64,000 nucleotides of DNA. It comes from an uncultured Lachnospiraceae bacterium. Its GTDB lineage: Bacteria > Bacillota > Clostridia > Lachnospirales > Lachnospiraceae. Location of the stretch: NCBI GenBank assembly GCA_944376125.1, contig CALWBQ010000005.1, forward strand, positions 1 to 64,000, given 5' to 3'. Positions 1-64,000 of this stretch are shown one piece after another. Numbering within the stretch: the stretch's first letter is position 1; each line of letters opens with the position of its first letter. The notes below the pieces were generated by a model. The model ran no database searches. It was not told the DNA's origin and worked only from the letters and a program-made list of their open reading frames with translations. A program made the position numbers and the translations under genes.

Positions 1-146
1 AAAATAGACGTCGGCACTGGGCAGCACTGAACCTTCAGTGCCGCTAAAATAGGGATTGCTACCGTTAGGGAGCAGCGCCCATAGCCCGACAAATCATTGA
101 TCATCATAATTTTTTTCTGTCTGCTGTGTAATGTCGGTTTTGCCAT
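1..146 (-). CDS. pdxK: Pyridoxal/pyridoxamine kinase, N-terminal fragment (cut by window edge)
   Basis: Only the first 48 or so codons are in the window; the gene runs off the left edge. Reading leftward from the ATG at 146-144 gives MAKPTLHSRQKK, then IMMINDLSGYGRCSLTVA and CCPVPTSI. The N-terminal NDLSGYGRCSLT stretch is the recognisable ribokinase-like start of PdxK/PdxY vitamin B6 kinases, which phosphorylate pyridoxal, pyridoxine or pyridoxamine with ATP in the cytoplasm. The SD AGGAG overlaps the stop codon of the upstream ECF S component, so the two are almost surely translationally coupled. The identification rests on one conserved motif; the ATP-binding half is outside the window. 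Confidence 0.8.
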   Translation of the reverse strand, partial: MAKPTLHSRQKKIMMINDLSGYGRCSLTVAIPILAALKVQCCPVPTSI

Positions 147-157
147 GAAATGATCTC

Positions 158-775
158 CTAGTGTTTTCCCTCCCTGGCCGGCCCAATCTCCGGCAAAAGT
201 CCTGATCGGATGAGAGCCGGACGGATAGCCGAGTACAGAAGAACAGCAGCAATTCCGTTGGTCACGGCATTGATGACTGTGGTGTAGGTGGTCACTGCCA
301 TCAGGGAAGCGATGGCTTTGGACGCCTTTTCCGGGTCTGGTGTCAGCAATGTGTACCACACATACTTTAGGGACGGTTCAAAAATACAGTTAAATCCCAG
401 CGCTGCCGCTGCTGCCACTGCTGTCCATTTCGTCACATAGGAAGCCTTGTGGCCCTCACTGATATGAGCAATTCTGTGAGCGATCCATCCAGCTATGAGG
501 CCGATGACCAGTTTTGTAATAAATGTCCTGGGCGCGGATTCGGCATATCCTCCTGTGAGATCCGCGATAGACAGTCCAACTGCTCCTGACAAGCCTCCGT
601 ACACACCGCCCAGAAGATAAGCCGCCAGAACCACGAATGCATTTCCAAAGTGAATTTTCGTCCCGCTGGCACTCAGGGCAGGCAAAAAAGCGTACCCTAC
701 ATATGCCAGGGCTGCCATCAGACCGGCCAGCGCCAACCGGCGGGTCTCCATTTCTTTTGTAGATTTCATAATCAT
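158..775 (-). CDS. ECF transporter S component, probably for vitamin B6
   Basis: A 205-residue, very hydrophobic protein with about five or six membrane spans, a Gly/Ala-rich pattern and the GNAFVVLAAYLLGGVYGGLSG segment typical of ECF-type substrate-binding S components. Such proteins bind a vitamin and share an energising module (EcfA, EcfA', EcfT) encoded elsewhere; none of those genes is here. The first two candidate ATGs lie two codons apart (775 and 769); GGGGTG precedes both, so the exact start is uncertain. The stop TAG forms part of the SD of the following pyridoxal kinase. That coupling, not the S-component sequence, is the basis for proposing pyridoxine/pyridoxal as the substrate. 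Other vitamins remain possible. Confidence 0.85.
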   Translation of the reverse strand: MIMKSTKEMETRRLALAGLMAALAYVGYAFLPALSASGTKIHFGNAFVVLAAYLLGGVYGGLSGAVGLSIADLTGGYAESAPRTFITKLVIGLIAGWIAHRIAHISEGHKASYVTKWTAVAAAAALGFNCIFEPSLKYVWYTLLTPDPEKASKAIASLMAVTTYTTVINAVTNGIAAVLLYSAIRPALIRSGLLPEIGPAREGKH

Positions 776-836
776 GTCACCCCTTGAATCATTTGATGCA
801 CGCTCTATCCTACCATCGTAATGGGATGTTCAAAAT

Positions 837-869
837 ATCCAGTTTTAATATTTTTGACCAATCCAGTTT
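837..869 (-). promoter_or_regulatory. Direct repeat upstream of the vitamin B6 cassette, candidate regulator site
   Basis: Two exact copies of AAACTGGAT (minus strand) occur at 869-861 and 845-837, 24 bases apart. They lie 60-100 bases upstream of the S-component start and near a possible -35 TTGAAC (834-829). PLP-responsive MocR/PdxR regulators are known to bind direct repeats, so this is a candidate site. No regulator gene is visible in the window. Confidence 0.35.
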
Positions 870-880
870 CTTCAATAAAC

Positions 881-908
881 TCGCCCGGCCGCGCAGCTGA
901 CCGGGCGG
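881..908 (-). terminator. Weak hairpin after thiN
   Basis: GCCCGG (906-901) pairs with CCGGGC (888-883) immediately after the thiN stop. The following GAGTTTATT is only moderately U-rich, so termination may be incomplete. Confidence 0.4.
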
Positions 909-912
909 ATAT

Positions 913-1563
913 TCAGTCATGGGACTCTACGCAGATCAGCACTCCATCCTCAAAGTCCAGGCGGGCTTCCTCTTCCGCCAGCTCATTGCTGATGCAGAGA
1001 CTGGTTCCAATCTCAATATTTTTCCGAAACAAGGGGTACTTAAATCCTGTCAGAGTGATACCAGTGACAGTCTGTGTCAGAGGAAGAAAGGAGACATACT
1101 TTCCCCACAGAGTTTCCTGAAAGAAATCCTTTCCGGAATCCAGCAGATAGACTTTATTTTGAGGATCCAGCAGATATGCAAAGATTCCTTTCTGCATACA
1201 TGGATAGAGCAGATGAATATTTCCGATCAAGTGATCCAGTCTGCCCCCTGTGGCCCCCAAAACCGCTATCTCGCCGCATCCCATTGCGGCGGCTCTGTTG
1301 AGAGCCAGCTCTGTATCGGTCTCATTTTTTTCCGGCTGGTGGACATCCCAGACAATGTGCTCCATACCGCGAAATTCCTCTAAAACTTCCGGTTTTACTG
1401 TATCAAAATCCCCCACTGCAACATCGGGAATCAAATCCAGCTTTTTTGCTGTTTCTAACCCTGCATCGACAGCGATGACTCTGGTAAAGCGGCGCTCTTT
1501 TAGAAACGCTTCGGCAAATGAAAGATCCAAGGAACCTCCGGTGATGACTAGACAGGTCTTCAT
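913..1563 (-). CDS. thiN: Thiamine diphosphokinase
   Basis: This 216-residue protein transfers pyrophosphate from ATP to thiamine to make thiamine diphosphate. The expected family motifs are present in order: VDAG near residue 32, GDFDTV at 51-56, NETDTELAL at 80-88 and GATGGRLDH at 103-111. Length matches the bacterial ThiN family. It starts 12 bases after the rpe stop and is the last gene of the priA-to-thiN run, the usual position in Firmicutes (rsgA-rpe-thiN). No TPP riboswitch is visible upstream, which fits a housekeeping salvage role driven by the operon promoter. Confidence 0.95.
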   Translation of the reverse strand: MKTCLVITGGSLDLSFAEAFLKERRFTRVIAVDAGLETAKKLDLIPDVAVGDFDTVKPEVLEEFRGMEHIVWDVHQPEKNETDTELALNRAAAMGCGEIAVLGATGGRLDHLIGNIHLLYPCMQKGIFAYLLDPQNKVYLLDSGKDFFQETLWGKYVSFLPLTQTVTGITLTGFKYPLFRKNIEIGTSLCISNELAEEEARLDFEDGVLICVESHD

Positions 1564-1575
1564 GTCATCCTCCCC

Positions 1576-2247
1576 CTATGCCTTCCGGCTGCAGTTTCTG
1601 AAGATTTCCAGAAACGTTCTCACATTGGCTCTGGCATCCCCGTGAAACACAGCAGAACCCGCCACCAGGATATTGGCCCCTGCTCTCAGCAGCTCATCTG
1701 CATTGTCCGGGGTCACACCGCCGTCAACCTGAATGTCTGTGTTCAGACCTCTCTCCAGCACCATGCGCCTTACCTTTTTAATCTTCTCAACAGCATAGGG
1801 AATAAACTTTTGGCCGCCAAAGCCTGGGTTTACAGACATGATCAGCACCATATCCGCCTCTGGCAGGACATATTCCAGTACATTTACCGGCGTGGCGGGA
1901 TTCAGAGCAATTCCGGCCATACATCCTGCTTCTTTGATCTGATGGAGTGTTCTGTCCAAATGACGGCAGGCTTCCGCATGGACACAGATCAGGTCGGCCC
2001 CAGCCTTCTTTACATCTTCTATATATCGGCCCGGCTCTTCCACCATCATATGAACATCAAAAACCTTATCCGTCCGGCTTCTCAGGCTCTGGATCACCGG
2101 CATCCCAAATGAAATGCTTGGAACAAATGTTCCATCCATCACGTCCAAATGGATGTACTCTGCCCCAGCTTCCGACACAGCCTCCACTTCTTCTCCCAAC
2201 CGCGAAAAATCTGCCCCCAAAATGGAAGGCGCCAAAATATATGCCAT
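1576..2247 (-). CDS. rpe: Ribulose-phosphate 3-epimerase
   Basis: A 223-residue TIM-barrel enzyme interconverting ribulose 5-phosphate and xylulose 5-phosphate in the pentose phosphate pathway. Visible signatures are LAPSILGADFS at the N terminus, the metal ligands in HLDVMDG (His33, Asp35) and DVHMMVEEP (His near 66), NPGFGGQKF, and the phosphate-binding VDGGV...AGSAVF region near the C terminus. The ATG overlaps the rsgA TGA by one base, so translation is coupled. Full length, no anomalies. Confidence 0.97.
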   Translation of the reverse strand: MAYILAPSILGADFSRLGEEVEAVSEAGAEYIHLDVMDGTFVPSISFGMPVIQSLRSRTDKVFDVHMMVEEPGRYIEDVKKAGADLICVHAEACRHLDRTLHQIKEAGCMAGIALNPATPVNVLEYVLPEADMVLIMSVNPGFGGQKFIPYAVEKIKKVRRMVLERGLNTDIQVDGGVTPDNADELLRAGANILVAGSAVFHGDARANVRTFLEIFRNCSRKA

Positions 2248-3125
2248 CAGTATTTCCTCCGTTCCTTCTCTTTCAGTTCCTGGTACAGCAGCCGATAATT
2301 GTCATAGCGGCTTCTGCTCAAGCCGCCTCTTTCGACCGCTTCCTTCACTCCGCAGACTTTTTCGCCCACATGGACGCAGCCCAAAAAGCGGCACTGCCCC
2401 TCATACCGGGCAAATTCCGGGAAATAGTCCTTCAGCTCTTCAGGAGCCATATTTTCCAGATACAAAGAACTGAAGCCCGGTGTATCCATCAGATAAGTGT
2501 CCTCTTCTACGCAGAAAAGCTGTGAATGGCGGGTCGTATGGCGTCCCCTCTGGATTTTTTTGCTGATTTTTCCTGTTTCCATTCCAGCTTCCGGCTGGAT
2601 CAAATTTGTCCAGGAAGACTTTCCTACCCCTGATGGACCTGCCAAAACTGTCGTTTTTCCTCTCAAAAGATCCTTCAGAGAAGCAAATCCGATCCCCTGG
2701 CTGGCGCTGAGAAAGCGCACTTGGTATCCTGCCCTTTCGTATATGTTCCGATACTGCTCCACTTTTTCTTCCCCGCAGAGATCTATTTTATTGAAACAGA
2801 CAATAACCGGAAGTCTCTGTGCCTCCATGGCTACCAAAAAACGGTCCAGCAAATTTAAGTTTGGCTCAGGGTCAGCCACTGCAAATAAAATCATAGCCTG
2901 GTCTACATTAGCAGAGGCCGGCCGGATCAATTCGTTTTTTCTCGGAAGGATTTCGTCAATATTGCCCTCCTCATCATCCAAAACTGTAAATTCTACATTA
3001 TCTCCTACCAGAGGCTTAATATTCCGGTTTCGGAAAATCCCCTTGGCCCTGCACTGATAAATGTGTTCTTTGCCGTCATGGACATAATAAAATCCTGCAA
3101 TTCCTTTTATAATCTTTCCTGTCAT
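2247..3125 (-). CDS. rsgA: Ribosome small-subunit-dependent GTPase A
   Basis: A 292-residue circularly permuted GTPase that acts late in 30S subunit maturation. An N-terminal OB-fold (about 1-65) is followed by G motifs in permuted order: NKID, then the P-loop GPSGVGKSS, then DTPGF. The C-terminal zinc module is seen as a Cys-x4-Cys-x-His-x5-Cys pattern in CRFLGCVHVGEKVC. It sits 12 bases downstream of prkC and overlaps rpe, the standard Firmicute arrangement linking ribosome assembly with the PASTA kinase genes. Confidence 0.97.
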   Translation of the reverse strand: MTGKIIKGIAGFYYVHDGKEHIYQCRAKGIFRNRNIKPLVGDNVEFTVLDDEEGNIDEILPRKNELIRPASANVDQAMILFAVADPEPNLNLLDRFLVAMEAQRLPVIVCFNKIDLCGEEKVEQYRNIYERAGYQVRFLSASQGIGFASLKDLLRGKTTVLAGPSGVGKSSWTNLIQPEAGMETGKISKKIQRGRHTTRHSQLFCVEEDTYLMDTPGFSSLYLENMAPEELKDYFPEFARYEGQCRFLGCVHVGEKVCGVKEAVERGGLSRSRYDNYRLLYQELKEKERRKY

Positions 3126-3137
3126 GTTCTGTTCCCG

Positions 3138-5213
3138 TTATTCCTGATGGGCAAAGTTCAGCCGGTACGTTGCCAATACTCTTCCCGTAACCGCATTGAC
3201 GACCTCTACATCACCGTTCTCTACCCCGTATTCTCCTACAATATTATCGAAATGAATGGAAAGTTTTGTGTCTCCGCTTACGCTGTGGGCCGGCACCAGC
3301 GTTTTTGTAACAGTCCTTCCATCCACCATCTGAGTCAGTTGGATAGAAATCCGCATTTGAGTACTGTCACTCCCTGGACCAATGACAGAGCTCAGATCGA
3401 ACTCTTCATTAATAGATGCCACATACACATCTCTGGGCCCGTCCTCCTCGGCCTGGGGAACGGCTTCTTCGCCAAAGCTCACAACATACCCAATCTCTGT
3501 CCCTATGGGCACTTGGCTCCCTGCCGGGACATTCTGCCGAATTACGCTCCACTCTGGGACCACATCATTGTACTCGCCCCCCACATCCCCTGGAAGCAGG
3601 CTGGCATCCTCCAGCATCTGCAGGGCGTCCTCCTCTGTCTGCCCAGCGATGTTCGGAACTATAGTCATCACAACTGCCGGTCCGGCACTGATATGGAGAA
3701 TCACGCTGCTGGTCTCTGGGTCAATCTCATAGCCGATCACTCGGTTAGGTTCCACATCCTCACTGTTTTCCGTCTGAATGATTGGCAAAATATCGTTGAG
3801 CTGCAGAAGTTCCTGTGCTTCCTCGCTGGTCTTTCCTGTCAGTTCCAGGGCCTCGACTGCCTCTGTAACGCTGCCTCTGCTGACCGTAATATGGATAGGA
3901 GAATCTTTTGCCACCACAGTGCCGGCAGGATCCTGAGACATCACGTAGCCCTCACGGACAGTATCTGAATATTCGTACGTAATATCTGGAAGAAGCGACA
4001 GCTCTGCCAGGCGGCTTCTCGCTGCATCTTCCGTAATTCCTGTTAATTCCGGAATATTAGCCTGGTTCTCCTGGAGTATAATCGTCTCTTCCGCCCGGCT
4101 GGTATCCTGGGCCGATGGAATGGGAAGTCCAGAATCTACTTTAAAAAGCCCTGCCACTTGGGCAATCAAAAACAGCAGAACGGCCAGCAGCAAAATAGCC
4201 CCCGCAATCCCTCCAATAGAAAATAATCTTTCCAGATCAGGCGTAATATTCCTTTCCTGCTTTTCGGAAGACTTTTTTCCTCGGGAAGCTGGCTTTTCCC
4301 CATGCTCCTCCTGGCGGTCTCTTGCGCCGTCTTTTCTGGATTCTGCCCGGGATCGCTTTATCTCCCCGTCCTCCGGGCGGGCAATCGGCGCATCCGGCTT
4401 CATCAGCACATGGCGAAGGTCATTGATCACCTCTGTTGCAGATTCATACCGGTCTTCCGGCCTCTTCTGCGTACATTTCATAATGATAGCTTCCAGTCCA
4501 GAAGAGATTTGGCTGTTAATCTGAGAAGGCGGCTGGATCGCCTGCTCCATATGAGCCATCGCCACAGCAACTGCATTGTCCCCGTCAAACGGCACCTTCC
4601 CTGTAACCATCTCATAGAGAGTGATTCCAAAAGAGTAAATATCACTGCGCTCATCGCTGACACCGCCGCTGGCCTGCTCTGGAGCAATATAGTGGACAGA
4701 CCCTATCGCATACGAATTTTCGGTCTGACGGCTGGCGGCTCTGGCAATGCCAAAATCAGCAACCTTTGCCTTGCCATCTTTTGAGATAATAATATTCTGA
4801 GGCTTAATGTCCCTGTGAATAATATTGCTGTCATGGGCAGCCGCCATTCCCTGGGCAATCTGGATTGCAATGCCGATGGCCTCCCGGCTGTCCAACATCC
4901 CTTTCTTTGCAATGTAGTTTTTCAGGGTAATTCCTTCAATCAGCTCCATGACAATATAATGCATATCCCCATCGTCCACTACGTCATACACATTGACGAT
5001 ATTGGGGTGGGACAAACCTGCCGCAGCCTGAGCTTCCATCTTAAAACGGCTGACAAACCCCTCATCCTCACTGAACTCTTCCTTTAGGACTTTGATTGCC
5101 ACCAGACGGTTCAGCTTGTGGCATTTCGCCTTATACACGTCCGACATTCCGCCGGAACCGATCCGATCCAGAATTTCATAGCGTTCTTCCAAAAAATCGC
5201 CGATTTTTAGCAT
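3138..5213 (-). CDS. prkC: PASTA-domain membrane Ser/Thr protein kinase
   Basis: A 691-residue Hanks-type kinase. The cytoplasmic kinase domain shows the Gly loop GSGGMSDV (19-26), catalytic Lys41 in VAIKVL, HRDIKPQN (133-140), DFG (153-155) and APEQ (177-180). A charged linker, one membrane span near 336-358 and an extracellular part with three PASTA repeats (about 385-600) follow, then a C-terminal beta-rich domain. Such kinases sense muropeptides or lipid II and regulate growth, division and spore germination. The second PASTA repeat is shortened. The ATG overlaps the end of the prpC phosphatase gene, coupling kinase and antagonist. Confidence 0.96.
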   Translation of the reverse strand: MLKIGDFLEERYEILDRIGSGGMSDVYKAKCHKLNRLVAIKVLKEEFSEDEGFVSRFKMEAQAAAGLSHPNIVNVYDVVDDGDMHYIVMELIEGITLKNYIAKKGMLDSREAIGIAIQIAQGMAAAHDSNIIHRDIKPQNIIISKDGKAKVADFGIARAASRQTENSYAIGSVHYIAPEQASGGVSDERSDIYSFGITLYEMVTGKVPFDGDNAVAVAMAHMEQAIQPPSQINSQISSGLEAIIMKCTQKRPEDRYESATEVINDLRHVLMKPDAPIARPEDGEIKRSRAESRKDGARDRQEEHGEKPASRGKKSSEKQERNITPDLERLFSIGGIAGAILLLAVLLFLIAQVAGLFKVDSGLPIPSAQDTSRAEETIILQENQANIPELTGITEDAARSRLAELSLLPDITYEYSDTVREGYVMSQDPAGTVVAKDSPIHITVSRGSVTEAVEALELTGKTSEEAQELLQLNDILPIIQTENSEDVEPNRVIGYEIDPETSSVILHISAGPAVVMTIVPNIAGQTEEDALQMLEDASLLPGDVGGEYNDVVPEWSVIRQNVPAGSQVPIGTEIGYVVSFGEEAVPQAEEDGPRDVYVASINEEFDLSSVIGPGSDSTQMRISIQLTQMVDGRTVTKTLVPAHSVSGDTKLSIHFDNIVGEYGVENGDVEVVNAVTGRVLATYRLNFAHQE

Positions 5214-5953
5214 GGCGTCACCTCGCTTTCTGCAGGTTCTGCCAAAATTGCGGAAATATTATCCCTCCCGCCATTGTCATTGGCTGTCTGGATCAGCCGG
5301 CGGCATTTTTCTGTCAGGCTGCCTGCCCCGGCAGCAATAGAATAAATGGAATCGTCATCTACCATATTGGTCAGACCATCCGAGCATAGAAGGATCATAT
5401 CCCCCGCCTGAAGAGATACTTCAAAAAAGTCAATATCTATACTGGCGTCCGTCCCAACAGCGCGGGTAATATAGTTTTTCTTTTTCTGATAATCCGGGCT
5501 CTCTCTTTTCAGCAACCCAAGAGAAACCATCTCTTCCACGTAAGAATGGTCTCTGGTCACCTGGATGATCCCTTTTCGGATCAGATAAAGGCGGCTGTCT
5601 CCCACATTGGCCACATACAAAATGCCTTCTGACACAGTAGCCGCCACCGCGGTTGTTCCCATTCCGCGGAGTGCAGGAACCTTTACAGACTCCTGGTACA
5701 GGCGGCGGTTGACTTCTGTAATCCCCTGCCTCAATACCGTTACTTCCGGCGCTGTCCCCTTCTGGCGGCTGATATAAGATACCAGTCCCTCCACAAAAAA
5801 CCGGGAAGCGTAGTCTCCCGCATTAGCGCCGCCCATTCCATCGGCCAGCAAAAGCAGATTGGGCAGAGGACCCACCCTGCGGGATGAGGCGTATATGTAG
5901 TCCTGGTTAGAGGACCGGACTTTCCCGGTATCCGTCAAAGCGCATATCTCCAT
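5207..5953 (-). CDS. prpC: PP2C-type Ser/Thr phosphatase (Stp/PrpC family)
   Basis: A 248-residue metal-dependent phosphatase that reverses PrkC phosphorylation. Motifs: SSNQD near the N terminus, LLADGMGG (metal-binding Asp), GDSRLYL, CSDGLTNMV and GGRDNISAIL. The start is placed at ATG 5953, preceded by GAGGAGG eight bases upstream; an in-frame ATG at 6016 would add 21 residues unlike the family and lies deep in rlmN. Even so, the first 47 bases overlap the rlmN 3' end in another frame, and the last bases overlap prkC, so rlmN-prpC-prkC form a tightly coupled trio. Confidence 0.95.
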   Translation of the reverse strand: MEICALTDTGKVRSSNQDYIYASSRRVGPLPNLLLLADGMGGANAGDYASRFFVEGLVSYISRQKGTAPEVTVLRQGITEVNRRLYQESVKVPALRGMGTTAVAATVSEGILYVANVGDSRLYLIRKGIIQVTRDHSYVEEMVSLGLLKRESPDYQKKKNYITRAVGTDASIDIDFFEVSLQAGDMILLCSDGLTNMVDDDSIYSIAAGAGSLTEKCRRLIQTANDNGGRDNISAILAEPAESEVTPC

Positions 5954-7007
5954 CCTTTGATCCTCCTCTGCTTTCATCAATAAAACGTTTCCTGAGCTGC
6001 CCGCAGGCCCCGTCAATATCCCGCCCCATCTCTCTTCTCACTGTCACCGGGATCCCATGATCTTCCAGGTACCTTCGAAATGCTTCCACTGCCTTTCGGT
6101 CTGACTGAACATACTCTCTCTCTTTAATTGGATTGACCGGAATCAAATTCACATGGCCGTGCTGATCCTTAATCAGGGAGACAAGAGCGGCTGCTTCTTT
6201 CAGATTATCATTCACGCCGCTGACCAAACTGTATTCAAATGTCAGGCGCCTCCCTGTCCTGATAAAATACTCATGGCAGGCATCCAGAACTTCCTCCAAA
6301 CTGTAACGGTTGGCGATGGGCATGAGAGTTCTCCTCACCTGGTCGTTAGGAGCATGCAGGGACAAAGCAAGGGTAATCGCCAGTCCTTCTTTTGCCAGAC
6401 GCCGGATTCCGGGCACGATTCCGCAGGTAGATACCGTTATATTTCTCTGACTGATATTCAGGCCGCGGCTGTCTGATAAAAGTCTGATGAAGCGAACAAC
6501 ATTGTCATAATTGTCCATTGGCTCGCCGGACCCCATAACGACTACATTAGAGACCCGCTCACCGGTATCTTCTTGGATCCGGTAAATCTGATCCAGCATT
6601 TCAGAGGGCTGCAGATTTCTTGCCAGCCCATCCAGAGTGGAGGCACAAAAACGGCAGCCCATTCTGCATCCTACCTGAGAAGAGATACATACAGAATTGC
6701 CATGCTTATATTTCATCCAAACGCTTTCTATGATATTTCCGTCTGACAGCAGAAACAGATATTTCCTGGTGCCGTCCAATTTTGATACCTGGAGACCCTC
6801 GATCTCCAAACACGTAAAAGAAAACTCTTCTGCTAAAGAGTTTCTAAGGGTCTGAGGAAGATTGGTCATCTCATCAAAGCTGCTGGCCATTTTTACATGG
6901 AGCCACTCATAGATCTGCTTTGCCCGGTAAGGTTTTTCTCCTTTTTTTTCCATGGCAGCAGCCAGCTCTTCATATGTCAGGGATTTAATATCACATTTTT
7001 TCATCAT
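5907..7007 (-). CDS. rlmN: 23S rRNA A2503 / tRNA A37 C2-methyltransferase (radical SAM)
   Basis: A 366-residue radical SAM methyltransferase modifying A2503 of 23S rRNA and A37 of some tRNAs. The iron-sulfur cluster cysteines are Cys114, Cys118 and Cys121 (CRMGCRFC), followed by GEPMDNYDNV, the SAM-binding region, and the C-terminal catalytic Cys in MGRDIDGACGQLR. The last 15 or so residues read through the prpC start region. It lies 24 bases after rsmB in the same direction. RlmN and Cfr are related, but the genomic context between rsmB and prpC supports the housekeeping enzyme. Confidence 0.95.
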   Translation of the reverse strand: MMKKCDIKSLTYEELAAAMEKKGEKPYRAKQIYEWLHVKMASSFDEMTNLPQTLRNSLAEEFSFTCLEIEGLQVSKLDGTRKYLFLLSDGNIIESVWMKYKHGNSVCISSQVGCRMGCRFCASTLDGLARNLQPSEMLDQIYRIQEDTGERVSNVVVMGSGEPMDNYDNVVRFIRLLSDSRGLNISQRNITVSTCGIVPGIRRLAKEGLAITLALSLHAPNDQVRRTLMPIANRYSLEEVLDACHEYFIRTGRRLTFEYSLVSGVNDNLKEAAALVSLIKDQHGHVNLIPVNPIKEREYVQSDRKAVEAFRRYLEDHGIPVTVRREMGRDIDGACGQLRKRFIDESRGGSKDGDMRFDGYRESPVL

Positions 7008-7031
7008 CTATCTTATACTGCCTTTTATTTT

Positions 7032-8384
7032 TTATACGTTTCTGCGGAATACAGCCAAAAAGAAGCCGTCACTGGGATGGCGGTCCGGAAAAAGCTGCAG
7101 CATTCCCCGCTTCATAGACTGTTCGCAGAACTGTCCCTCCAAACGCCCGGAAATATCCTCCGGTTCAAAGGGGAATTGTTCCAGGAACCACTCGGCATTA
7201 TCTTCGTTTTCCCGGCGATTGATTGTACAGGTGCTATATACCAGTCTTCCGCCTGGTTTTACATATTCCCAGACAACAGACAAAATCTCCCGCTGAAGAG
7301 CAGCCAAGTCTTCCAGGCCCTTTGCGGAGGCCCTGTATTTAATATCCGGTTTTCTCCCGATAATTCCAAGTCCTGAACAGGGAAGATCGGCAAGAACAAT
7401 ATCCGCTTTTTCCTTCATCTCAGCGTCCGGCACGCGGGCATCCCATTCCCTTGCACGAATATTGGAAAATCCAGTTCTCTCGATATTGTCCTCAATCAAC
7501 CTGACTTTCTGCCAAGTCAGGTCGCGGGATTCTACCATCCCGGTCCCGCACAGCAGATCCGCCATATGGATGCTTTTTCCCCCGGGTGCCCCGCAGACAT
7601 CTAAAACAAAATCTCCTGTTTTGGGAGATGCCGCCCGGCATACCAGGCTGGAGCTGACATCCTGAACCTGGATTGCCCCGTTCCGGAAGGCTTCCAAATC
7701 TTCCAGATGATCGTAGCCTTTCAGATACAGAATATCACGAAAGCCTTCTAAAGCCGAGACCTCAACCCCCTGCTTTTCCAGGGAAGCCACCGTTTCTTCC
7801 ATGGCTGCCTTAGAGTTCAGGCGAACACAGGTGGGCCGTTCCTCCAAAAATGCTGCAGCAATGTTTTCTGCAGTCTCTCTTCCATAGTCTTTCTCCCACA
7901 TGGAAAGAATCCATTGAGGCATTGACAAGCCGATGGAAGCATCCGGAAAAACTATCGTTTCTTTTTCTCTGGCAAGGCTGCGGAGCACGCCATTGACAAA
8001 CCCCTTCAGTCCCGCAAAGTGCCGCTTGACTGTCAGCTTGACTGACTCATTGCAGGCTGCGGAAACCGGAATTTTATCCATATATAAAATCTGATAGGCT
8101 CCCAGCCGCAAAATATTGCGGATTACCGGCTTCATAGCTGCAGTTTTGGTATTCGAAATTTGATTGATCGCATAATCTACAGACAGCAGCCGCTCCACGA
8201 CACCGTCTGTCAGCCTGGAGGCCAGAGCTCTCTCTTTTTTAGGGAGATACTGGTATTTGGAAAGAGCCTGCCTTTTAACGATATGGCAGAAGCCGCCCTT
8301 TTCTAAAATCTCCAGAAGCATGTCCAGAGCCAGCTCCCGCCCTGTCACAGCTGCCTGAGTTTTTCTGCTGGTACTATTCGTCAC
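7032..8384 (-). CDS. rsmB: 16S rRNA C967 m5C-methyltransferase
   Basis: A roughly 450-residue enzyme with an N-terminal NusB-like RNA-binding domain (about 1-140) and a C-terminal SAM methyltransferase domain. Motifs visible: SAM-binding VCGAPGGKS, DLPCSG (the first active-site Cys) and YSTCTINRREN (the catalytic Cys). The start is taken as GTG 8384 because GGAGGT stands seven bases upstream; a TTG at 8399 is the alternative and lacks an SD. The gene overlaps the zinc peptidase gene by about ten bases and keeps the usual order fmt-peptidase-rsmB-rlmN. Confidence 0.95.
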   Translation of the reverse strand: MTNSTSRKTQAAVTGRELALDMLLEILEKGGFCHIVKRQALSKYQYLPKKERALASRLTDGVVERLLSVDYAINQISNTKTAAMKPVIRNILRLGAYQILYMDKIPVSAACNESVKLTVKRHFAGLKGFVNGVLRSLAREKETIVFPDASIGLSMPQWILSMWEKDYGRETAENIAAAFLEERPTCVRLNSKAAMEETVASLEKQGVEVSALEGFRDILYLKGYDHLEDLEAFRNGAIQVQDVSSSLVCRAASPKTGDFVLDVCGAPGGKSIHMADLLCGTGMVESRDLTWQKVRLIEDNIERTGFSNIRAREWDARVPDAEMKEKADIVLADLPCSGLGIIGRKPDIKYRASAKGLEDLAALQREILSVVWEYVKPGGRLVYSTCTINRRENEDNAEWFLEQFPFEPEDISGRLEGQFCEQSMKRGMLQLFPDRHPSDGFFLAVFRRNV

Positions 8385-9087
8385 GGCGGCGACCTCCAAA
8401 CAGAATAACCAGCCTCAAAAGCTGGAGCAGAGATGCCAGCACAGAAGCCACATACGTCATAGCTGCCGCGCCGAGAACCTTCTTTGCCCCGCTGTTTTCC
8501 TGGTCTGACAGGATGCCCGTATCGCCAAGAAGACGGATTGCCCGGGAGGATGCGTTAAATTCCACTGGAAGGGTAATAACCTGAAATGCCACTACTAAAA
8601 CGAACATCCAGATTCCCAACTGTACCAAAAAATGGCCGCCGTACCCTAAAATAATGCCGATTATGATCAGCGGGACTGACAGTTGTGCTCCCAAATTAGC
8701 AACAGGGACAAAGGCTCCCCGCACCTTTAGGGGAACGTAATGTTTGGCGTCCTGAATAGCATGGCCGCATTCATGGGCTGCCACCCCCAGGGCCGCTATG
8801 GACGCAGACCCATACACAGTCTGGGACAGATTGACAGTTTTGGTCCTGGGATCATAATGGTCTGTAAGATTTCCGGGAACCTGGCGAACCGCGACATCGT
8901 AAATTCCCTGAGAGTGCAGGAGGCGTTCCGCCACCTGTGCTCCGGTCATCCCGCAGTAGCTCCTAACGCTTGCGTATTTCTGAAATGTTCCATTAACCGC
9001 TGCCGAAGCGGCTGCAGAGATCAGCACGCCGATCAGTACCAGAATCATTGTCGGATCAAACCAACCATAGTAAAATCCATATCCCAT
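8374..9087 (-). CDS. Membrane-bound neutral zinc metallopeptidase (PF04298 family)
   Basis: A 237-residue membrane protein with an N-terminal span (residues about 12-32), the zinc-binding motif AAHECGHAIQ (HExxH) in the middle, and two or three C-terminal spans. This matches the YugP-like putative neutral zinc metallopeptidases. The substrate is not established. It lies between fmt and rsmB, as in many Clostridia, and overlaps rsmB. The SD AGGAG lies in the 3' end of fmt at a rather long spacing of about 13 bases, which may lower its translation. Confidence 0.9.
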   Translation of the reverse strand: MGYGFYYGWFDPTMILVLIGVLISAAASAAVNGTFQKYASVRSYCGMTGAQVAERLLHSQGIYDVAVRQVPGNLTDHYDPRTKTVNLSQTVYGSASIAALGVAAHECGHAIQDAKHYVPLKVRGAFVPVANLGAQLSVPLIIIGIILGYGGHFLVQLGIWMFVLVVAFQVITLPVEFNASSRAIRLLGDTGILSDQENSGAKKVLGAAAMTYVASVLASLLQLLRLVILFGGRRRDE

Positions 9088-9093
9088 TCTATT

Positions 9094-10032
9094 TTAACGT
9101 CTCCTTTCAAACAAACTGTCCTGATGGATTGGGAAGCCTCTGAGAAAAGATGGGGTATCCATGCGCTTTTTCCCCTCCAGCTGAAGCTCCTCCACCGAGA
9201 GAATGCCTTTTCCAGTTTTTACGTACACATGATTTTTGTCTGCCAGTACAATCTGCCCGCAGGCTCCTTCCCACTCTTCCTCCAGAACCTGCGCTTTCCA
9301 AATCTTTACAGTCTTTCCTCCAATGGATGTGTAGGCGCTGGGCCAAGGATTCAATGCGCGAATCAGTCTTTCTATGGAAGCCGCATCTTCGGTCCAGTCA
9401 ATATTTCCCAGATCTTTTGTGATTTTCTTCGCGTAGCAGGTTTCCTCATCGGTCTGAGGTACCGGTGTCAGGGCATGCTTTTCCAGTTTCTCCAGGGTGG
9501 AAACTATCAGCTTCCCGCCGGCTTCAGCCAATTTATCATGGAGGCTTCCCCCAGTCTCATCCGGACTGATGGGAACGACCACCTTTTCCAGCATATCTCC
9601 GGTATCCAGACCAGCATCCATCTGCATTGTCGTGATTCCAGTCTCCTTCTCCCCATCGATCAGAGCCCACTGAATGGGGGCCGCCCCCCGGTATTTGGGC
9701 AGCAGCGAAGCATGAATATTGATACAGCCGTACGGCGGCATTTCTAACACAGATTTGGGAATTATCTGGCCAAAGGCTGCCACTACGATCACTTCCGGGT
9801 TCAGTTTTCTCAAAATATCCTGAAAAGCCTCATCCCGTACCTTCAGCGGCTGATAAACTGGGATCTGATACTCCAGAGCCTTTTCCTTTACCGGAGTCAT
9901 AAGAACCGCCTTTCCTCTTCCCCGCGGCTTGTCAGGCTGTGTGACGCAAGCCAGAATCTCATGTCCAGCTTCCTTTAAACTCACCAGGGCGGCTACTGCA
10001 AAATCCGGCGTCCCCATAAAAACGATCCGCAT
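9094..10032 (-). CDS. fmt: Methionyl-tRNA formyltransferase
   Basis: A 312-residue enzyme formylating initiator Met-tRNA with 10-formyl-THF. N-terminal MRIVFMGTPDFA, the HASLLPKYRGAAP catalytic signature and GITTMQMDAGLDTG are present, with the C-terminal tRNA-binding OB domain. The start is ATG 10032; in-frame codons further upstream would overlap def extensively and give an Arg/Gly-rich extension foreign to the family. The start overlaps the def stop as TAATG, so formylation and deformylation enzymes are coupled. The donor is supplied by Fhs, encoded about 6 kb upstream in the same run. Confidence 0.97.
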   Translation of the reverse strand: MRIVFMGTPDFAVAALVSLKEAGHEILACVTQPDKPRGRGKAVLMTPVKEKALEYQIPVYQPLKVRDEAFQDILRKLNPEVIVVAAFGQIIPKSVLEMPPYGCINIHASLLPKYRGAAPIQWALIDGEKETGITTMQMDAGLDTGDMLEKVVVPISPDETGGSLHDKLAEAGGKLIVSTLEKLEKHALTPVPQTDEETCYAKKITKDLGNIDWTEDAASIERLIRALNPWPSAYTSIGGKTVKIWKAQVLEEEWEGACGQIVLADKNHVYVKTGKGILSVEELQLEGKKRMDTPSFLRGFPIHQDSLFERRR

Positions 10033-10511
10033 TACTCTTCCTCCTCTGCTTCTCCTACATCCTCCAGCTCTCCCTCCACCTTGTCTACATACAGGCAGCC
10101 GTGGAGATGGTCGCATTCATGGCAGATAGCCCTGGCCAAAAAGCCCTCCCCGGTGAGTTCGATGGGCTCCATGTCTTCATTGAAAGCCTTCACCGTCACT
10201 TTCTCCGGGCGGGTAACAGTACCAGATTTTCCAGGCACACTTAAACAGCCCTCCGGCCCAGTCTGCTCTCCTTCTGTCTCCGTAATCTCCGGATTGACCA
10301 GGACATACTGGTTCCCATCTTCTACGTCGATAACTACAATCTGCTTTAAGATTCCCACCTGGGGAGCAGCCAGCCCAACGCCTCCTGTCTCATACATTGT
10401 CTCGAACATATCTTCAACCAATTCTTTCAGCCTCGGTGTCATCTCTTTTACTGGCTTACATTCTTTTCTCAGGATCTCATCACCGATAGTCCGGATTTGT
10501 CTGATTGCCAT
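10032..10511 (-). CDS. def: Peptide deformylase
   Basis: A 159-residue metallo-hydrolase removing the N-formyl group from nascent proteins. All three motifs are present: GVGLAAPQVG, EGCLSVPG with the metal-ligand Cys, and HECDHLHG with both His ligands and the catalytic Glu. ATG 10511 is chosen because AAAGGAAAG lies just upstream and the residues after it (MAIRQIRTIGD) match the family; a GTG at 10532 would add seven residues. The acidic C-terminal tail (EEEE) is common in Clostridia. Confidence 0.97.
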   Translation of the reverse strand: MAIRQIRTIGDEILRKECKPVKEMTPRLKELVEDMFETMYETGGVGLAAPQVGILKQIVVIDVEDGNQYVLVNPEITETEGEQTGPEGCLSVPGKSGTVTRPEKVTVKAFNEDMEPIELTGEGFLARAICHECDHLHGCLYVDKVEGELEDVGEAEEEE

Positions 10512-10555
10512 AACGGGTCTTTCCTTTCTCACTCATACTCATTAATCTGTCTATT

Positions 10556-12799
10556 TTACAGAAAATCATACTGGACCGTCAGATCTTTGCGGATATCTCC
10601 GTTTTCGAAAAAATCCTCCATCCATTTTCTGATTTTAATTAGTATATCATAGTTTTCTGATTTCAGATATAAAATTTTTCTGTACAAATCGTGAAGTTTA
10701 TATATAGGCGCATTGACAGGCCCTATCATTTCCACACCCGGCAGTTTGAAAAGGCCAGCTTTTAAGCGGTCTTCCAGCCTTCCTGAGACCTCAGCCAAGC
10801 CCTGCTCATCCGGACATGCCATCTGGACTGTCACCATGCCCCAGGCCGGCGGATAATGCATAAGCCGCCGATAGGCCATCTCCCGGTCAAAAAACATCTG
10901 ATAATCCTGCCGGGCTGCCGCCAGAATGCTGTAGTGATCTGGGGCATAGGTCTGGATAACCACTTCCCCAGCCGTCTGTCCTCTCCCTGCCCTTCCAGCC
11001 GCCTGTGTTAGCAGCTGAAATGTTCTCTCTCCACTGGAAAAGTCCGGGGCATACAGAGAAATATCCGCTGCCAGGATCCCCACAAGGGTGACGTTGGGAA
11101 AATCATGGCCTTTTACAATCATCTGGGTTCCCACCAGAATCTGGGCCTCCCCAGCCGCAAATGCCGCCAGGATCTCCTCATGTCCCCCCTTCTTCGAAGT
11201 GGTATCCATGTCCATCCTGAGAGTTTTTGCCCCAGGAAAGCGCTCCCGAACCATCGCCTCAACTTTCTGGGTTCCAGCGCCAAATCCAGCCAGATATGGG
11301 GAACCGCAGCTCGGACAGTTCAGGGGCTTCGGAACAGAATAGCCGCAGTAATGGCAGACCATGCGGCCATCCCGGTGAAGGGTAAGGGTAACATCACAGT
11401 GGGGACATTTGACAGCTTCTCCGCAGGACCGGCAGGAAATAAAATTAGAGTACCCCCTGCGGTTCATAAACAGCATGATCTGCTGCCCTTTTTCCAGCCT
11501 GTCCTCTATTTTTTTCTGGAGAAGGCGGCTGAATACAGACTTATTCCCTTCTGCCAGTTCTTTGCGCAGATCTACAATCTCGGCTTTTGCCAGCCGGCTG
11601 TCCTTTTTGGCACGCTGGGACAGGGTATACAGTCTGTAGATCCCCTCCTTCGCCTTTTTATAAGACTCCACAGACGGCGTAGCTGATCCTAAAATCAGGC
11701 TGGCCCCGCTCTGTTTTGCCCGGAATGCAGCGGCCTCCCTCGCATGGTATCTGGGAGACAGCTCACTTTTATATGCAGCTTCGTGTTCCTCATCGATAAT
11801 GATCAGCCCCAGATCAGGGAAGGGAGTAAACAAAGCTGATCTGGGGCCTACCATGATAGAAATTTCCCCTTTTTTAGCGCGTTCAAACTGATCAAATCTC
11901 TCCCCTGCAGACATTTTGGAATTGATAAATGACACCTTGTTTCCAAATCTCCTGTAAAAGCGCATAACTGTCTGGTATGTGAGGGAAATCTCGGGAATCA
12001 GGACGATAGCTTCCCTTCCCATCTTCTGAATATGGCTGATAATCTCCATATAGACTTCCGTTTTCCCGCTGCCAGTAATCCCGTGAATCAGAGCTGTCTC
12101 CCGGATTCCGCTGTCGTATCTCCCGCAGAAATCATCTGCTATTGCCTGCTGCTGGGAATTCAAGATGATAGGAGTGTTTCCCTCCAGATCCTCCTTTTTC
12201 CCAATTGCCCCGGCAGGATCCCGGTACTGGTACTGGGAGTCAACAGCAACCATTCCCTTCTCTATCAGCGGAGTCACAGCAGCCGATGTGATATTAAGCT
12301 GTCTGGCCGCTGTCTCCCAGGGAATCACTGGCGATGACAAAAAAGCCTCCAGAAGCCTGGCCCTGGCCTTGTATTTCTTTTGCTCCGCCTCCTTCCAGGC
12401 AGCCAGAAGACTGTCCCGCTCCAAAAGACATCTGAGATATTTTTTCTGAGCTCCCTTTACCTGCTGCTTTACCGGAAGCACGGTCTTCAGAGCCTGATTC
12501 ATCGTAGACCCGTAGCGCTCCTTCATCCACCAAGCCAGCTCGATCAGCTGGGATTCGGCTGTAACACTGCCTTCCACCAGGCCAGATATCTCTTTTATCT
12601 TTGATTTGTCGTACTCTGCCTTTTCAGAAAGCTCCACAACATATCCGGTCCGTTCCCGGTTTCCCGACCCAAAAGGAATCCTGACCCTGCTCCCGGCTTT
12701 TATAACGCCGCAAAGCGAGTCAGGGATCCGATACGTAAATGGCCTGTCCACTTTCTCGTGGGATATGTCGATGATAACTCTGGCATATTGATCTGCCAC
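10556..12799 (-). CDS. priA: Primosomal replication restart helicase PriA
   Basis: A 747-residue 3'-5' superfamily 2 helicase that reloads the replisome at stalled forks. The N-terminal 3'BD region, Walker A ITGSGKTEVY, the DEEHE box, helicase motifs IV-VI (QAAGRAGRG) and the zinc module with paired CxxC motifs (CRSC, CPHC, CHYC, CPSC) are all visible. It starts with GTG 12799 after AAGGAGC. It precedes def-fmt, the typical Firmicute linkage. Confidence 0.96.
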   Translation of the reverse strand: MADQYARVIIDISHEKVDRPFTYRIPDSLCGVIKAGSRVRIPFGSGNRERTGYVVELSEKAEYDKSKIKEISGLVEGSVTAESQLIELAWWMKERYGSTMNQALKTVLPVKQQVKGAQKKYLRCLLERDSLLAAWKEAEQKKYKARARLLEAFLSSPVIPWETAARQLNITSAAVTPLIEKGMVAVDSQYQYRDPAGAIGKKEDLEGNTPIILNSQQQAIADDFCGRYDSGIRETALIHGITGSGKTEVYMEIISHIQKMGREAIVLIPEISLTYQTVMRFYRRFGNKVSFINSKMSAGERFDQFERAKKGEISIMVGPRSALFTPFPDLGLIIIDEEHEAAYKSELSPRYHAREAAAFRAKQSGASLILGSATPSVESYKKAKEGIYRLYTLSQRAKKDSRLAKAEIVDLRKELAEGNKSVFSRLLQKKIEDRLEKGQQIMLFMNRRGYSNFISCRSCGEAVKCPHCDVTLTLHRDGRMVCHYCGYSVPKPLNCPSCGSPYLAGFGAGTQKVEAMVRERFPGAKTLRMDMDTTSKKGGHEEILAAFAAGEAQILVGTQMIVKGHDFPNVTLVGILAADISLYAPDFSSGERTFQLLTQAAGRAGRGQTAGEVVIQTYAPDHYSILAAARQDYQMFFDREMAYRRLMHYPPAWGMVTVQMACPDEQGLAEVSGRLEDRLKAGLFKLPGVEMIGPVNAPIYKLHDLYRKILYLKSENYDILIKIRKWMEDFFENGDIRKDLTVQYDFL

Positions 12800-12813
12800 T
12801 TTTTCTTCGCTCC

Positions 12814-14241
12814 TTACTCTGTCTGCTTCCGCCCGCCCTCGGCGAACCGGGAAGCCATCTCCCCAAGGCCCATACTGTTGGAACCTTTAAACAAAACACA
12901 GTCTCCCGGCTGAAGGGCCGATCTCAGCGCATTTTCCAGCTCTTCTTTGTCCCCAAACAGATGGATCGCCCTCTCGGATTCCGGCGCAGTCTCAACAGCC
13001 CCTTTCCCGATCTCAGCCGCCAGATCTCCCAGGAGAAACATCTGATCTGCCATATGCCGTCCAAAATGCTCCCCAATATAGGTTCCCACCTGGCGGTGAT
13101 AAAGGACCTCCTTCTCCCCAAGCTCTTTCATATCTGCAAGAACTGCGATCTTTCTTCTGCCGGGATGAATCTTCATCAGGACCTCCAGTCCCCCCTTCAT
13201 AGAAACAGGGCTGGCATTGTACGAGTCATCAATCACGGTGATCATCCCAGTCTCAAAAATCTGCTGGCGGCCTTTATATCCAGAAAAGCTCTCCAGAGCC
13301 TTTGCCGCATCGGAGGGCTTTACGCCATTTTCGCAGGCTACCGCTATAGAGAGAATCCCATTTAAAATATTGTGGCTTCCCATAACGCTCAGGCGCACCT
13401 GTGTCTCTGTTCCGTCCGGACAGCGGGCTGTAAATACCGGAAAGCCCTCCTCTGTTCTGATACCCACGGCCCGGTACTGGCAGTTTTCGCCTGTCCCATA
13501 GTATACAGTCCGGCGCCCACCTCTGGCTTTCTGCGTTTTCAGGATCGGATCATCGCCATTGAGGAACAGGAGCCCATCTTCCCGCATTCCTTCCTGAATA
13601 TTCAGCTTCTCTCTGCAGATATTTTCCTGGCTTCCCAGCTGACCGATATGAGCGATTCCAATGTTGGTCACAGCCGCCATATCCACTCTGGCAATAGAAG
13701 CAATCCGCTCCATCTCGCCGGGCTCACTCATCCCGAGTTCCAGAACCGCAATCTCGTCATCCGGCTGAATCTCAAAGAGTGTGATGGGAACGCCTACCTG
13801 GCTGTTGTGATTTCCAGCTGTCTTAAATACCTTGCGGAATCCTCCTGCCAAGGCGCAGGCGATCATTTCTCTGGCTGTGGTCTTGCCTACACTTCCTGTC
13901 ACACCGACGATTGGAATTGAAAGGCGGCTGCGGCAGAAAGAGCCAACCGCCTGCAGAGCCCTCACTGTATTATCCACATGTATCAGCGCCTTATTCTGGT
14001 TTTCTTTTATCAGATCAGAGGCAATTTCCTCGCTGGTAAAAGAGGCTGCCGCACCTGCCTCCAATGCCTGGCGAATAAAACGGTGTCCATCAACCCGCTC
14101 CCCAATGACAGGTACAAATAGGCCTCCTGCTCCTGCTTTCCTAGAATCCGTCTCGATTCCGCTGATTTCTGTTTCTTCATTGCCGCTGAGCAGGGTGCCT
14201 CCTGCCGCTTTGAGAATTTCCTTTACTGTTAATTTTCCCAT
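12814..14241 (-). CDS. murF: UDP-MurNAc-tripeptide:D-Ala-D-Ala ligase
   Basis: A 475-residue Mur ligase adding D-Ala-D-Ala to the UDP-MurNAc tripeptide, the last cytoplasmic step of peptidoglycan precursor synthesis. Seen are the N-terminal uridine-binding domain (DSRKAGAGGLFVP), the P-loop GVTGSVGKTT (113-122), NIGIAHIGQLGS in the central domain, and the C-terminal DSYNASPVS signature. It starts three bases after murE. Its SD (GGGAGAATAAGG) is weak, consistent with dependence on murE translation. Confidence 0.95.
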   Translation of the reverse strand: MGKLTVKEILKAAGGTLLSGNEETEISGIETDSRKAGAGGLFVPVIGERVDGHRFIRQALEAGAAASFTSEEIASDLIKENQNKALIHVDNTVRALQAVGSFCRSRLSIPIVGVTGSVGKTTAREMIACALAGGFRKVFKTAGNHNSQVGVPITLFEIQPDDEIAVLELGMSEPGEMERIASIARVDMAAVTNIGIAHIGQLGSQENICREKLNIQEGMREDGLLFLNGDDPILKTQKARGGRRTVYYGTGENCQYRAVGIRTEEGFPVFTARCPDGTETQVRLSVMGSHNILNGILSIAVACENGVKPSDAAKALESFSGYKGRQQIFETGMITVIDDSYNASPVSMKGGLEVLMKIHPGRRKIAVLADMKELGEKEVLYHRQVGTYIGEHFGRHMADQMFLLGDLAAEIGKGAVETAPESERAIHLFGDKEELENALRSALQPGDCVLFKGSNSMGLGEMASRFAEGGRKQTE

Positions 14242-14244
14242 ACC

Positions 14245-15732
14245 TTATTCTCCCTGTCCCTGAACCCCCGCATATTTCTGGGCGAGAACTTCCCTGATGA
14301 CTTCCCGATCAAGAAAATGGCGGCGAACTCCGTTCTCCTCTTGGTAGTCCTCATGTCCTTTTCCGATGACCGCTATCATATCACCTTTTTCTGCGTGATT
14401 GATAGCATAAGCAATGGCATCGCGGCGGTCCGGAATCTCCAGATAAGCCCCTCCTGTCGGAATCAGAGCGCTTTTAATATCCCTGATAATATCTTCGGTC
14501 TTTTCAAATCGGGAATTGTCTGCCGTCAAGATACAGAGATCAGCTAATTTCCCTCCGATTTCTCCCATAGAATACCTTCGATCCTTGGCCCGGTTTCCTC
14601 CGCATCCAAAAACACAGACCAGACGTTTGGGGCGGTAAGCCCTCAAAGTGTTTAAAAGACTTTCCATGCTGACCGCATTGTGGGCGTAATCCACCAAGAC
14701 AGAAAACTGATCCGAACTATAGACCAGCTCCATCCTGCCGCTGACCCGGATATGCTCCAAGGCTTTTTCTGCCTTCTCCTCTGGGAGATCCAGAAAGCTG
14801 GCAACTCCAAAAGCCCCCAGAGCATTGTACACATTGAAGAGTCCGGGGATGCCAACCCTCACACGTGCATCACACCGGCCTTTTATAGAAAACTCTACGC
14901 CCACGAAGCCATTTTCCGCTACGTATTCAATCTGGTCAGCATAAAAATCGCAAGGTGTCTTCAGGCTGAAATCATAGATCGGACATTGGGCATAGCTGCG
15001 GATCTCCTGGTAATGCTCATCATCCCGATTCAGAATTCCTATTTTCGCCTGCGCAAAAATCTGAGATTTATAATATAAGTACTCTTGAAAATCTGCATGC
15101 TCATTGGGGCCGATGTGATCCGGAGACAGATTGGTAAATAGGGCATAGTCAAAGGTGATCCCATCCACTCTGTGCATTTTCAGCCCCTGTGAGGAAACTT
15201 CCATTACAACATACTGGCACCCGGCCTCCGCCATGCGGGCGAAGGCCTTTTGGAGAGTGTAGGATTCAGGCGTAGTATTGACTGTAGGGATTGTCTCATC
15301 TCCAATCACGATCCCGGTAGTGCCGATTATTCCAGTTTTTTTACCGCACGCCTCTAAGATCGTCCTGATCATATGGGCAGTTGTCGTCTTTCCTTTTGTC
15401 CCGGTTACGCCGATGGTTACCATTTTTTTTGACGGATAGCCAAAGCGCGCTGCCGACAGCAAAGCCAGAGCCTTCCGTCCATTGTCCACCTGTATTACCG
15501 TTACATCGTCCGGCACCTCCACCGGCCGCTCCACCACCACGATCCTGCAGCCGGCAGCTATCACCGATGGGATAAAATTATGAGAGTCAGCCCTTGCCCC
15601 TTTCATGCAGACAAAAACAGTGTCCGGAGCTGCTTTTCTGGAATCGTAAACCACATCCTCCACATTCTTATCTGCGCTTCCCTGCAGAAGCTGATAGGAC
15701 AGCCCCTGCAGCCAATCTCTTACTACTGCCAT
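14245..15732 (-). CDS. murE: UDP-MurNAc-L-Ala-D-Glu ligase, probably meso-diaminopimelate-adding
   Basis: A 495-residue Mur ligase adding the third stem-peptide residue. P-loop GVTGTKGKTTTAH at about 108-120, the carbamylated-Lys region and the C-terminal domain are intact. The specificity motif reads DNSR (roughly residue 410) instead of the DNPR typical of meso-DAP enzymes; the Asn and the Arg that contacts the DAP carboxylate are kept, so DAP is the likely substrate, but Lys or another diamino acid is not excluded. The SD GAGGAGG precedes ATG 15732. It is paired with murF outside any larger division cluster visible here. Confidence 0.92.
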   Translation of the reverse strand: MAVVRDWLQGLSYQLLQGSADKNVEDVVYDSRKAAPDTVFVCMKGARADSHNFIPSVIAAGCRIVVVERPVEVPDDVTVIQVDNGRKALALLSAARFGYPSKKMVTIGVTGTKGKTTTAHMIRTILEACGKKTGIIGTTGIVIGDETIPTVNTTPESYTLQKAFARMAEAGCQYVVMEVSSQGLKMHRVDGITFDYALFTNLSPDHIGPNEHADFQEYLYYKSQIFAQAKIGILNRDDEHYQEIRSYAQCPIYDFSLKTPCDFYADQIEYVAENGFVGVEFSIKGRCDARVRVGIPGLFNVYNALGAFGVASFLDLPEEKAEKALEHIRVSGRMELVYSSDQFSVLVDYAHNAVSMESLLNTLRAYRPKRLVCVFGCGGNRAKDRRYSMGEIGGKLADLCILTADNSRFEKTEDIIRDIKSALIPTGGAYLEIPDRRDAIAYAINHAEKGDMIAVIGKGHEDYQEENGVRRHFLDREVIREVLAQKYAGVQGQGE

Positions 15733-15783
15733 AAAACCTCCTCATGCTGTCAAACAGCCAGAATTTTTCTTATTTTGCAGATA

Positions 15784-17454
15784 TCAGAACAGTCCGGTAA
15801 TTTTTCCTTCCTCATTCACATCAATGCCGTTGGCAGCAGGTGTTTTGGGAAGACCGGGCATCGTCATAATTGCTCCGGTGAGAACCACTACAAAACCGGC
15901 TCCTGCAGAGACATAGGCATCTCTGACATTGAGGTTAAATCCAGTGGGCCTTCCCAGCTTTGTCTGATCATCGGAAAGGGAATACTGGGTTTTTGCCATG
16001 CAGACCGGAAGATTTCCAAAGCCCATATCTGTGATCTGTTTTAATGCCCTCTCCGCCGCCGGAGCATACGTCACACCGTCAGCTCCATAAATCTCGGAGG
16101 CCACTGTATAGATCTTATCCTTCAGACTCATATCATCTGGATAGAGAACTTTAAATTGACTCTCCTTTCTCTCTAAAGTATGAAGAACCTTCTCGGCCAG
16201 AGCCACGCCGCCCTCGCCGCCTTTTGCCCAGACCTCAGAGAGAGCAAATTCACAGTCTCTTTCCTGGCAGAACTTTTTAACATACTGATATTCTGCCTCC
16301 GTATCTGTGAGGAATGAATTCAGCGTCACTACTACCGGCACACCGTATTTCTGAAGATTTTCGATATGCTTTTCCAGGTTGACGATTCCCCTGGAGAGGG
16401 CTGCCAGATCTTCTTTCCCCAGCTCTGATTTCGGAACTCCTCCGTTATATTTTAATGCCCGGATCGTTGCCACCAGAACCACTGCATCAGGCTTTAGCCC
16501 CGCCTTGCGGCACTTGATATCAAAGAATTTTTCTGCGCCCAAATCTGCGCCGAAACCGGCTTCCGTCACCACAATATCTGCCAGCTTTAAGGCTGTCTTA
16601 GTGGCTCTCACACTGTTGCAGCCGTGGGCGATATTGGCAAATGGACCTCCATGGACGATGGCGCCTGTGTGCTCCAAGGTCTGGATTAGATTGGGCTTCA
16701 GAGCATCTTTCAGCAAAGCTGCCATGGCCCCTACCGCCTGAAGCTGGGCGGCGGTCACAGGCTCTCCAGAGAAAGTATATGCAACTACGATTTTTCCCAG
16801 ACGTTCCTTTAAATCTTTCATATCATTTGCCAGGCAGAGAATCGCCATGATCTCAGAGGCAACTGTAATGACAAAATGATCCTCCCTGACCATGCCGTCA
16901 GCCTTGGCTCCCAGGCCAACCACCACATTTCTCAGCACCCTGTCATTCATATCCAGGCAGCGTTTCCAGAGTACCTGCCTCGGATCAATTCCCAGAGCAT
17001 TTCCCTGCTGAATATGGTTGTCCAAAAGCGCCGCCAAAAGATTGTTGGCAGATGTAATCGCGTGGAAATCCCCTGTAAAATGCAGGTTCAAGTCTTCCAT
17101 CGGGACAACCTGGGCATATCCTCCTCCCGCAGCCCCTCCTTTGATGCCGAAGCAGGGTCCCAGGGACGGCTCTCTCAGAGCAATAATAGCCTTCTTGCCT
17201 ATTTTGGCAAACGCCTCGCCCAGGCCGACAGAGGTTGTGGTCTTTCCCTCCCCTGCAGGGGTCGGGTTGATGGCTGTTACCAGAACCAGCTTTCCGTCTG
17301 GCCTGTCTTTGATCTTTTCCCAGAGATCATCAGTCAGTTTTGCTTTGTACTTTCCGTAGAGCTCCAGATCCTCCTCCTCAATCCCGTAGGTTTTTGCCAC
17401 CTCCCTGATGGGCAGCATTTTCGCTTCCTGTGCAATCTCAATGTCTGTCTTCAT
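15784..17454 (-). CDS. fhs: Formate--tetrahydrofolate ligase
   Basis: A 556-residue ATP-dependent enzyme making 10-formyl-THF from formate and THF, the entry point for formate into one-carbon metabolism. The P-loop [16 protein letters not shown] near residue 60, FTGDFHAI and [13 protein letters not shown] are characteristic. ATG 17454 is chosen: GGAGG lies upstream and length then equals the family norm; the ATG 18 bases earlier has no SD. In acetogens Fhs serves the Wood-Ljungdahl pathway, but no other pathway genes are here. It may supply purine synthesis and fmt. Confidence 0.97.
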
Positions 17455-17486
17455 ACCTGTTTCATCCTCCATTTTTCTTTAGCCTA

Positions 17487-20252
17487 TCAGCCGCCCTGTT
17501 CGATCAATTCCTCAAACTGTTCCATAGACATCAGAACCTTGCGCGGTTTTGTTCCTTCTTCCTCTCCTACTACCCCGGCCTGCGCCAGTTGATCCATGAT
17601 GCGGGCCGCGCGGTTAAAACCGATTTTAAACGCCCTCTGGAGCATTCCGATAGATGCCTTGTCTTTTTCGATAATGAATTTTCCAGCCTGGACAAAATAT
17701 TCATCCCGGCTGTCGGCACTCTTTCCGCTTTCCGCAGGTGCCTGGGCAATCTGTTTTTCTACCTCAGGATTGTACTGGGCGGTCAGCTCCTGGCTGGTCA
17801 AAAATTCTACAACTTTTGCTACCTCCTCATCTGACACAAAGGCCCCCTGTACCCGCTGGGGCTTCGGATAGCCAGATGGGTAAAAGAGCATGTCGCCTTT
17901 TCCAAGCAGCTTTTCTGCACCGTTCATATCGATAATTGTTCGGGAGTCTACACCGGACGAGACGGAAAAGGCAATTCTGGAAGGCACATTCGCCTTGATC
18001 AGGCCGGTTATGACGTTGACCGACGGGCGCTGGGTCGCAATCACCAGATGAATCCCAGCCGCTCTGGCAAGCTGTGCCAGCCGGCAAATGGCATCCTCCA
18101 CCTCTCCTGGGGCTACCATCATCAGGTCTGCCAGCTCATCTATGATAATGACAATCTGAGGCATCTTTTTGGGCTTATTTTCATCCTCAATATCCTTGAT
18201 CCCCTCTACCCTCTCATTAAAGCCTTTCAAATCTCTGACACCGTACTGGGCAAACTTTTTATAGCGGTCTGTCATCTCCGCCACCGCCCAGTTCAAAGCA
18301 CCAGAAGCCTTCTTGGGATCTGTTACCACAGGGATAAGAAGATGGGGAATTCCATTGTACACACTCAGCTCTACCACCTTGGGATCCACCATAATCAGTT
18401 TCACATCTTCCGGCTTTGACTTGTAGATAATGCTCATAATCAGTGTGTTAATGCATACCGACTTTCCTGAGCCAGTGGCCCCGGCGATGAGAAGATGAGG
18501 CATTTTAGCGATATCAGCCACTACCGTCTGGCCGCCGATGTCTTTTCCTACAGCAAAGGCCAGGCGTGACTTATGCTTTATAAACTCTTCGGACTCCAGC
18601 AAATCCCTCAGATAGACAGTATTATTCTCCTTATTCGGAACCTCGATTCCTACAGCAGACTTTCCAGGAATGGGAGCTTCAATCCGGATGTCAGCCGCTG
18701 CCAGGCTCAGCTTAATATCATCTGCCAGGCCGACAATCCGGCTGACTTTCACGCCCTGTTCCGGATGCAGCTCATATCTGGTAACAGATGGCCCGCAGCT
18801 AATATTTGTCACCGTTACTCCTACACCGAAATCCCTTAGAGTCTGCTGCAGCTTGATGGCCGTATCCTTATACTCCTGCTCAGAAAAATTCGAATTTCTG
18901 CTGCCTCTCTTCAAAAGAGACGTAGGCGGGAAGATATACTCCTTGGGCGGCTCCTCCTCTTTCTTTTCGATGTGAGCCGCCACAGCAGCCTGTGATTCTG
19001 CATCCTGCTGAGCCTCAGCGCGCTTCTTTTCTAGTTTCTTCTGCAAAAGCTCCGTCTCTGTTTCAATAACCTTTCCAGTAGCTGTTTCTACTCGTTTTTC
19101 CCCTTCTGGCAGGAAAAGCTCATCCGGATCATCTGTCCTGGCATCTGCGTCGAATTCACCATCGTAATTGATTCCCTGATGCTCGCCATCTATCGGATAA
19201 TACGGATCCGGATTACCGTCGTCCACCACAGCCATCTCCTCCAGGGTACTGGTATTTTTCGGGGCAAACAGGGGCTCTCCCGGCTGTTTTGTCCCGTCCG
19301 GCTCAAAGGGAACGCTGTCATCATCTATGTAGGAAGACTCTGCCCGGTCTATCTTTCCAGTAAAAACGTCAGCCGGATGAATCGGTCTGTCCTCCTCCGG
19401 CTTTTTCTCATTCTTCTGCTGCGCCTCAGCCCGTTTCAGCATTTCTTCTAAGGAAGGCTCCTCCGGGACAGGCTCAAACATAGACTGAACCGGGGCATCT
19501 GTAGGGAGCGGTACCTCGTCCTCAATCTTAGTGGCTTCCAGATCCACCCCTCTGACCCGCTGCTCTTCTCTCAGCCTGCGGCGCTCCTCCTGGCGTTCCG
19601 CCCGAATCTCCCTGCGGCGGTCCATATCCTCCCTGGCATACTGATATGCCCGGTCCCCGCTGTTTTTTACTGCCTTCACAATAGACTTTTCGGTAATACA
19701 AACAATACAGATGATGAGGGCAGCCAAAAGAACAATAAATGCCCCCACTGTTCCTACGACAGCCGAAAGGCTTCCTGCCAGAAGCCCTCCAACCAGGCCG
19801 CCTCCCATCCCGCTGGAAGCAGATGCACGGTAGTATTCCAGAACACTGCCCCCTGCAAGATTTTTATCTCCAAAAATAAGCTGGGCAAAGCCGCACAAAA
19901 TCACAGCCGCTCCGACAGCCGCCCACAGTTTCAAAGCCGCCCGGATATTTCCTTTGTTGGACAGGGCAAAACAGGTTCCGATAAAAAGAAATATCGGAAC
20001 CAGATACCCAATCATGCCAAACATCCCCAGCTGGGCACTTTTCAAGATTCGCCCAACCATGCCGCACAGATCAATATTGCTTAAAAACAGCAGCACTGCC
20101 ACTACAAATGAGCTGATAATAAAAACCTCTGCCCGAATCACCTGGGCGCCCTCATCGTAAGCTGGCTCCTGCTGTTTCTTTTTCGGTCTTCCCGCTTTCT
20201 TCGTATTCGTCTTCGTCTGAGTTGCCATTCTGCCTTTTTTAGTTGCTGACAC
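17487..20252 (-). CDS. ftsK: DNA translocase FtsK/SpoIIIE
   Basis: A 921-residue hexameric DNA pump. N-terminal membrane spans lie between about residues 35 and 190, then a long acidic Pro/Glu-rich linker, the motor domain with Walker [11 protein letters not shown] near residue 590, [10 protein letters not shown] (Walker B) and [12 protein letters not shown], and a C-terminal winged-helix gamma domain for orienting sequences. GTG 20252 is used because AGGAGG lies nine bases upstream; an ATG at 20228 is possible. Next to tepA it resembles the Bacillus spoIIIE-tepA neighbourhood, so a role in chromosome translocation at division or sporulation is likely. Confidence 0.94.
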
Positions 20253-20339
20253 GAAAATAAGCCTCCTGTATCTATTCCTGATCGGAATCCATAGATTCCC
20301 ATTGTTGATAGTATACAAAAGTTTCCATGAAATTGCAAG

Positions 20340-21044
20340 CTAATGACCGGCATCAATCATTGAGTGGAGTTTTCGCAGTGCCTCCCGAATCCCCCCTACT
20401 TCATCGATAAGTCCAGCCTCCACAGCTTCTTTTCCTACCAGAACTGTGCCCAAATCCCGGGTCAGCATTTTGGTATTATGCATCAGCCTCCGCAAATTTT
20501 CATATCCGATTTTCGAGTGTGCCGATACGAAGCTCAAAATCCTGTCCTGGATCATCTCAAAATATTCATAGGTCTGTGCGGTTCCGATCACCATACCGCT
20601 CATCCTGACAGGATGGATCATCATCGTGCCCGTAGGCACAATAAACGAGTAGTCGGATGAAACAGCCAGAGGCACACCAATGGAATGGCTTCCCCCTAAA
20701 ACCAGCGAGACAGCAGGGATGCTGAGAGAAGCAATCATCTCCGCGATAGCCAGCCCTGCATCCACATCCCCTCCTGAGGTATTTAAAAGGACCAGCAGCC
20801 CTTCCACTTCTTCGTTATCTTCAATCTCCGCCAGCTTCGGCAGAACATGGTCGTATTTTGTCGCTTTGCTGTTTCCTGACAAATTTTCATGGCCTTCCAC
20901 CTCTCCAATGATAGAAAGCAAATGAATATTGTGGTGCCGCCTGCTGTGATCCAAAGTCATCTGGCCGTATTCCTCCAGCTTTTCATCCTCCTTTGCCTCT
21001 GCTTCCTTTTTTGCCTTTTCGTATTCTGGATTCTGTCTGCCCAT
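20340..21044 (-). CDS. tepA: ClpP-like serine protease TepA (translocation-enhancing protein)
   Basis: A 234-residue ClpP-fold protein with a charged N-terminal extension. The catalytic triad can be traced: Ser in GGSHSIGV, His in MIHPVRMSG and an Asp in the DLGTVLVG region. [22 protein letters not shown] is the conserved strand preceding the active site. TepA proteins are ClpP homologs without a partner ATPase and are usually beside spoIIIE, as here. In Bacillus, TepA has been linked to protein translocation and spore protein degradation; the exact role in Clostridia is unclear. Confidence 0.88.
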
Positions 21045-21239
21045 ATGCTCCTTCCTTTCCCGGCGGCCTTATCTCCGCCCTGTCAAAGCGCTATTCTTCC
21101 CCGTTTTCCGTTTCCTATGCCAGAAAAAACAAGGCTGTTCTGTACTTTTTCCGAAAATTGTAGTAAGATAATATGCAAATGGTATGCCGCCCGGCGGCAG
21201 AAACCCATCACAAAATATATGAAAGTCAGGAGGCTGACC

Positions 21240-22439
21240 ATGGAAAAAATTAAAATGACAACTCCCCTTGTAGAGATGGATGGGGACGAGATGACAAGAA
21301 TCCTTTGGAAAATGATCAAAGAAGAGCTGCTGCTTCCTTTTATCGACCTGAAAACTGAGTACTATGACCTGGGGCTGGAGCACCGGGATGCCACCAATGA
21401 CCAGGTCACAATCGATTCTGCCCTCGCCACAAAAAAATACGGTGTGGCTGTCAAATGTGCCACCATCACCCCCAATGCGGCCAGAGTGAAAGAGTACAAT
21501 CTAAAAGAAATGTGGAAAAGTCCTAACGGAACCATTCGCGCGATTCTGGATGGTACTGTCTTCCGATGCCCCATTGCCGTAAGGGGAATTGAGCCCTGCG
21601 TGAGGAACTGGAAAAAGCCTATCACCATTGCCAGGCACGCTTACGGTGACGTCTATAAAGGCGTTGAGATGAAGATTCCGGGAGCCGGAAAAGCCGAGCT
21701 GGTCTACACTGCTGCTGACGGCACTCAGCAGAGAGAGGTAATCCATGAGTTTGACGGGCCCGGCATTGTTCAGGGCACTCACAATGTGTGTGCCTCCATT
21801 GAGAGTTTTGCCAGAAGCTGCTTCAACTATGCCCTGGATGTAAAGCAGGATCTGTGGTTTGCCACTAAGGATACCATCTCCAAAAAATACGACCACACCT
21901 TCAAAGACATTTTCCAGGAAATTTTCGATAAAGAATATGCCGGCCGTTTTCAGGAAGCAGGAATTACCTACTTCTATACTTTGATTGACGATGCAGTAGC
22001 CCGCGTTATGAAATCCGAGGGCGGCTATATTTGGGCCTGCAAAAACTACGACGGAGATGTTATGAGTGATATGATCTCCTCAGCATTTGGCTCCCTGGCC
22101 ATGATGACCTCTGTTTTGGTTTCCCCGGAGGGCTACTATGAATATGAAGCTGCCCACGGCACGGTACAGCGCCACTATTACAAACATCTGGCCGGAGAAG
22201 AAACCTCCACGAACTCAGTGGCCACCATCTTCGCTTGGTCCGGCGCACTGAGAAAGCGCGGCGAGCTGGACGGCATCAAGGAGCTGGCCGAATTTGCTGA
22301 TAAATTGGAGAAGGCTACCCTGGACACCATCGAGAGCGGATATATGACCAAGGATCTGGCCCTCATCACCACTCTTCCAAACCCCACAGTCCTCAACAGC
22401 CAGGAATTCATCCAGGCTATTGCCAAGAGGCTGGCTTAG
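21240..22439 (+). CDS. icd: NADP-dependent isocitrate dehydrogenase, eukaryote-like type
   Basis: A 399-residue enzyme oxidatively decarboxylating isocitrate to 2-oxoglutarate with NADP. The N terminus ([15 protein letters not shown]) and internal segments such as [11 protein letters not shown]-like and [16 protein letters not shown] match the homodimeric family that includes mitochondrial and cytosolic eukaryotic enzymes, not the E. coli type. ATG 21240 follows AGGAGG; the reading frame is open far upstream but that part is non-coding in character. It is the only plus-strand gene in the first 26 kb, divergent from tepA, and ends in a strong hairpin. It probably supplies 2-oxoglutarate and NADPH for glutamate synthesis. 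Confidence 0.95.
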
Positions 22440-22453
22440 ATCTTTTTTCACAG

Positions 22454-22504
22454 AAAAGCCCTGCAGAAATGCCGGAACATTCCGGCAGAATTCTGCAGGG
22501 CTTC
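22454..22504. terminator. Bidirectional terminator between icd and the convergent gene
   Basis: A long hairpin pairs AGCCCTGCAGAA with TTCTGCAGGGCT, with an inner TGCCGGAA/TTCCGGCA stem. On the minus strand it is followed by TTTTC, on the plus strand by TCTTTG. It separates convergent genes. Confidence 0.88.
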
Positions 22505-22538
22505 TTTGCGGGTGCCTGATCTTTTGCAGCAGATCTGC

Positions 22539-22799
22539 TTAAAACTTCTCGTAGATTTCATTCAGCCAGGCAATCCCGTCTTGGATCCCATTTTCGCTGA
22601 ACTCAAAATCCCGAGAGATGACCTGCTCCTTCGGGGTCGCGTCGTAGCTGTATGGCTCCGGCCATGCTTCCACCGTGAGAGCAGTTTTCCCGTCTTCTAT
22701 TTCCTTTTTTCCCATCCGATACCTCATCCCCTGAAAACTGCCTGTAAATTTTGCCTTCTTCAGATAGGGAATCGGCATAAAGTCCTCTCTTCTCAGCAT
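22539..22799 (-). CDS. Small conserved hypothetical protein downstream of polA
   Basis: An 86-residue acidic, soluble protein starting MLRREDFMPIPYLKKAKF. ATG 22799 has AGAGGAG six bases upstream; a GTG at 22817 is less likely. Its middle and end contain WPEPYSYDATP and a C-terminal GIAWLNEIYE helix. I recall similar small proteins near polA in Lachnospiraceae but know no function. Its position 30 bases after polA on the same strand suggests cotranscription. Nothing in the sequence indicates a catalytic site or membrane segment. Confidence 0.7.
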   Translation of the reverse strand: MLRREDFMPIPYLKKAKFTGSFQGMRYRMGKKEIEDGKTALTVEAWPEPYSYDATPKEQVISRDFEFSENGIQDGIAWLNEIYEKF

Positions 22800-22829
22800 A
22801 CTCTGCTCCTCTTTCACTGACAGGGCTAG

Positions 22830-25493
22830 TTAATGGGCATCGAACCAGCTCATCCCTTCTTTGGCATCCACTTCTAAAGAAACGGAGAGATCCGCAGCGT
22901 GCTTCATCTTATCCTCCAGGATCTCCTTTACCTGTTCCAATTCCGGCTTCCATGTCTCCACAAGCAGCTCATCGTGAACCTGGAGAACAATCCGTGACTT
23001 CATCCCCCTCTTCTGCAGCTCCTGGTCCACCCGGATCATGGCGATCTTTATAATATCTGCCGCCGTCCCCTGGATGGGGGAATTCATAGCAACCCGCTCT
23101 CCGAAAGACCTCTGCATAAAATTAGCTGATTTCAGTTCCGGTATGGGTCTCCGCCGGCCAAATAACGTAGTAACATACCCGTGTTCTTTCCCGTCTGCCA
23201 CCTGCTGATCCAAAAATTTTTTGACTCCTGGATATGTCTCAAAATATTTATTGATATACTCCAGAGCTTCCTTCCGGGTGATACTCAGATCCTCGCTGAG
23301 GCCAAACGCACTGATGCCATAGACAATGCCAAAATTAACCGCCTTCGCATTGCGACGCTGGAGCGGCGTCACTTCATCCAGAGGGACATGGAACACCTGA
23401 GATGCCGTTATGGCATGGATATCCTGAGCTGAACGGTAAGCGGCAATCAGCCTCTCATCCCCTGACATGTGAGCCAGGATCCTCAGCTCAATCTGGGAAT
23501 AATCGGCATCTACAAAGGTATAGCCAGATTCAGGCACAAAAACCTTGCGGATCTCCCTTCCCAGTTCCATACGGACTGGAATGTTCTGCAGGTTGGGCTC
23601 CGTGCTGCTGATCCTGCCGGTTGCTGTAATAGTCTGATTAAATTTGCCGTGAATCCGTTCATCCGGCCCGATAAAAGCCGAAAGCCCCTCTGCATAGGTG
23701 GAATACAGTTTTGTCAGCTGCCGGTAGTCCAATATCATCTGAACCACCGGGACATCGGGAGCCAGCTTTTCCAGGACATCGGCTGCCGTGGAATACCCGG
23801 TTTTCGTCTTTTTTCCGCCCTTTAAATGCATCTTCTCAAACAGAACTTCTCCCAGCTGCTTAGGCGAATTGATATTAAAGGTCTCTCCTGTTGCCTGGTA
23901 GATCTCCTGTTCCAGCTTGTCGATCTGGATCTTCAGCCGGTCTCCATAGTCCTTCAGCTCCTGGCGTTCCACCCGGACACCGGCAGCCTCCATCCGATGA
24001 AGGCTGTAGATCAAGGGCATCTCCACGTCCAAAAACAAGTTCTCCATACCGGTATCCTTCAGCCTCTCCAAAAGAATCGGGCCGGAAGCATATGCAGTAT
24101 ATGCCATGTAGCAGGCACACACCATCGCCTTCTCCTCCCCCTGCTCCAGGCTTCTGCCCAAATCTGCTTTTCCCAGCAGGTCTGCCTTGGACGGAAGAGT
24201 CACTTTCAGGTAGTCTCTGGCCAGATCATCATAATCATAGGAATCCTTGAGAGGATTCAAAAGATAGGCAGCCACCATTCCATCCAGAGCTCCGGAATTC
24301 CAGCTAATATGAAGAAATGGAAGCTGACTCTTTAGATCAATGGTCCACACTGGAAGTCCGGGTTTTTCACAGAGTTCCTCCATCTTTCCTGCCAAATACT
24401 CCCCAGTGACGAAGCCGGCTGCTTCCAGCAGAACACAGTTCTCATCCCCCAGACAGACAGCCAGACCTGCCACTTCCCGGGCACCGTCTTCTTTCCCTGG
24501 CTTTGTGATCAGCTGAGCTCCGATCCGCTCTGCCTCATCCGCCTTCTTCCAGAAAGCCTCCGCCTCCCCCAGATCTGAAATCACAGAAAAATGGTCTCTC
24601 AGAGACTCCGCCCCGCTCTCCTGGGCTGCCCCGGAAAATCTGGGAAGGAGGGATTTAAATTCCAGCCGCTTCATATACTGATATGCTTCCTCTGTGTAAA
24701 GATTATCGATCTTTGCATCCTCATAGGAAAACTCAATGCCGCAGTCTGTACAAATCTCTGCCAGTTTCTTGCTCATCTGGGCCATATCGTAATGTTCTTC
24801 CAGAGCCTTTCTGGCTCTGGGAGGTTTGATCTCCTCCAAGTGGTCATATGCATTCTCAATACTTCCATATGCAGATATAATGGCGGTGGCTGTTTTTTCA
24901 CCGATGGACGGGACTCCAGGAATATTGTCAGAAGCATCTCCCATCAGAGCCTTTACATCGATAAATTCCTTCGGTGTAACCCCATATTCCCGCTTCACAT
25001 CTTCCGGATAATAATCCTTCACTTCGGTTCCGCCCCTGAGAGTCTTTGGAATCCGGATTTTAATATGCTCATCCGCAAGCTGAAGAAGATCCCGGTCACC
25101 TGATACAATCGAAACCTCCACATGATCCCCTGCCTGCTGTTTTGCCACAGTTCCCAAGATATCATCTGCCTCGAATCCTGCTTTCGTCAAGATCGGAATT
25201 CCCATAGCAGTCAAAACTTCCTTCATCAAAGGCACCTGCTCATGGAGCTCCTGAGGCATAGGCTTTCTCGTGCCCTTGTATTCCTCGTACATCTTATGCC
25301 GGAAAGTAGGTTCCTTGAGGTCAAACGCTACGGCCAGATGATCCGCCTGCTCTTCCTCAAGGATCTTAAACATAATATTCAGAAAACCGTACACTGCATT
25401 GGTGTGCAGCCCCTCTGAATTTGTCAGATCCGGCACGCCGTAAAAAGCCCGGTTCAAAATGCTGTGTCCGTCTATTAAAACTAATTTTTCCAT
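22830..25493 (-). CDS. polA: DNA polymerase I
   Basis: An 887-residue polymerase for Okazaki fragment processing and repair. The N-terminal 5'-3' exonuclease domain is intact (LIDGHSILNRAFYG, DDILGT, SGDRDLLQL, GDASDNIPGVPSIGEKTA). The middle 3'-5' exonuclease-like domain (about 300-480) lacks the Asp-Glu signature of an active proofreading site. The C-terminal polymerase domain has DADYSQIELRILAH, RRNAKAVNFGIVYG and QVHDELLVE. An extended -10 box lies in the 69-base gap before it. Confidence 0.97.
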   Translation of the reverse strand: MEKLVLIDGHSILNRAFYGVPDLTNSEGLHTNAVYGFLNIMFKILEEEQADHLAVAFDLKEPTFRHKMYEEYKGTRKPMPQELHEQVPLMKEVLTAMGIPILTKAGFEADDILGTVAKQQAGDHVEVSIVSGDRDLLQLADEHIKIRIPKTLRGGTEVKDYYPEDVKREYGVTPKEFIDVKALMGDASDNIPGVPSIGEKTATAIISAYGSIENAYDHLEEIKPPRARKALEEHYDMAQMSKKLAEICTDCGIEFSYEDAKIDNLYTEEAYQYMKRLEFKSLLPRFSGAAQESGAESLRDHFSVISDLGEAEAFWKKADEAERIGAQLITKPGKEDGAREVAGLAVCLGDENCVLLEAAGFVTGEYLAGKMEELCEKPGLPVWTIDLKSQLPFLHISWNSGALDGMVAAYLLNPLKDSYDYDDLARDYLKVTLPSKADLLGKADLGRSLEQGEEKAMVCACYMAYTAYASGPILLERLKDTGMENLFLDVEMPLIYSLHRMEAAGVRVERQELKDYGDRLKIQIDKLEQEIYQATGETFNINSPKQLGEVLFEKMHLKGGKKTKTGYSTAADVLEKLAPDVPVVQMILDYRQLTKLYSTYAEGLSAFIGPDERIHGKFNQTITATGRISSTEPNLQNIPVRMELGREIRKVFVPESGYTFVDADYSQIELRILAHMSGDERLIAAYRSAQDIHAITASQVFHVPLDEVTPLQRRNAKAVNFGIVYGISAFGLSEDLSITRKEALEYINKYFETYPGVKKFLDQQVADGKEHGYVTTLFGRRRPIPELKSANFMQRSFGERVAMNSPIQGTAADIIKIAMIRVDQELQKRGMKSRIVLQVHDELLVETWKPELEQVKEILEDKMKHAADLSVSLEVDAKEGMSWFDAH

Positions 25494-25535
25494 ATCCAGT
25501 CCTTTCCTGATCCCTCTTCTCAGCGCTAAGATGCT

Positions 25536-25541
25536 ATTATA
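25536..25541 (-). promoter_or_regulatory. Candidate -10 box for polA
   Basis: TTGGATATAAT on the minus strand contains a perfect TATAAT about 43 bases before the polA ATG. No good -35 box is visible 17 bases upstream, so this is tentative. Confidence 0.4.
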
Positions 25542-25562
25542 TCCAATTTCAGCGCCCCTATC

Positions 25563-25904
25563 CTACCAGAACACTCCCCACATCCGAAGCTGCATAACGG
25601 TCATTACAGTAAGGCTCATGGCAACCAGCGTGTCAACGGCATATTTTGCAATCTGAAACATCCGTCTTCTCTGGATATGCTGCCTGGACTCCTCCAGGCG
25701 TTCCTCCATCTCCCCTTTTATATTGTAATTATCAGCGTCAGAATCTAGCTGACGGATACCGTAATCAACCGTAAAATAAATCTCAAGCTCTTCCTGACAA
25801 TTTTCACAGTTTTCAATGTGTTCTAAGAATTCCTCCAGCTTGTCATCCTCCAAATCTCCCTGGATATAGGGCGTGACAAGACGTTCTGCCTCCTGACAAG
25901 TCAT
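25563..25904 (-). CDS. zf-HC2 (anti-sigma-like) single-pass membrane protein
   Basis: A 113-residue protein beginning MTCQEAERLVTPYIQGDL, with the zinc-binding anti-sigma pattern C3...H29-x3-C33-x2-C36 (HIENCENCQ), an acidic middle and one membrane span near the C terminus (about 88-108). This is the ZAS-like fold of anti-sigma factors, but the extracytoplasmic sensor domain is missing and no sigma factor gene is adjacent. AGGAGG precedes the ATG. The partner cannot be told from the sequence. Confidence 0.8.
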   Translation of the reverse strand: MTCQEAERLVTPYIQGDLEDDKLEEFLEHIENCENCQEELEIYFTVDYGIRQLDSDADNYNIKGEMEERLEESRQHIQRRRMFQIAKYAVDTLVAMSLTVMTVMQLRMWGVFW

Positions 25905-26025
25905 AGTGTAGCCTCCTCATCCTGCGGTCTTTCCAATAACTATATATTACCCTGTTTTTCCCGCGCTGCCAATAGATTTTCTGTTTTTTTCAAAGCCAGC
26001 ATCTGATGAGCCTGGATAAAAGAAA

Positions 26026-26063
26026 AAACCCCGAGGGATGCTTTATCAGCATTCTCTGAGGTT
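26026..26063 (-). terminator. Terminator of the tRNA-Leu transcript
   Basis: On the minus strand an imperfect stem of AACCTCAGAGAATGCT with AGCATCCCTCGGGGTT is followed by TTTTTTC, just after tRNA-Leu. Confidence 0.75.
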
Positions 26064-26082
26064 TCTTGCCCCTGCCAAGGAG

Positions 26083-26165
26083 TGCCGGCTGCGGGACTTG
26101 AACCCGCACGATGTTGCCATCAATGGATTTTGAGTCCACCTCGTCTGCCATTCCGACAAGCCGGC
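26083..26165 (-). tRNA. tRNA-Leu (CAA)
   Basis: An 83-nt class II tRNA. Acceptor GCCGGCT pairs with AGCCGGC, the variable arm is long, the anticodon loop is CTCAAAA (anticodon CAA) and the T arm contains GGTTCAAGTCC. CCA is not encoded. Reads UUG. Confidence 0.95.
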
Positions 26166-26181
26166 CCGTACAACAGTTAAT

Positions 26182-26210
26182 ATGTTAGCATAAATTGTTT
26201 GTTTTGGCAA
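26182..26210 (-). promoter_or_regulatory. Promoter of tRNA-Leu
   Basis: TTGCCA, 17-base spacer and TAACAT on the minus strand, with the -10 about 17 bases before the mature tRNA 5' end. Confidence 0.7.
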
Positions 26211-26364
26211 GTATTTTTTGAAACAATTCCGCCAAAACCTTTTCTTTCCGCAGTATCTGTGAAACATAGCCCTGGTGAACGCCCTGATCTGAGCCACACG
26301 CCTAAATCGTAACAAAAAATGCGGGGAAATGTAAAGAATTATTCACCACATTCCGCTGAAGGTA

Positions 26365-26373
26365 TGGTATAAT
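26365..26373 (+). promoter_or_regulatory. Extended -10 promoter for the secreted protein-upp pair
   Basis: TGGTATAAT (extended -10) lies 76 bases before ATG 26449. The -35 region is poor, as is usual with an extended -10. Confidence 0.6.
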
Positions 26374-26448
26374 TAACCACGAAGTGTTATGATACCTGCA
26401 CATACCGGTTTCTGCGCTTCTAAATCCACAAAAGAAAAGGGGGACCTT

Positions 26449-27279
26449 ATGAATAAAAAACTGATTATTGGAATTTCCGCTGCTGTTGCCGCCGTTGTGA
26501 TCGGCGCCGCAGCCGCCTTGATGACTTCCACGACTCCGGAAAAAATTGATCTGTCATCGACTCACACCACTCAAGCTCCCACGGAGAGCCAGGAGACGGA
26601 GGCAGAAACGGAAGCCGCCGTTACTACCGCTGCGGCGGAGACTTCCGCGGCGGATTCGGAGGAGTCGCCCGTTTCTGTTGCCGCATCAATTAAAACCTAC
26701 ACTTCCGGAAATATTTCGATTGAATATCCTGAAGTCCAAGGACTGTCTGACAGCGCTTTGATGAATCAGCTCAATGAAAAGCTGCGCTCCAATGCTCTTT
26801 CTGTCATTCAAGGAATCGGGCTGGATGAGGCAAGCGATTCTTTATCCATAAAGTGCCAGGTGATTTCTGTCGACCGCCGGCGTCTCACAGCCATCTATAC
26901 AGGCATTGCCGCGCCGGAGGGGGCCGCCTATCCTACCAACCTTTTTTACAGCAATACGATTGATTTGAAAGATGCTTCTGATCTGGGCCTTGGCGATTTT
27001 ACAGATGCTTATACAATGGCCGGATACATTCTCAGTGATGATGTGGCCTTCTCCGGGCTTACAGATGAGCAGACTGCTGCCGTCTTAGAGTACCGCAAAG
27101 GGCTCTCCCTGGAAGAATGGACCAACACTCTGAACCAGGCTGATTTCCCCATCCAGGCCGGAGTGACATGGCCGCCGTCATTCAGTTATGAAAAACAAGG
27201 GAGTATTTATTTTTCTATCCCGGTAGACCATGTCCTGGGCGATTATGTAACAGTGCGCTTTGACCCATCTACAAAATAA
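26449..27279 (+). CDS. Membrane-anchored exported protein, DUF3298/RsiV-like C-terminal domain
   Basis: A 276-residue protein. Residues about 4-25 form an uncleaved or cleavable signal anchor, followed by a Thr/Glu/Ala-rich linker (about 30-75) and a globular extracellular domain. That domain contains a repeated beta-rich pattern ending in FSYEKQGSIYFSIPVDHVLGDYVTVRF, resembling DUF3298-type domains of RsiV-like proteins; the assignment is from pattern only. ATG 26449 follows AAAAGGGGG. It precedes upp by 24 bases with no terminator, so the two are cotranscribed. Function unknown. Confidence 0.7.
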   Translation: MNKKLIIGISAAVAAVVIGAAAALMTSTTPEKIDLSSTHTTQAPTESQETEAETEAAVTTAAAETSAADSEESPVSVAASIKTYTSGNISIEYPEVQGLSDSALMNQLNEKLRSNALSVIQGIGLDEASDSLSIKCQVISVDRRRLTAIYTGIAAPEGAAYPTNLFYSNTIDLKDASDLGLGDFTDAYTMAGYILSDDVAFSGLTDEQTAAVLEYRKGLSLEEWTNTLNQADFPIQAGVTWPPSFSYEKQGSIYFSIPVDHVLGDYVTVRFDPSTK

Positions 27280-27303
27280 TCAGAGAAGAAAGGAAAACAC
27301 ACT

Positions 27304-27933
27304 ATGGAAAATGTTATGATCTTTGATCATCCGCTGATCCAGCATAAAATATCAAAGCTGAGAGATAAAAACACGGGAACCAATGAGTTCCGCGCTCTCA
27401 TCGAGGAGATCGCAATGCTGATGGGATATGAGGCTCTCCGCGATCTTCCTCTGGAAAACGTCGAGGTAGAAACGCCCATCGAAACCTGTATGACTCCCAT
27501 GATAGCCGGAAGGAAGCTGGCTGTAGTGCCGATCCTCCGTGCAGGGCTGGGGATGGTAAGCGGCATTCTGGCCCTTGTACCTTCTGCAAAGGTCGGACAC
27601 ATCGGTCTTTATCGAGATGAGGTAACCCATGAGCCCCACGAGTATTACTGTAAACTCCCAGATCCGATCGAGGAGAGGACAATCATTGTCACAGATCCTA
27701 TGCTGGCTACCGGAGGATCCGCTGTGGCGGCTGTTGATTTCATCAAAGCACACGGCGGCAGAAAGATTAAATTTATGGCGATTATCGCCGCGCCGGAGGG
27801 GTTAAAGCGGCTCAGAGAGGCCCATCCGGATGTCCAGATCTATGTGGGATGCTTGGATCGCTGCCTGAATGAGGACGCTTACATCTGTCCCGGACTGGGG
27901 GATGCCGGAGACCGCATTTTCGGAACCAAATAA
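27304..27933 (+). CDS. upp: Uracil phosphoribosyltransferase
   Basis: A 209-residue enzyme converting uracil and PRPP to UMP. The PRPP loop [16 protein letters not shown], the N-terminal [19 protein letters not shown] and the C-terminal [17 protein letters not shown] uracil-binding segment are all intact. AAAGGAAAA precedes ATG 27304. It salvages pyrimidine bases and may work with the nucleoside operon at 41-50 kb, although not linked to it. Confidence 0.97.
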
Positions 27934-27935
27934 CA

Positions 27936-27999
27936 CAAAGGCCATTAGGGGAGCCAGTACAATTCTATTTCTCGTACCCTCCGCCTAATGGCCTTTTTC
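27936..27999 (+). terminator. Terminator after upp
   Basis: AAAGGCCATTAGG pairs with CCTAATGGCCTTT, with a 30-base loop that has its own stem, followed by TTTTCTTC. It faces a convergent gene and may act both ways. Confidence 0.85.
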
Positions 28000-28023
28000 T
28001 TCTATCCTGCAGCTGAAAGAGCT

Positions 28024-28695
28024 TCAGTGTTTTTCTGCAATTTCCCCCTGTTTCTTATAAATCGAATGGGCGTTTACGCATCCCCGGACACTGGAAAGGG
28101 GGTAAATATTGGACTCTCTACCGATGACAGTCCCTGGATTTAAAACTGAACCGCATCCCACTTCCACATTATCCCCGATCATGGCGCCAAACTTTTTGAG
28201 ACCGGTCTCAATATCACCGTCCTCTGCGTGGACTTTGACCAGACATTTGTCGGACTTCACGTTTGAAGTGATTGAACCAGCCCCCATATGCGCCTTATAG
28301 CCCAGGATTGAGTCGCCAACATAATTATAGTGAGGAACCTGAACTTTATTAAAGAGAACTACATTTTTTAATTCTGTAGAATTCCCCACCACAGCGCCCT
28401 CTCCTACAATAATCTTGCCCCGCAGGAAAGCGCAATGGCGAATCTCAGCCCCTGCCCCGATGATTGCCGGGCCGGTGATGCTGGCGGTAGGCGCCACCTT
28501 CGCAGTCTTATGGATCCAGACATCTTCCCCTCTCTTCTCGTATTCGTCTGCGGGCAGTTCTGCCCCCAGCTTTGTGACAAAGTCTCCGATGTGAGCCAGC
28601 ACTTCCCATGGGTATGTATAGGCTTTCATCAGTTCTGCAGCCATGGTCTGAGTCAGATCATACAGCTCCGAAATCTTCATTTCTTCCCGTTTCAT
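28024..28695 (-). CDS. Left-handed beta-helix (hexapeptide repeat) transferase-like protein
   Basis: A 223-residue protein with hexapeptide repeats from about residue 55 to 200 (KVAPTASITGPAIIGAGAEIRH, GAVVGNSTELKNVVLFNKV, GDNVEVGCGSVLNPGTVIG). This is the LbetaH fold of GlmU C-terminal halves and sugar acyltransferases. No nucleotidyltransferase domain precedes it, although such proteins are often labelled UDP-GlcNAc pyrophosphorylase. ATG 28695 has GGAGGAG inside the end of topB; the frame upstream of it is topB sequence. Probably a nucleotide-sugar or acyl-CoA-dependent acyltransferase; substrate unknown. Confidence 0.82.
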   Translation of the reverse strand: MKREEMKISELYDLTQTMAAELMKAYTYPWEVLAHIGDFVTKLGAELPADEYEKRGEDVWIHKTAKVAPTASITGPAIIGAGAEIRHCAFLRGKIIVGEGAVVGNSTELKNVVLFNKVQVPHYNYVGDSILGYKAHMGAGSITSNVKSDKCLVKVHAEDGDIETGLKKFGAMIGDNVEVGCGSVLNPGTVIGRESNIYPLSSVRGCVNAHSIYKKQGEIAEKH

Positions 28696-28696
28696 G

Positions 28697-30697
28697 TTAT
28701 TCTCCTCCTTTTCTCGTATTATAATATACCACATCCCTGTCAAAACATTCCCGCAGGGCATATTGGTTTTGAAGTTTCTGGACACCGATGGTGCGCCCAG
28801 CTACAAAACGCTCCAGTTTTTCCATGTACTCGTCTGAGGTAATGGAGCCCTCCGCAACGTAAGTCAGTCCCTTTTCCCAACTGGCTGTCAGCTCCGGATT
28901 TAAAAGCTGCCGGATGGATGAAGCAACCACATCGCAGACCATCTCCCCCAAAAGAGTGGGGGTAATCACCTGGGTTTTCTTGCTGAGGGCAAGGTATTTA
29001 ATGTGAACCAATTTCTTTAATATCTCGGCTCTCGTAGCGCTGGTTCCGATTCCGCTCCCCTTAATCTGAGCCCGGAGCTCTTCATCTTCAATGAGCTGTC
29101 CGGCATTTTCCATTGCCAAAATCATAGAACCGGAGGTATAGCGCTTTGGCGGCGATGTCTCCCCCTCCTTGACACTCATCCCGTTCAGCTCCAATAGATC
29201 TCCTTTTTTCAAATTCTTTAAAAATGCCAGCAGTTCCGGGGAGGTCACATTTTTCTCCTCCTCTTTTTTGTCAGATTCCTGCTTCGCTTTGGAGACAGCG
29301 GCCGCCTTTAAATACCCTTCTGATTCGAGAATCCTGAAATTAGAGAAAAAACATTCGCCCTCCCGCTCTGCCGCAAGACTGTATTTTTGATATACTGCCG
29401 GCGGATAAAAAATGCTGAGGAAACGGCGGCAGATCACCTGGTAAACTTTTTCCGAAAGACCGCTCAGCCCTTTCAGGGCACCGAGTCCCTGGCCAGTAGG
29501 AATAATCGCGTAATGATCTGTAATCTGCTTGTCATTGGTATAGCGGCTTCTGCCAATCTTTTTCCAGGCATCTCCCTCCAGAATTTCCATAGCAAAGGGG
29601 GACATCGGTTCATACCCCTTTAATCCGCTGATATTCTTGCGGATCTCCTTTGCCACAGCGCTGGACAAGACTCTGGCATCGGTTCGGGGATAAGTTACCA
29701 ACTTTTTTTCGTATAACTCCTGAACGACTTTCAGAGTCTCATCCGGGCTGATCTTAAACATCTTGGAGCAGTCATTCTGCAATTCAGCCAGATTGTAGAG
29801 AAGGGGCGGATTTTTCGTCTCCTTCTTTTTTTCTATGGACCGCACCCTGCATTCCATGGGAACCGGCCCTGTCAATGCCTGAATCAGTGCCTCCGCATCT
29901 TCTTTTTCCTTAAAACCATTTTCTTTGTAAAGGCGGGGTGACTGGTAGTATCTGGAACCTTCCGCAGCCCTCCACTCCCCTTCAAAGGACGGGGAAAATG
30001 CCCCGATAACGCGGTAAAAGGGCGTCTTGACAAAATTCCGAATCTCCCTCTCTCTCCGAACCACCATCCCCAGAACGCAGGTCATAACCCGCCCTACAGA
30101 AATGACCGTGTATTTTCTCCTCAAAAAGCTGGAAAGGGTCTGGCCATACTTTAATGTCAGCACTCTGGAAAAGTTAATCCCCATCAGATAATCTTCTTTT
30201 GCCCTCAGATACGCGGATGCAGCCAGGTTGTCGTAAGCAGCCAGATCTTTTGCTTCCCGGATCCCCCTCAGAATCTCTTCCTCTGTCTGGGAATCAATCC
30301 ACCCTCTTTTTCTCGCCTTCCCTTTGCCTCCGGCCATCTGCTCTACGAGGCGGTATATGTATTCGCCTTCCCTCCCCGAGTCGGTACAGACATAAATCGT
30401 TTCTACATCCGGCCGGTTCAGAAGACCACTGACGATTTTGTATTGTTTGGCCGTGCTCCCTATCACTTCATATTTAAACTCTTTCGGCAGGAAAGGCAGA
30501 GTTTCCAAGCTCCACTTTTTATAGCGCTCATCATATGCCTCCGGATAACTCATTGTCACCAAATGTCCGACACACCAGGTAATAATCAAATCACCGGATT
30601 CTATGTAACCATCGTTTCTTCTGCCGCCGGCCTTTAATGCATTCGCGAATTCCTGGGCCACACTCGGCTTTTCTGCAATAAACAGCGATTTTCCCAT
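28697..30697 (-). CDS. topB: DNA topoisomerase III
   Basis: A 666-residue type IA topoisomerase. The TOPRIM domain (FIAEKPSVAQEFA, then CTDSGREGE) and the active-site region VTYPRTDARVLSS with the catalytic Tyr are present, followed by GIGTSATRAEI and LLGEMVCDV. It ends shortly after the core and lacks C-terminal zinc ribbons. ATG 30697 follows GAGAGGAATAGA. It stops one base before the beta-helix gene. The shape resembles chromosomal Firmicute TopB or the plasmid/ICE-borne kind; nothing else conjugative is nearby. Confidence 0.92.
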   Translation of the reverse strand: MGKSLFIAEKPSVAQEFANALKAGGRRNDGYIESGDLIITWCVGHLVTMSYPEAYDERYKKWSLETLPFLPKEFKYEVIGSTAKQYKIVSGLLNRPDVETIYVCTDSGREGEYIYRLVEQMAGGKGKARKRGWIDSQTEEEILRGIREAKDLAAYDNLAASAYLRAKEDYLMGINFSRVLTLKYGQTLSSFLRRKYTVISVGRVMTCVLGMVVRREREIRNFVKTPFYRVIGAFSPSFEGEWRAAEGSRYYQSPRLYKENGFKEKEDAEALIQALTGPVPMECRVRSIEKKKETKNPPLLYNLAELQNDCSKMFKISPDETLKVVQELYEKKLVTYPRTDARVLSSAVAKEIRKNISGLKGYEPMSPFAMEILEGDAWKKIGRSRYTNDKQITDHYAIIPTGQGLGALKGLSGLSEKVYQVICRRFLSIFYPPAVYQKYSLAAEREGECFFSNFRILESEGYLKAAAVSKAKQESDKKEEEKNVTSPELLAFLKNLKKGDLLELNGMSVKEGETSPPKRYTSGSMILAMENAGQLIEDEELRAQIKGSGIGTSATRAEILKKLVHIKYLALSKKTQVITPTLLGEMVCDVVASSIRQLLNPELTASWEKGLTYVAEGSITSDEYMEKLERFVAGRTIGVQKLQNQYALRECFDRDVVYYNTRKGGE

Positions 30698-30711
30698 TCT
30701 ATTCCTCTCTG

Positions 30712-31617
30712 TTAAATACAAGTCTTCTTGGACGGCGCCGGCCTGTATTCTGAAATGATAACAGCCGCAAACATCAGGCAGCACCCTGCAAGCAGCTTCG
30801 GCGTCACCGGATCCCCAAGGAACATTACAGAGAAGACCAGGCCGAAAACAGACTCAAAGGAAAGAAGAATAGCCGATGTATTGGGCGTCAAATATTTCTG
30901 TCCTATCGTCTGCAGAAGGAACCCAATCATGGTGCTGAAAATTCCCAGGTACAGAAATCCCATGATCAGCCCTGTATTCATAATAGACAGATCCATGGGG
31001 CCCTCCAGTATGGGGGCCAGAATCCAGCCCAGAACCGCACTGGCAGCCATCTGAATTGTCGTCAGGCGCACCGGACTCAATTCCTCTGTATAGCGATCTA
31101 TGAAGACAATATGGACAGCAAAAAAGATACCGCAGATTAGAGTCAGGAAATCTCCAAGATTGATTGAAAAATCTCCCTCCAGCGAAAGAAGGGCCAGACC
31201 GATGACTGCAATTACGGCTGCTGCCAGATTCCTCCCGGCAGGACGGTCGTGGTTAAACGCCCAGTGAAAAAATGGGACGATAATAACATACAGAGTCGTG
31301 ATAAATGCATTTTTGCTGGCCGTGGTATATTTCAGCCCGTAAGTCTGGAAGAGGTAGCTGGTGAACAAGAAGACCCCCAAAATCATACCGCATCGGATAT
31401 CCCTTTTTGTAATCCCCTTATTCTGAGGCCAAAATACCCCCAGCATGCCGACAGCTGCCACGCTGAAACGCACAGCTAAAAGGTAGCAGGGCGAAACCTG
31501 ATCTACCGAATTTTTCATTACCACAAAAGCACTTCCCCAGATAATCGTCGTGATAATCAGGCCCAAACTGGCCAGGAATTTTATTTGCTTGGGATTGCTT
31601 TGGAACTTGATGCTCAT
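30712..31617 (-). CDS. EamA-family (DMT) exporter
   Basis: A 301-residue membrane protein of about ten spans with the two EamA halves of drug/metabolite transporters: IIWGSAFVVMKNSV near residue 25 marks the first, and YLGIFSTMIGFLLQ with the C-terminal SFESVFGLVFSVMFLGDP the second. The start at ATG 31617 is preceded by AAAGGA at a long spacing; the upstream open frame passes through the galM terminator and is rejected. Substrate unknown (amino acids or metabolites are typical). Confidence 0.85.
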   Translation of the reverse strand: MSIKFQSNPKQIKFLASLGLIITTIIWGSAFVVMKNSVDQVSPCYLLAVRFSVAAVGMLGVFWPQNKGITKRDIRCGMILGVFLFTSYLFQTYGLKYTTASKNAFITTLYVIIVPFFHWAFNHDRPAGRNLAAAVIAVIGLALLSLEGDFSINLGDFLTLICGIFFAVHIVFIDRYTEELSPVRLTTIQMAASAVLGWILAPILEGPMDLSIMNTGLIMGFLYLGIFSTMIGFLLQTIGQKYLTPNTSAILLSFESVFGLVFSVMFLGDPVTPKLLAGCCLMFAAVIISEYRPAPSKKTCI

Positions 31618-31680
31618 GGAATCATTATGTCCTTTCTTCTCTGCCCTGAGGCATTGCTGCCGCTCCAGGGTTCCGTAATA

Positions 31681-31711
31681 ATCGAAAAACGCTGCAGCAA
31701 AGTGCTGCAGC
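31681..31711 (-). terminator. Terminator after galM
   Basis: Perfect stem GCTGCAGCA/TGCTGCAGC with a three-base loop, followed by GTTTTTCG on the minus strand. Confidence 0.9.
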
Positions 31712-31738
31712 ACAATTTTCTATAATTCCTCTGGCTGT

Positions 31739-32800
31739 TTACTCAGTCAGAAATTTATATACCGTAGTGGTATCGTACTCATCCCCTGCTTTCAAAATCG
31801 GAGACGGAAACTGGGGTTTATTGACTGCATCCGGATAATACTGAGTCTCAAAACAGTAGGCATGGCGCGGTCCATACTGCGCCCCTCCCTTTCCCGGCAG
31901 GTCGCCCTTCAATCCGTTGGCAGTATAAAACTGCATTCCCGGCAAGTCAGTATAGACCTCCATGATCCGGCCGCTCTTAGGGTCTACAGCCTTTGCGCTC
32001 AGAGCCAGTTCTCCGGGCTTGTGGTTCAGCACCCAGTTGTGGTCAAAGCCTCCTGCCATTTTCAACTGGTCAAAATCAGCATCAATGTCCCGGCCAATCG
32101 CCTTTAATTTTCTGAAATCCATAGGTGTCTGATCTACCTGAGCAATCTCGCCGGTAGGGATGGACGTATCGTCAGCCGGTGTGTAAGTATCCGCATCGAT
32201 CCACACCTCCTGATCCAGGATATCTGGACAGTCGTGGCCTGCAAGGTTAAAATAACTGTGATTTGTAAAATTGGCGATGGTATCTGCATCTGACACCATA
32301 TGGTAATGAATCATCAGGCTGTCATCATGAGTCAACGTATATGTAATGGCAATATCCGCATTTCCAGGATAGCCCTGGTCTCCGTCTGGACTGAAGAGAG
32401 TGAAGGTTACCTGGCTTCCCAGCTCTGTCTCCTCTCCCTCCGCTTTCCACACACGGTCGTGGTACAGATCCGGCGCACTATGCAGATTATTGACCCCTTT
32501 ATTGTTTTTAAACAGCTTGTATGTCTTTCCATTTAAGGTAAACATCCCCCCGCCAATCCGGTTGGCATTCCGGCCGATGGGTGCCCCAAAATGGGGAGGA
32601 TTCTGTCTGTAGAGCTCCAGGCTGTCATATCCCAGAACTACATCTGCCAATTTCCCTTCTCTGTCTTTTGCCAGCATACTCGTCCAGGTAGCACCTAGTG
32701 TAATAAAGCTGGCGCTGGTTCCATTCCCGTTGGTCAGAGTATACTGCTCTACTTCTGTGCCGTCCGGCATGATCCCATAGCAGGTCTTTTCAACCGACAT
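31739..32800 (-). CDS. galM: Aldose 1-epimerase (mutarotase)
   Basis: A 353-residue enzyme interconverting alpha and beta anomers of galactose or glucose. GRNANRIGG, the catalytic His in NHSYFNLAGH and the catalytic Glu in CFETQYYPDAVN are conserved, and the beta-supersandwich length is normal. ATG 32800 follows AAGGGGGAAG. No other Leloir genes are close. It has its own terminator and may follow asd in one transcript. Confidence 0.94.
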   Translation of the reverse strand: MSVEKTCYGIMPDGTEVEQYTLTNGNGTSASFITLGATWTSMLAKDREGKLADVVLGYDSLELYRQNPPHFGAPIGRNANRIGGGMFTLNGKTYKLFKNNKGVNNLHSAPDLYHDRVWKAEGEETELGSQVTFTLFSPDGDQGYPGNADIAITYTLTHDDSLMIHYHMVSDADTIANFTNHSYFNLAGHDCPDILDQEVWIDADTYTPADDTSIPTGEIAQVDQTPMDFRKLKAIGRDIDADFDQLKMAGGFDHNWVLNHKPGELALSAKAVDPKSGRIMEVYTDLPGMQFYTANGLKGDLPGKGGAQYGPRHAYCFETQYYPDAVNKPQFPSPILKAGDEYDTTTVYKFLTE

Positions 32801-32820
32801 ATTGCTTCCCCCTTTTCTTT

Positions 32821-33906
32821 TTACTTAGCCTGGATATATCCCTGAGCCGTCAGAAGCTCTGCACAGAGAACTGCGCCCCCCGCAGCTCCCCGGACCGTAT
32901 TGTGGGACAGGCCTACAAATTTATAGTCGTACACCGTGTCTTCTCTCAGGCGCCCAATGGAAATTCCCATTCCATTTTCAAAATCCACATCCAGCCGAAC
33001 CTGCGGGCGGTCATCCTCTTCCATGTACTGGATAAACTGGGCAGGAGCACTGGGAAGATTCAGCTCCTGAGGGAGCCCCTTAAAGGTTATCAGCTTCTCG
33101 ATCAGCTCTTCCTTTGCAGGTTTCTTCCTAAACTTTACGAATGCCGCCGCTGTATGTCCGTTTAAGACCGGCACGCGGATGCACTGGCAGGTGATAACCG
33201 GTTCCTTCGCCTTAACGATAACGCCGTCCTGGATCGTTCCCCAGATTCTCAATGGCTCCTGCTCACTCTTTTCCTCTTCGCCTCCAATATACGGGATAAT
33301 ATTGCCGTCCATCTCAGGCCAGTCCTTAAAGGTCTTCCCTGCTCCTGAAATAGCCTGGTAGGTAGTGGCCACCACTTCGTAAGGTTCAAACTCTTTCCAT
33401 GCAGTCAGAGCTGGCGCATAGCTCTGAATGGAGCAGTTCGGCTTTACTGCGATAAATCCCCTGGATGTTCCCAGTCTCTTTTTCTGGAAATCGATCACCT
33501 GAAAATGCTCTGGATTAATCTCCGGAATCACCATCGGCACATCCGGAGTCCATCTGTGGGCGCTGTTGTTGGAGACCACCGGGACCTCAGCCTTGGCGTA
33601 CTCTTCCTCGATCGCCTTAATCTCATCTTTAGACATATTGACAGCGCTGAATACAAAATCGACCGTTTCAGCTACCGCCTCTACATCACTGACATCCATA
33701 ACGATCAGATTTTTCACAGACTCCGGCATAGGCGTATCCATCTTCCAGTTGCCGCCCACTGCCGCCTCATACGTCTTTCCAGCAGAGCGCGCGCTGGCTG
33801 CAACTGTGACCACTTCGTACCAGGGATGGTTCTCCAAAAGCGAGATAAATCTCTGGCCCACCATCCCGGTAGCGCCTAATACACCGACCTTTAATTTCTT
33901 TTCCAT
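32821..33906 (-). CDS. asd: Aspartate-semialdehyde dehydrogenase, archaeal/fungal type
   Basis: A 361-residue NADPH-dependent enzyme making aspartate semialdehyde, the branch point to lysine/DAP, threonine and methionine. The N-terminal VGVLGATGMVGQRF Rossmann motif, KPNCSIQ with the catalytic Cys, and ISGAGKTFKDWPEMDGN fit the archaeal/fungal subfamily rather than the classical bacterial one. The SD GAGGAGAG precedes ATG 33906. Its product feeds DAP synthesis and so the MurE step. No lysine riboswitch fits in the 108-base upstream gap. Confidence 0.94.
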   Translation of the reverse strand: MEKKLKVGVLGATGMVGQRFISLLENHPWYEVVTVAASARSAGKTYEAAVGGNWKMDTPMPESVKNLIVMDVSDVEAVAETVDFVFSAVNMSKDEIKAIEEEYAKAEVPVVSNNSAHRWTPDVPMVIPEINPEHFQVIDFQKKRLGTSRGFIAVKPNCSIQSYAPALTAWKEFEPYEVVATTYQAISGAGKTFKDWPEMDGNIIPYIGGEEEKSEQEPLRIWGTIQDGVIVKAKEPVITCQCIRVPVLNGHTAAAFVKFRKKPAKEELIEKLITFKGLPQELNLPSAPAQFIQYMEEDDRPQVRLDVDFENGMGISIGRLREDTVYDYKFVGLSHNTVRGAAGGAVLCAELLTAQGYIQAK

Positions 33907-34014
33907 ATTGTCTTCTCTCCTCGCATATTGGTTTTCTTACATGATTTTTATCCTATAACAAACCAATCCAAAATGCAACCATTATTTTTTCTGAGGCGTA
34001 CAAAAGTCTGTCTG

Positions 34015-36249
34015 CTACAGACGAACCCTGCTTCCTTTTCCGTCTCTCTTGGCAATTTTCAGCCGGTTCAAATGGACTTCTTTCTCTTTATACAGGACTA
34101 CCGGATTTTCCCCGATCAGGTAGAGTCTCTCCAGCGTTTCCCCAGGTGCCAGCTTAATTCCCCTCACGCCTCTGGAATTCTTCTTCATTTCCGGGATCTC
34201 CTCCAGAAGGAACCGCAAAAAGACTCCATTATCCGTCTGGATAACCACGTCCGTCTGCCCAGCCGCCAGGACAACCTCTGCAACCCGGTCCCCCTCCTGA
34301 AGTTTGGTAGAAGCGACCGTCCGGTTATTGGTCTCAAATTCCGCGGCAGGCACCTGTTTTACCAGCCCCATCCTGGTGGCAAAAACCAGATTCTTTTCTC
34401 TCATGGCTGCCCCGCAGGTCAGGAATACGATCTCTTCTTTCGTTCCATCATATTTACTAATATTGTCAATGGGTGTTCCCTTGTCCTTCATTTTCCCAAA
34501 CGGGATATCGGCCGCTTTAATCTGATGGAGGTTTCCTGTATCTGTAAAGACAGCGATTTTGTCATCTGTCATACAGGGAACCACCCACCGGGACTCTGCC
34601 TGCACTGCCTGAATATTTTTCTCATAAACAGAAGGATCCAACAGTTTACAGTACCCAAATCGGTCAATGACAAAAACCACTTCTCTTACCTGTTCCGGCT
34701 CTTCCTCATAGACAGCTTCTTTTCCATCCTCAATACGGGTTTTTCTGGGAACTGCAAATTCTGCCTTGATCTGATCCAAATCTTCTTTTATCACCTCATC
34801 CATCCTGCTCCGGTTTTTCAGAATAGCCTCATACTCTTTGATTTTCCGAAGAGTTTCCCGGTGTTCTTTTTCCAGAGCCAGAATCTCCAGGCCGATCAGC
34901 TTGTACAGGCGCATTTCCAGAATCGCGGAGGCCTGGCGCTCCGTAAAATGAAGTTTCTTTGCGTCCTCCTCAAATCCGGGGGTTTTAAAGGAAATTTTTG
35001 AAATATCGCCCTCCATCAGGCAGGCTTTGGCATCCTTCAGATTTTTGGATCCCCGCAGCACTGCAATAATCAAATCAATTACATCGCAGGCTTGGATCAG
35101 TCCTTCTTGAATTTCTTTTTTATCCAGCTCTTTCTGGAGAAGGACACTATACTTTTTCTGGGTGTTTTTATGCTGAAAATCCAGGAAATTTTTTAAAATT
35201 CCTCTTAAATTCAGAGTCTCAGGGCGTCCTTCCGCAATGGCCAGCATATTGACGCCGAACGTATCCTCCAGCTTCGTCTTTTTGTAGAGAATATTTCGAA
35301 TCTTATCAATATCCGCATCTTTTTTTAGCTCCAGAACAATCCTGATTCCCTCTTTGTTGGACTGATTGGAAATATCCACCACATCCGGCAGTTTTTTGGT
35401 CTCTACTAAATCGGCGATATCTATCAAAAATTTATTGATCCCAGCTCCAATCATCGTGTAGGGGATCTCCGTGATCACCAGCTTATCCCTGTCAGCCCGG
35501 CGCTTGCCCAGCTCCACCTCCATCCGGCCTCTCAGTTTGATCTTTCCGATGCCAGTCTCATAGATGGCAGCCAGATCCTTTTTATTGGCTATGATTCCGC
35601 CGGTAGGGAAATCCGGCCCCGGCATCAAATTCAGCATCTCTTCCGTCTCCAGAGCAGGATTATCAATATACGCCTTTACCAGATCCACAACTTCCCCAAG
35701 ATTATGGGGCGGAATGCTGGTGCTCATCCCCACTGCAATTCCCTCAGAACCGTTAATCAGCAGGTTAGGGACTCTTACAGGAAGAACCTCCGGCTCCTTT
35801 TCCGTCTCATCGTAATTGGGGACAAAAGCCACAGTTTTGTCCAAATCCTTTAAATAGACTTCCTCTGTAAACTTTTCCAGCCGCGCCTCCGTATAACGCA
35901 TAGCTGCCGCCCCGTCCCCCTCGATGGACCCAAAATTTCCGTGGCCGTCCACTAGAGGCATTCCCTTTTTAAAGTCCTGGGACAGGACAACCAATGTGTC
36001 GTAAATCGAACTGTCTCCATGGGGATGGTACTTACCCATGGTGTCACCCACAATCCTGGCCGACTTTCTGTGCGGCTTATCGTGGCTAAGATGGAGCTCA
36101 CTCATATCGTAGAGCACCCGGCGCTGAACGGGCTTTAATCCGTCCCTTGCATCGGGGATCGCCCTGGCCGTTATAACGCTCATGGAATAATTCATGTAGC
36201 TCCTCTGCATTTCTTCCGAATATTCTGTTTTAATGATTTTCTCAGCCAT
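34015..36249 (-). CDS. parC: Type II topoisomerase subunit A, topoisomerase IV-like
   Basis: A 744-residue DNA-cleaving subunit. [34 protein letters not shown] and the active-site Tyr in [11 protein letters not shown] are present. The C-terminal beta-pinwheel lacks a clear GyrA box (QRRGGKG), which favours a topoisomerase IV role (decatenation) over gyrase. The quinolone-determining positions equivalent to E. coli Ser83 and Asp87 are Ser and Asp, the wild-type susceptible state. It follows the B subunit by 11 bases. Confidence 0.88.
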
Positions 36250-36260
36250 TGCTTTCTCCC

Positions 36261-38180
36261 TTATGCATCAATTTCTGCTTCCTCAGCGTGGTCATAAATA
36301 AACTGACGTCTCGGAGGAACATCGCTTCCCATCAGCATCTCTGTTATTTCAGATGCCATGCGGGCGTCTTCGATCTCCACCTGCTTCAATACCCGGTGTT
36401 CCGGATCCAGAGTGGTCTCCCACAGCTGGTCAGGATCCATCTCTCCAAGACCTTTGTAACGCTGAAGGGTAAATTCACCCGTATGAGTCTTCCTGTACTT
36501 TTCCAGTTCCTTCTCATCGTAAAGGTACTGCTCCTCCCCTCTTTTGGGGATTACTTTAAACAGCGGCGGCATGGCAATATACACATGGCCGTTGTAAATC
36601 AGCTCCGGCATAAAGCGGTACAGGAATGTCAGCAGAAGGGTATCAATATGGCTGCCGTCCACATCCGCATCCGTCATTAAAATAATCTTGTCATATCTCA
36701 GCTTTGAGATGTCAAAGTCATTGCCATATCCCTCTGAAAAACCGCAGCCAAAGGAGTTGATCATAGTCTTGATCTCCGCATTGGCCAATACTTTGTCAAT
36801 GGAAGCCTTCTCCACATTCAGGATTTTTCCGCGGATAGGAAGGATTGCCTGATACTGCCGGTTCCTGGCGCTCTTTGCCGACCCGCCTGCCGAATCTCCC
36901 TCCACGATAAAAATCTCACACTTAGACGGGTCCCTGCTCTCACAATTGGCCAGCTTGCCATTACTGTCAAAAGAAAACTTAGATTTTGTCAGCAGGTTAG
37001 TCTTTGCCTTTTCCTCCGCCTTCCTGATTTTGGCAGACTTCTCGGCGCAGCCGATGATGGCTTTCAGAGTTTCCAGATTCCGGTCAAAATACCGCTCCAG
37101 TTCTTCCCCGGTTACAGAAAATACCGCCTTGGTAGCATCTGCACTGGCCAGCTTCGTTTTGGTCTGACCCTCAAAAATAGGATCGGGATGTTTGACGGCT
37201 ACCACTGCCGTCATGCCGTTCCTAGTATCTGCCCCGGTAAAATTTGCATCTTTCTCTTTTAAAATGCCCAGTTCCCTGGCATACGTATTAATAAGCGCAG
37301 TAAACCTAGTTTTAAATCCGATAATGTGAGAGCCGCCTTCCTGAGTGAAAATAGTATTGCAGAACCCCAAAATATTCTCCTCAAAGGCATCCACAAACTG
37401 AAAGGCCACTTCGACTTCCACCTTATCCAGAGCTCCTTTAAAATAAATAGGGTCATGGATTGGAGTCTTTCCGGAATTCAGCTCCCGGACATAGGCGACA
37501 ATCCCCTCCGGTTCTGAATAAACCTTTTTTTCTTCTTCCCCAGGCCGCTTGTTCTCATAATAAAGCACCAGACCGGGATTCAGATAGGCGGTCTCGTGGA
37601 GACGGCTCTTAATCCACTCTGCCTTAAAGCGGGTCTTTTCAAAAATTTCCCCGTCCGGCAGAAAGTTAATCTCTGTGCCTGTTTCCTTTGTCTTTCCGAT
37701 TACTGGCAGAAGACCATTTTTCAGCTCCACCGCCGGCACGCCTCTCTTATAACTGTCGTGATGGATCTGGCCGTCTCTGTATATTTTAATATCCATCCGC
37801 TCTGACAGTGCATTGACGACAGAGGAGCCGACTCCGTGGAGTCCTCCGCTGGTTTTGTATGCATTGTTGTCAAACTTTCCGCCGGCATGAAGAGTAGAAA
37901 AAACAACCCTGGCAGCAGAGATTCCTTTTTTATGCAGTTCCACCGGGATTCCCCGGCCATTATCCTTTACTGTGCAGGAGCCATCGGCCTCCAGCGTAAC
38001 CCATACCTGAGTGCAGAAACCCGCCAAATGTTCATCCACTGCATTGTCCACGATCTCATAGATCAAATGGTTCAATCCTTTTATCCCAACGCTCCCGATG
38101 TACATGCCCGGCCGCTTCCGAACCGCCTCCAGGCCCTCCAAGACGGTAATACTTTCCGCATTATACTGTGTCTTAGCCAT
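36261..38180 (-). CDS. parE: Type II topoisomerase subunit B, topoisomerase IV-like
   Basis: A 639-residue ATPase subunit with the GHKL fold (EIVDNAVDEHLAG; GRGIPV; GLHGVGSSVVNALS), the transducer, and the TOPRIM domain (EGDSAGGSAKSARNR, LMTDADVDGSHI) ending in the PPRRQFI tail. It is encoded just upstream of its partner A subunit. Assignment as ParE rather than GyrB depends on the partner's missing GyrA box; the true gyrase would be expected near dnaA. A recognisable promoter lies 35-64 bases upstream. Confidence 0.88.
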   Translation of the reverse strand: MAKTQYNAESITVLEGLEAVRKRPGMYIGSVGIKGLNHLIYEIVDNAVDEHLAGFCTQVWVTLEADGSCTVKDNGRGIPVELHKKGISAARVVFSTLHAGGKFDNNAYKTSGGLHGVGSSVVNALSERMDIKIYRDGQIHHDSYKRGVPAVELKNGLLPVIGKTKETGTEINFLPDGEIFEKTRFKAEWIKSRLHETAYLNPGLVLYYENKRPGEEEKKVYSEPEGIVAYVRELNSGKTPIHDPIYFKGALDKVEVEVAFQFVDAFEENILGFCNTIFTQEGGSHIIGFKTRFTALINTYARELGILKEKDANFTGADTRNGMTAVVAVKHPDPIFEGQTKTKLASADATKAVFSVTGEELERYFDRNLETLKAIIGCAEKSAKIRKAEEKAKTNLLTKSKFSFDSNGKLANCESRDPSKCEIFIVEGDSAGGSAKSARNRQYQAILPIRGKILNVEKASIDKVLANAEIKTMINSFGCGFSEGYGNDFDISKLRYDKIILMTDADVDGSHIDTLLLTFLYRFMPELIYNGHVYIAMPPLFKVIPKRGEEQYLYDEKELEKYRKTHTGEFTLQRYKGLGEMDPDQLWETTLDPEHRVLKQVEIEDARMASEITEMLMGSDVPPRRQFIYDHAEEAEIDA

Positions 38181-38214
38181 GATACTCCTCCATATCTAGT
38201 AAAAATCCTTACCC

Positions 38215-38244
38215 ATTATACACGGAAAGGAACAATTTTTGCAA
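38215..38244 (-). promoter_or_regulatory. Promoter of the topoisomerase pair
   Basis: TTGCAA, 18-base spacer and TATAAT on the minus strand, about 35 bases before the parE ATG. Confidence 0.75.
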
Positions 38245-38285
38245 GTCTTTGTGAAAAAGTACAGATCCATCTTCCGCTGGAAGGC

Positions 38286-38339
38286 TAAAAAAGGAGCCTC
38301 CCGCAGCGGTTCTCTGTTCCGTCTGCAGGAAGCTCCTTT
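38286..38339 (-). terminator. Terminator after the cell-wall-repeat protein gene
   Basis: AAGGAGC...CTGCAG pairs with CTGCGGGAGGCTCCTT, followed by TTTTTAGCC on the minus strand. Confidence 0.85.
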
Positions 38340-38364
38340 GCAGCTTTTCCTTCTATTCTGACGG

Positions 38365-38859
38365 TTACTGGATCACGCCTTCAGCGTCCGTCATATATCC
38401 GTCTGGTGTCTGCATCTCGGCATACATCACCCCTCTGGTGCTGTCCGGCAAGAACTCGAAGAAATACCAATTTCCATCAATCTTCTGCCATCCAATCAGC
38501 ATATGGCCATCCTGCTCAAAGTAATAGTCCACACCATCAATGTTCTGCCAGCCTGTCACTCGGTAGCCGTCTTCATTTAGAAAATACCAGTTTCCATTTG
38601 CAGCCTGATACCACACATTTGCCAGATAAGTCCCGTCAGCCATCTGGTATCTGGTTCCGTTGCTGTCGGATACCCAGCCTACCTGCGGCGGCCGGGTGGA
38701 TTCCTTCTCAGTCGCTTCGTATTTTGTTGTGCGGTCGATCACGCCATACTCGTTTGCCTGCCCATCTTCTGCAGCCAGAGCGGTCACAGAAAGTCCGGCA
38801 GTAAGCACTGCTGCAGCTGCTAAGGTTGCCATGGTCTTTCCAAATTGTCTTTTCATCAT
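38365..38859 (-). CDS. Small secreted protein with cell-wall-binding (choline-binding-like) repeats
   Basis: A 164-residue exported protein. A signal peptide covers residues 1 to about 28 (cleavage after ALA in SVTALAAED). A short polar region follows, then three to four tandem beta-hairpin repeats with the aromatic pattern WYxxxNGNWYFLNEDG, GWQNIDGVDYYFEQDG and GWQKIDGNWYFF, as in PF01473 wall-binding repeats. No catalytic domain is attached. ATG 38859 (or the next codon, also ATG) follows GGGAGG. Such repeats bind choline or other wall polymers; the ligand here is unknown. Confidence 0.82.
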   Translation of the reverse strand: MMKRQFGKTMATLAAAAVLTAGLSVTALAAEDGQANEYGVIDRTTKYEATEKESTRPPQVGWVSDSNGTRYQMADGTYLANVWYQAANGNWYFLNEDGYRVTGWQNIDGVDYYFEQDGHMLIGWQKIDGNWYFFEFLPDSTRGVMYAEMQTPDGYMTDAEGVIQ

Positions 38860-38940
38860 CTGCATCCTCCCATTTGTAAAAACTATTAAAGATATTATGC
38901 TCTTATTTTCCGAAAAAGTCAACTATCGCAGCAAATTTAT

Positions 38941-41209
<2,269 letters not shown>

Positions 41210-41247
41210 ATTAATCGTATTTTCTTTTACCTGCCAAATAGACAGAC

Positions 41248-41291
41248 AAAAGGCCGGAACCTTAGTTTTAGAAAGGATTCCGGCCTTTTAA
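41248..41291. terminator. Bidirectional terminator between GH1 gene and tRNA-Gly
   Basis: AAAAGGCCGGAACC pairs with GGATTCCGGCCTTTT; both ends carry short T or A runs, serving the plus-strand GH1 gene and the minus-strand tRNA. Confidence 0.85.
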
Positions 41292-41298
41292 ACAGATA

Positions 41299-41369
41299 AG
41301 CAGATGACGGGAATCGAACCCGCCTCCCCAGCTTGGGAAGCTGGTGTTCTACCGATGAACTACATCTGC
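41299..41369 (-). tRNA. tRNA-Gly (CCC)
   Basis: A 71-nt tRNA. Acceptor GCAGATG pairs with CATCTGC, the anticodon stem CCAGC/GCTGG encloses TTCCCAA (anticodon CCC), and the T loop is GGTTCGATTCC. Reads GGG. Confidence 0.94.
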
Positions 41370-41380
41370 GGTACTGTGGT

Positions 41381-41409
41381 AGTATAGCACAGCTCTTAAA
41401 TTTTTTCAA
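41381..41409 (-). promoter_or_regulatory. Promoter of tRNA-Gly
   Basis: TTGAAA, 17-base spacer and TATACT on the minus strand, 12 bases before the mature tRNA. Confidence 0.8.
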
Positions 41410-41460
41410 GTATTTTTATAAATTTTCATAATTATTTCGGCCATATCGACAATTTGCTAC

Positions 41461-41820
41461 CTATACTACCTCCGCTCCAAAAGGCATCAATGCCAGTTTG
41501 GCCAGTTTAAAATGCTGAAGGCCAAAGGGTATCCCAATTATTGTGATGCACAGGAGGCAGCCCATAATAGCGGATTCTACCGCCAGCGGGATTCCTGAAA
41601 CAATCAGCCAGATGATATTCAGCAGCAAGGAGCCCGCTCCGCCGCCATAACGCACCTCTTTTCCAAAGGGAAAGAAACTTAGCGATGCAAATTTAAAGCA
41701 CTGAATTCCCACCGGAATCCCTACGATCGTCAGGCACCACAAACAGCCATAGATTCCCCAACTCAGACCGCTGAGAAAACCTCCAAACAGAAACCACAAT
41801 AGATTGCCAAGACAGCCCAT
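41461..41820 (-). CDS. YccF-family inner membrane protein
   Basis: A 119-residue protein with about four membrane spans and two copies of the YccF repeat: LWCLTIVGIPVGIQCFKFASLSFFPFG and LLCITIIGIPFGLQHFKLAKLALMPFG. ATG 41820 has GGGAGG seven bases upstream; an in-frame start at 41919 would add a segment unlike the family. It is about 100 bases downstream of add on the same strand and may be the last gene of the nucleoside operon. Function is not known for the family. Confidence 0.82.
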   Translation of the reverse strand: MGCLGNLLWFLFGGFLSGLSWGIYGCLWCLTIVGIPVGIQCFKFASLSFFPFGKEVRYGGGAGSLLLNIIWLIVSGIPLAVESAIMGCLLCITIIGIPFGLQHFKLAKLALMPFGAEVV

Positions 41821-41923
41821 CTCCATACCTCCCGAGCACATTTTATAAAAGCAGGACGGCACTTCGCTGAAAATATCCCTGCCATCCTGCCCTTCATCAT
41901 ATATAACGCCCGAAAGCACATGT

Positions 41924-42931
41924 TTACTTCAGAATACGCTTTCTCAAGATCTGTTTCTCCTGATCTGTCACAAAAGAAGCCCGAATACTGTTTTCCAGCA
42001 GTCCTCTCCGCTCTTCTTCCGTCATTCCCAGCTCTTTTAAAACTGCAAATTCGTTTGCAATCGTAGTCTGGGAAACTGTCATATTATCGGTATTGACTGT
42101 CACTGCCAGCCCCCGCCGATAGAGAGGAAGCAGCGGATGTTCCCCGGCACTGGCGAATGCCCTGGTCTGCAGATTGCTGGTCAGGCAGCACTCCAAAGGA
42201 ATCTGCCTCTCTTTCAATTCCTCCACCAGTTTCTCATCATCCACACAGCGTACACCGTGACCGATCCTGTATGCCTCCATAGCCAAGGCTGCACGGATGC
42301 TCTCCGGCCCGTCAGCTTCCCCGGCATGAATGGTATATGGAATACTCCTCTCTCTGGCCGCTGAAAAAATTTTCGCAAAGTCCCCTGTAGGAAAGATTGC
42401 CTCCGCACCGGCCAGGTCAGCAGCGACAACTCTGGAGAAGCAGACCTCTCCCGATTTCAGCCTTTTTCTGGCCGACTCTATCTCATCTGCAGCAATCTCT
42501 ATGGTTTCAGCATTCTCCTCCTGGTTTTCTCCGCCCCTCATACAGCAGAGGATCAGATTGATCCAGATGCCCGGAGCGCAGGAACACAGGCCGTCTAAAA
42601 CTGCCTGAACCACCTCCCGCTGAGTCAGCCCCATTTGGGTGTGAAGCTGGGGGGCAAAACGCATCTCCGCGTAAACAATGCCCTGGCTCTTTAGCTGCTG
42701 TCCCAGATCTCTGGCTCCGCTTTCCAGCGCCTCACGCGTCTGGAGAACCTTCAGGGGAAGATCGAACCTAGACAGATAATCATTCAAATCCCGGCAGTCA
42801 GCCGGCGCTTTCAGATATGGTGTCAGTCCCTCTTCGGTGTCTGCCGGAAGGGCTATATTCTGCTCCCCCGCCAGTCTCAAAACGGTCTCTACTGGGAGCG
42901 AGCCATCAAAATGCATATGGAGGTCGATCAT
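41924..42931 (-). CDS. add: Adenosine deaminase
   Basis: A 335-residue zinc hydrolase deaminating adenosine (and deoxyadenosine) to inosine. Zinc ligands in DLHMHFDGSL (HxH), HAGEADGPES, RIGHG and the NTDNMT Asp are present. Its start lies 11 bases after cdd. With cdd and the nucleoside ABC transporter it forms a purine/pyrimidine nucleoside salvage route. Adenine-type deaminases are related, but the HAGE motif and the context favour adenosine. Confidence 0.9.
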   Translation of the reverse strand: MIDLHMHFDGSLPVETVLRLAGEQNIALPADTEEGLTPYLKAPADCRDLNDYLSRFDLPLKVLQTREALESGARDLGQQLKSQGIVYAEMRFAPQLHTQMGLTQREVVQAVLDGLCSCAPGIWINLILCCMRGGENQEENAETIEIAADEIESARKRLKSGEVCFSRVVAADLAGAEAIFPTGDFAKIFSAARERSIPYTIHAGEADGPESIRAALAMEAYRIGHGVRCVDDEKLVEELKERQIPLECCLTSNLQTRAFASAGEHPLLPLYRRGLAVTVNTDNMTVSQTTIANEFAVLKELGMTEEERRGLLENSIRASFVTDQEKQILRKRILK

Positions 42932-42942
42932 ATTGCGAACCC

Positions 42943-43359
42943 TTACCTTTCTAAATCTTTTGGCCCAAAGCCCAGGGGAAGCAGTTCTTTTAAGGTAAAT
43001 GTCTGGTATTCCTTCGGGTTTTTAGCCAGAATGATCTCAAATGTCTTCGGATCACAGAATTCCATCATAACCTGGCGGCAAACGCCGCAGGGAGCGCAGA
43101 TTTCTAGCTCCTCCCTTCCAGCAGGACCGCCTACTATGGCGATAGCCTGAAATTCCCGGATTCCTTCACTGACCGCTTTGAAAAAAGCCGTCCTCTCCGC
43201 ACAGTTGCTGGGAGTATAGCTGGCGCTCTCAATGTTGCAGCCTGTAAAAATCTGACCGTCATCCGTCAAAAGAGCCGCTCCCACCTGAAACCCGGAATAA
43301 GGGGTGTAGGCATTTTCTCTGGCTTTCATTGCTTTCTGGATCAATAACTCTCTATCCAT
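42943..43359 (-). CDS. cdd: Cytidine deaminase
   Basis: A 138-residue homotetrameric-type enzyme deaminating cytidine and deoxycytidine. Zinc-binding Cys and catalytic Glu lie in NCAERTAFF, the other two ligands in PCGVCRQ, and YSGFQVGAALL marks the N-terminal substrate loop. GAGAGGAAAGG precedes ATG 43359. It lies directly downstream of the transporter permeases, so imported cytidine would be converted to uridine. Confidence 0.96.
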   Translation of the reverse strand: MDRELLIQKAMKARENAYTPYSGFQVGAALLTDDGQIFTGCNIESASYTPSNCAERTAFFKAVSEGIREFQAIAIVGGPAGREELEICAPCGVCRQVMMEFCDPKTFEIILAKNPKEYQTFTLKELLPLGFGPKDLER

Positions 43360-43392
43360 AAACCTTTCCTCTCCTCTGCCATCCGACAGATG

Positions 43393-44328
43393 CTATTTCG
43401 ATTTTACATATGGTTTCCCGTTTGCTGCGGGAACCCGACCGCGGCCGACAAAAAGCACCAAGGTGATAATCGTAACAACATATGGGATCATAGAAATCAG
43501 GTTTGGCGAAATAGTATTCCCTGAACCTGCCATAACTTTCAAGCCGCTGCACAGACCAAACAGAAGGCATGCTTTCATTGCACCCTGAGGAGTGAACTTT
43601 CCAAAAATAACTGCCGCTATAGCGATAAAGCCCTGGCCCACAATTACGATGGGACGGAACTGATTAATAGTCGCCAACGTCACATACGCTCCTCCAAGCC
43701 CGGACAGGAAACCGGACAGGATCACGCAGATGTAGCGGATGCGGAACACATTAATTCCAAGGGTATCACACGCCTGAGGATGCTCACCTACCGCTCTCAG
43801 CCGAAGACCAAAACGGGTCTTATAGAATACAAACCACACCACCAGCACTAAGACAAAACAAAGATAGGCCGGTACATACGTACTGAATACATTGTTGGCA
43901 AAAGAGCCCACCGGGAAGACCCCGTCCAGCAGTTTCGGCAGTTTGCTGGCCGTATCAATAGGCGGTGTATCAGTTGAATTGTCAAACATGGCTTTGCAGA
44001 GAAATACCGCCAGGCCAGGAGCCAAAAAATTGATAGCCGTTCCTGAGATCGTCTGATCTGCTCCGAATGTAACGCAGGCAATGGCGTGAATTAGGCCGAA
44101 CAGTGCTCCTGCCAGACCGCCGCAGAAAAAGGCAAACCAGCCGTTCCCAGTAAAAAGAGCTACGGCTGCCCCGGTAAAGGCGCCTATCGTCATCATTCCC
44201 TCAATTCCGATATTGACAACGCCGCTTCGCTCAGAAAAACAGGAACCTAATGCCGCGTAAAGAAGGGGAGGCGTTGCCACCAGAGTCGCGTTGATCAGCA
44301 GTCCTAAATCTTTAATAATGGTATTCAT
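43393..44328 (-). CDS. Nucleoside ABC transporter permease (second subunit)
   Basis: A 311-residue membrane protein with eight or so spans of the BPD_transp_2 family. ALGSCFSERSGVVNIGIEGMMTIGAF and AVGEHPQACDTLGINVFRIRY (cytoplasmic coupling loop) are typical of the NupQ/YufQ subunit that pairs with BMP-type nucleoside-binding lipoproteins. Starts five bases after the first permease. Confidence 0.92.
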   Translation of the reverse strand: MNTIIKDLGLLINATLVATPPLLYAALGSCFSERSGVVNIGIEGMMTIGAFTGAAVALFTGNGWFAFFCGGLAGALFGLIHAIACVTFGADQTISGTAINFLAPGLAVFLCKAMFDNSTDTPPIDTASKLPKLLDGVFPVGSFANNVFSTYVPAYLCFVLVLVVWFVFYKTRFGLRLRAVGEHPQACDTLGINVFRIRYICVILSGFLSGLGGAYVTLATINQFRPIVIVGQGFIAIAAVIFGKFTPQGAMKACLLFGLCSGLKVMAGSGNTISPNLISMIPYVVTIITLVLFVGRGRVPAANGKPYVKSK

Positions 44329-44332
44329 CGTC

Positions 44333-45391
44333 TTACCCCCTTTTTCCTTTCAGCGCCAGTTTTTTGAATACATGGGAGACTGCAATAAACAGAATGATTG
44401 TACCCATAATGATATCAACCACTTCTGACGGGGCATTGATCAGGCTCAGCTTGCTGCCTCCGTACTTCATAGCCCCGTAAAACAGCCCGGAGAAAATACA
44501 TCCGATAGGATTGGAGCCGGCAATCAGAGCCACTGTGATTCCCTGGAACCCATAACTTTCCTGGGTGGCAAACTGGCTGACTCTCATGGACATTCCCAGA
44601 AGCTGGACTGCTCCGCCAAGTCCTGCCAGACCGCCAGAGATGGCCATAGCTGTCATAACCGCCCGATTCGCATTGATGCCGCCATACTCAGCAGCATTCC
44701 GGTTAAAGCCTACCGCTCTAAGCTGGTAGCCGATAGTCGTCTTGTTGATCAGAAACCAGATGACAACCGCTGCAATAATGGCTAAAAAGATACCAAAGTT
44801 GACATTGCTGCAGCCCGTCAGCTGGCGAACCGACTGAGGAAGAAGAATCTTTGCTGATTCCAGCACATCTTTTGTTGCCTCTCCGCCGCCCTCTTTATGG
44901 ATCACTTCCAGATTCACCACATAATTGGATAAATAAAAGGCGATCCAGTTGAACATGATAAACAGCAGCACCTCATTGATGCCCTTCTTCACCTTTAAAA
45001 AGCCTACCACGCTTCCCCAGATGGAACCTGCCGCAGCAGCAGCAAGAATACAGAGCGGAATGTGGATCACTGCCGGGACATCCACCATGATTCCTACCAC
45101 AGCAGCAGCCAACGTTCCGACTACGAACTGCCCCTCTGCTCCGATGTTAAACACACCGGTTTTAAAGGAAAATGCTACGCTCAAGCCGGTAAAAATCAGG
45201 GGACTGGCATAGATAACAGCCCACACAACAAATTTCGGTTTGCTGAACACACCAGTAAATAATTTTGTATACGCTTCGATCGGATTGATCTTTGCCACCA
45301 GCAGAAACAAAGCTCCTACCAGAAATCCGATAGCAATGGCAATCAGGGTATACAAGGCATTACTATTTAAAATACTTTTCTTCTCATTCAT
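44333..45391 (-). CDS. Nucleoside ABC transporter permease (first subunit)
   Basis: A 352-residue membrane protein of the same family (NupP/YufP-like), with GLSVAFSFKTGVFNIGAEGQF and the coupling loop AVGFNRNAAEYGGINANRAV. The ATG overlaps the end of the ATPase gene by eight bases. It forms the channel together with the following permease. Confidence 0.92.
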   Translation of the reverse strand: MNEKKSILNSNALYTLIAIAIGFLVGALFLLVAKINPIEAYTKLFTGVFSKPKFVVWAVIYASPLIFTGLSVAFSFKTGVFNIGAEGQFVVGTLAAAVVGIMVDVPAVIHIPLCILAAAAAGSIWGSVVGFLKVKKGINEVLLFIMFNWIAFYLSNYVVNLEVIHKEGGGEATKDVLESAKILLPQSVRQLTGCSNVNFGIFLAIIAAVVIWFLINKTTIGYQLRAVGFNRNAAEYGGINANRAVMTAMAISGGLAGLGGAVQLLGMSMRVSQFATQESYGFQGITVALIAGSNPIGCIFSGLFYGAMKYGGSKLSLINAPSEVVDIIMGTIILFIAVSHVFKKLALKGKRG

Positions 45392-46928
45392 GCTGATTTC
45401 CTCCTGCCATCATCAATCCCAATGTATTTTCATCTGCATCTTTTCCAGCCATTCCGCCCTTGATCGTTCCATCAAAGATTACTTCAATTCTGTCAGACAG
45501 GCTCATAATCTCATCCAGCTCAAAAGAAACCAGAAGAACTGCTTTGTTCTTATTTCGCTGTTCAACGATATATTTATGGACGAACTCAATAGCACCTACA
45601 TCCAGACCTCGGGTTGGATTTACAGCAATCAGAAGATCTGTGTCATTGGTAACCTCCCGGGCAATAATCACCTTCTGCTGATTTCCTCCCGAAAGCTGGC
45701 CGGCCGGCCTCTCCTCACAGCCGGAAGGCCGAATGTCAAACTTGGCGATCAGCTCTTTTGCATGATCAAAGATTGATTTTTTATTGAGAATTCCTTTCTT
45801 TGAAAATTCCGGCTCCGCAAAATTCTGAAGGATTAGATTTTCGGCTACAGAGAATTCCAGAACCAAGCCGTGCTTCTGACGGTCAGCCGGGATGCTGGAA
45901 ATTCCTTTTTTGAACAATGCCCTTGGCGTCCAGTTGAAAACATTCTCCCCATTCATATAGACCTCCCCGGAATCGCCCTTCCGGAGGCCCGTCAAGATCT
46001 CCACCAGCTCTGTCTGCCCGTTTCCATCGACTCCGGCCAAGCCTACGATTTCTCCCTTTCGGACTGTCAGATTCAGTCCCTTCAGGATTTCCGTGCCGCG
46101 GTAGTCCTTGCCGTGAAGATTTTTTACCTCAAGCACTACATCCCCAGGAGTGATATTCTTCTTTTCCACCACAAATTCCACGTCACGGCCTACCATCATG
46201 GAGGCCAGCTCATTTTCCGTAACGTCTTCCACATTGACAGTACGGATGTATTTCCCCTGCCGAATAATCGTACAGTAGTCAGCACTGGCTTTGATTTCTT
46301 TCAATTTATGGGTAATCAGGATGACTGATTTTCCATCCGCCGTCAGATGGCCGATAATCTCAATCAGCTCCTCAATCTCCTGCGGAGTAAGGGAGGCAGT
46401 CGGCTCGTCCAGAATCAAAATATCTGCTCCGCGGTATAAAACCTTTAAAATCTCCGCTCTCTGCTGCATTCCCACAGAGATATCTTCGATCTTCGCATCG
46501 GGATCCACCTGCATGTTATACTTTTCGGAAAGCTCTCTGACCTTCTGTCTAGCTGATGCCAGATCTACCTGCAGTCCTTTCACTGGTTCCATGCCCAGTA
46601 TGATATTCTCCGTGATCGTGTAGGGCTGTACCAGCATAAAATGCTGATGAACCATTCCAATTCCTAATTCGATGGCCTTTCCCGGGCTGTCAATATTTAC
46701 CTTTTTGCCATTGACAAAAATTTCCCCCTCTGTGGGCCGGTACAGGCCGTAGAGGACATTCATCAAAGTGCTCTTTCCAGCCCCGTTCTCTCCCAAAATA
46801 GCGTGGACCTCTCCCTTGTGGACAGTCAGGTTTATGTGGTCATTGGCCACAAAATTCCCGAATTTCTTGACGATGTCCTTCATCTGGATTGTAACAGTGC
46901 TTTCGTCTATATGACTCGTCTTACCCAC
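45384..46928 (-). CDS. Nucleoside ABC transporter ATP-binding protein, two ATPase domains
   Basis: A 514-residue protein with tandem nucleotide-binding domains. The first has Walker A GENGAGKSTLMN, SVGMQQRAEI signature and ILDEPTASLTP; the second has GVDGNGQTEL in place of a canonical Walker A and SGGNQQKVIIAREV, as usual for NupO/RbsA-like proteins where one site is degenerate. GTG 46928 is chosen since AGGAGG lies seven bases upstream; an ATG at 46958 lacks an SD. It follows the glycyl radical activase by 26 bases, so the enzyme pair and transporter are one transcript. Confidence 0.92.
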   Translation of the reverse strand: MGKTSHIDESTVTIQMKDIVKKFGNFVANDHINLTVHKGEVHAILGENGAGKSTLMNVLYGLYRPTEGEIFVNGKKVNIDSPGKAIELGIGMVHQHFMLVQPYTITENIILGMEPVKGLQVDLASARQKVRELSEKYNMQVDPDAKIEDISVGMQQRAEILKVLYRGADILILDEPTASLTPQEIEELIEIIGHLTADGKSVILITHKLKEIKASADYCTIIRQGKYIRTVNVEDVTENELASMMVGRDVEFVVEKKNITPGDVVLEVKNLHGKDYRGTEILKGLNLTVRKGEIVGLAGVDGNGQTELVEILTGLRKGDSGEVYMNGENVFNWTPRALFKKGISSIPADRQKHGLVLEFSVAENLILQNFAEPEFSKKGILNKKSIFDHAKELIAKFDIRPSGCEERPAGQLSGGNQQKVIIAREVTNDTDLLIAVNPTRGLDVGAIEFVHKYIVEQRNKNKAVLLVSFELDEIMSLSDRIEVIFDGTIKGGMAGKDADENTLGLMMAGGNQHE

Positions 46929-46954
46929 ACCTTTTCCTCCTATTCTCTCATTTA

Positions 46955-47806
46955 TCAAATAATGACTACCTTCCCTATGCCTTCTTCTCTGGCAATCCCT
47001 GCCAGGGATTCCAGCAGATTGCTGTCAGGCACCGGATATCCGGCATACTCTTTTCTCACCCCCATGGGACGGAATGCGATAATCTTATAGCGGATCGGCT
47101 GGATCTTCTGATATGGTCTGAGCATAGCCGCAGTCTTCCGGACAGTTTCTTCCGCATCGAAGAGCCCCGGAACTACGACCGTCCTCACCTCATACAATTT
47201 TCCCAAACTGGCAAGATAGCGGCAATTTTCCATCACCAGACCATTGGAAATTCCTGTAACTGTTTTATGTTCCGTTTCATCGAAGGCTTTTATATCCAGC
47301 ATAACCCCGTCTGTAACCGCCAGCAGCTCCGGATACTGTTTAAAATCCAGCGTTCCATTGCTGTCAATGAGAGTTCCAAGTCCATTGTCCCGGCAGATCT
47401 GAAAAAATTCTGTCAGGAATTCCGGATACAGAGTACACTCCCCGCCCGAGACGGTGACACCGCGGATAAACGGGATCTGCCTGGCAACCTTGTCAAAGGT
47501 TTCCTGCGGTGTCATTTCCTGGATCCTCGGACTGGCATCATGGGTGCAGATGTGAATACACGTATCGCAAAAAACACACTTTGCCGGATCATATCCCACT
47601 TTCCGGCTGTTTCCGTCTTTCATCCAGAAAAGTGCCCCTGCCGGACATGCCTCAATACAATCGCCGCACCCGATGCAAACCTTTCGGGTCTCCGGATTAT
47701 GACAGTAGCGGCAGTTCATGTTGCACCCCTGAAGAAAGACGGAAGTGCGGTTTCCCGGTCCGTCCACCGCACTGAAGGGAATAATCTTATTGACCAGAGC
47801 CTTCAT
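46955..47806 (-). CDS. yjjW: Glycyl radical enzyme activase, YjjW family
   Basis: A 283-residue radical SAM protein. The cluster-binding CNMNCRYC (Cys28, Cys32, Cys35) is followed by an inserted ferredoxin-like domain with two four-Cys sets (Cys44, 47, 50, 54 and Cys77, 80, 83, 87), then GVTVSGGECTLYPEFL. It would abstract a hydrogen from the conserved Gly of the YjjI protein encoded two bases upstream. The pair is embedded between the BMP lipoprotein and its ATPase, so it is probably tied to nucleoside metabolism. Confidence 0.9.
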   Translation of the reverse strand: MKALVNKIIPFSAVDGPGNRTSVFLQGCNMNCRYCHNPETRKVCIGCGDCIEACPAGALFWMKDGNSRKVGYDPAKCVFCDTCIHICTHDASPRIQEMTPQETFDKVARQIPFIRGVTVSGGECTLYPEFLTEFFQICRDNGLGTLIDSNGTLDFKQYPELLAVTDGVMLDIKAFDETEHKTVTGISNGLVMENCRYLASLGKLYEVRTVVVPGLFDAEETVRKTAAMLRPYQKIQPIRYKIIAFRPMGVRKEYAGYPVPDSNLLESLAGIAREEGIGKVVII

Positions 47807-47808
47807 CC

Positions 47809-49353
47809 TTATCTCACCTTCCGCTCCAGGATATGGCCGTTAATCTCAGCCCCAAGACCCAAATGAGTGGTGTCCTGAAGTACATTCTGCCCGGACTTTA
47901 ATTTTTCAATCTCTGATCTCTTAACTAGATAGCCTGTAATCCGGATCACATCGCTGTCGCTGGAATAGAACGATAAGTACCGCAGATCCTTCCGGAAAGC
48001 GCCTTTTACAATATCCAGGACAAATTCAGGGTTCTTGTGAACAGTTGTATCGATCGGGAAGATATCTCCGGTTCCCGACGGGAAATATTTATGGAATTTT
48101 GAGCACTGAAGAAGATGGTCGATCAGTTCTTCCGGCTCCTCACCAATCGGGATTCTGGTTCCTGGGCTGATATGCTGATCCTCGGCGATTCCAACCTGAG
48201 CGTGAAGAAGGAAATGGCCTCCTGTCGCCTCGCAGTAGGGGTTGGTATGCTGCTTGTTAAATGCATCGATCTGTTCCATAATCTCCACACCCAACTGGGT
48301 AGCATTGTCATCTTTTCCGTATCTCCCGCTGATGCCTTCCTTCTCCAGGAGGATGTTGACACACTCCGCCATTCCTACCATACCAAACATAGCGGTAAAG
48401 CGGTCTCTGTGGATAAACCCTTCCTTCGCCAGGAAGTTATTTTCAAAGAATCCGCTCTCCTCCACCTCAAATTTGATTCTGGCATCCATATAGCGCGCCA
48501 TGATGTCCATCACATAGGGAAGCTGGTTTTCTTTGAAATCCTGGATATTTTTCGCCCTCTTAGCGATATTTCCCAGAATCAGGCGGCACAGAGTGTAGGA
48601 GCCGCCGCCCAGCAGCAGGCCATTGTAGCAGCTTGCAATTACGTAGTTTTCTCCCAGCTCACTTTTGAACATTTTGTGGTTGGCAAAGCTGGGTTTTGCG
48701 CTGTGAAGAGCTGTGTCCACAGCCAGCAGAGCAAAATCATCCGGCGTAACACCCTCCTCGTATTTCATAGTCAGATTGGGAACCGCCTGTTCCAGCTCCC
48801 GCTCTACTTCCAGCAGAAGGCGTCCAGCCTTCGTGGCTCTCGGCCCAATATTGGCATGAGAGAAAGAATCCAGGACTGTACGGTCAATATGCTGCATAAA
48901 GAGCTTCAGCAGTTTCTTGGCCTGTGCCTCATCCACATCATTGATGTATGGTTCCAGCAGCTCATCCAGTGCGCCCACATATACCGGGAAGTTCGTCACA
49001 CTGGGAACATGCTTATAGAAAATCAGCAGGGAGTTCAGTGCCTCATACAGATCTTTCGGAGGATCCAGCTGAAGGAATTTGCTCCCCTCTTTCATAAATT
49101 TAAAATAGTCAGGAATAATGTATCTGGGGCGAACCGGGGCATGGCCCTCCGCCAGATCACAGATGCATTTTACATCTCCAGGCACATTTAAAAGCTCATC
49201 CAGCCCCTCCGGGAGATCCAGAACCTCCATCAGGGAATCAGCCTTTCCAGCCATATTTGCTACTTTCTGTTCGTGGGTCAGAATGGGGCTTTCAATAATA
49301 TCCAGAATTTCCTGACGAGTCTGGTTGACCCTTTCCATTGAAATCTCTCTCAT
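47809..49353 (-). CDS. yjjI: YjjI-family glycyl radical enzyme, reaction unknown
   Basis: A 514-residue protein of the YjjI (DUF3029) group, shorter than pyruvate formate-lyase. The radical Gly is probably Gly474 in RITGY, 41 residues from the C terminus; the thiyl Cys is probably Cys242 in ASCYNG. Other candidates (Cys63, Cys65) are less well placed. ATG 49353 fits the family length (E. coli YjjI is about 516 residues) and has AAAGGA upstream; an ATG at 49398 is weaker. In E. coli yjjI-yjjW flank the deo operon; here they lie inside a nucleoside uptake operon. Radical cleavage or rearrangement of a nucleoside-derived pentose is an inference. Confidence 0.88.
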   Translation of the reverse strand: MREISMERVNQTRQEILDIIESPILTHEQKVANMAGKADSLMEVLDLPEGLDELLNVPGDVKCICDLAEGHAPVRPRYIIPDYFKFMKEGSKFLQLDPPKDLYEALNSLLIFYKHVPSVTNFPVYVGALDELLEPYINDVDEAQAKKLLKLFMQHIDRTVLDSFSHANIGPRATKAGRLLLEVERELEQAVPNLTMKYEEGVTPDDFALLAVDTALHSAKPSFANHKMFKSELGENYVIASCYNGLLLGGGSYTLCRLILGNIAKRAKNIQDFKENQLPYVMDIMARYMDARIKFEVEESGFFENNFLAKEGFIHRDRFTAMFGMVGMAECVNILLEKEGISGRYGKDDNATQLGVEIMEQIDAFNKQHTNPYCEATGGHFLLHAQVGIAEDQHISPGTRIPIGEEPEELIDHLLQCSKFHKYFPSGTGDIFPIDTTVHKNPEFVLDIVKGAFRKDLRYLSFYSSDSDVIRITGYLVKRSEIEKLKSGQNVLQDTTHLGLGAEINGHILERKVR

Positions 49354-49450
49354 CGCAATTTCATCCTTTCTCTTTTTAGAATTGTTCATCTTCACCATTG
49401 ATTTTTCCCATCACTTCTCCAGGCAGTCTACTGCCGGTACAAGTCATAGG

Positions 49451-49500
49451 AAAAAAGGGGATATCCATAAGCAATGATTTCTGTTTATGAATATCCCCTC
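49451..49500 (-). terminator. Hairpin after bmpA, probably partial terminator
   Basis: GGGGATATTCATAA pairs with TTATGGATATCCCC and is followed by TTTTTT on the minus strand. It lies between bmpA and yjjI; readthrough would give the usual excess of binding protein over the rest of the operon. Confidence 0.85.
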
Positions 49501-49543
49501 CCCATTGTTATCTTGTCAAATCAATCCCTGCAGCCTGAAAGCA

Positions 49544-50701
49544 TCAGTCATCCAGAGTATAGATATCGCCGTATTTGGCTTCGAAATCTGCAGCATTGTT
49601 GGGAACAACAATCTCGCCGGAAGTGATTTTAGCCTTCACATCCTCAACTGCTGCAATCACATCATCGCTCAGATTGTCAGTTGTCGGAGCAATATCCACA
49701 CCGCCGGTTGTGATATCATAAGTAATCACGCCGCTGTCCAGGATTCCATACAGGGCCTCCTTTGCAGCGTCATAGCTTGCATTGTCCACTCTCTTCATAG
49801 CGGAGGTCAGAATCGTCTCCGGAGCGATGGAGCTCTGGTCAGTATCAACGCCGATCGCCCAGATGCCATTTTCCTTGCAGCCTTCGATCACACCCAGACC
49901 AGATCCGCCTGCAGCATGGAAGATAACGTCGGCACCCTCAGTCACCATAGATGTGGTTGCAGACTTTCCAGTTGCCGGGTCATTAAATGCATTTACATTG
50001 TACTGCAGAACCTCAGCATCCGGGTTAGCATCCTTCACGCCTGCTACATAGCCATAGCCGAACTGGTTCATGTTCTCATTGGACATACCGATGACAAAGC
50101 CAACTTTATTGCTCTCTGTTACCAGCCCTGCCACATAGCCTACCAGATAAGCAGACTGAGCCTGCTCGAACATCAGGCAGGTAACGTTTGGCAGATCTGC
50201 ATTCGTAGCATCATCGATAATTGCGAACTGCTGATCCGGATAGGTCTCTGCTGCAGTTCTGGTAGCGTCAGCCAGCATATAGCCTACACAGATAATCAGA
50301 TCATAGTCCTCGTCCACAAAGTTTTCAATATTAGGTGTATAATCAGCATCTGTATTGGACTCAAGGTAATTTACCTGGATTCCCAGATCCTGTCCTGCTT
50401 TCTGAAGTCCTTCCCAGGATGACTGGTTAAAGGAGCCATCATTTACACCGCCGACATCTGTAACCATACCAACTTTAAACTCAGAAGGATCCTTTACCGG
50501 TGTGCCCTCCGCTTCGGCTGCAGCGGTCTCCTCTGCCTCACTCCCAGCCTCAGCTGCCTCAGTTTCTGCTGCGGTGGTCTCTGCCGCAGTGGTCTCTGCT
50601 TCAGTAGCTGCCGTTGTAGCATCTGCTGCTCCGCCGCCGCATGCGGTCAGGGCTACTGTCATGGATGCTGACAGCAATACTGCTAATACAGATTTTTTCA
50701 T
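49544..50701 (-). CDS. bmpA: BMP-family nucleoside-binding lipoprotein
   Basis: A 385-residue lipoprotein. The signal peptide ends in the lipobox LTAC (Cys21), then an Ala/Glu/Thr-rich linker to about residue 70, then the BMP domain (VGMVTDVGGVNDGSFNQSSWEGL; ICVGYMLADAT; FHAAGGSGLGVIEG). BMP-family lipoproteins of this type, such as NupN and PnrA, bind nucleosides outside the membrane and hand them to a NupOPQ-like transporter, which is encoded downstream. The SD GGGAGGAAG precedes ATG 50701. Confidence 0.93.
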   Translation of the reverse strand: MKKSVLAVLLSASMTVALTACGGGAADATTAATEAETTAAETTAAETEAAEAGSEAEETAAAEAEGTPVKDPSEFKVGMVTDVGGVNDGSFNQSSWEGLQKAGQDLGIQVNYLESNTDADYTPNIENFVDEDYDLIICVGYMLADATRTAAETYPDQQFAIIDDATNADLPNVTCLMFEQAQSAYLVGYVAGLVTESNKVGFVIGMSNENMNQFGYGYVAGVKDANPDAEVLQYNVNAFNDPATGKSATTSMVTEGADVIFHAAGGSGLGVIEGCKENGIWAIGVDTDQSSIAPETILTSAMKRVDNASYDAAKEALYGILDSGVITYDITTGGVDIAPTTDNLSDDVIAAVEDVKAKITSGEIVVPNNAADFEAKYGDIYTLDD

Positions 50702-50754
50702 AAATTGCTTCCTCCCTTTCTTTAGGTAAAGATTCTGTAAAATCCTACATTTCT

Positions 50755-50783
50755 ATCATACCTTTTTTTGACAATTTCGTCAA
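50755..50783 (-). promoter_or_regulatory. Promoter of the nucleoside operon
   Basis: TTGACG, 17-base spacer and TATGAT on the minus strand, about 55 bases before the bmpA ATG. Confidence 0.75.
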
Positions 50784-50851
50784 TAAAAGGAGAAAATTTT
50801 TGTAAAAAAGTTCAAATATCGACTTTCAGATTCCTCCAAACTATAACATAA

Positions 50852-50889
50852 GCCTGTGCCCCAGAGCTCTGACGGCTCTGGGGCACAGG
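50852..50889 (-). terminator. Terminator after the sulfotransferase gene
   Basis: GCCTGTGCCCCAGAGC pairs with GCTCTGGGGCACAGGC around a six-base loop. The trailing TTATGTTATAGTTT is only partly U-rich. Confidence 0.75.
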
Positions 50890-50899
50890 CAATTTTACA

Positions 50900-52771
50900 T
50901 TAAAAATCAATTTCAATATTAGAATCGTAGATCTTATTTTCCAGAAGCAGTTTTACCTTCATCTTTCCCTTCAGTCCGGCTTTGTTGACAAATACGTCAA
51001 TATTTCTCGGGTCATTCTTGAGGAAAGTGCCTACGCACATTGCGCCATAATTTCCAGGTGCTGACGTGTCAACATAGTATCTGTGCTGGCAGCCCGCTTC
51101 GTCTTCCAAAATCAGGATTACCAGCTCACCTTTTTCATAGGTAGCATTGAAAGTAATTCTGTCATTCTCTTCCGTCAGGACAGCGCCATAGTGATCCGGA
51201 ATCTCTTCGTTTGTCGGCTCGGCCGGAACTTCCGTATCCCACTCTGGGGTAACGCTCATGGCGCCCAGGGCCTGGCCTTCTCCCAGCTCTGCCACTTCTC
51301 CTGCATAGTACATTGGCAATTTTTCTGCCCGGAACACATTAGACGGAACATGAAGCTCATAGACAACTTCATCATTGACAATCTCGCAGGTGACTGCATT
51401 AAGCCTGCAGTCACTTCCGGTTCCATCTGTACTGCCCAGCCCCTCTAACGGTTCTCCATTCTTGTATGCAATTCCGCCAGAGTGAACCATGTAGCGGCCC
51501 TCATCGTAATACTCTACGTTACAGATATACGGCGAGAAGAAATCTCCTCCTCTCTCCTTGCCAAACTGCCAGATCTGACGGATTGTCATATCCTTCGTGT
51601 TGATTCTGTAGCGAACTCCTCTGGAATAGCTGTCTTTCGCCTTCATATAATGTTCTTTTATCTTGGAGCGGTAATGCCCATTGTCGAACATCATAATATC
51701 GCCGTCCGGGCAAACTACTACACCGTGCTGCTCATAGGACCACTCAAACGGCTCTCCTACGGGCTTAAAGAAGTACTTTTTCACATACTCCTCCGGCCAG
51801 CCCTGGGGATCTCCGATGATCCAGTTCAGGTCTCCGGTGACAAAGTCGATATTGATGACTGCATCCTCATGGCGCCCGGACAGGGTGATGGAATTTGTCT
51901 TCTTGTCATACCAGACTGCATTGTTGTGGAACCAGTCATGGGCGGTACCAGTGCCGGAATAAGTAGACTGGCACTGATATGGCAGCAATTTTTTGTAGTC
52001 CCACAGGCGCAGGATCTTGCCTGTTTTTCTCTCGACCAAAGCCAGAACATCCTCCACAGTAGCTGCGTCCGGCATCTGGGTCAGCATCAGAATATTTCCA
52101 TCTTCCAATTCAAAAGTATCGTGGTGATAGCCGCCGGGAATCCTATACTCTTTGTAAATCTTTCCGTGGACTCCCATCTCATAGGTGCCGCTTACGTAAT
52201 ACGGAAGCCGAATCAGGCGGTCTGTTCCCACCAGAAGATGGCCGTTGGAAAGTCTCTTCAAATCAAAGCAGACATTAATCGTCAGATACCAGCGAACATC
52301 TCCTGCATAGTCGCAGGCCAGCGCATCTGCTTTGGAGGTCTGGGTCAGAAAGATCACGTTGTCCCCCATATGTTCCTTGTTTGGTTTGCAGAATGTCGGA
52401 ACCGGAACTTCTGGCGGAAGGGGATCTGTCTGGATCTTAATTTCCGATTTTTCGCCGCCGGATAAAGACAGCTCCACTGTATTCTCATAACCGCCATACA
52501 ATCCGTATACCGGGAGAACATGCTCCGTCTCAGCCGGGAAACGGTGGACGATATTCCCCTCTGTTGTCTTCCCCTTTACGGTCAGCGTAACCTCCTGTTT
52601 AGTAGAGGTGCGGAATAAAATCATTGCTGTCAAAGGAGAGATCAGGTAGGGATTTAACACAACTAACGGTTTGTCATAGGAATAATTTCCATTCTGAAAG
52701 TCTGACAAAAATGCCTCTTCTGCCTTTTTCTGTCTCTCAATCAGGCTTTCTTTTTTTTCATATTTTACCAT
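50900..52771 (-). CDS. Aryl-sulfate sulfotransferase, leaderless
   Basis: A 623-residue protein of the PAPS-independent ASST family, which moves a sulfo group from a phenolic sulfate to another phenol through a sulfo-His intermediate. An N-terminal beta-sandwich (about 30-120) is followed by the beta-propeller. Candidate active-site residues appear in the expected order: His216-His217 (GGYHHD), His282 (WFHNN), Arg300 (SGRH) and His349 (YEQHG). Unlike the E. coli enzyme there is no signal peptide, so it should be cytoplasmic. AGGAGG precedes ATG 52771, 12 bases after the anion carrier gene. Confidence 0.88.
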   Translation of the reverse strand: MVKYEKKESLIERQKKAEEAFLSDFQNGNYSYDKPLVVLNPYLISPLTAMILFRTSTKQEVTLTVKGKTTEGNIVHRFPAETEHVLPVYGLYGGYENTVELSLSGGEKSEIKIQTDPLPPEVPVPTFCKPNKEHMGDNVIFLTQTSKADALACDYAGDVRWYLTINVCFDLKRLSNGHLLVGTDRLIRLPYYVSGTYEMGVHGKIYKEYRIPGGYHHDTFELEDGNILMLTQMPDAATVEDVLALVERKTGKILRLWDYKKLLPYQCQSTYSGTGTAHDWFHNNAVWYDKKTNSITLSGRHEDAVINIDFVTGDLNWIIGDPQGWPEEYVKKYFFKPVGEPFEWSYEQHGVVVCPDGDIMMFDNGHYRSKIKEHYMKAKDSYSRGVRYRINTKDMTIRQIWQFGKERGGDFFSPYICNVEYYDEGRYMVHSGGIAYKNGEPLEGLGSTDGTGSDCRLNAVTCEIVNDEVVYELHVPSNVFRAEKLPMYYAGEVAELGEGQALGAMSVTPEWDTEVPAEPTNEEIPDHYGAVLTEENDRITFNATYEKGELVILILEDEAGCQHRYYVDTSAPGNYGAMCVGTFLKNDPRNIDVFVNKAGLKGKMKVKLLLENKIYDSNIEIDF

Positions 52772-52783
52772 TTGATATTCCTC

Positions 52784-54193
52784 CTACTGTAAGAATCCGG
52801 TAATTGACCAGTATGGATACATTAATGCCACTAAGAAGAGCAGGCTCAATACAGTCCTTCCTGTAGAGAATTTAATTGCCTTCTTCATATCGAAGACATC
52901 GTAGCTGAAAAGGATCAGGAATAAAGCCCATTCATATGGGAAGAAGAGCTGCTCAACACCCCATACAAAGCTGAACGTTGTTCCGACCACACTGAGGTTC
53001 AGGTTCTCCGCAATGCTGATAAAAAGCGGGGAGAAGGATGCCATTCCTGCCAGAGGGGTCATCATCAGGTCTACGATAACACCTACCAGCCAGGTCACTA
53101 CAAACATGCCCAGATTGTTGATATTCTGCAGAACTGGCATCATCAGGGTGCTGACCAGATCTGCTACGCCTACACTGTTGGACATATTGCCGATTGACAT
53201 TGTCGCTGCAACAAAGAACACCATCGTGAAGTTTACATCCTTTAAATCTTCCGGTTTGCCGACATCAATGCCGGGAATAAAGCAGACGATAACAGCAAGT
53301 GTAAACAGCCAGCCGGGATCAATTCCGGAGAAGATGATGGCTGCTACCAGCCCCAGCAGAATGATCAAAAACTTGATTTCTTTCGTTGACATCTTGCCCA
53401 GAGCCTTATATTTTTCTTCAAAATATTCTTTTCCATCAATCTTTGCATCCTGTTTGAACATTATGCGGATCATCACCAGCAGAGCGATGAGCCAAAGAAG
53501 CATAACTGGGAAGTTGCTGATAAAATACTGCATCCAGCTGACATCTTTCCCGATCTCCTGCAGGTAGGAATTGACCAGCTGCAGATTTTCACTGGCCGAA
53601 AGGTACATCCAGGAAGGTGCGATGGCGGCTACAAAGCCTGCAAACATGATGCCTGCCGCGGTATTGCTGTTGTTAGGAATTTTAAGTGCTGTGTAAATAC
53701 CGTAGCAAAGTGCACAGTAAAGAGCAACACGTCCAGTCATGTTGGGGACCAGAAGGCCGATGACAATGCCGGAAAGAACCAGGCCAGTCACAATGCCTTT
53801 ATAGGAACCGCCAGATTTTACGATAAAGAAGTATGCGATCCGGTTCATTAAACCGCTTTTCTCAAAGATAACAGAGAGCGTCAGGCCGCCCAGAGACAGC
53901 CACACAACGGAACCTGTCCAGGGGCCCATAACGACGGTCGCTGGTGCCACGCCCCACAGGATCGCTCCGACTGTCAGCAAAAGGCCGGAAATGTAAACCG
54001 GGAGCAGGTTCATCGCCCACGTCAAAATCGCCCACGCAGTGACGACGAAAAATTTTCTCATTTCCAGGGTAACTGCCTCAGTCTGAGGAATCACAAAATA
54101 TAAGATCACTGGAATGCCTATGGCAATGAGCCATTTGATTGCCTGAACCGCTGATGGATTTAGCTTCGCGGCTGCCTTATTCTGTTCGTTCAT
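52784..54193 (-). CDS. DASS/SLC13-family anion:cation symporter
   Basis: A 469-residue carrier with about 11-12 membrane spans. The SLC13 pattern is seen in AWAILTWAMNLLPVYISGLLL, a half-repeat beginning GSVVWLSLGGLTLSVIFEKSG, and the second repeat with VNFTMVFFVAATMSIGNM and DLMMTPLAGMASFSP. Family members import dicarboxylates, sulfate or other organic anions with Na+. ATG 54193 follows AAAGGGGG; the ATG at 54217 is less likely. It lies between the TIM-barrel protein and the sulfotransferase and would deliver their substrate. Confidence 0.88.
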   Translation of the reverse strand: MNEQNKAAAKLNPSAVQAIKWLIAIGIPVILYFVIPQTEAVTLEMRKFFVVTAWAILTWAMNLLPVYISGLLLTVGAILWGVAPATVVMGPWTGSVVWLSLGGLTLSVIFEKSGLMNRIAYFFIVKSGGSYKGIVTGLVLSGIVIGLLVPNMTGRVALYCALCYGIYTALKIPNNSNTAAGIMFAGFVAAIAPSWMYLSASENLQLVNSYLQEIGKDVSWMQYFISNFPVMLLWLIALLVMIRIMFKQDAKIDGKEYFEEKYKALGKMSTKEIKFLIILLGLVAAIIFSGIDPGWLFTLAVIVCFIPGIDVGKPEDLKDVNFTMVFFVAATMSIGNMSNSVGVADLVSTLMMPVLQNINNLGMFVVTWLVGVIVDLMMTPLAGMASFSPLFISIAENLNLSVVGTTFSFVWGVEQLFFPYEWALFLILFSYDVFDMKKAIKFSTGRTVLSLLFLVALMYPYWSITGFLQ

Positions 54194-54230
54194 TCTTTTT
54201 CCCCCTTTGCATGTCATTCCAACTGCTGTA

Positions 54231-55061
54231 TTACTTCTTGATTGCCTTAAATGCCTCTGTCTGAGCCGTCATTCCTCTCTCGGAAGCAAGGCGCTCAATA
54301 GAAGATGCTCCGAAGAATCCATCGATTTCAGGTACATTCTTGATAACGTAAGCTGCATCTTCCGGATCTGCAATGGGGCCGCCGTGGCAGATTACCATAA
54401 TGTCTGGCCGAACTTCCCGCCCAGCTTTGATGATACCGCGAATCTTCTCGCAGCAATCGTCAAGGGTAATGGCTGTCTCCGCACCGATCGATCCTTTTGT
54501 TGTCAGGCCCATATGGGCAACCAGGATGTCTGCTCCAGCTTCTGCCATGGCCTTTGCCTGGGAGGGATCAAATACATACGGGCAGGTCAGCATATCCAGC
54601 TTATGTGCCTCACGGATCATATCAACCTCAAGGCCATATCCCATTCCAGTCTCCTCCAGATTAGCGCGGAAGGTTCCGTCGATCAAGCCGACAGTCGGGA
54701 AGTTCTGAACACCGTTAAATCCCTGCTCTTTTAATTTTTTCAGGAACAGATCCATGACACGGAAGGGGTCTGTCCCGCAGACACCAGCCAGAACAGGCGT
54801 ATTCTTTACAATTGGAAGAACCTCTGCTCCCATCTCCTGTACGATTTTGTTGGCATCTCCATATGCCAGAAGTCCTGAAAGAGAGCCGCGGCCTGCCATT
54901 CTGAAACGCCCGGAATTATAAATAATCAGCATGTCAGCTCCGCCTTTTTCGCTGCACTTAGCTGTGATTCCGGTTCCGGCCCCAACGCCTACCAAAATTC
55001 TTCCACTTTTCACTTCATTGCGGAACTTTTCCATAATTTCGCTTCTTGTCATTCTGTTCAT
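54231..55061 (-). CDS. TIM-barrel protein of the PEP hydrolase-like family (PF09370)
   Basis: A 276-residue TIM-barrel protein. [50 protein letters not shown] and VICHGGP (His226) are the conserved blocks; Gly-rich loops suggest a phosphate or carboxylate ligand. The family name (phosphoenolpyruvate hydrolase-like, formerly TIM-barrel signal transduction) does not establish the reaction. It follows the Tm-1-like gene by 22 bases. The two domains are fused in tomato Tm-1 and related proteins, so they probably form one enzyme complex here. Confidence 0.88.
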
Positions 55062-55083
55062 ACTAATACCTCCTATTTATTGC

Positions 55084-56304
55084 TTAATGGTTCTCCATTA
55101 ACTGAATCAATGTTTTTGCTGCTTTTTCTGCAAATTCCGGGTCATTGATGGCCATATCACACTCTTCTATTTTGACCACGTCCTGATTGACATTTTCTTT
55201 TAAGGTGCGGAACAAAGCCGCATCCTCCTCCGGTCCATAGAAGGGCTGGCCCTCCACATCGATAGCCGATACACCCTTTAAAGGGAGCATAAGGACTGTC
55301 TTGCCAGAAGCCATATTCAATTTTTCTGCCAGCTTGTGAGCGATCTCAACATTTTCCTCCGCTGTTGTTCTCATCAAAGTAACCGTGGGATTGTGCTGAT
55401 AAAACTTTCTGCCTTTAAATTTCTGCGGAACCGTTTCCGGCGGGCCGAAATTCACCATATCCATAGCTCCCACTGAAACAACCTGGGGAATTCCGCACAG
55501 GGAAGCCGCTTCATTCCGCTTTTCCCCAGCTGCCAGCACGCCGCCTACAACCTGATCACACCACTCCGTGGTAGTCAGATCCAGAATTCCTTTAAAGTAT
55601 CCGGACTTTGCCATAGCCTCCATTGTCTTTCCGCCTGTCCCTGTTGCGTGGAACACCATCACCTCGTAGCCATGATTCTCCAGATATTCCTTTGCATGTT
55701 CAACGCAGGGCGTCGTCACGCCAAACATGGTGGCTGCTACCAGAGGCTTCTCATCTTCTTCCTCCTGGGGCAGCTTGTCCTTCAAGTCAACCATTCCTGC
55801 TGCAGCCAGCACTGCATTCCGGAAGATCGTTTTCGAGATTGCGTTGAGACCCGCCACATCCACAATGGACGGTATCATTACAATGTCACTGGTTCCTACG
55901 TACTGCTCCACATTTCCTGATGCCATCGTAGACACCATTACCTTAGGAACACCTATGGGAAGAGCTCTCATGGCTGCCGTCGCAAGAGAAGTCCCTCCGG
56001 ATCCCCCGAAGGATAAAATACCGTCAAACTTTCCTTCCTGATACAGCCGCGGAATCAAAATCTCCATTCCGGCAGCGATCGCCTTTGTCGCCTGTGCACG
56101 ATCATGCTTCTGAATCAGATCATCCAAATCATATCCAGCCGATTCCACGATCTCTCTGTTCGAAACATCCGGCTCAAACAGAGGTTCAAATACGCCTGTG
56201 TGAATAGTAAAAGGCCGGATTCCCAATTTTTCGATCAATTCCTTTACATAGAGAAATTCCTGGCCTTTTGTATCAAACGTTCCTGCCAATGCAATCGTCT
56301 TCAT
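55084..56304 (-). CDS. Tm-1-like ATP-binding protein (UPF0261)
   Basis: A 406-residue cytoplasmic protein with the UPF0261 pattern: ALAGTFDTKGQEF at the N terminus, SFGGSGGTSLA, SDIVMIPSIVDVAGLN, VFHATGTGGKTMEAM, LDLTTTEWCDQVVGG and the C-terminal PLKGVSAIDVEGQPF. The tomato Tm-1 homolog binds ATP in this domain, but the native bacterial reaction is unknown to me. It is the first gene of the operon, with GGGGGAGG before ATG 56304, downstream of repeated motifs that may bind the AraC-type regulator. Confidence 0.9.
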   Translation of the reverse strand: MKTIALAGTFDTKGQEFLYVKELIEKLGIRPFTIHTGVFEPLFEPDVSNREIVESAGYDLDDLIQKHDRAQATKAIAAGMEILIPRLYQEGKFDGILSFGGSGGTSLATAAMRALPIGVPKVMVSTMASGNVEQYVGTSDIVMIPSIVDVAGLNAISKTIFRNAVLAAAGMVDLKDKLPQEEEDEKPLVAATMFGVTTPCVEHAKEYLENHGYEVMVFHATGTGGKTMEAMAKSGYFKGILDLTTTEWCDQVVGGVLAAGEKRNEAASLCGIPQVVSVGAMDMVNFGPPETVPQKFKGRKFYQHNPTVTLMRTTAEENVEIAHKLAEKLNMASGKTVLMLPLKGVSAIDVEGQPFYGPEEDAALFRTLKENVNQDVVKIEECDMAINDPEFAEKAAKTLIQLMENH

Positions 56305-56338
56305 GTATCCTCCCCCTTTTCCGTAAATTCTTAACCTA

Positions 56339-56474
56339 TGTTTATATTTTAGTCCATCTCTTCGCCTTTATAAATGTGGTATCATTTCCTAATCTTGTGT
56401 TTATATTAATAATTTTGAATCCTTTCCCAGTGACTTTTTGTGTTTATATTTTATTTATTATTTGAGTCCATCTC
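56339..56474 (-). promoter_or_regulatory. Repeated motifs, candidate AraC-regulator operator
   Basis: On the minus strand AATATAAACA occurs three times (56348-56339, 56407-56398, 56450-56441); two copies extend to AATATAAACACAA. GAGATGGACT occurs twice (56360-56351 and 56474-56465), each just upstream of an AATATAAACA copy. Paired direct repeats in front of a regulated operon are the usual layout for AraC-family sites. No strong -35/-10 pair is visible, consistent with an activated promoter. Confidence 0.5.
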
Positions 56475-56578
56475 CACATTAAGAAAGATTTTTTTTTGCT
56501 CCATTTTATATAGTACGATAAATTGTTTGTATTGATTATTTTTTTCTGATTTTTTAGAAACCGTTGTCTGAAAGAGCA

Positions 56579-56611
56579 TAAAAAAACAGCAGCAACATTG
56601 CGTCACTGCCG
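56579..56611 (-). terminator. Terminator after the TIM-barrel/AraC regulator gene
   Basis: CAG...GCAA pairs with TTGC...CTG with a small internal loop, followed by TTTTTTATG on the minus strand, six bases after the stop. Confidence 0.55.
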
Positions 56612-56616
56612 ATTTT

Positions 56617-57807
56617 CTACTGTTTCTGTTCAATATATTCTGTAGGGGATATCCCCGTATATTTCTTAAACATTTTGGAAAACTGCGCGTAATCCTCGTA
56701 TCCCACCATATCTGCCGCCTCTTTGCAGGTGATATGTCTTTCCCGAAACAGTTTCTTTGCCTTATTGATCCGAAATTTAATCAGGTATTCCGTGAAACTG
56801 CATCCTACCTCTTTTTTGAACTTCACACTGAGATAAGAGCTGGAAACATGGGTGTAAGTTGCCAGATCCTGCATCTGAATTTTCTGCATATAATGCTCTT
56901 CTATATATTTCTTTACAAAATCCACATAATCATCTGGATGCAGATTTCCATTGAGCAGCTTCGTCATAGGATCATTGGCATCAAAGCTGCCGCAGCTTTT
57001 AAAGGCCTTTGTGGTATTTAAAATAGCCCGCTCTACCGGAATCCGCTCAAAAGTCGACCCTCCGATATATCCCTGGCATTTGGTATTCTGGTACATGTAC
57101 TGCATATCAATAGGTGTGTTTGCCGGTCCCGCGTAGATCATTTTCATCACATCGCCCCGCACCTCATCGCAGGCATTAAAAATTTCTTCAGAAATCTTCT
57201 TTGCATCATTGATGGATATGTATTTTTTGGCGCCCAGAAAGCCGCCTTTCGTCAGGCCAAAATGAGCACAAATCACATCGGCTCCAGCCTGCGCCATTGC
57301 CCTGCTCTGATCCGCATCCGTCACAAAGGCGATTGTAAAAAGATCCATAAAGTGGGCCAATTTGATAGCCTCCACTTCTTTTTCAAAACTGTTGCCTTCC
57401 ATCTCGATAGCGGTTTTAAAATTACCGTCGATCAGGGACAGAGTCGGATAATTTACGATGCCTGAAAAGCCATTCTCCTTAATCTGCTGCAGGTAATCAT
57501 ATAAATTAATCATCGGATCACTGGCAAAAAGCCCAAAAAGCACCGGCTTGTCTTTTATAATCGTCAGCAGCTCATTTTGTCCCATATTCATAACAATGGA
57601 ATTACTGTTTCCATAGCAGAGATAGCTGGAAAATGAACTCCGCCCCATAATCCGGAACTTACCAGCGCTGAGCGCCAAGAGAATATCCGCTCCCCCTTCT
57701 GCCGCATACTTGGCTGTCATCCCGGATCCAGCCACTACCCCCAAAATGTGACCATTGATGTGAATCTGAGCATTAAGATTTTTTAAGATTTCTTCTCTGG
57801 CGATCAT
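56617..57807 (-). CDS. TIM-barrel (PEP hydrolase-like)/AraC fusion transcription regulator
   Basis: A 396-residue two-domain protein. Residues 1 to about 275 are a PF09370-type TIM barrel (VVAGSGMTAKYAAEGGADILL, SAGKFRIMGRSSFSSYLCYGNSNSIV, CAHFGLTKGG), clearly paralogous to the stand-alone protein at 54231-55061. Residues about 295-396 are an AraC/XylS DNA-binding domain with two helix-turn-helix units (MQDLATYTHVSSSYLSVKF; AADMVGYEDYAQFSKMFKKYTGISPTEY). The enzyme's CHGGP motif reads IYAGP here (Tyr225), so the domain may bind without catalysis. AGGAGG precedes the ATG. It probably senses the pathway's substrate and activates the operon. Confidence 0.9.
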   Translation of the reverse strand: MIAREEILKNLNAQIHINGHILGVVAGSGMTAKYAAEGGADILLALSAGKFRIMGRSSFSSYLCYGNSNSIVMNMGQNELLTIIKDKPVLFGLFASDPMINLYDYLQQIKENGFSGIVNYPTLSLIDGNFKTAIEMEGNSFEKEVEAIKLAHFMDLFTIAFVTDADQSRAMAQAGADVICAHFGLTKGGFLGAKKYISINDAKKISEEIFNACDEVRGDVMKMIYAGPANTPIDMQYMYQNTKCQGYIGGSTFERIPVERAILNTTKAFKSCGSFDANDPMTKLLNGNLHPDDYVDFVKKYIEEHYMQKIQMQDLATYTHVSSSYLSVKFKKEVGCSFTEYLIKFRINKAKKLFRERHITCKEAADMVGYEDYAQFSKMFKKYTGISPTEYIEQKQ

Positions 57808-57908
57808 GCTTCCTCCTGTTGTCCTATCCTATGCCATCGCTTTCCAACTGCCTGACTGCTCCCATCGCCTTTTCGGCAAAACTGCACCCTTTCTATCAAT
57901 TCTATTCC

Positions 57909-57938
57909 ATTATATTACACGATTGTATTTTTTGACAA
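57909..57938 (-). promoter_or_regulatory. Promoter of the regulator gene
   Basis: TTGTCA, 18-base spacer and TATAAT on the minus strand, about 100 bases before the ATG. Confidence 0.7.
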
Positions 57939-58031
57939 CAATTTCTTTCTCTCTGTCAGGCATACCACTCATCTGCAGCCAATGTCTGACTGCCTCCGTT
58001 TTTCAACATTTCATCCATTCCCATATACTCA

Positions 58032-58075
58032 GAAAAGGCCGGAAACCCTTGTTTTTCCTGGTTTCCGGCCTTTTG
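58032..58075 (-). terminator. Terminator of the tRNA operon
   Basis: AAAAGGCCGGAAACC pairs with GGGTTTCCGGCCTTTT on the minus strand, just after tRNA-Thr. Its stem closely resembles the one beside tRNA-Gly. Confidence 0.88.
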
Positions 58076-58082
58076 CCTTGAA

Positions 58083-58155
58083 AGCCATTGACGTGATTCG
58101 AACACGCGACCCCTTCATTACGAGTGAAGTGCTCTACCGGCTGAGCTACAATGGC
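58083..58155 (-). tRNA. tRNA-Thr (CGT)
   Basis: A 73-nt tRNA. Acceptor GCCATTG/CAATGGC, D arm AGCTCAGCCGGTAGAGC, anticodon loop CTCGTAA (anticodon CGT) in stem CTTCA/TGAAG, T loop GTTCGAATC. Last of three cotranscribed tRNAs. Reads ACG. Confidence 0.95.
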
Positions 58156-58217
58156 ATATATGAAATTTTCTCTTTAAGGTAAAACAAGCTGCTGACTGAC
58201 AGCAGCTTGTACTTACA

Positions 58218-58289
58218 TGACCTCACCGGGAATCGAACCCGGGTTTACGCCGTGAGAGGGCGTCGTCTTGACCGCTTGACCATGAGGCC
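58218..58289 (-). tRNA. tRNA-Glu (CTC)
   Basis: A 72-nt tRNA. Acceptor GGCCTCA/TGAGGTC with one wobble pair, anticodon stem ACGCC/GGCGT around CTCTCAC (anticodon CTC), T arm CCGGGTTCGATTCCCGG. Reads GAG. Confidence 0.94.
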
Positions 58290-58293
58290 GAAA

Positions 58294-58367
58294 TCGAGGC
58301 GACGTGATTCGAACACGCGACCTCTGCGTCCCGAACGCAGCGCTCTACCAAACTGAGCCACGCCTCG
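58294..58367 (-). tRNA. tRNA-Pro (CGG)
   Basis: A 74-nt tRNA. Acceptor CGAGGCG/CGCCTCG, D arm GGCTCAGTTTGGTAGAGC, anticodon stem CTGCG/CGCAG around TTCGGGA (anticodon CGG), T loop GTTCGAATC. First tRNA of the operon, four bases before tRNA-Glu. Reads CCG. Confidence 0.95.
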
Positions 58368-58420
58368 ACACTGTGAATTCTGAACTCTGTTGTTTTTGCC
58401 ATCGCTCAGTCACAAGTGGT

Positions 58421-58449
58421 AGTATAATACAAAACTCGGAAACTGTCAA
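58421..58449 (-). promoter_or_regulatory. Promoter of the tRNA-Pro-Glu-Thr operon
   Basis: Consensus TTGACA, 17-base spacer and TATACT on the minus strand, about 53 bases before tRNA-Pro. Confidence 0.88.
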
Positions 58450-58535
58450 TGAAAATTTTTCAAATTTTTATAAAAATTGATTACAAATCCGTTTTTCCCT
58501 GCTCCCTCCGGGACTTTCGCTTCTCTCGCCCTATT

Positions 58536-60392
58536 TCACCGCCCTTTTTTCCGGCTGTCAAAGTACACAAAGCGGTCAACCGCGTCCAAAATGTCCTGGA
58601 AGTCCTCTCTTGGCGCCAGATCGATGTACATTTTCAGAAGAGTCTTCTCTTCTTTTTTATAAGGGCCATAAAAAATGTCAAAGAGATTGTGGCCTCTCAC
58701 ATAGGTTTTAAGCTCTTCCATATGCTCTTTTAAATCCTCTTTCGATTTTAGCTGACGTCCAAGAACCTCCGTCAATTTTCGGCCGCTTCTCAGGCGGTAC
58801 AAATATTCCTGCCACTTTTCCCATAAAATATCATAAAATTCCTCTTCGCTGGAAATGACTCCGATCTCAGACATCACTGCAGGATTCAGAAAGTAATTTT
58901 CAAATGAGTAGTACCGCAGAACCAGCACGTGCTCAGGCCGGACCCTCGGCAGCTTATCGGCGTCCTCCAGGTTTCTCTCATCGTAATAGCGGCACAGCTG
59001 GCGTTTCAGCTCCTCCGGATCCTTTCCATCTCCATCCCGGATCATCAGAAACTGGTCTTTAATGTAGAGTTGGTTCATGTATTTCAGATTGGCATACGTC
59101 TTAATGTTGGTACAGCTGTTGGTAGTAATAATGGATATTCTGGATGGCCTTCCCTCCTCATCGAGAACCTCTGAATAGTATTTTTCCAGCAGCAGCGGAA
59201 GGCGGCTCTTGTCCTGCTTTCCCTCTACGAAAAATACAAAGCTGACATTCATCAAATCTGCAGCACCGTAGCCCAAATCGTCCAAAATTCTGCTGATATC
59301 TGTTTTCTCTCGAATCGCAGAACATGAATCAGAGTCCAGAACGACCTGCCGGATCTGCCTGCTGTTAAAGTTGAAAATCAGATTAGGCGAGTGGGTGCTG
59401 AAAATCACTTGGTTTTTCTTGGACAGGCGGTATAGGATCTCACTTGCCACTTTCTGAAGCTGAGGATGCAGAAACATTTCCGGATATTCCACCAAAATGA
59501 TACTGGGCATCTGGTTTTCTTCCTCATTGTACGTCTCCAGGAGAGACAGCATATAAATGCTCTTCATACCCCTGCTCATATTTTCAATAGAGCTGATCCG
59601 TCCTCTCTCTTTATTATAGATCTGGGCCCGCACCCCAAAGACCTGTTCCGGATCCCAGTGAAAACTGTAGCAGATCTCCTCCAGCCCTCCGTTTTTGTGA
59701 AAATTTTCATTTAAGTTTTGGGCGAACTGGTTCAGGTCCATCTGATACATCTTGTATTCCATCAGCCGTGCTGCTTCCAGCAAGGTCAAGTCTCCTGGCC
59801 GCTTCTGATCGATGAGGCCAATACACTGAAAGCAATGGCGGCAGACCTTTGCACCGTCAAACATGCAGGATCCTTCCCTCATCTCCTGCTGGATCACCTT
59901 GGTCTGTGCCAGGAGAAGATCTCTCTGAAGCTGTTCCATATTCCGATCCGTATCAATGTAATACAGCCTGGGAAGGATTTCCTCTATGTATTTATTGTGC
60001 TTTTTTGAGCCATCCCCGTACCGCTTCTTTCCCTCCCGGTTGACAGTACAGGTAAAGTTCAGTGTCTCCCCCTGTAAGGAGGGAAGCCGCCTCCTCATCT
60101 CCTGTTCCCAGAGGCTGTACCGCTTGTATGGGCTGACTGCGCCCCTCTGATGAAACAGATGCAGATCCTCCGCTGTAATCTCCAGCCCCACCTCGATCTC
60201 AATATTCTGGAGTTTTTCATTAAAATCCTCCGGCCTCGCCTGGCGAACGCCAGTTACCAACCGGATAGCATCCAGCACGGAAGTTTTTCCAGTATTATTT
60301 TTTCCCACCAAGATCAGGGCATTTTCGATATCATGGATCTCCATTTCCTCAATGGATTTAAAATGGCGGATTGCAAGGCTGGTAAACTTCAT
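58536..60392 (-). CDS. OLD-like ATPase with TOPRIM-like nuclease domain
   Basis: A 618-residue SMC-related protein. Walker A GKNNTGKTS (31-39), an ABC-type signature near SRGMKSIYMLSLLE, Walker B IILVEYPEMFLHPQLQ and the STHSP switch form the ATPase. The C-terminal part has TOPRIM-like acidic motifs FFVEGKQDKSRL and IRDGDGKD. A cluster Cys176, Cys184, Cys187, Cys190 (C-x7-C-x2-C-x2-C) in the arm region could bind zinc. OLD proteins are nucleases in phage exclusion or DNA repair. AGGAGG precedes the ATG, 68 bases after polC with no terminator, so it may share polC's transcript. No partner gene (such as GajB) is adjacent. Confidence 0.85.
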   Translation of the reverse strand: MKFTSLAIRHFKSIEEMEIHDIENALILVGKNNTGKTSVLDAIRLVTGVRQARPEDFNEKLQNIEIEVGLEITAEDLHLFHQRGAVSPYKRYSLWEQEMRRRLPSLQGETLNFTCTVNREGKKRYGDGSKKHNKYIEEILPRLYYIDTDRNMEQLQRDLLLAQTKVIQQEMREGSCMFDGAKVCRHCFQCIGLIDQKRPGDLTLLEAARLMEYKMYQMDLNQFAQNLNENFHKNGGLEEICYSFHWDPEQVFGVRAQIYNKERGRISSIENMSRGMKSIYMLSLLETYNEEENQMPSIILVEYPEMFLHPQLQKVASEILYRLSKKNQVIFSTHSPNLIFNFNSRQIRQVVLDSDSCSAIREKTDISRILDDLGYGAADLMNVSFVFFVEGKQDKSRLPLLLEKYYSEVLDEEGRPSRISIITTNSCTNIKTYANLKYMNQLYIKDQFLMIRDGDGKDPEELKRQLCRYYDERNLEDADKLPRVRPEHVLVLRYYSFENYFLNPAVMSEIGVISSEEEFYDILWEKWQEYLYRLRSGRKLTEVLGRQLKSKEDLKEHMEELKTYVRGHNLFDIFYGPYKKEEKTLLKMYIDLAPREDFQDILDAVDRFVYFDSRKKGR

Positions 60393-60460
60393 GCTGCTTC
60401 CCCTCCTGACATAGTCGCGGCAGTTCTATTCTCATTGACAGCTCTGCACTTACAAAACGG

Positions 60461-63400
60461 TTACGCAAAATCAAACAGCGAAAGCTGATTGCTTTCCGGA
60501 AGATCCCCCAGCAGACCCAGATCTGCCATCAAATCGCAGATCGTTTTGCTGACCTTGGTACGGTTTCGGAAATCCTCTTTCGATAAAAACTTTCCGTCCT
60601 TCGCCGCATCCACGATCCCCTCCGCCGCCTTCTCGCCCAGGCCGTCAATGCTGCTGAGAGATGGCATCAGTTTGCCATCCACAATCTGAAAATGGCGGGC
60701 TTTGGCCTTATAGATGTCTATCGGAACGAATTCAAATCCTCTGGCGTACATTTCCTGTACAATTCTCATATCCCGCAGCGTATCCTGCTCTTTCTTAGAC
60801 AGGGTGTCCTGGCGCTTTTTGTAATCTGCCAGGTTTGCCTCCAGCCGCTCTCTTCCCTGGCACATTAGCTCGTAGGAAAAGCCGCTGGCCCGGATACTGA
60901 AAAAGGCTGCATAGTACGCCAGCGGATAAAAGACCTTGCAGTAGGCGATGCGCCACGCCATCATAACGTAGGCCGCCGCGTGGGCCTTGGGGAACATGTA
61001 TTTGATCTTTTTGCAGGACCAGATATACCAGTCCGGGACACCGTGTTTGGTCATTTCTTCCTCCCACTCCGGTTTCAGGCCCTTGCCTTTTCTGACACTC
61101 TCCATAATGGTAAAGGAAAGCCCTTCTTCCAATCCCATGCCTATCAAGTAGATCATAATATCGTCACGGGTACAAATTGCCGTCTGAATGGTTGCCTTTC
61201 CCTCCTGAATCAAGGTCTGTGCATTCCCCAGCCACACATCCGTACCATGGGCCAGACCCGCGATCCGCACTAGATCAGAAAAGTATTTTGGCTGGGTATC
61301 AATCAGCATCTGCATAGCAAAGTCGGTCCCAAACTCCGGAACTCCCAGAGCCCCCAGCCTGCAGCCTCCAATATCCTCCGGTGTAATCCCGAGGGCAGAT
61401 GTGTTCTGAAACAGTGACATCACCTCTTTCGAGTCCAGAGGGATATCCTTGACCGGATCCAGCCCGGTCAGATCCTGGAGCATTCGAATCATGGTGGGAT
61501 CATCGTGTCCCAGAATATCCAGTTTCAGCAGGTTGTGATCAATGGAATGGTAATCAAAATGGGTCGTCACCGTCATGGTGGTCATGTCATTGGCCGGGTG
61601 CTGGACAGGGGTAAAGGAATTGATCTCCTCCCCCAGCGGAAGCACAATAATACCGCCCGGGTGCTGGCCTGTAGTTCGCCGGACTCCCACGCATCCCTGG
61701 ACAATCCGGTTGATCTCACAGTTTCGCTTCCTGGTCCCCCTCTCCTCAAAATACTTCTTTACATAGCCGTAAGCAGTCTTGTCAGCCAGGGTTCCGATCG
61801 TTCCGGCCCGGTAGGTCTGCCCTTTTCCAAAAATAACTTCCGTGTAATCGTGGGCCTTGGATTGGTACTCGCCGGAAAAATTTAAATCGATATCCGGCTC
61901 CTTGTCCCCCTTAAATCCAAGGAACGTCTCAAATGGGATATCAAACCCATCTTTTTTCAAAGGCTGACCGCAGACGGGACAATTTTTATCCGGCATGTCA
62001 CAGCCTGCCATCCCGGCGAATTTTTTCACCTCTTCCGAGTCAAAATCGCTGTAATGGCAGTTTGGACAGTAATAATGGGGACTCAGAGGATTTACCTCTG
62101 TAATTCCCGACATGGTAGCCACCAGGGAAGATCCGACAGACCCTCTGGAACCCACCAGATAGCCGTCCTCATTGGATTTCCACACCAGTTTTTGAGCAAT
62201 AATATACATGACTGCAAAGCCATTGGAAATAATAGAATTCAGCTCTCTCTCCAGCCGTTCCACCACAATCTGTGGAAGCGGATCCCCGTACATTTCAACA
62301 GCCCGGTCATAGCAGATCTTCCGCAGGGTTTCATCGGAATTTGGAATCACCGGCGGGCATTTGTCCGGCCTTACCGGCGCAATGGGCTCACACATATCCG
62401 CAATCTTTCTGGTGTTGGTGATCACGATCTCCTCCGCCTTATTTGGATCCAAATAGTCAAATTCTTTCAGCATTTCTTCCGTAGTCCGAAGGTACAGAGG
62501 AGCCTGCTCGTCGCAGTCCTTGAATCCTTGTCCCGCCATAATGATCCTCCGGTAGATTTCATCCTGCGGATCCAGAAAATGGACATCACAGGTAGCACAT
62601 ACCGGCTTCCCAAACCGTTCTCCCAGATCAATAATCTTTTTATTCAGCTGGATCAGATCATCCATAGAGTTGACAGTGCTCTTCTCATCTCTCAGCATAA
62701 AAGCATTGTTGCCAAGGGGCTGTACCTCCAGATAATCGTAAAAATTAACAATCCTGGAAATCTCCATATCCGGGGCGCTCCGCACTAGGGCCTGATACAA
62801 TTCGCCGGCCTCACAGGCGGAACCGATGATCAGCCCCTCCCGGTACTTAGCCAGCTGGCTTTTGGGAATCCTAGGTCTTCTGGCAAAATAAGTCAGATGG
62901 GACATGGAGACCAATTTATACAGGTTAATCCGCCCCAAGTCATTTTTTGCCAAAATAATTACGTGGTAGGTAGGCAGCTTCCGTATAGCTTCCGCTGACA
63001 GATCGCTGAGCTCATTGAGCTGGTCAAGGGTCTCTATCTCCATCTTACGGAGCATTTCCACAAAAGCGACAAAAATCTCCGCTGTCGCCCCGGCGTCATC
63101 TACCGCTCTGTGATGATTCTCCAGGGAAACTCCAAGAGCCTTGGCTACCGTATCCAGCTTGTACCGGTTCAGATTCGGCAGCAGGTGGCGGGCCAAAGCC
63201 ACGGTGTCCAGCACAGTAGGCTCAAAGGGAATCCCCTGTTCTTTTGCATTGTGGGCGATAAAGCCCACGTCAAACCCGGCATTGTGAGCCACCAGGACCG
63301 AATCCCCGCAAAATTCCAGAAACTGAGGCAGAATTTCCCGGATACCCGGATACGGAAGAACCATAGAATCATTAATGCCTGTCAGTTTTTCAATCTCAAA

Positions 63401-64000
63401 GGGGATCGGCACATCAGGATTTACGAAGGTGCTGAACCGATCCACAATGGCCCCATCCATCACCTTCACTGCCCCGATCTCAATGATCTTATTCTTCTCC
63501 GCCGAAAAGCCGGTGGTCTCAATGTCAAACACTACAAAACTGCCCGAAAAATCCTGGCCCTTTGGGTTTTCTACAAGCTGCTTCAGATCATCTACCAGAT
63601 ATCCTTCTACGCCGTACAGAATCTTAAAGGAATCGCCCTTATCCAGAGCGTGGTTGGCATCCGGGAAAGCCTGAACACAGCCATGATCCGTTATGGCAAT
63701 GGCGGGCATCCCCCATTTCTTCGCCCGCTTAATAATATCCTTCACCTCGGAGACTCCGTCCATGTCGCTCATCTTTGTATGGCAGTGAAGCTCCACCCGC
63801 TTTGTCAAGCTATTGTCCATTCGCTTGGATGTAAAGTCCTCGCATTTTTTAATGCCAGTGACAGAGCCGAGAGTCAATTCTCCGTCAAATTTATCGATGG
63901 TGGTAACACCTTTGATCTTAATGAAATTTCCTACCGCCACTGCATTGTTCAGATCCTCCAGCATTTCCTCCCTGGCAAATACCTTGACCGTAATGCTGTC
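60461..64000 (-). CDS. polC: PolC-type DNA polymerase III alpha subunit, partial (5' end outside window)
   Basis: The last 1,179 codons of the Gram-positive replicative polymerase; the frame is open to the right edge (DSITVKVFAREE precedes the first internal Met), so the N terminus is missing. In order: end of the OB fold, PHP domain (HCHTKMSDMDGV), the inserted DEDDh proofreading exonuclease (VFDIETTGFS; AHNAGFDVGF; HHRAVDDAGATAE), remaining PHP, a zinc module (CPNC, CPVC), and the polymerase palm with PDIDLNFSGEYQ. It ends SLFDFA. Intact throughout the visible part. Confidence 0.96.
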   Translation of the reverse strand, partial: DSITVKVFAREEMLEDLNNAVAVGNFIKIKGVTTIDKFDGELTLGSVTGIKKCEDFTSKRMDNSLTKRVELHCHTKMSDMDGVSEVKDIIKRAKKWGMPAIAITDHGCVQAFPDANHALDKGDSFKILYGVEGYLVDDLKQLVENPKGQDFSGSFVVFDIETTGFSAEKNKIIEIGAVKVMDGAIVDRFSTFVNPDVPIPFEIEKLTGINDSMVLPYPGIREILPQFLEFCGDSVLVAHNAGFDVGFIAHNAKEQGIPFEPTVLDTVALARHLLPNLNRYKLDTVAKALGVSLENHHRAVDDAGATAEIFVAFVEMLRKMEIETLDQLNELSDLSAEAIRKLPTYHVIILAKNDLGRINLYKLVSMSHLTYFARRPRIPKSQLAKYREGLIIGSACEAGELYQALVRSAPDMEISRIVNFYDYLEVQPLGNNAFMLRDEKSTVNSMDDLIQLNKKIIDLGERFGKPVCATCDVHFLDPQDEIYRRIIMAGQGFKDCDEQAPLYLRTTEEMLKEFDYLDPNKAEEIVITNTRKIADMCEPIAPVRPDKCPPVIPNSDETLRKICYDRAVEMYGDPLPQIVVERLERELNSIISNGFAVMYIIAQKLVWKSNEDGYLVGSRGSVGSSLVATMSGITEVNPLSPHYYCPNCHYSDFDSEEVKKFAGMAGCDMPDKNCPVCGQPLKKDGFDIPFETFLGFKGDKEPDIDLNFSGEYQSKAHDYTEVIFGKGQTYRAGTIGTLADKTAYGYVKKYFEERGTRKRNCEINRIVQGCVGVRRTTGQHPGGIIVLPLGEEINSFTPVQHPANDMTTMTVTTHFDYHSIDHNLLKLDILGHDDPTMIRMLQDLTGLDPVKDIPLDSKEVMSLFQNTSALGITPEDIGGCRLGALGVPEFGTDFAMQMLIDTQPKYFSDLVRIAGLAHGTDVWLGNAQTLIQEGKATIQTAICTRDDIMIYLIGMGLEEGLSFTIMESVRKGKGLKPEWEEEMTKHGVPDWYIWSCKKIKYMFPKAHAAAYVMMAWRIAYCKVFYPLAYYAAFFSIRASGFSYELMCQGRERLEANLADYKKRQDTLSKKEQDTLRDMRIVQEMYARGFEFVPIDIYKAKARHFQIVDGKLMPSLSSIDGLGEKAAEGIVDAAKDGKFLSKEDFRNRTKVSKTICDLMADLGLLGDLPESNQLSLFDFA

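Follow-up and report, generated by a model that had tools for sequence, protein, structure and literature searches.

In AraC-type regulators of the GbdR/FtrA type, a retired class I glutamine-amidotransferase-like domain precedes the AraC domain and serves as a non-catalytic sensor. AraC at araBAD (I1-I2) binds direct half-sites spaced by 21 bp, the proximal one of which overlaps the -35 region. In PMC5028733, the PF09370 family (PEP_hydrolase) is called TIM-barrel signal transduction (TBST), a name by which a signalling role has already been proposed for it; four groups of these proteins are distinguished by their place in the tree and their domain structure, and UPF0261 with its TIM-barrel partner is placed in bacteria, archaea, fungi and plants (in the last as Tm-1). 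AraC, sigma factors, HTH domains and a catalytic residue go unmentioned in the text of that paper. The label "PEP hydrolase" is based on similarity of fold, and the fold relatives of the PF09370 barrel include PEP mutase and methylisocitrate lyase. In open-licence papers, we came across no enzymatic activity of a PF09370 protein, hydrolysis of phosphoenolpyruvate or phosphonopyruvate included, no established reaction for UPF0261 and its TIM-barrel partner, and no study of an AraC fusion of PF09370.

The window, which is the whole stretch of 64,000 nucleotides analysed here (contig CALWBQ010000005.1 of an uncultured Lachnospiraceae bacterium), encodes a protein in which a PF09370 TIM barrel is followed by an AraC DNA-binding domain (Table 1). 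This regulator is likely to be a local AraC-type activator, the sensor of which is a catalytically retired duplicate of the TIM-barrel enzyme that the operon encodes. As the earlier note had claimed, its barrel aligns with the stand-alone TIM-barrel protein encoded nearby, and an AraC domain follows (HTH_18, residues 315-393, E 2.6e-20). BLASTP aligns the two proteins over 271 residues with 108 identities (40%) and two gap positions (E 3e-72). The whole-domain PF09370 match reaches 324 bits in the regulator and 424 bits in the stand-alone barrel (curated cut-off 33.8), and a genome search retrieved exactly these two PF09370 proteins from the window's genome. The C-terminal domain of the regulator has two helix-turn-helix motifs, with both PF12833 and PF00165 above cut-off, and AlphaFold predicts seven helices at residues 291-395 (pLDDT of the model 85.8). 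The GbdR and FtrA models match the AraC part only (residues 294-394); the class I glutamine-amidotransferase (DJ-1/PfpI) fold is absent from the sensor, which is a PF09370 TIM barrel with 2P10 as its best structural match.

The genes for UPF0261, the stand-alone barrel, a transporter and an ASST-like protein all lie downstream of the regulator on the same strand. The stand-alone barrel (AlphaFold pLDDT 88.6), which we presume to be an enzyme, matches the solved structure 2P10, itself a stand-alone barrel with the His discussed below, at E 2.9e-111 (phmmer). UPF0261 is related to the tomato Tm-1 structures 3WRW/3WRY, and the DASS-type transporter matches TIGR00785 below its cut-off. After the ASST-like gene and a strong hairpin (50852-50890) comes a gene for a Bmp/PnrA-type substrate-binding lipoprotein (49544-50701, minus strand), which is probably a separate unit because of that hairpin.

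Table 1. Features of the regulator locus in the window (position 1 is the first letter of the window)
Feature	Position	Strand	Basis or remark
Regulator gene, 396 aa: PF09370 TIM barrel and AraC DNA-binding domain	56617..57807	-	Pfam, BLASTP, AlphaFold
Sensor barrel, regulator residues 6-271	56995..57792	-	PF09370 E 8.2e-97; genome search places the barrel identically
AraC helix-turn-helix region, about residues 300-393	56629..56910	-	HTH_18/HTH_AraC; AraC-type PDB matches
Tyr225 codon, aligned with enzyme His226	57133..57135	-	BLASTP, family alignments, AlphaFold strand end
Leu46 codon, aligned with the conserved Tyr48 of the enzyme	57670..57672	-	Alignment tallies
Promoter-like site of the regulator, TTGTCA-18-TATAAT, 11/12	57909..57938	-	Consensus match only
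Terminator-like hairpin 3' of the regulator, 11-bp stem, T run	56587..56611	-	
Putative operator copy 1, AATATAAACACAA	56438..56450	-	Motif search
Putative operator copy 2, AATATAAACACAA	56395..56407	-	Motif search
Putative operator copy 3, AATATAAACATAG	56336..56348	-	Between -10 box and UPF0261 start
Candidate -10 box TATAAA of the UPF0261-barrel operon	56367..56372	-	18-nt spacing as in relatives
UPF0261 (Tm-1-like ATP-binding) partner gene	55084..56304	-	PF06792 and PF23189
Stand-alone PF09370 barrel, presumed enzyme, 276 aa	54231..55061	-	PF09370 full length, E 2.4e-127
His226 codon, stand-alone barrel	54384..54386	-	Invariant in 34 diverse stand-alones; 133/136 overall
DASS-type anion transporter, 13 bp past the barrel gene	52784..54217	-	PF00939
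Arylsulfotransferase-like (ASST) protein, 12 bp past the transporter	50900..52771	-	PF05935 E 4.2e-100

Relatives were gathered by a scan of a genome collection, which gave 67 loci, and further ones were added by whole-genome searches (class, phylum) and from plasmid records. The whole-genome samples cover the window's own class and phylum, and other phyla entered through the plasmid records and the collection scan. The stand-alone sample spans Bacillota, Actinomycetota, Pseudomonadota and Halobacteria, including Streptomyces, Halobaculum, Azospirillum, Vibrio and Ewingella. The printed tally of 138 stand-alones became 136 because two apparent Tyr-bearing members, L055 and L017, were rejected as frameshifted AraC fusions. 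The regulatory fusions number 78, comprising 63 with an AraC domain and 15 of the sigma-54 type.

The pairing of the enzyme's CHGGP (His226) with IYAGP (Tyr225) in the regulator, proposed in the earlier note, is correct by alignment, and the AlphaFold models of both barrels place the two residues at equivalent strand ends: His226 closes strand 222-226 in the enzyme and Tyr225 closes strand 221-225 in the regulator, on the catalytic face of the barrel. His226 is invariant in an alignment of 34 stand-alones with identities down to 31%, and was retained in 133 of the 136 stand-alones and in none of the 78 fusions (0/63 AraC, 0/15 sigma-54-type); an early set had given His in 52/53 stand-alones and Tyr in 51/54 AraC fusions. 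In the full set, Tyr takes its place in 60/63 AraC fusions and 8/15 sigma-54 fusions, which indicates that Tyr225 is constrained and that the pocket looks rebuilt rather than decayed. A second site, directly after another barrel strand, splits stand-alones from regulators almost as cleanly: position 48 is Tyr in 133 of the 138 tallied stand-alones (a tally that includes the two frameshifted fusions) and Leu in 61/63 AraC and 13/15 sigma-54 fusions. After removal of five gap columns from a listing of 30, there are 25 residue columns conserved in at least 96% of 26 diverse stand-alone representatives, and of these none but His226 is at 0% in the 43 regulator representatives, with 20 of the 25 kept in at least 86% of them. 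Lys35, found in 100% of the 34-member stand-alone set and in 72% of the regulator representatives, counts against the sensor reading. By its invariance and position, His226 is a putative catalytic His.

The earlier note had read the regulator as a sensor made by inactivation, which was to fail if the His varied among stand-alone enzymes or persisted in fusions elsewhere. The His partition given above shows neither of these, the control of the neighbouring genes that the note thought probable is supported, and the absence of the His from all AraC fusions, which that note had put forward as a check, was also found. These fusions form one clade, however, so they are not independent cases, and the conserved Tyr together with the change of Tyr48 to Leu goes beyond mere disabling.

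The three exceptions among the stand-alone barrels carry Cys (L048; L093/L110) or Phe (L035) in place of the His. They were rejected as active His-less enzymes, because UPF0261 is truncated or absent in all their loci and the C-terminus is degenerate in L093/L110 and L035. In L046, UPF0261 is truncated and the barrel His is still present. On the Eubacterium contig of L035 (5995-9450), two AraC fusions with Ser and Cys at the His site flank the degenerate barrel, with no UPF0261 nearby, and these sensors seem to have outlived their enzyme. In six other loci (L103, L106, L107, L109, L112 and L113), paired stand-alone barrels flank UPF0261, one an AHGGP/SHGGP copy and the other a THGGP copy, in which His183 is replaced by Ile or Met and His226 is kept; such pairs are possibly heteromeric enzymes.

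Among 62 regulator loci with 4 kb on each side, a stand-alone barrel was present in all 62 and UPF0261 in 60, and regulator, barrel and UPF0261 all lie on one strand in 57. This synteny, together with the operator and promoter evidence below, supports the earlier proposal that the regulator controls the neighbouring enzyme operon. In rhizobia, the surroundings of the UPF0261-barrel pair repeatedly include genes for a cupin, for a Gfo/Idh/MocA oxidoreductase and for ABC transporters of the sugar type (L182:5281-9773, L183:5134-9617, L184 and L185), which hints that the substrate in these bacteria resembles a sugar or inositol. Bradyrhizobium loci have genes for an FAD-dependent oxidoreductase and pyruvate kinase after that for the barrel (L119:8897-12152, L124:8847-12334). 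Truncated PF09370 proteins of 196-239 aa, consisting of mid-barrel only, occur near UPF0261 in rhizobial and Azospirillum loci, their position kept across species (L182:3362-3952, minus; L183:3216-3806, minus; L121:2164-2883, plus).

A half-site, ACATAAACACATTTAC, is recognisable across the AraC-fusion loci. The 21-bp spacing of direct repeats occurred 68 times versus 2.7 in shuffles (18 near loci, window included), a comparison in which the shuffles control composition only, since the copies were counted in the very loci that had supplied the operator consensus. The fixed distance to the promoter is more independent evidence than the repeat counts: a -10-like hexamer lies exactly 18 nt past the half-site in 39 of 49 scorable loci, with other offsets at no more than four each. 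In the window, the 16-bp half-site at 56391-56406, belonging to operator copy 2, likewise stands exactly 18 nt ahead of the -10 box. The half-sites of the window are less regularly placed, 43 and 59 bp apart versus 21 in relatives, which counts against the reading. In the 3.29 Mb genome, WATATAAACAYAR has three copies, all at the window locus (reversed-pattern control: two). That the operator in Paenibacillus and Clostridium is an unrelated site was considered and rejected, because it can be aligned with the common half-site and lies at an identical distance from the -10 box. In L005, the DASS and ASST genes form a separate unit with an operator copy of its own at the same 18-nt spacing, which ties them to the same regulon. 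The predicted operator is an AraC-type direct repeat adjoining the promoter, and its geometry suggests activation, with repression or dual action as alternatives.

Promoter type follows the output domain. Most operons next to Bacillota-type sigma-54 fusions have a -24/-12 promoter: TGGCAY-N5-TTGC was found 50-70 bp before UPF0261 in 5/8 such loci, with one further match in the 476 kb of both-strand sequence of the sigma-54-fusion loci, and of the four matches in the 1.3 Mb of the AraC loci, none lies upstream of UPF0261. Glu, Gly or Ala occupies the His226 site, and Asn or Asp position 183, in the alphaproteobacterial PF09370-AAA+-Fis fusions (L119, L121 and L182-L186), some of which are carried by pMLa and by the symbiotic plasmid pNGR234a. 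No Walker A motif, GAFTGA motif or TGGCAY-N5-TTGC promoter was found for them, and the lack of the two motifs indicates that, despite their annotation, they are probably not sigma-54 activators.

In a tree from which columns 48 and 226 were excluded, the fusions of both types all fall into one clade (support 100/98), in which the AraC fusions are again a clade (100/97) and the sigma-54 fusions do not resolve into a single one; the regulator of the window groups with the fusions, apart from the stand-alones. With a single clade, the His loss counts as one ancient event, placed where the sensor lineage begins, and repeated independent loss in each AraC fusion was rejected on this ground. The output domain was exchanged at least once after the loss. 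In a broader account, to which we give about even chances, one ancient Tm-1-type TIM-barrel duplicate became a sensor by replacing its sole indispensable residue and was later re-plugged between unrelated outputs (AraC with sigma-70-type promoters, AAA+ with sigma-54 promoters), the target promoter changing too, with the family's substrate as ligand.

In the mechanism that we propose, the regulator barrel would bind the pathway substrate, product or a close analogue without turnover, given that His226 and Tyr48 are gone from the catalytic face and the other near-invariant residues are mostly kept. Its ligand may be the substrate of the stand-alone enzyme or related to it, as the earlier note had proposed. 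Binding would lead the AraC domains to occupy the direct-repeat half-sites, the promoter-proximal one of which overlaps the -35 region of the UPF0261-barrel-transporter-ASST operon, and RNA polymerase would then be recruited.

Other explanations share part of this evidence. The regulator barrel might dock onto the stand-alone barrel or UPF0261 and read the state or amount of an enzyme complex rather than a free small molecule. The constant neighbourhood of the three genes would suit such docking, as would the six chains deposited in the solved relative 2P10 and the published co-evolution of UPF0261 and TIM-barrel proteins (PMC5028733), which suggests a complex; the changes specific to the sensor clade, however, sit at strand ends on the catalytic face and point to the pocket, and we regard docking as unlikely. 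That the barrel is a trigger enzyme, retaining some catalysis and perhaps coupling a different, Tyr225-based reaction to DNA binding, would explain why Tyr225 is conserved rather than random and why most other invariant residues are kept. We consider this quite improbable, because His226 and Tyr48 are both replaced throughout the clade, and because the Glu, Gly or Ala and the Asn or Asp of the alphaproteobacterial fusions are hard to square with one chemistry.

The same sensor could also serve a repressor, the ligand relieving repression at the operator, and the third operator copy, which in the window lies past the -10 box and ahead of the start codon, would fit this. Yet the overlap of the proximal half-site with the -35 region, at a fixed 18 nt to the -10 box across relatives, is the geometry of class II AraC activation. 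The sister output domain, moreover, is that of a sigma-54 activator: its GAFTGA and Walker motifs are intact, and most of these loci have a -24/-12 promoter. We give repression little probability. Drift, with a Tyr of no functional meaning and a split that merely separates two diverged paralogs, gains some ground from the paralogs being just 40% identical and from the clade split being a single event, but against it stand the loss of His226, alone among the 25 invariant columns, from every regulator and the conservation of its replacement in 60/63 AraC fusions, and it has a very low probability. Activation by a ligand-binding, probably non-catalytic barrel stays our preferred reading.

A sensor derived from an enzyme and fused to an AraC domain is of a kind already known; a PF09370 sensor with a one-residue signature and a matching promoter exchange was not found described in open-licence papers. 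It provides a natural case of an enzyme turned sensor, in which one residue separates both roles across about 216 sequences, and the combination of an enzyme-made sensor with an operator defined to the base offers a direct route to the family's substrate via the regulator's ligands. Among known structures, 2P10 (Mll9387) shares fold and family with the regulator barrel, and is a stand-alone protein with the His. Tomato Tm-1 has the same two enzyme-side domains, UPF0261 and TIM barrel, that are encoded here by two adjacent genes, whereas in the plant protein these partners are fused and there is no DNA-binding domain. The PF09370 sigma-54 activators (annotated as sigma-54-dependent Fis family) belong to the same sensor clade, have the same UPF0261-barrel neighbours and have lost the His, and their output is AAA+ with a Fis-type HTH, in contrast to the AraC domain of the regulator. 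The AraC protein of araBAD, with its 21-bp half-sites and the proximal one overlapping the -35 region, resembles the relatives of the window locus, which show 21-bp repeats and a fixed -10 spacing; it differs in having a cupin-like arabinose pocket in place of a TIM-barrel sensor, and from the window itself in repeat spacing. With the GbdR/FtrA type, the regulator has in common a non-catalytic enzyme-like sensor ahead of an AraC domain, but here a TIM barrel does the sensing, and its homologue is an enzyme encoded by the same operon that the regulator would control.
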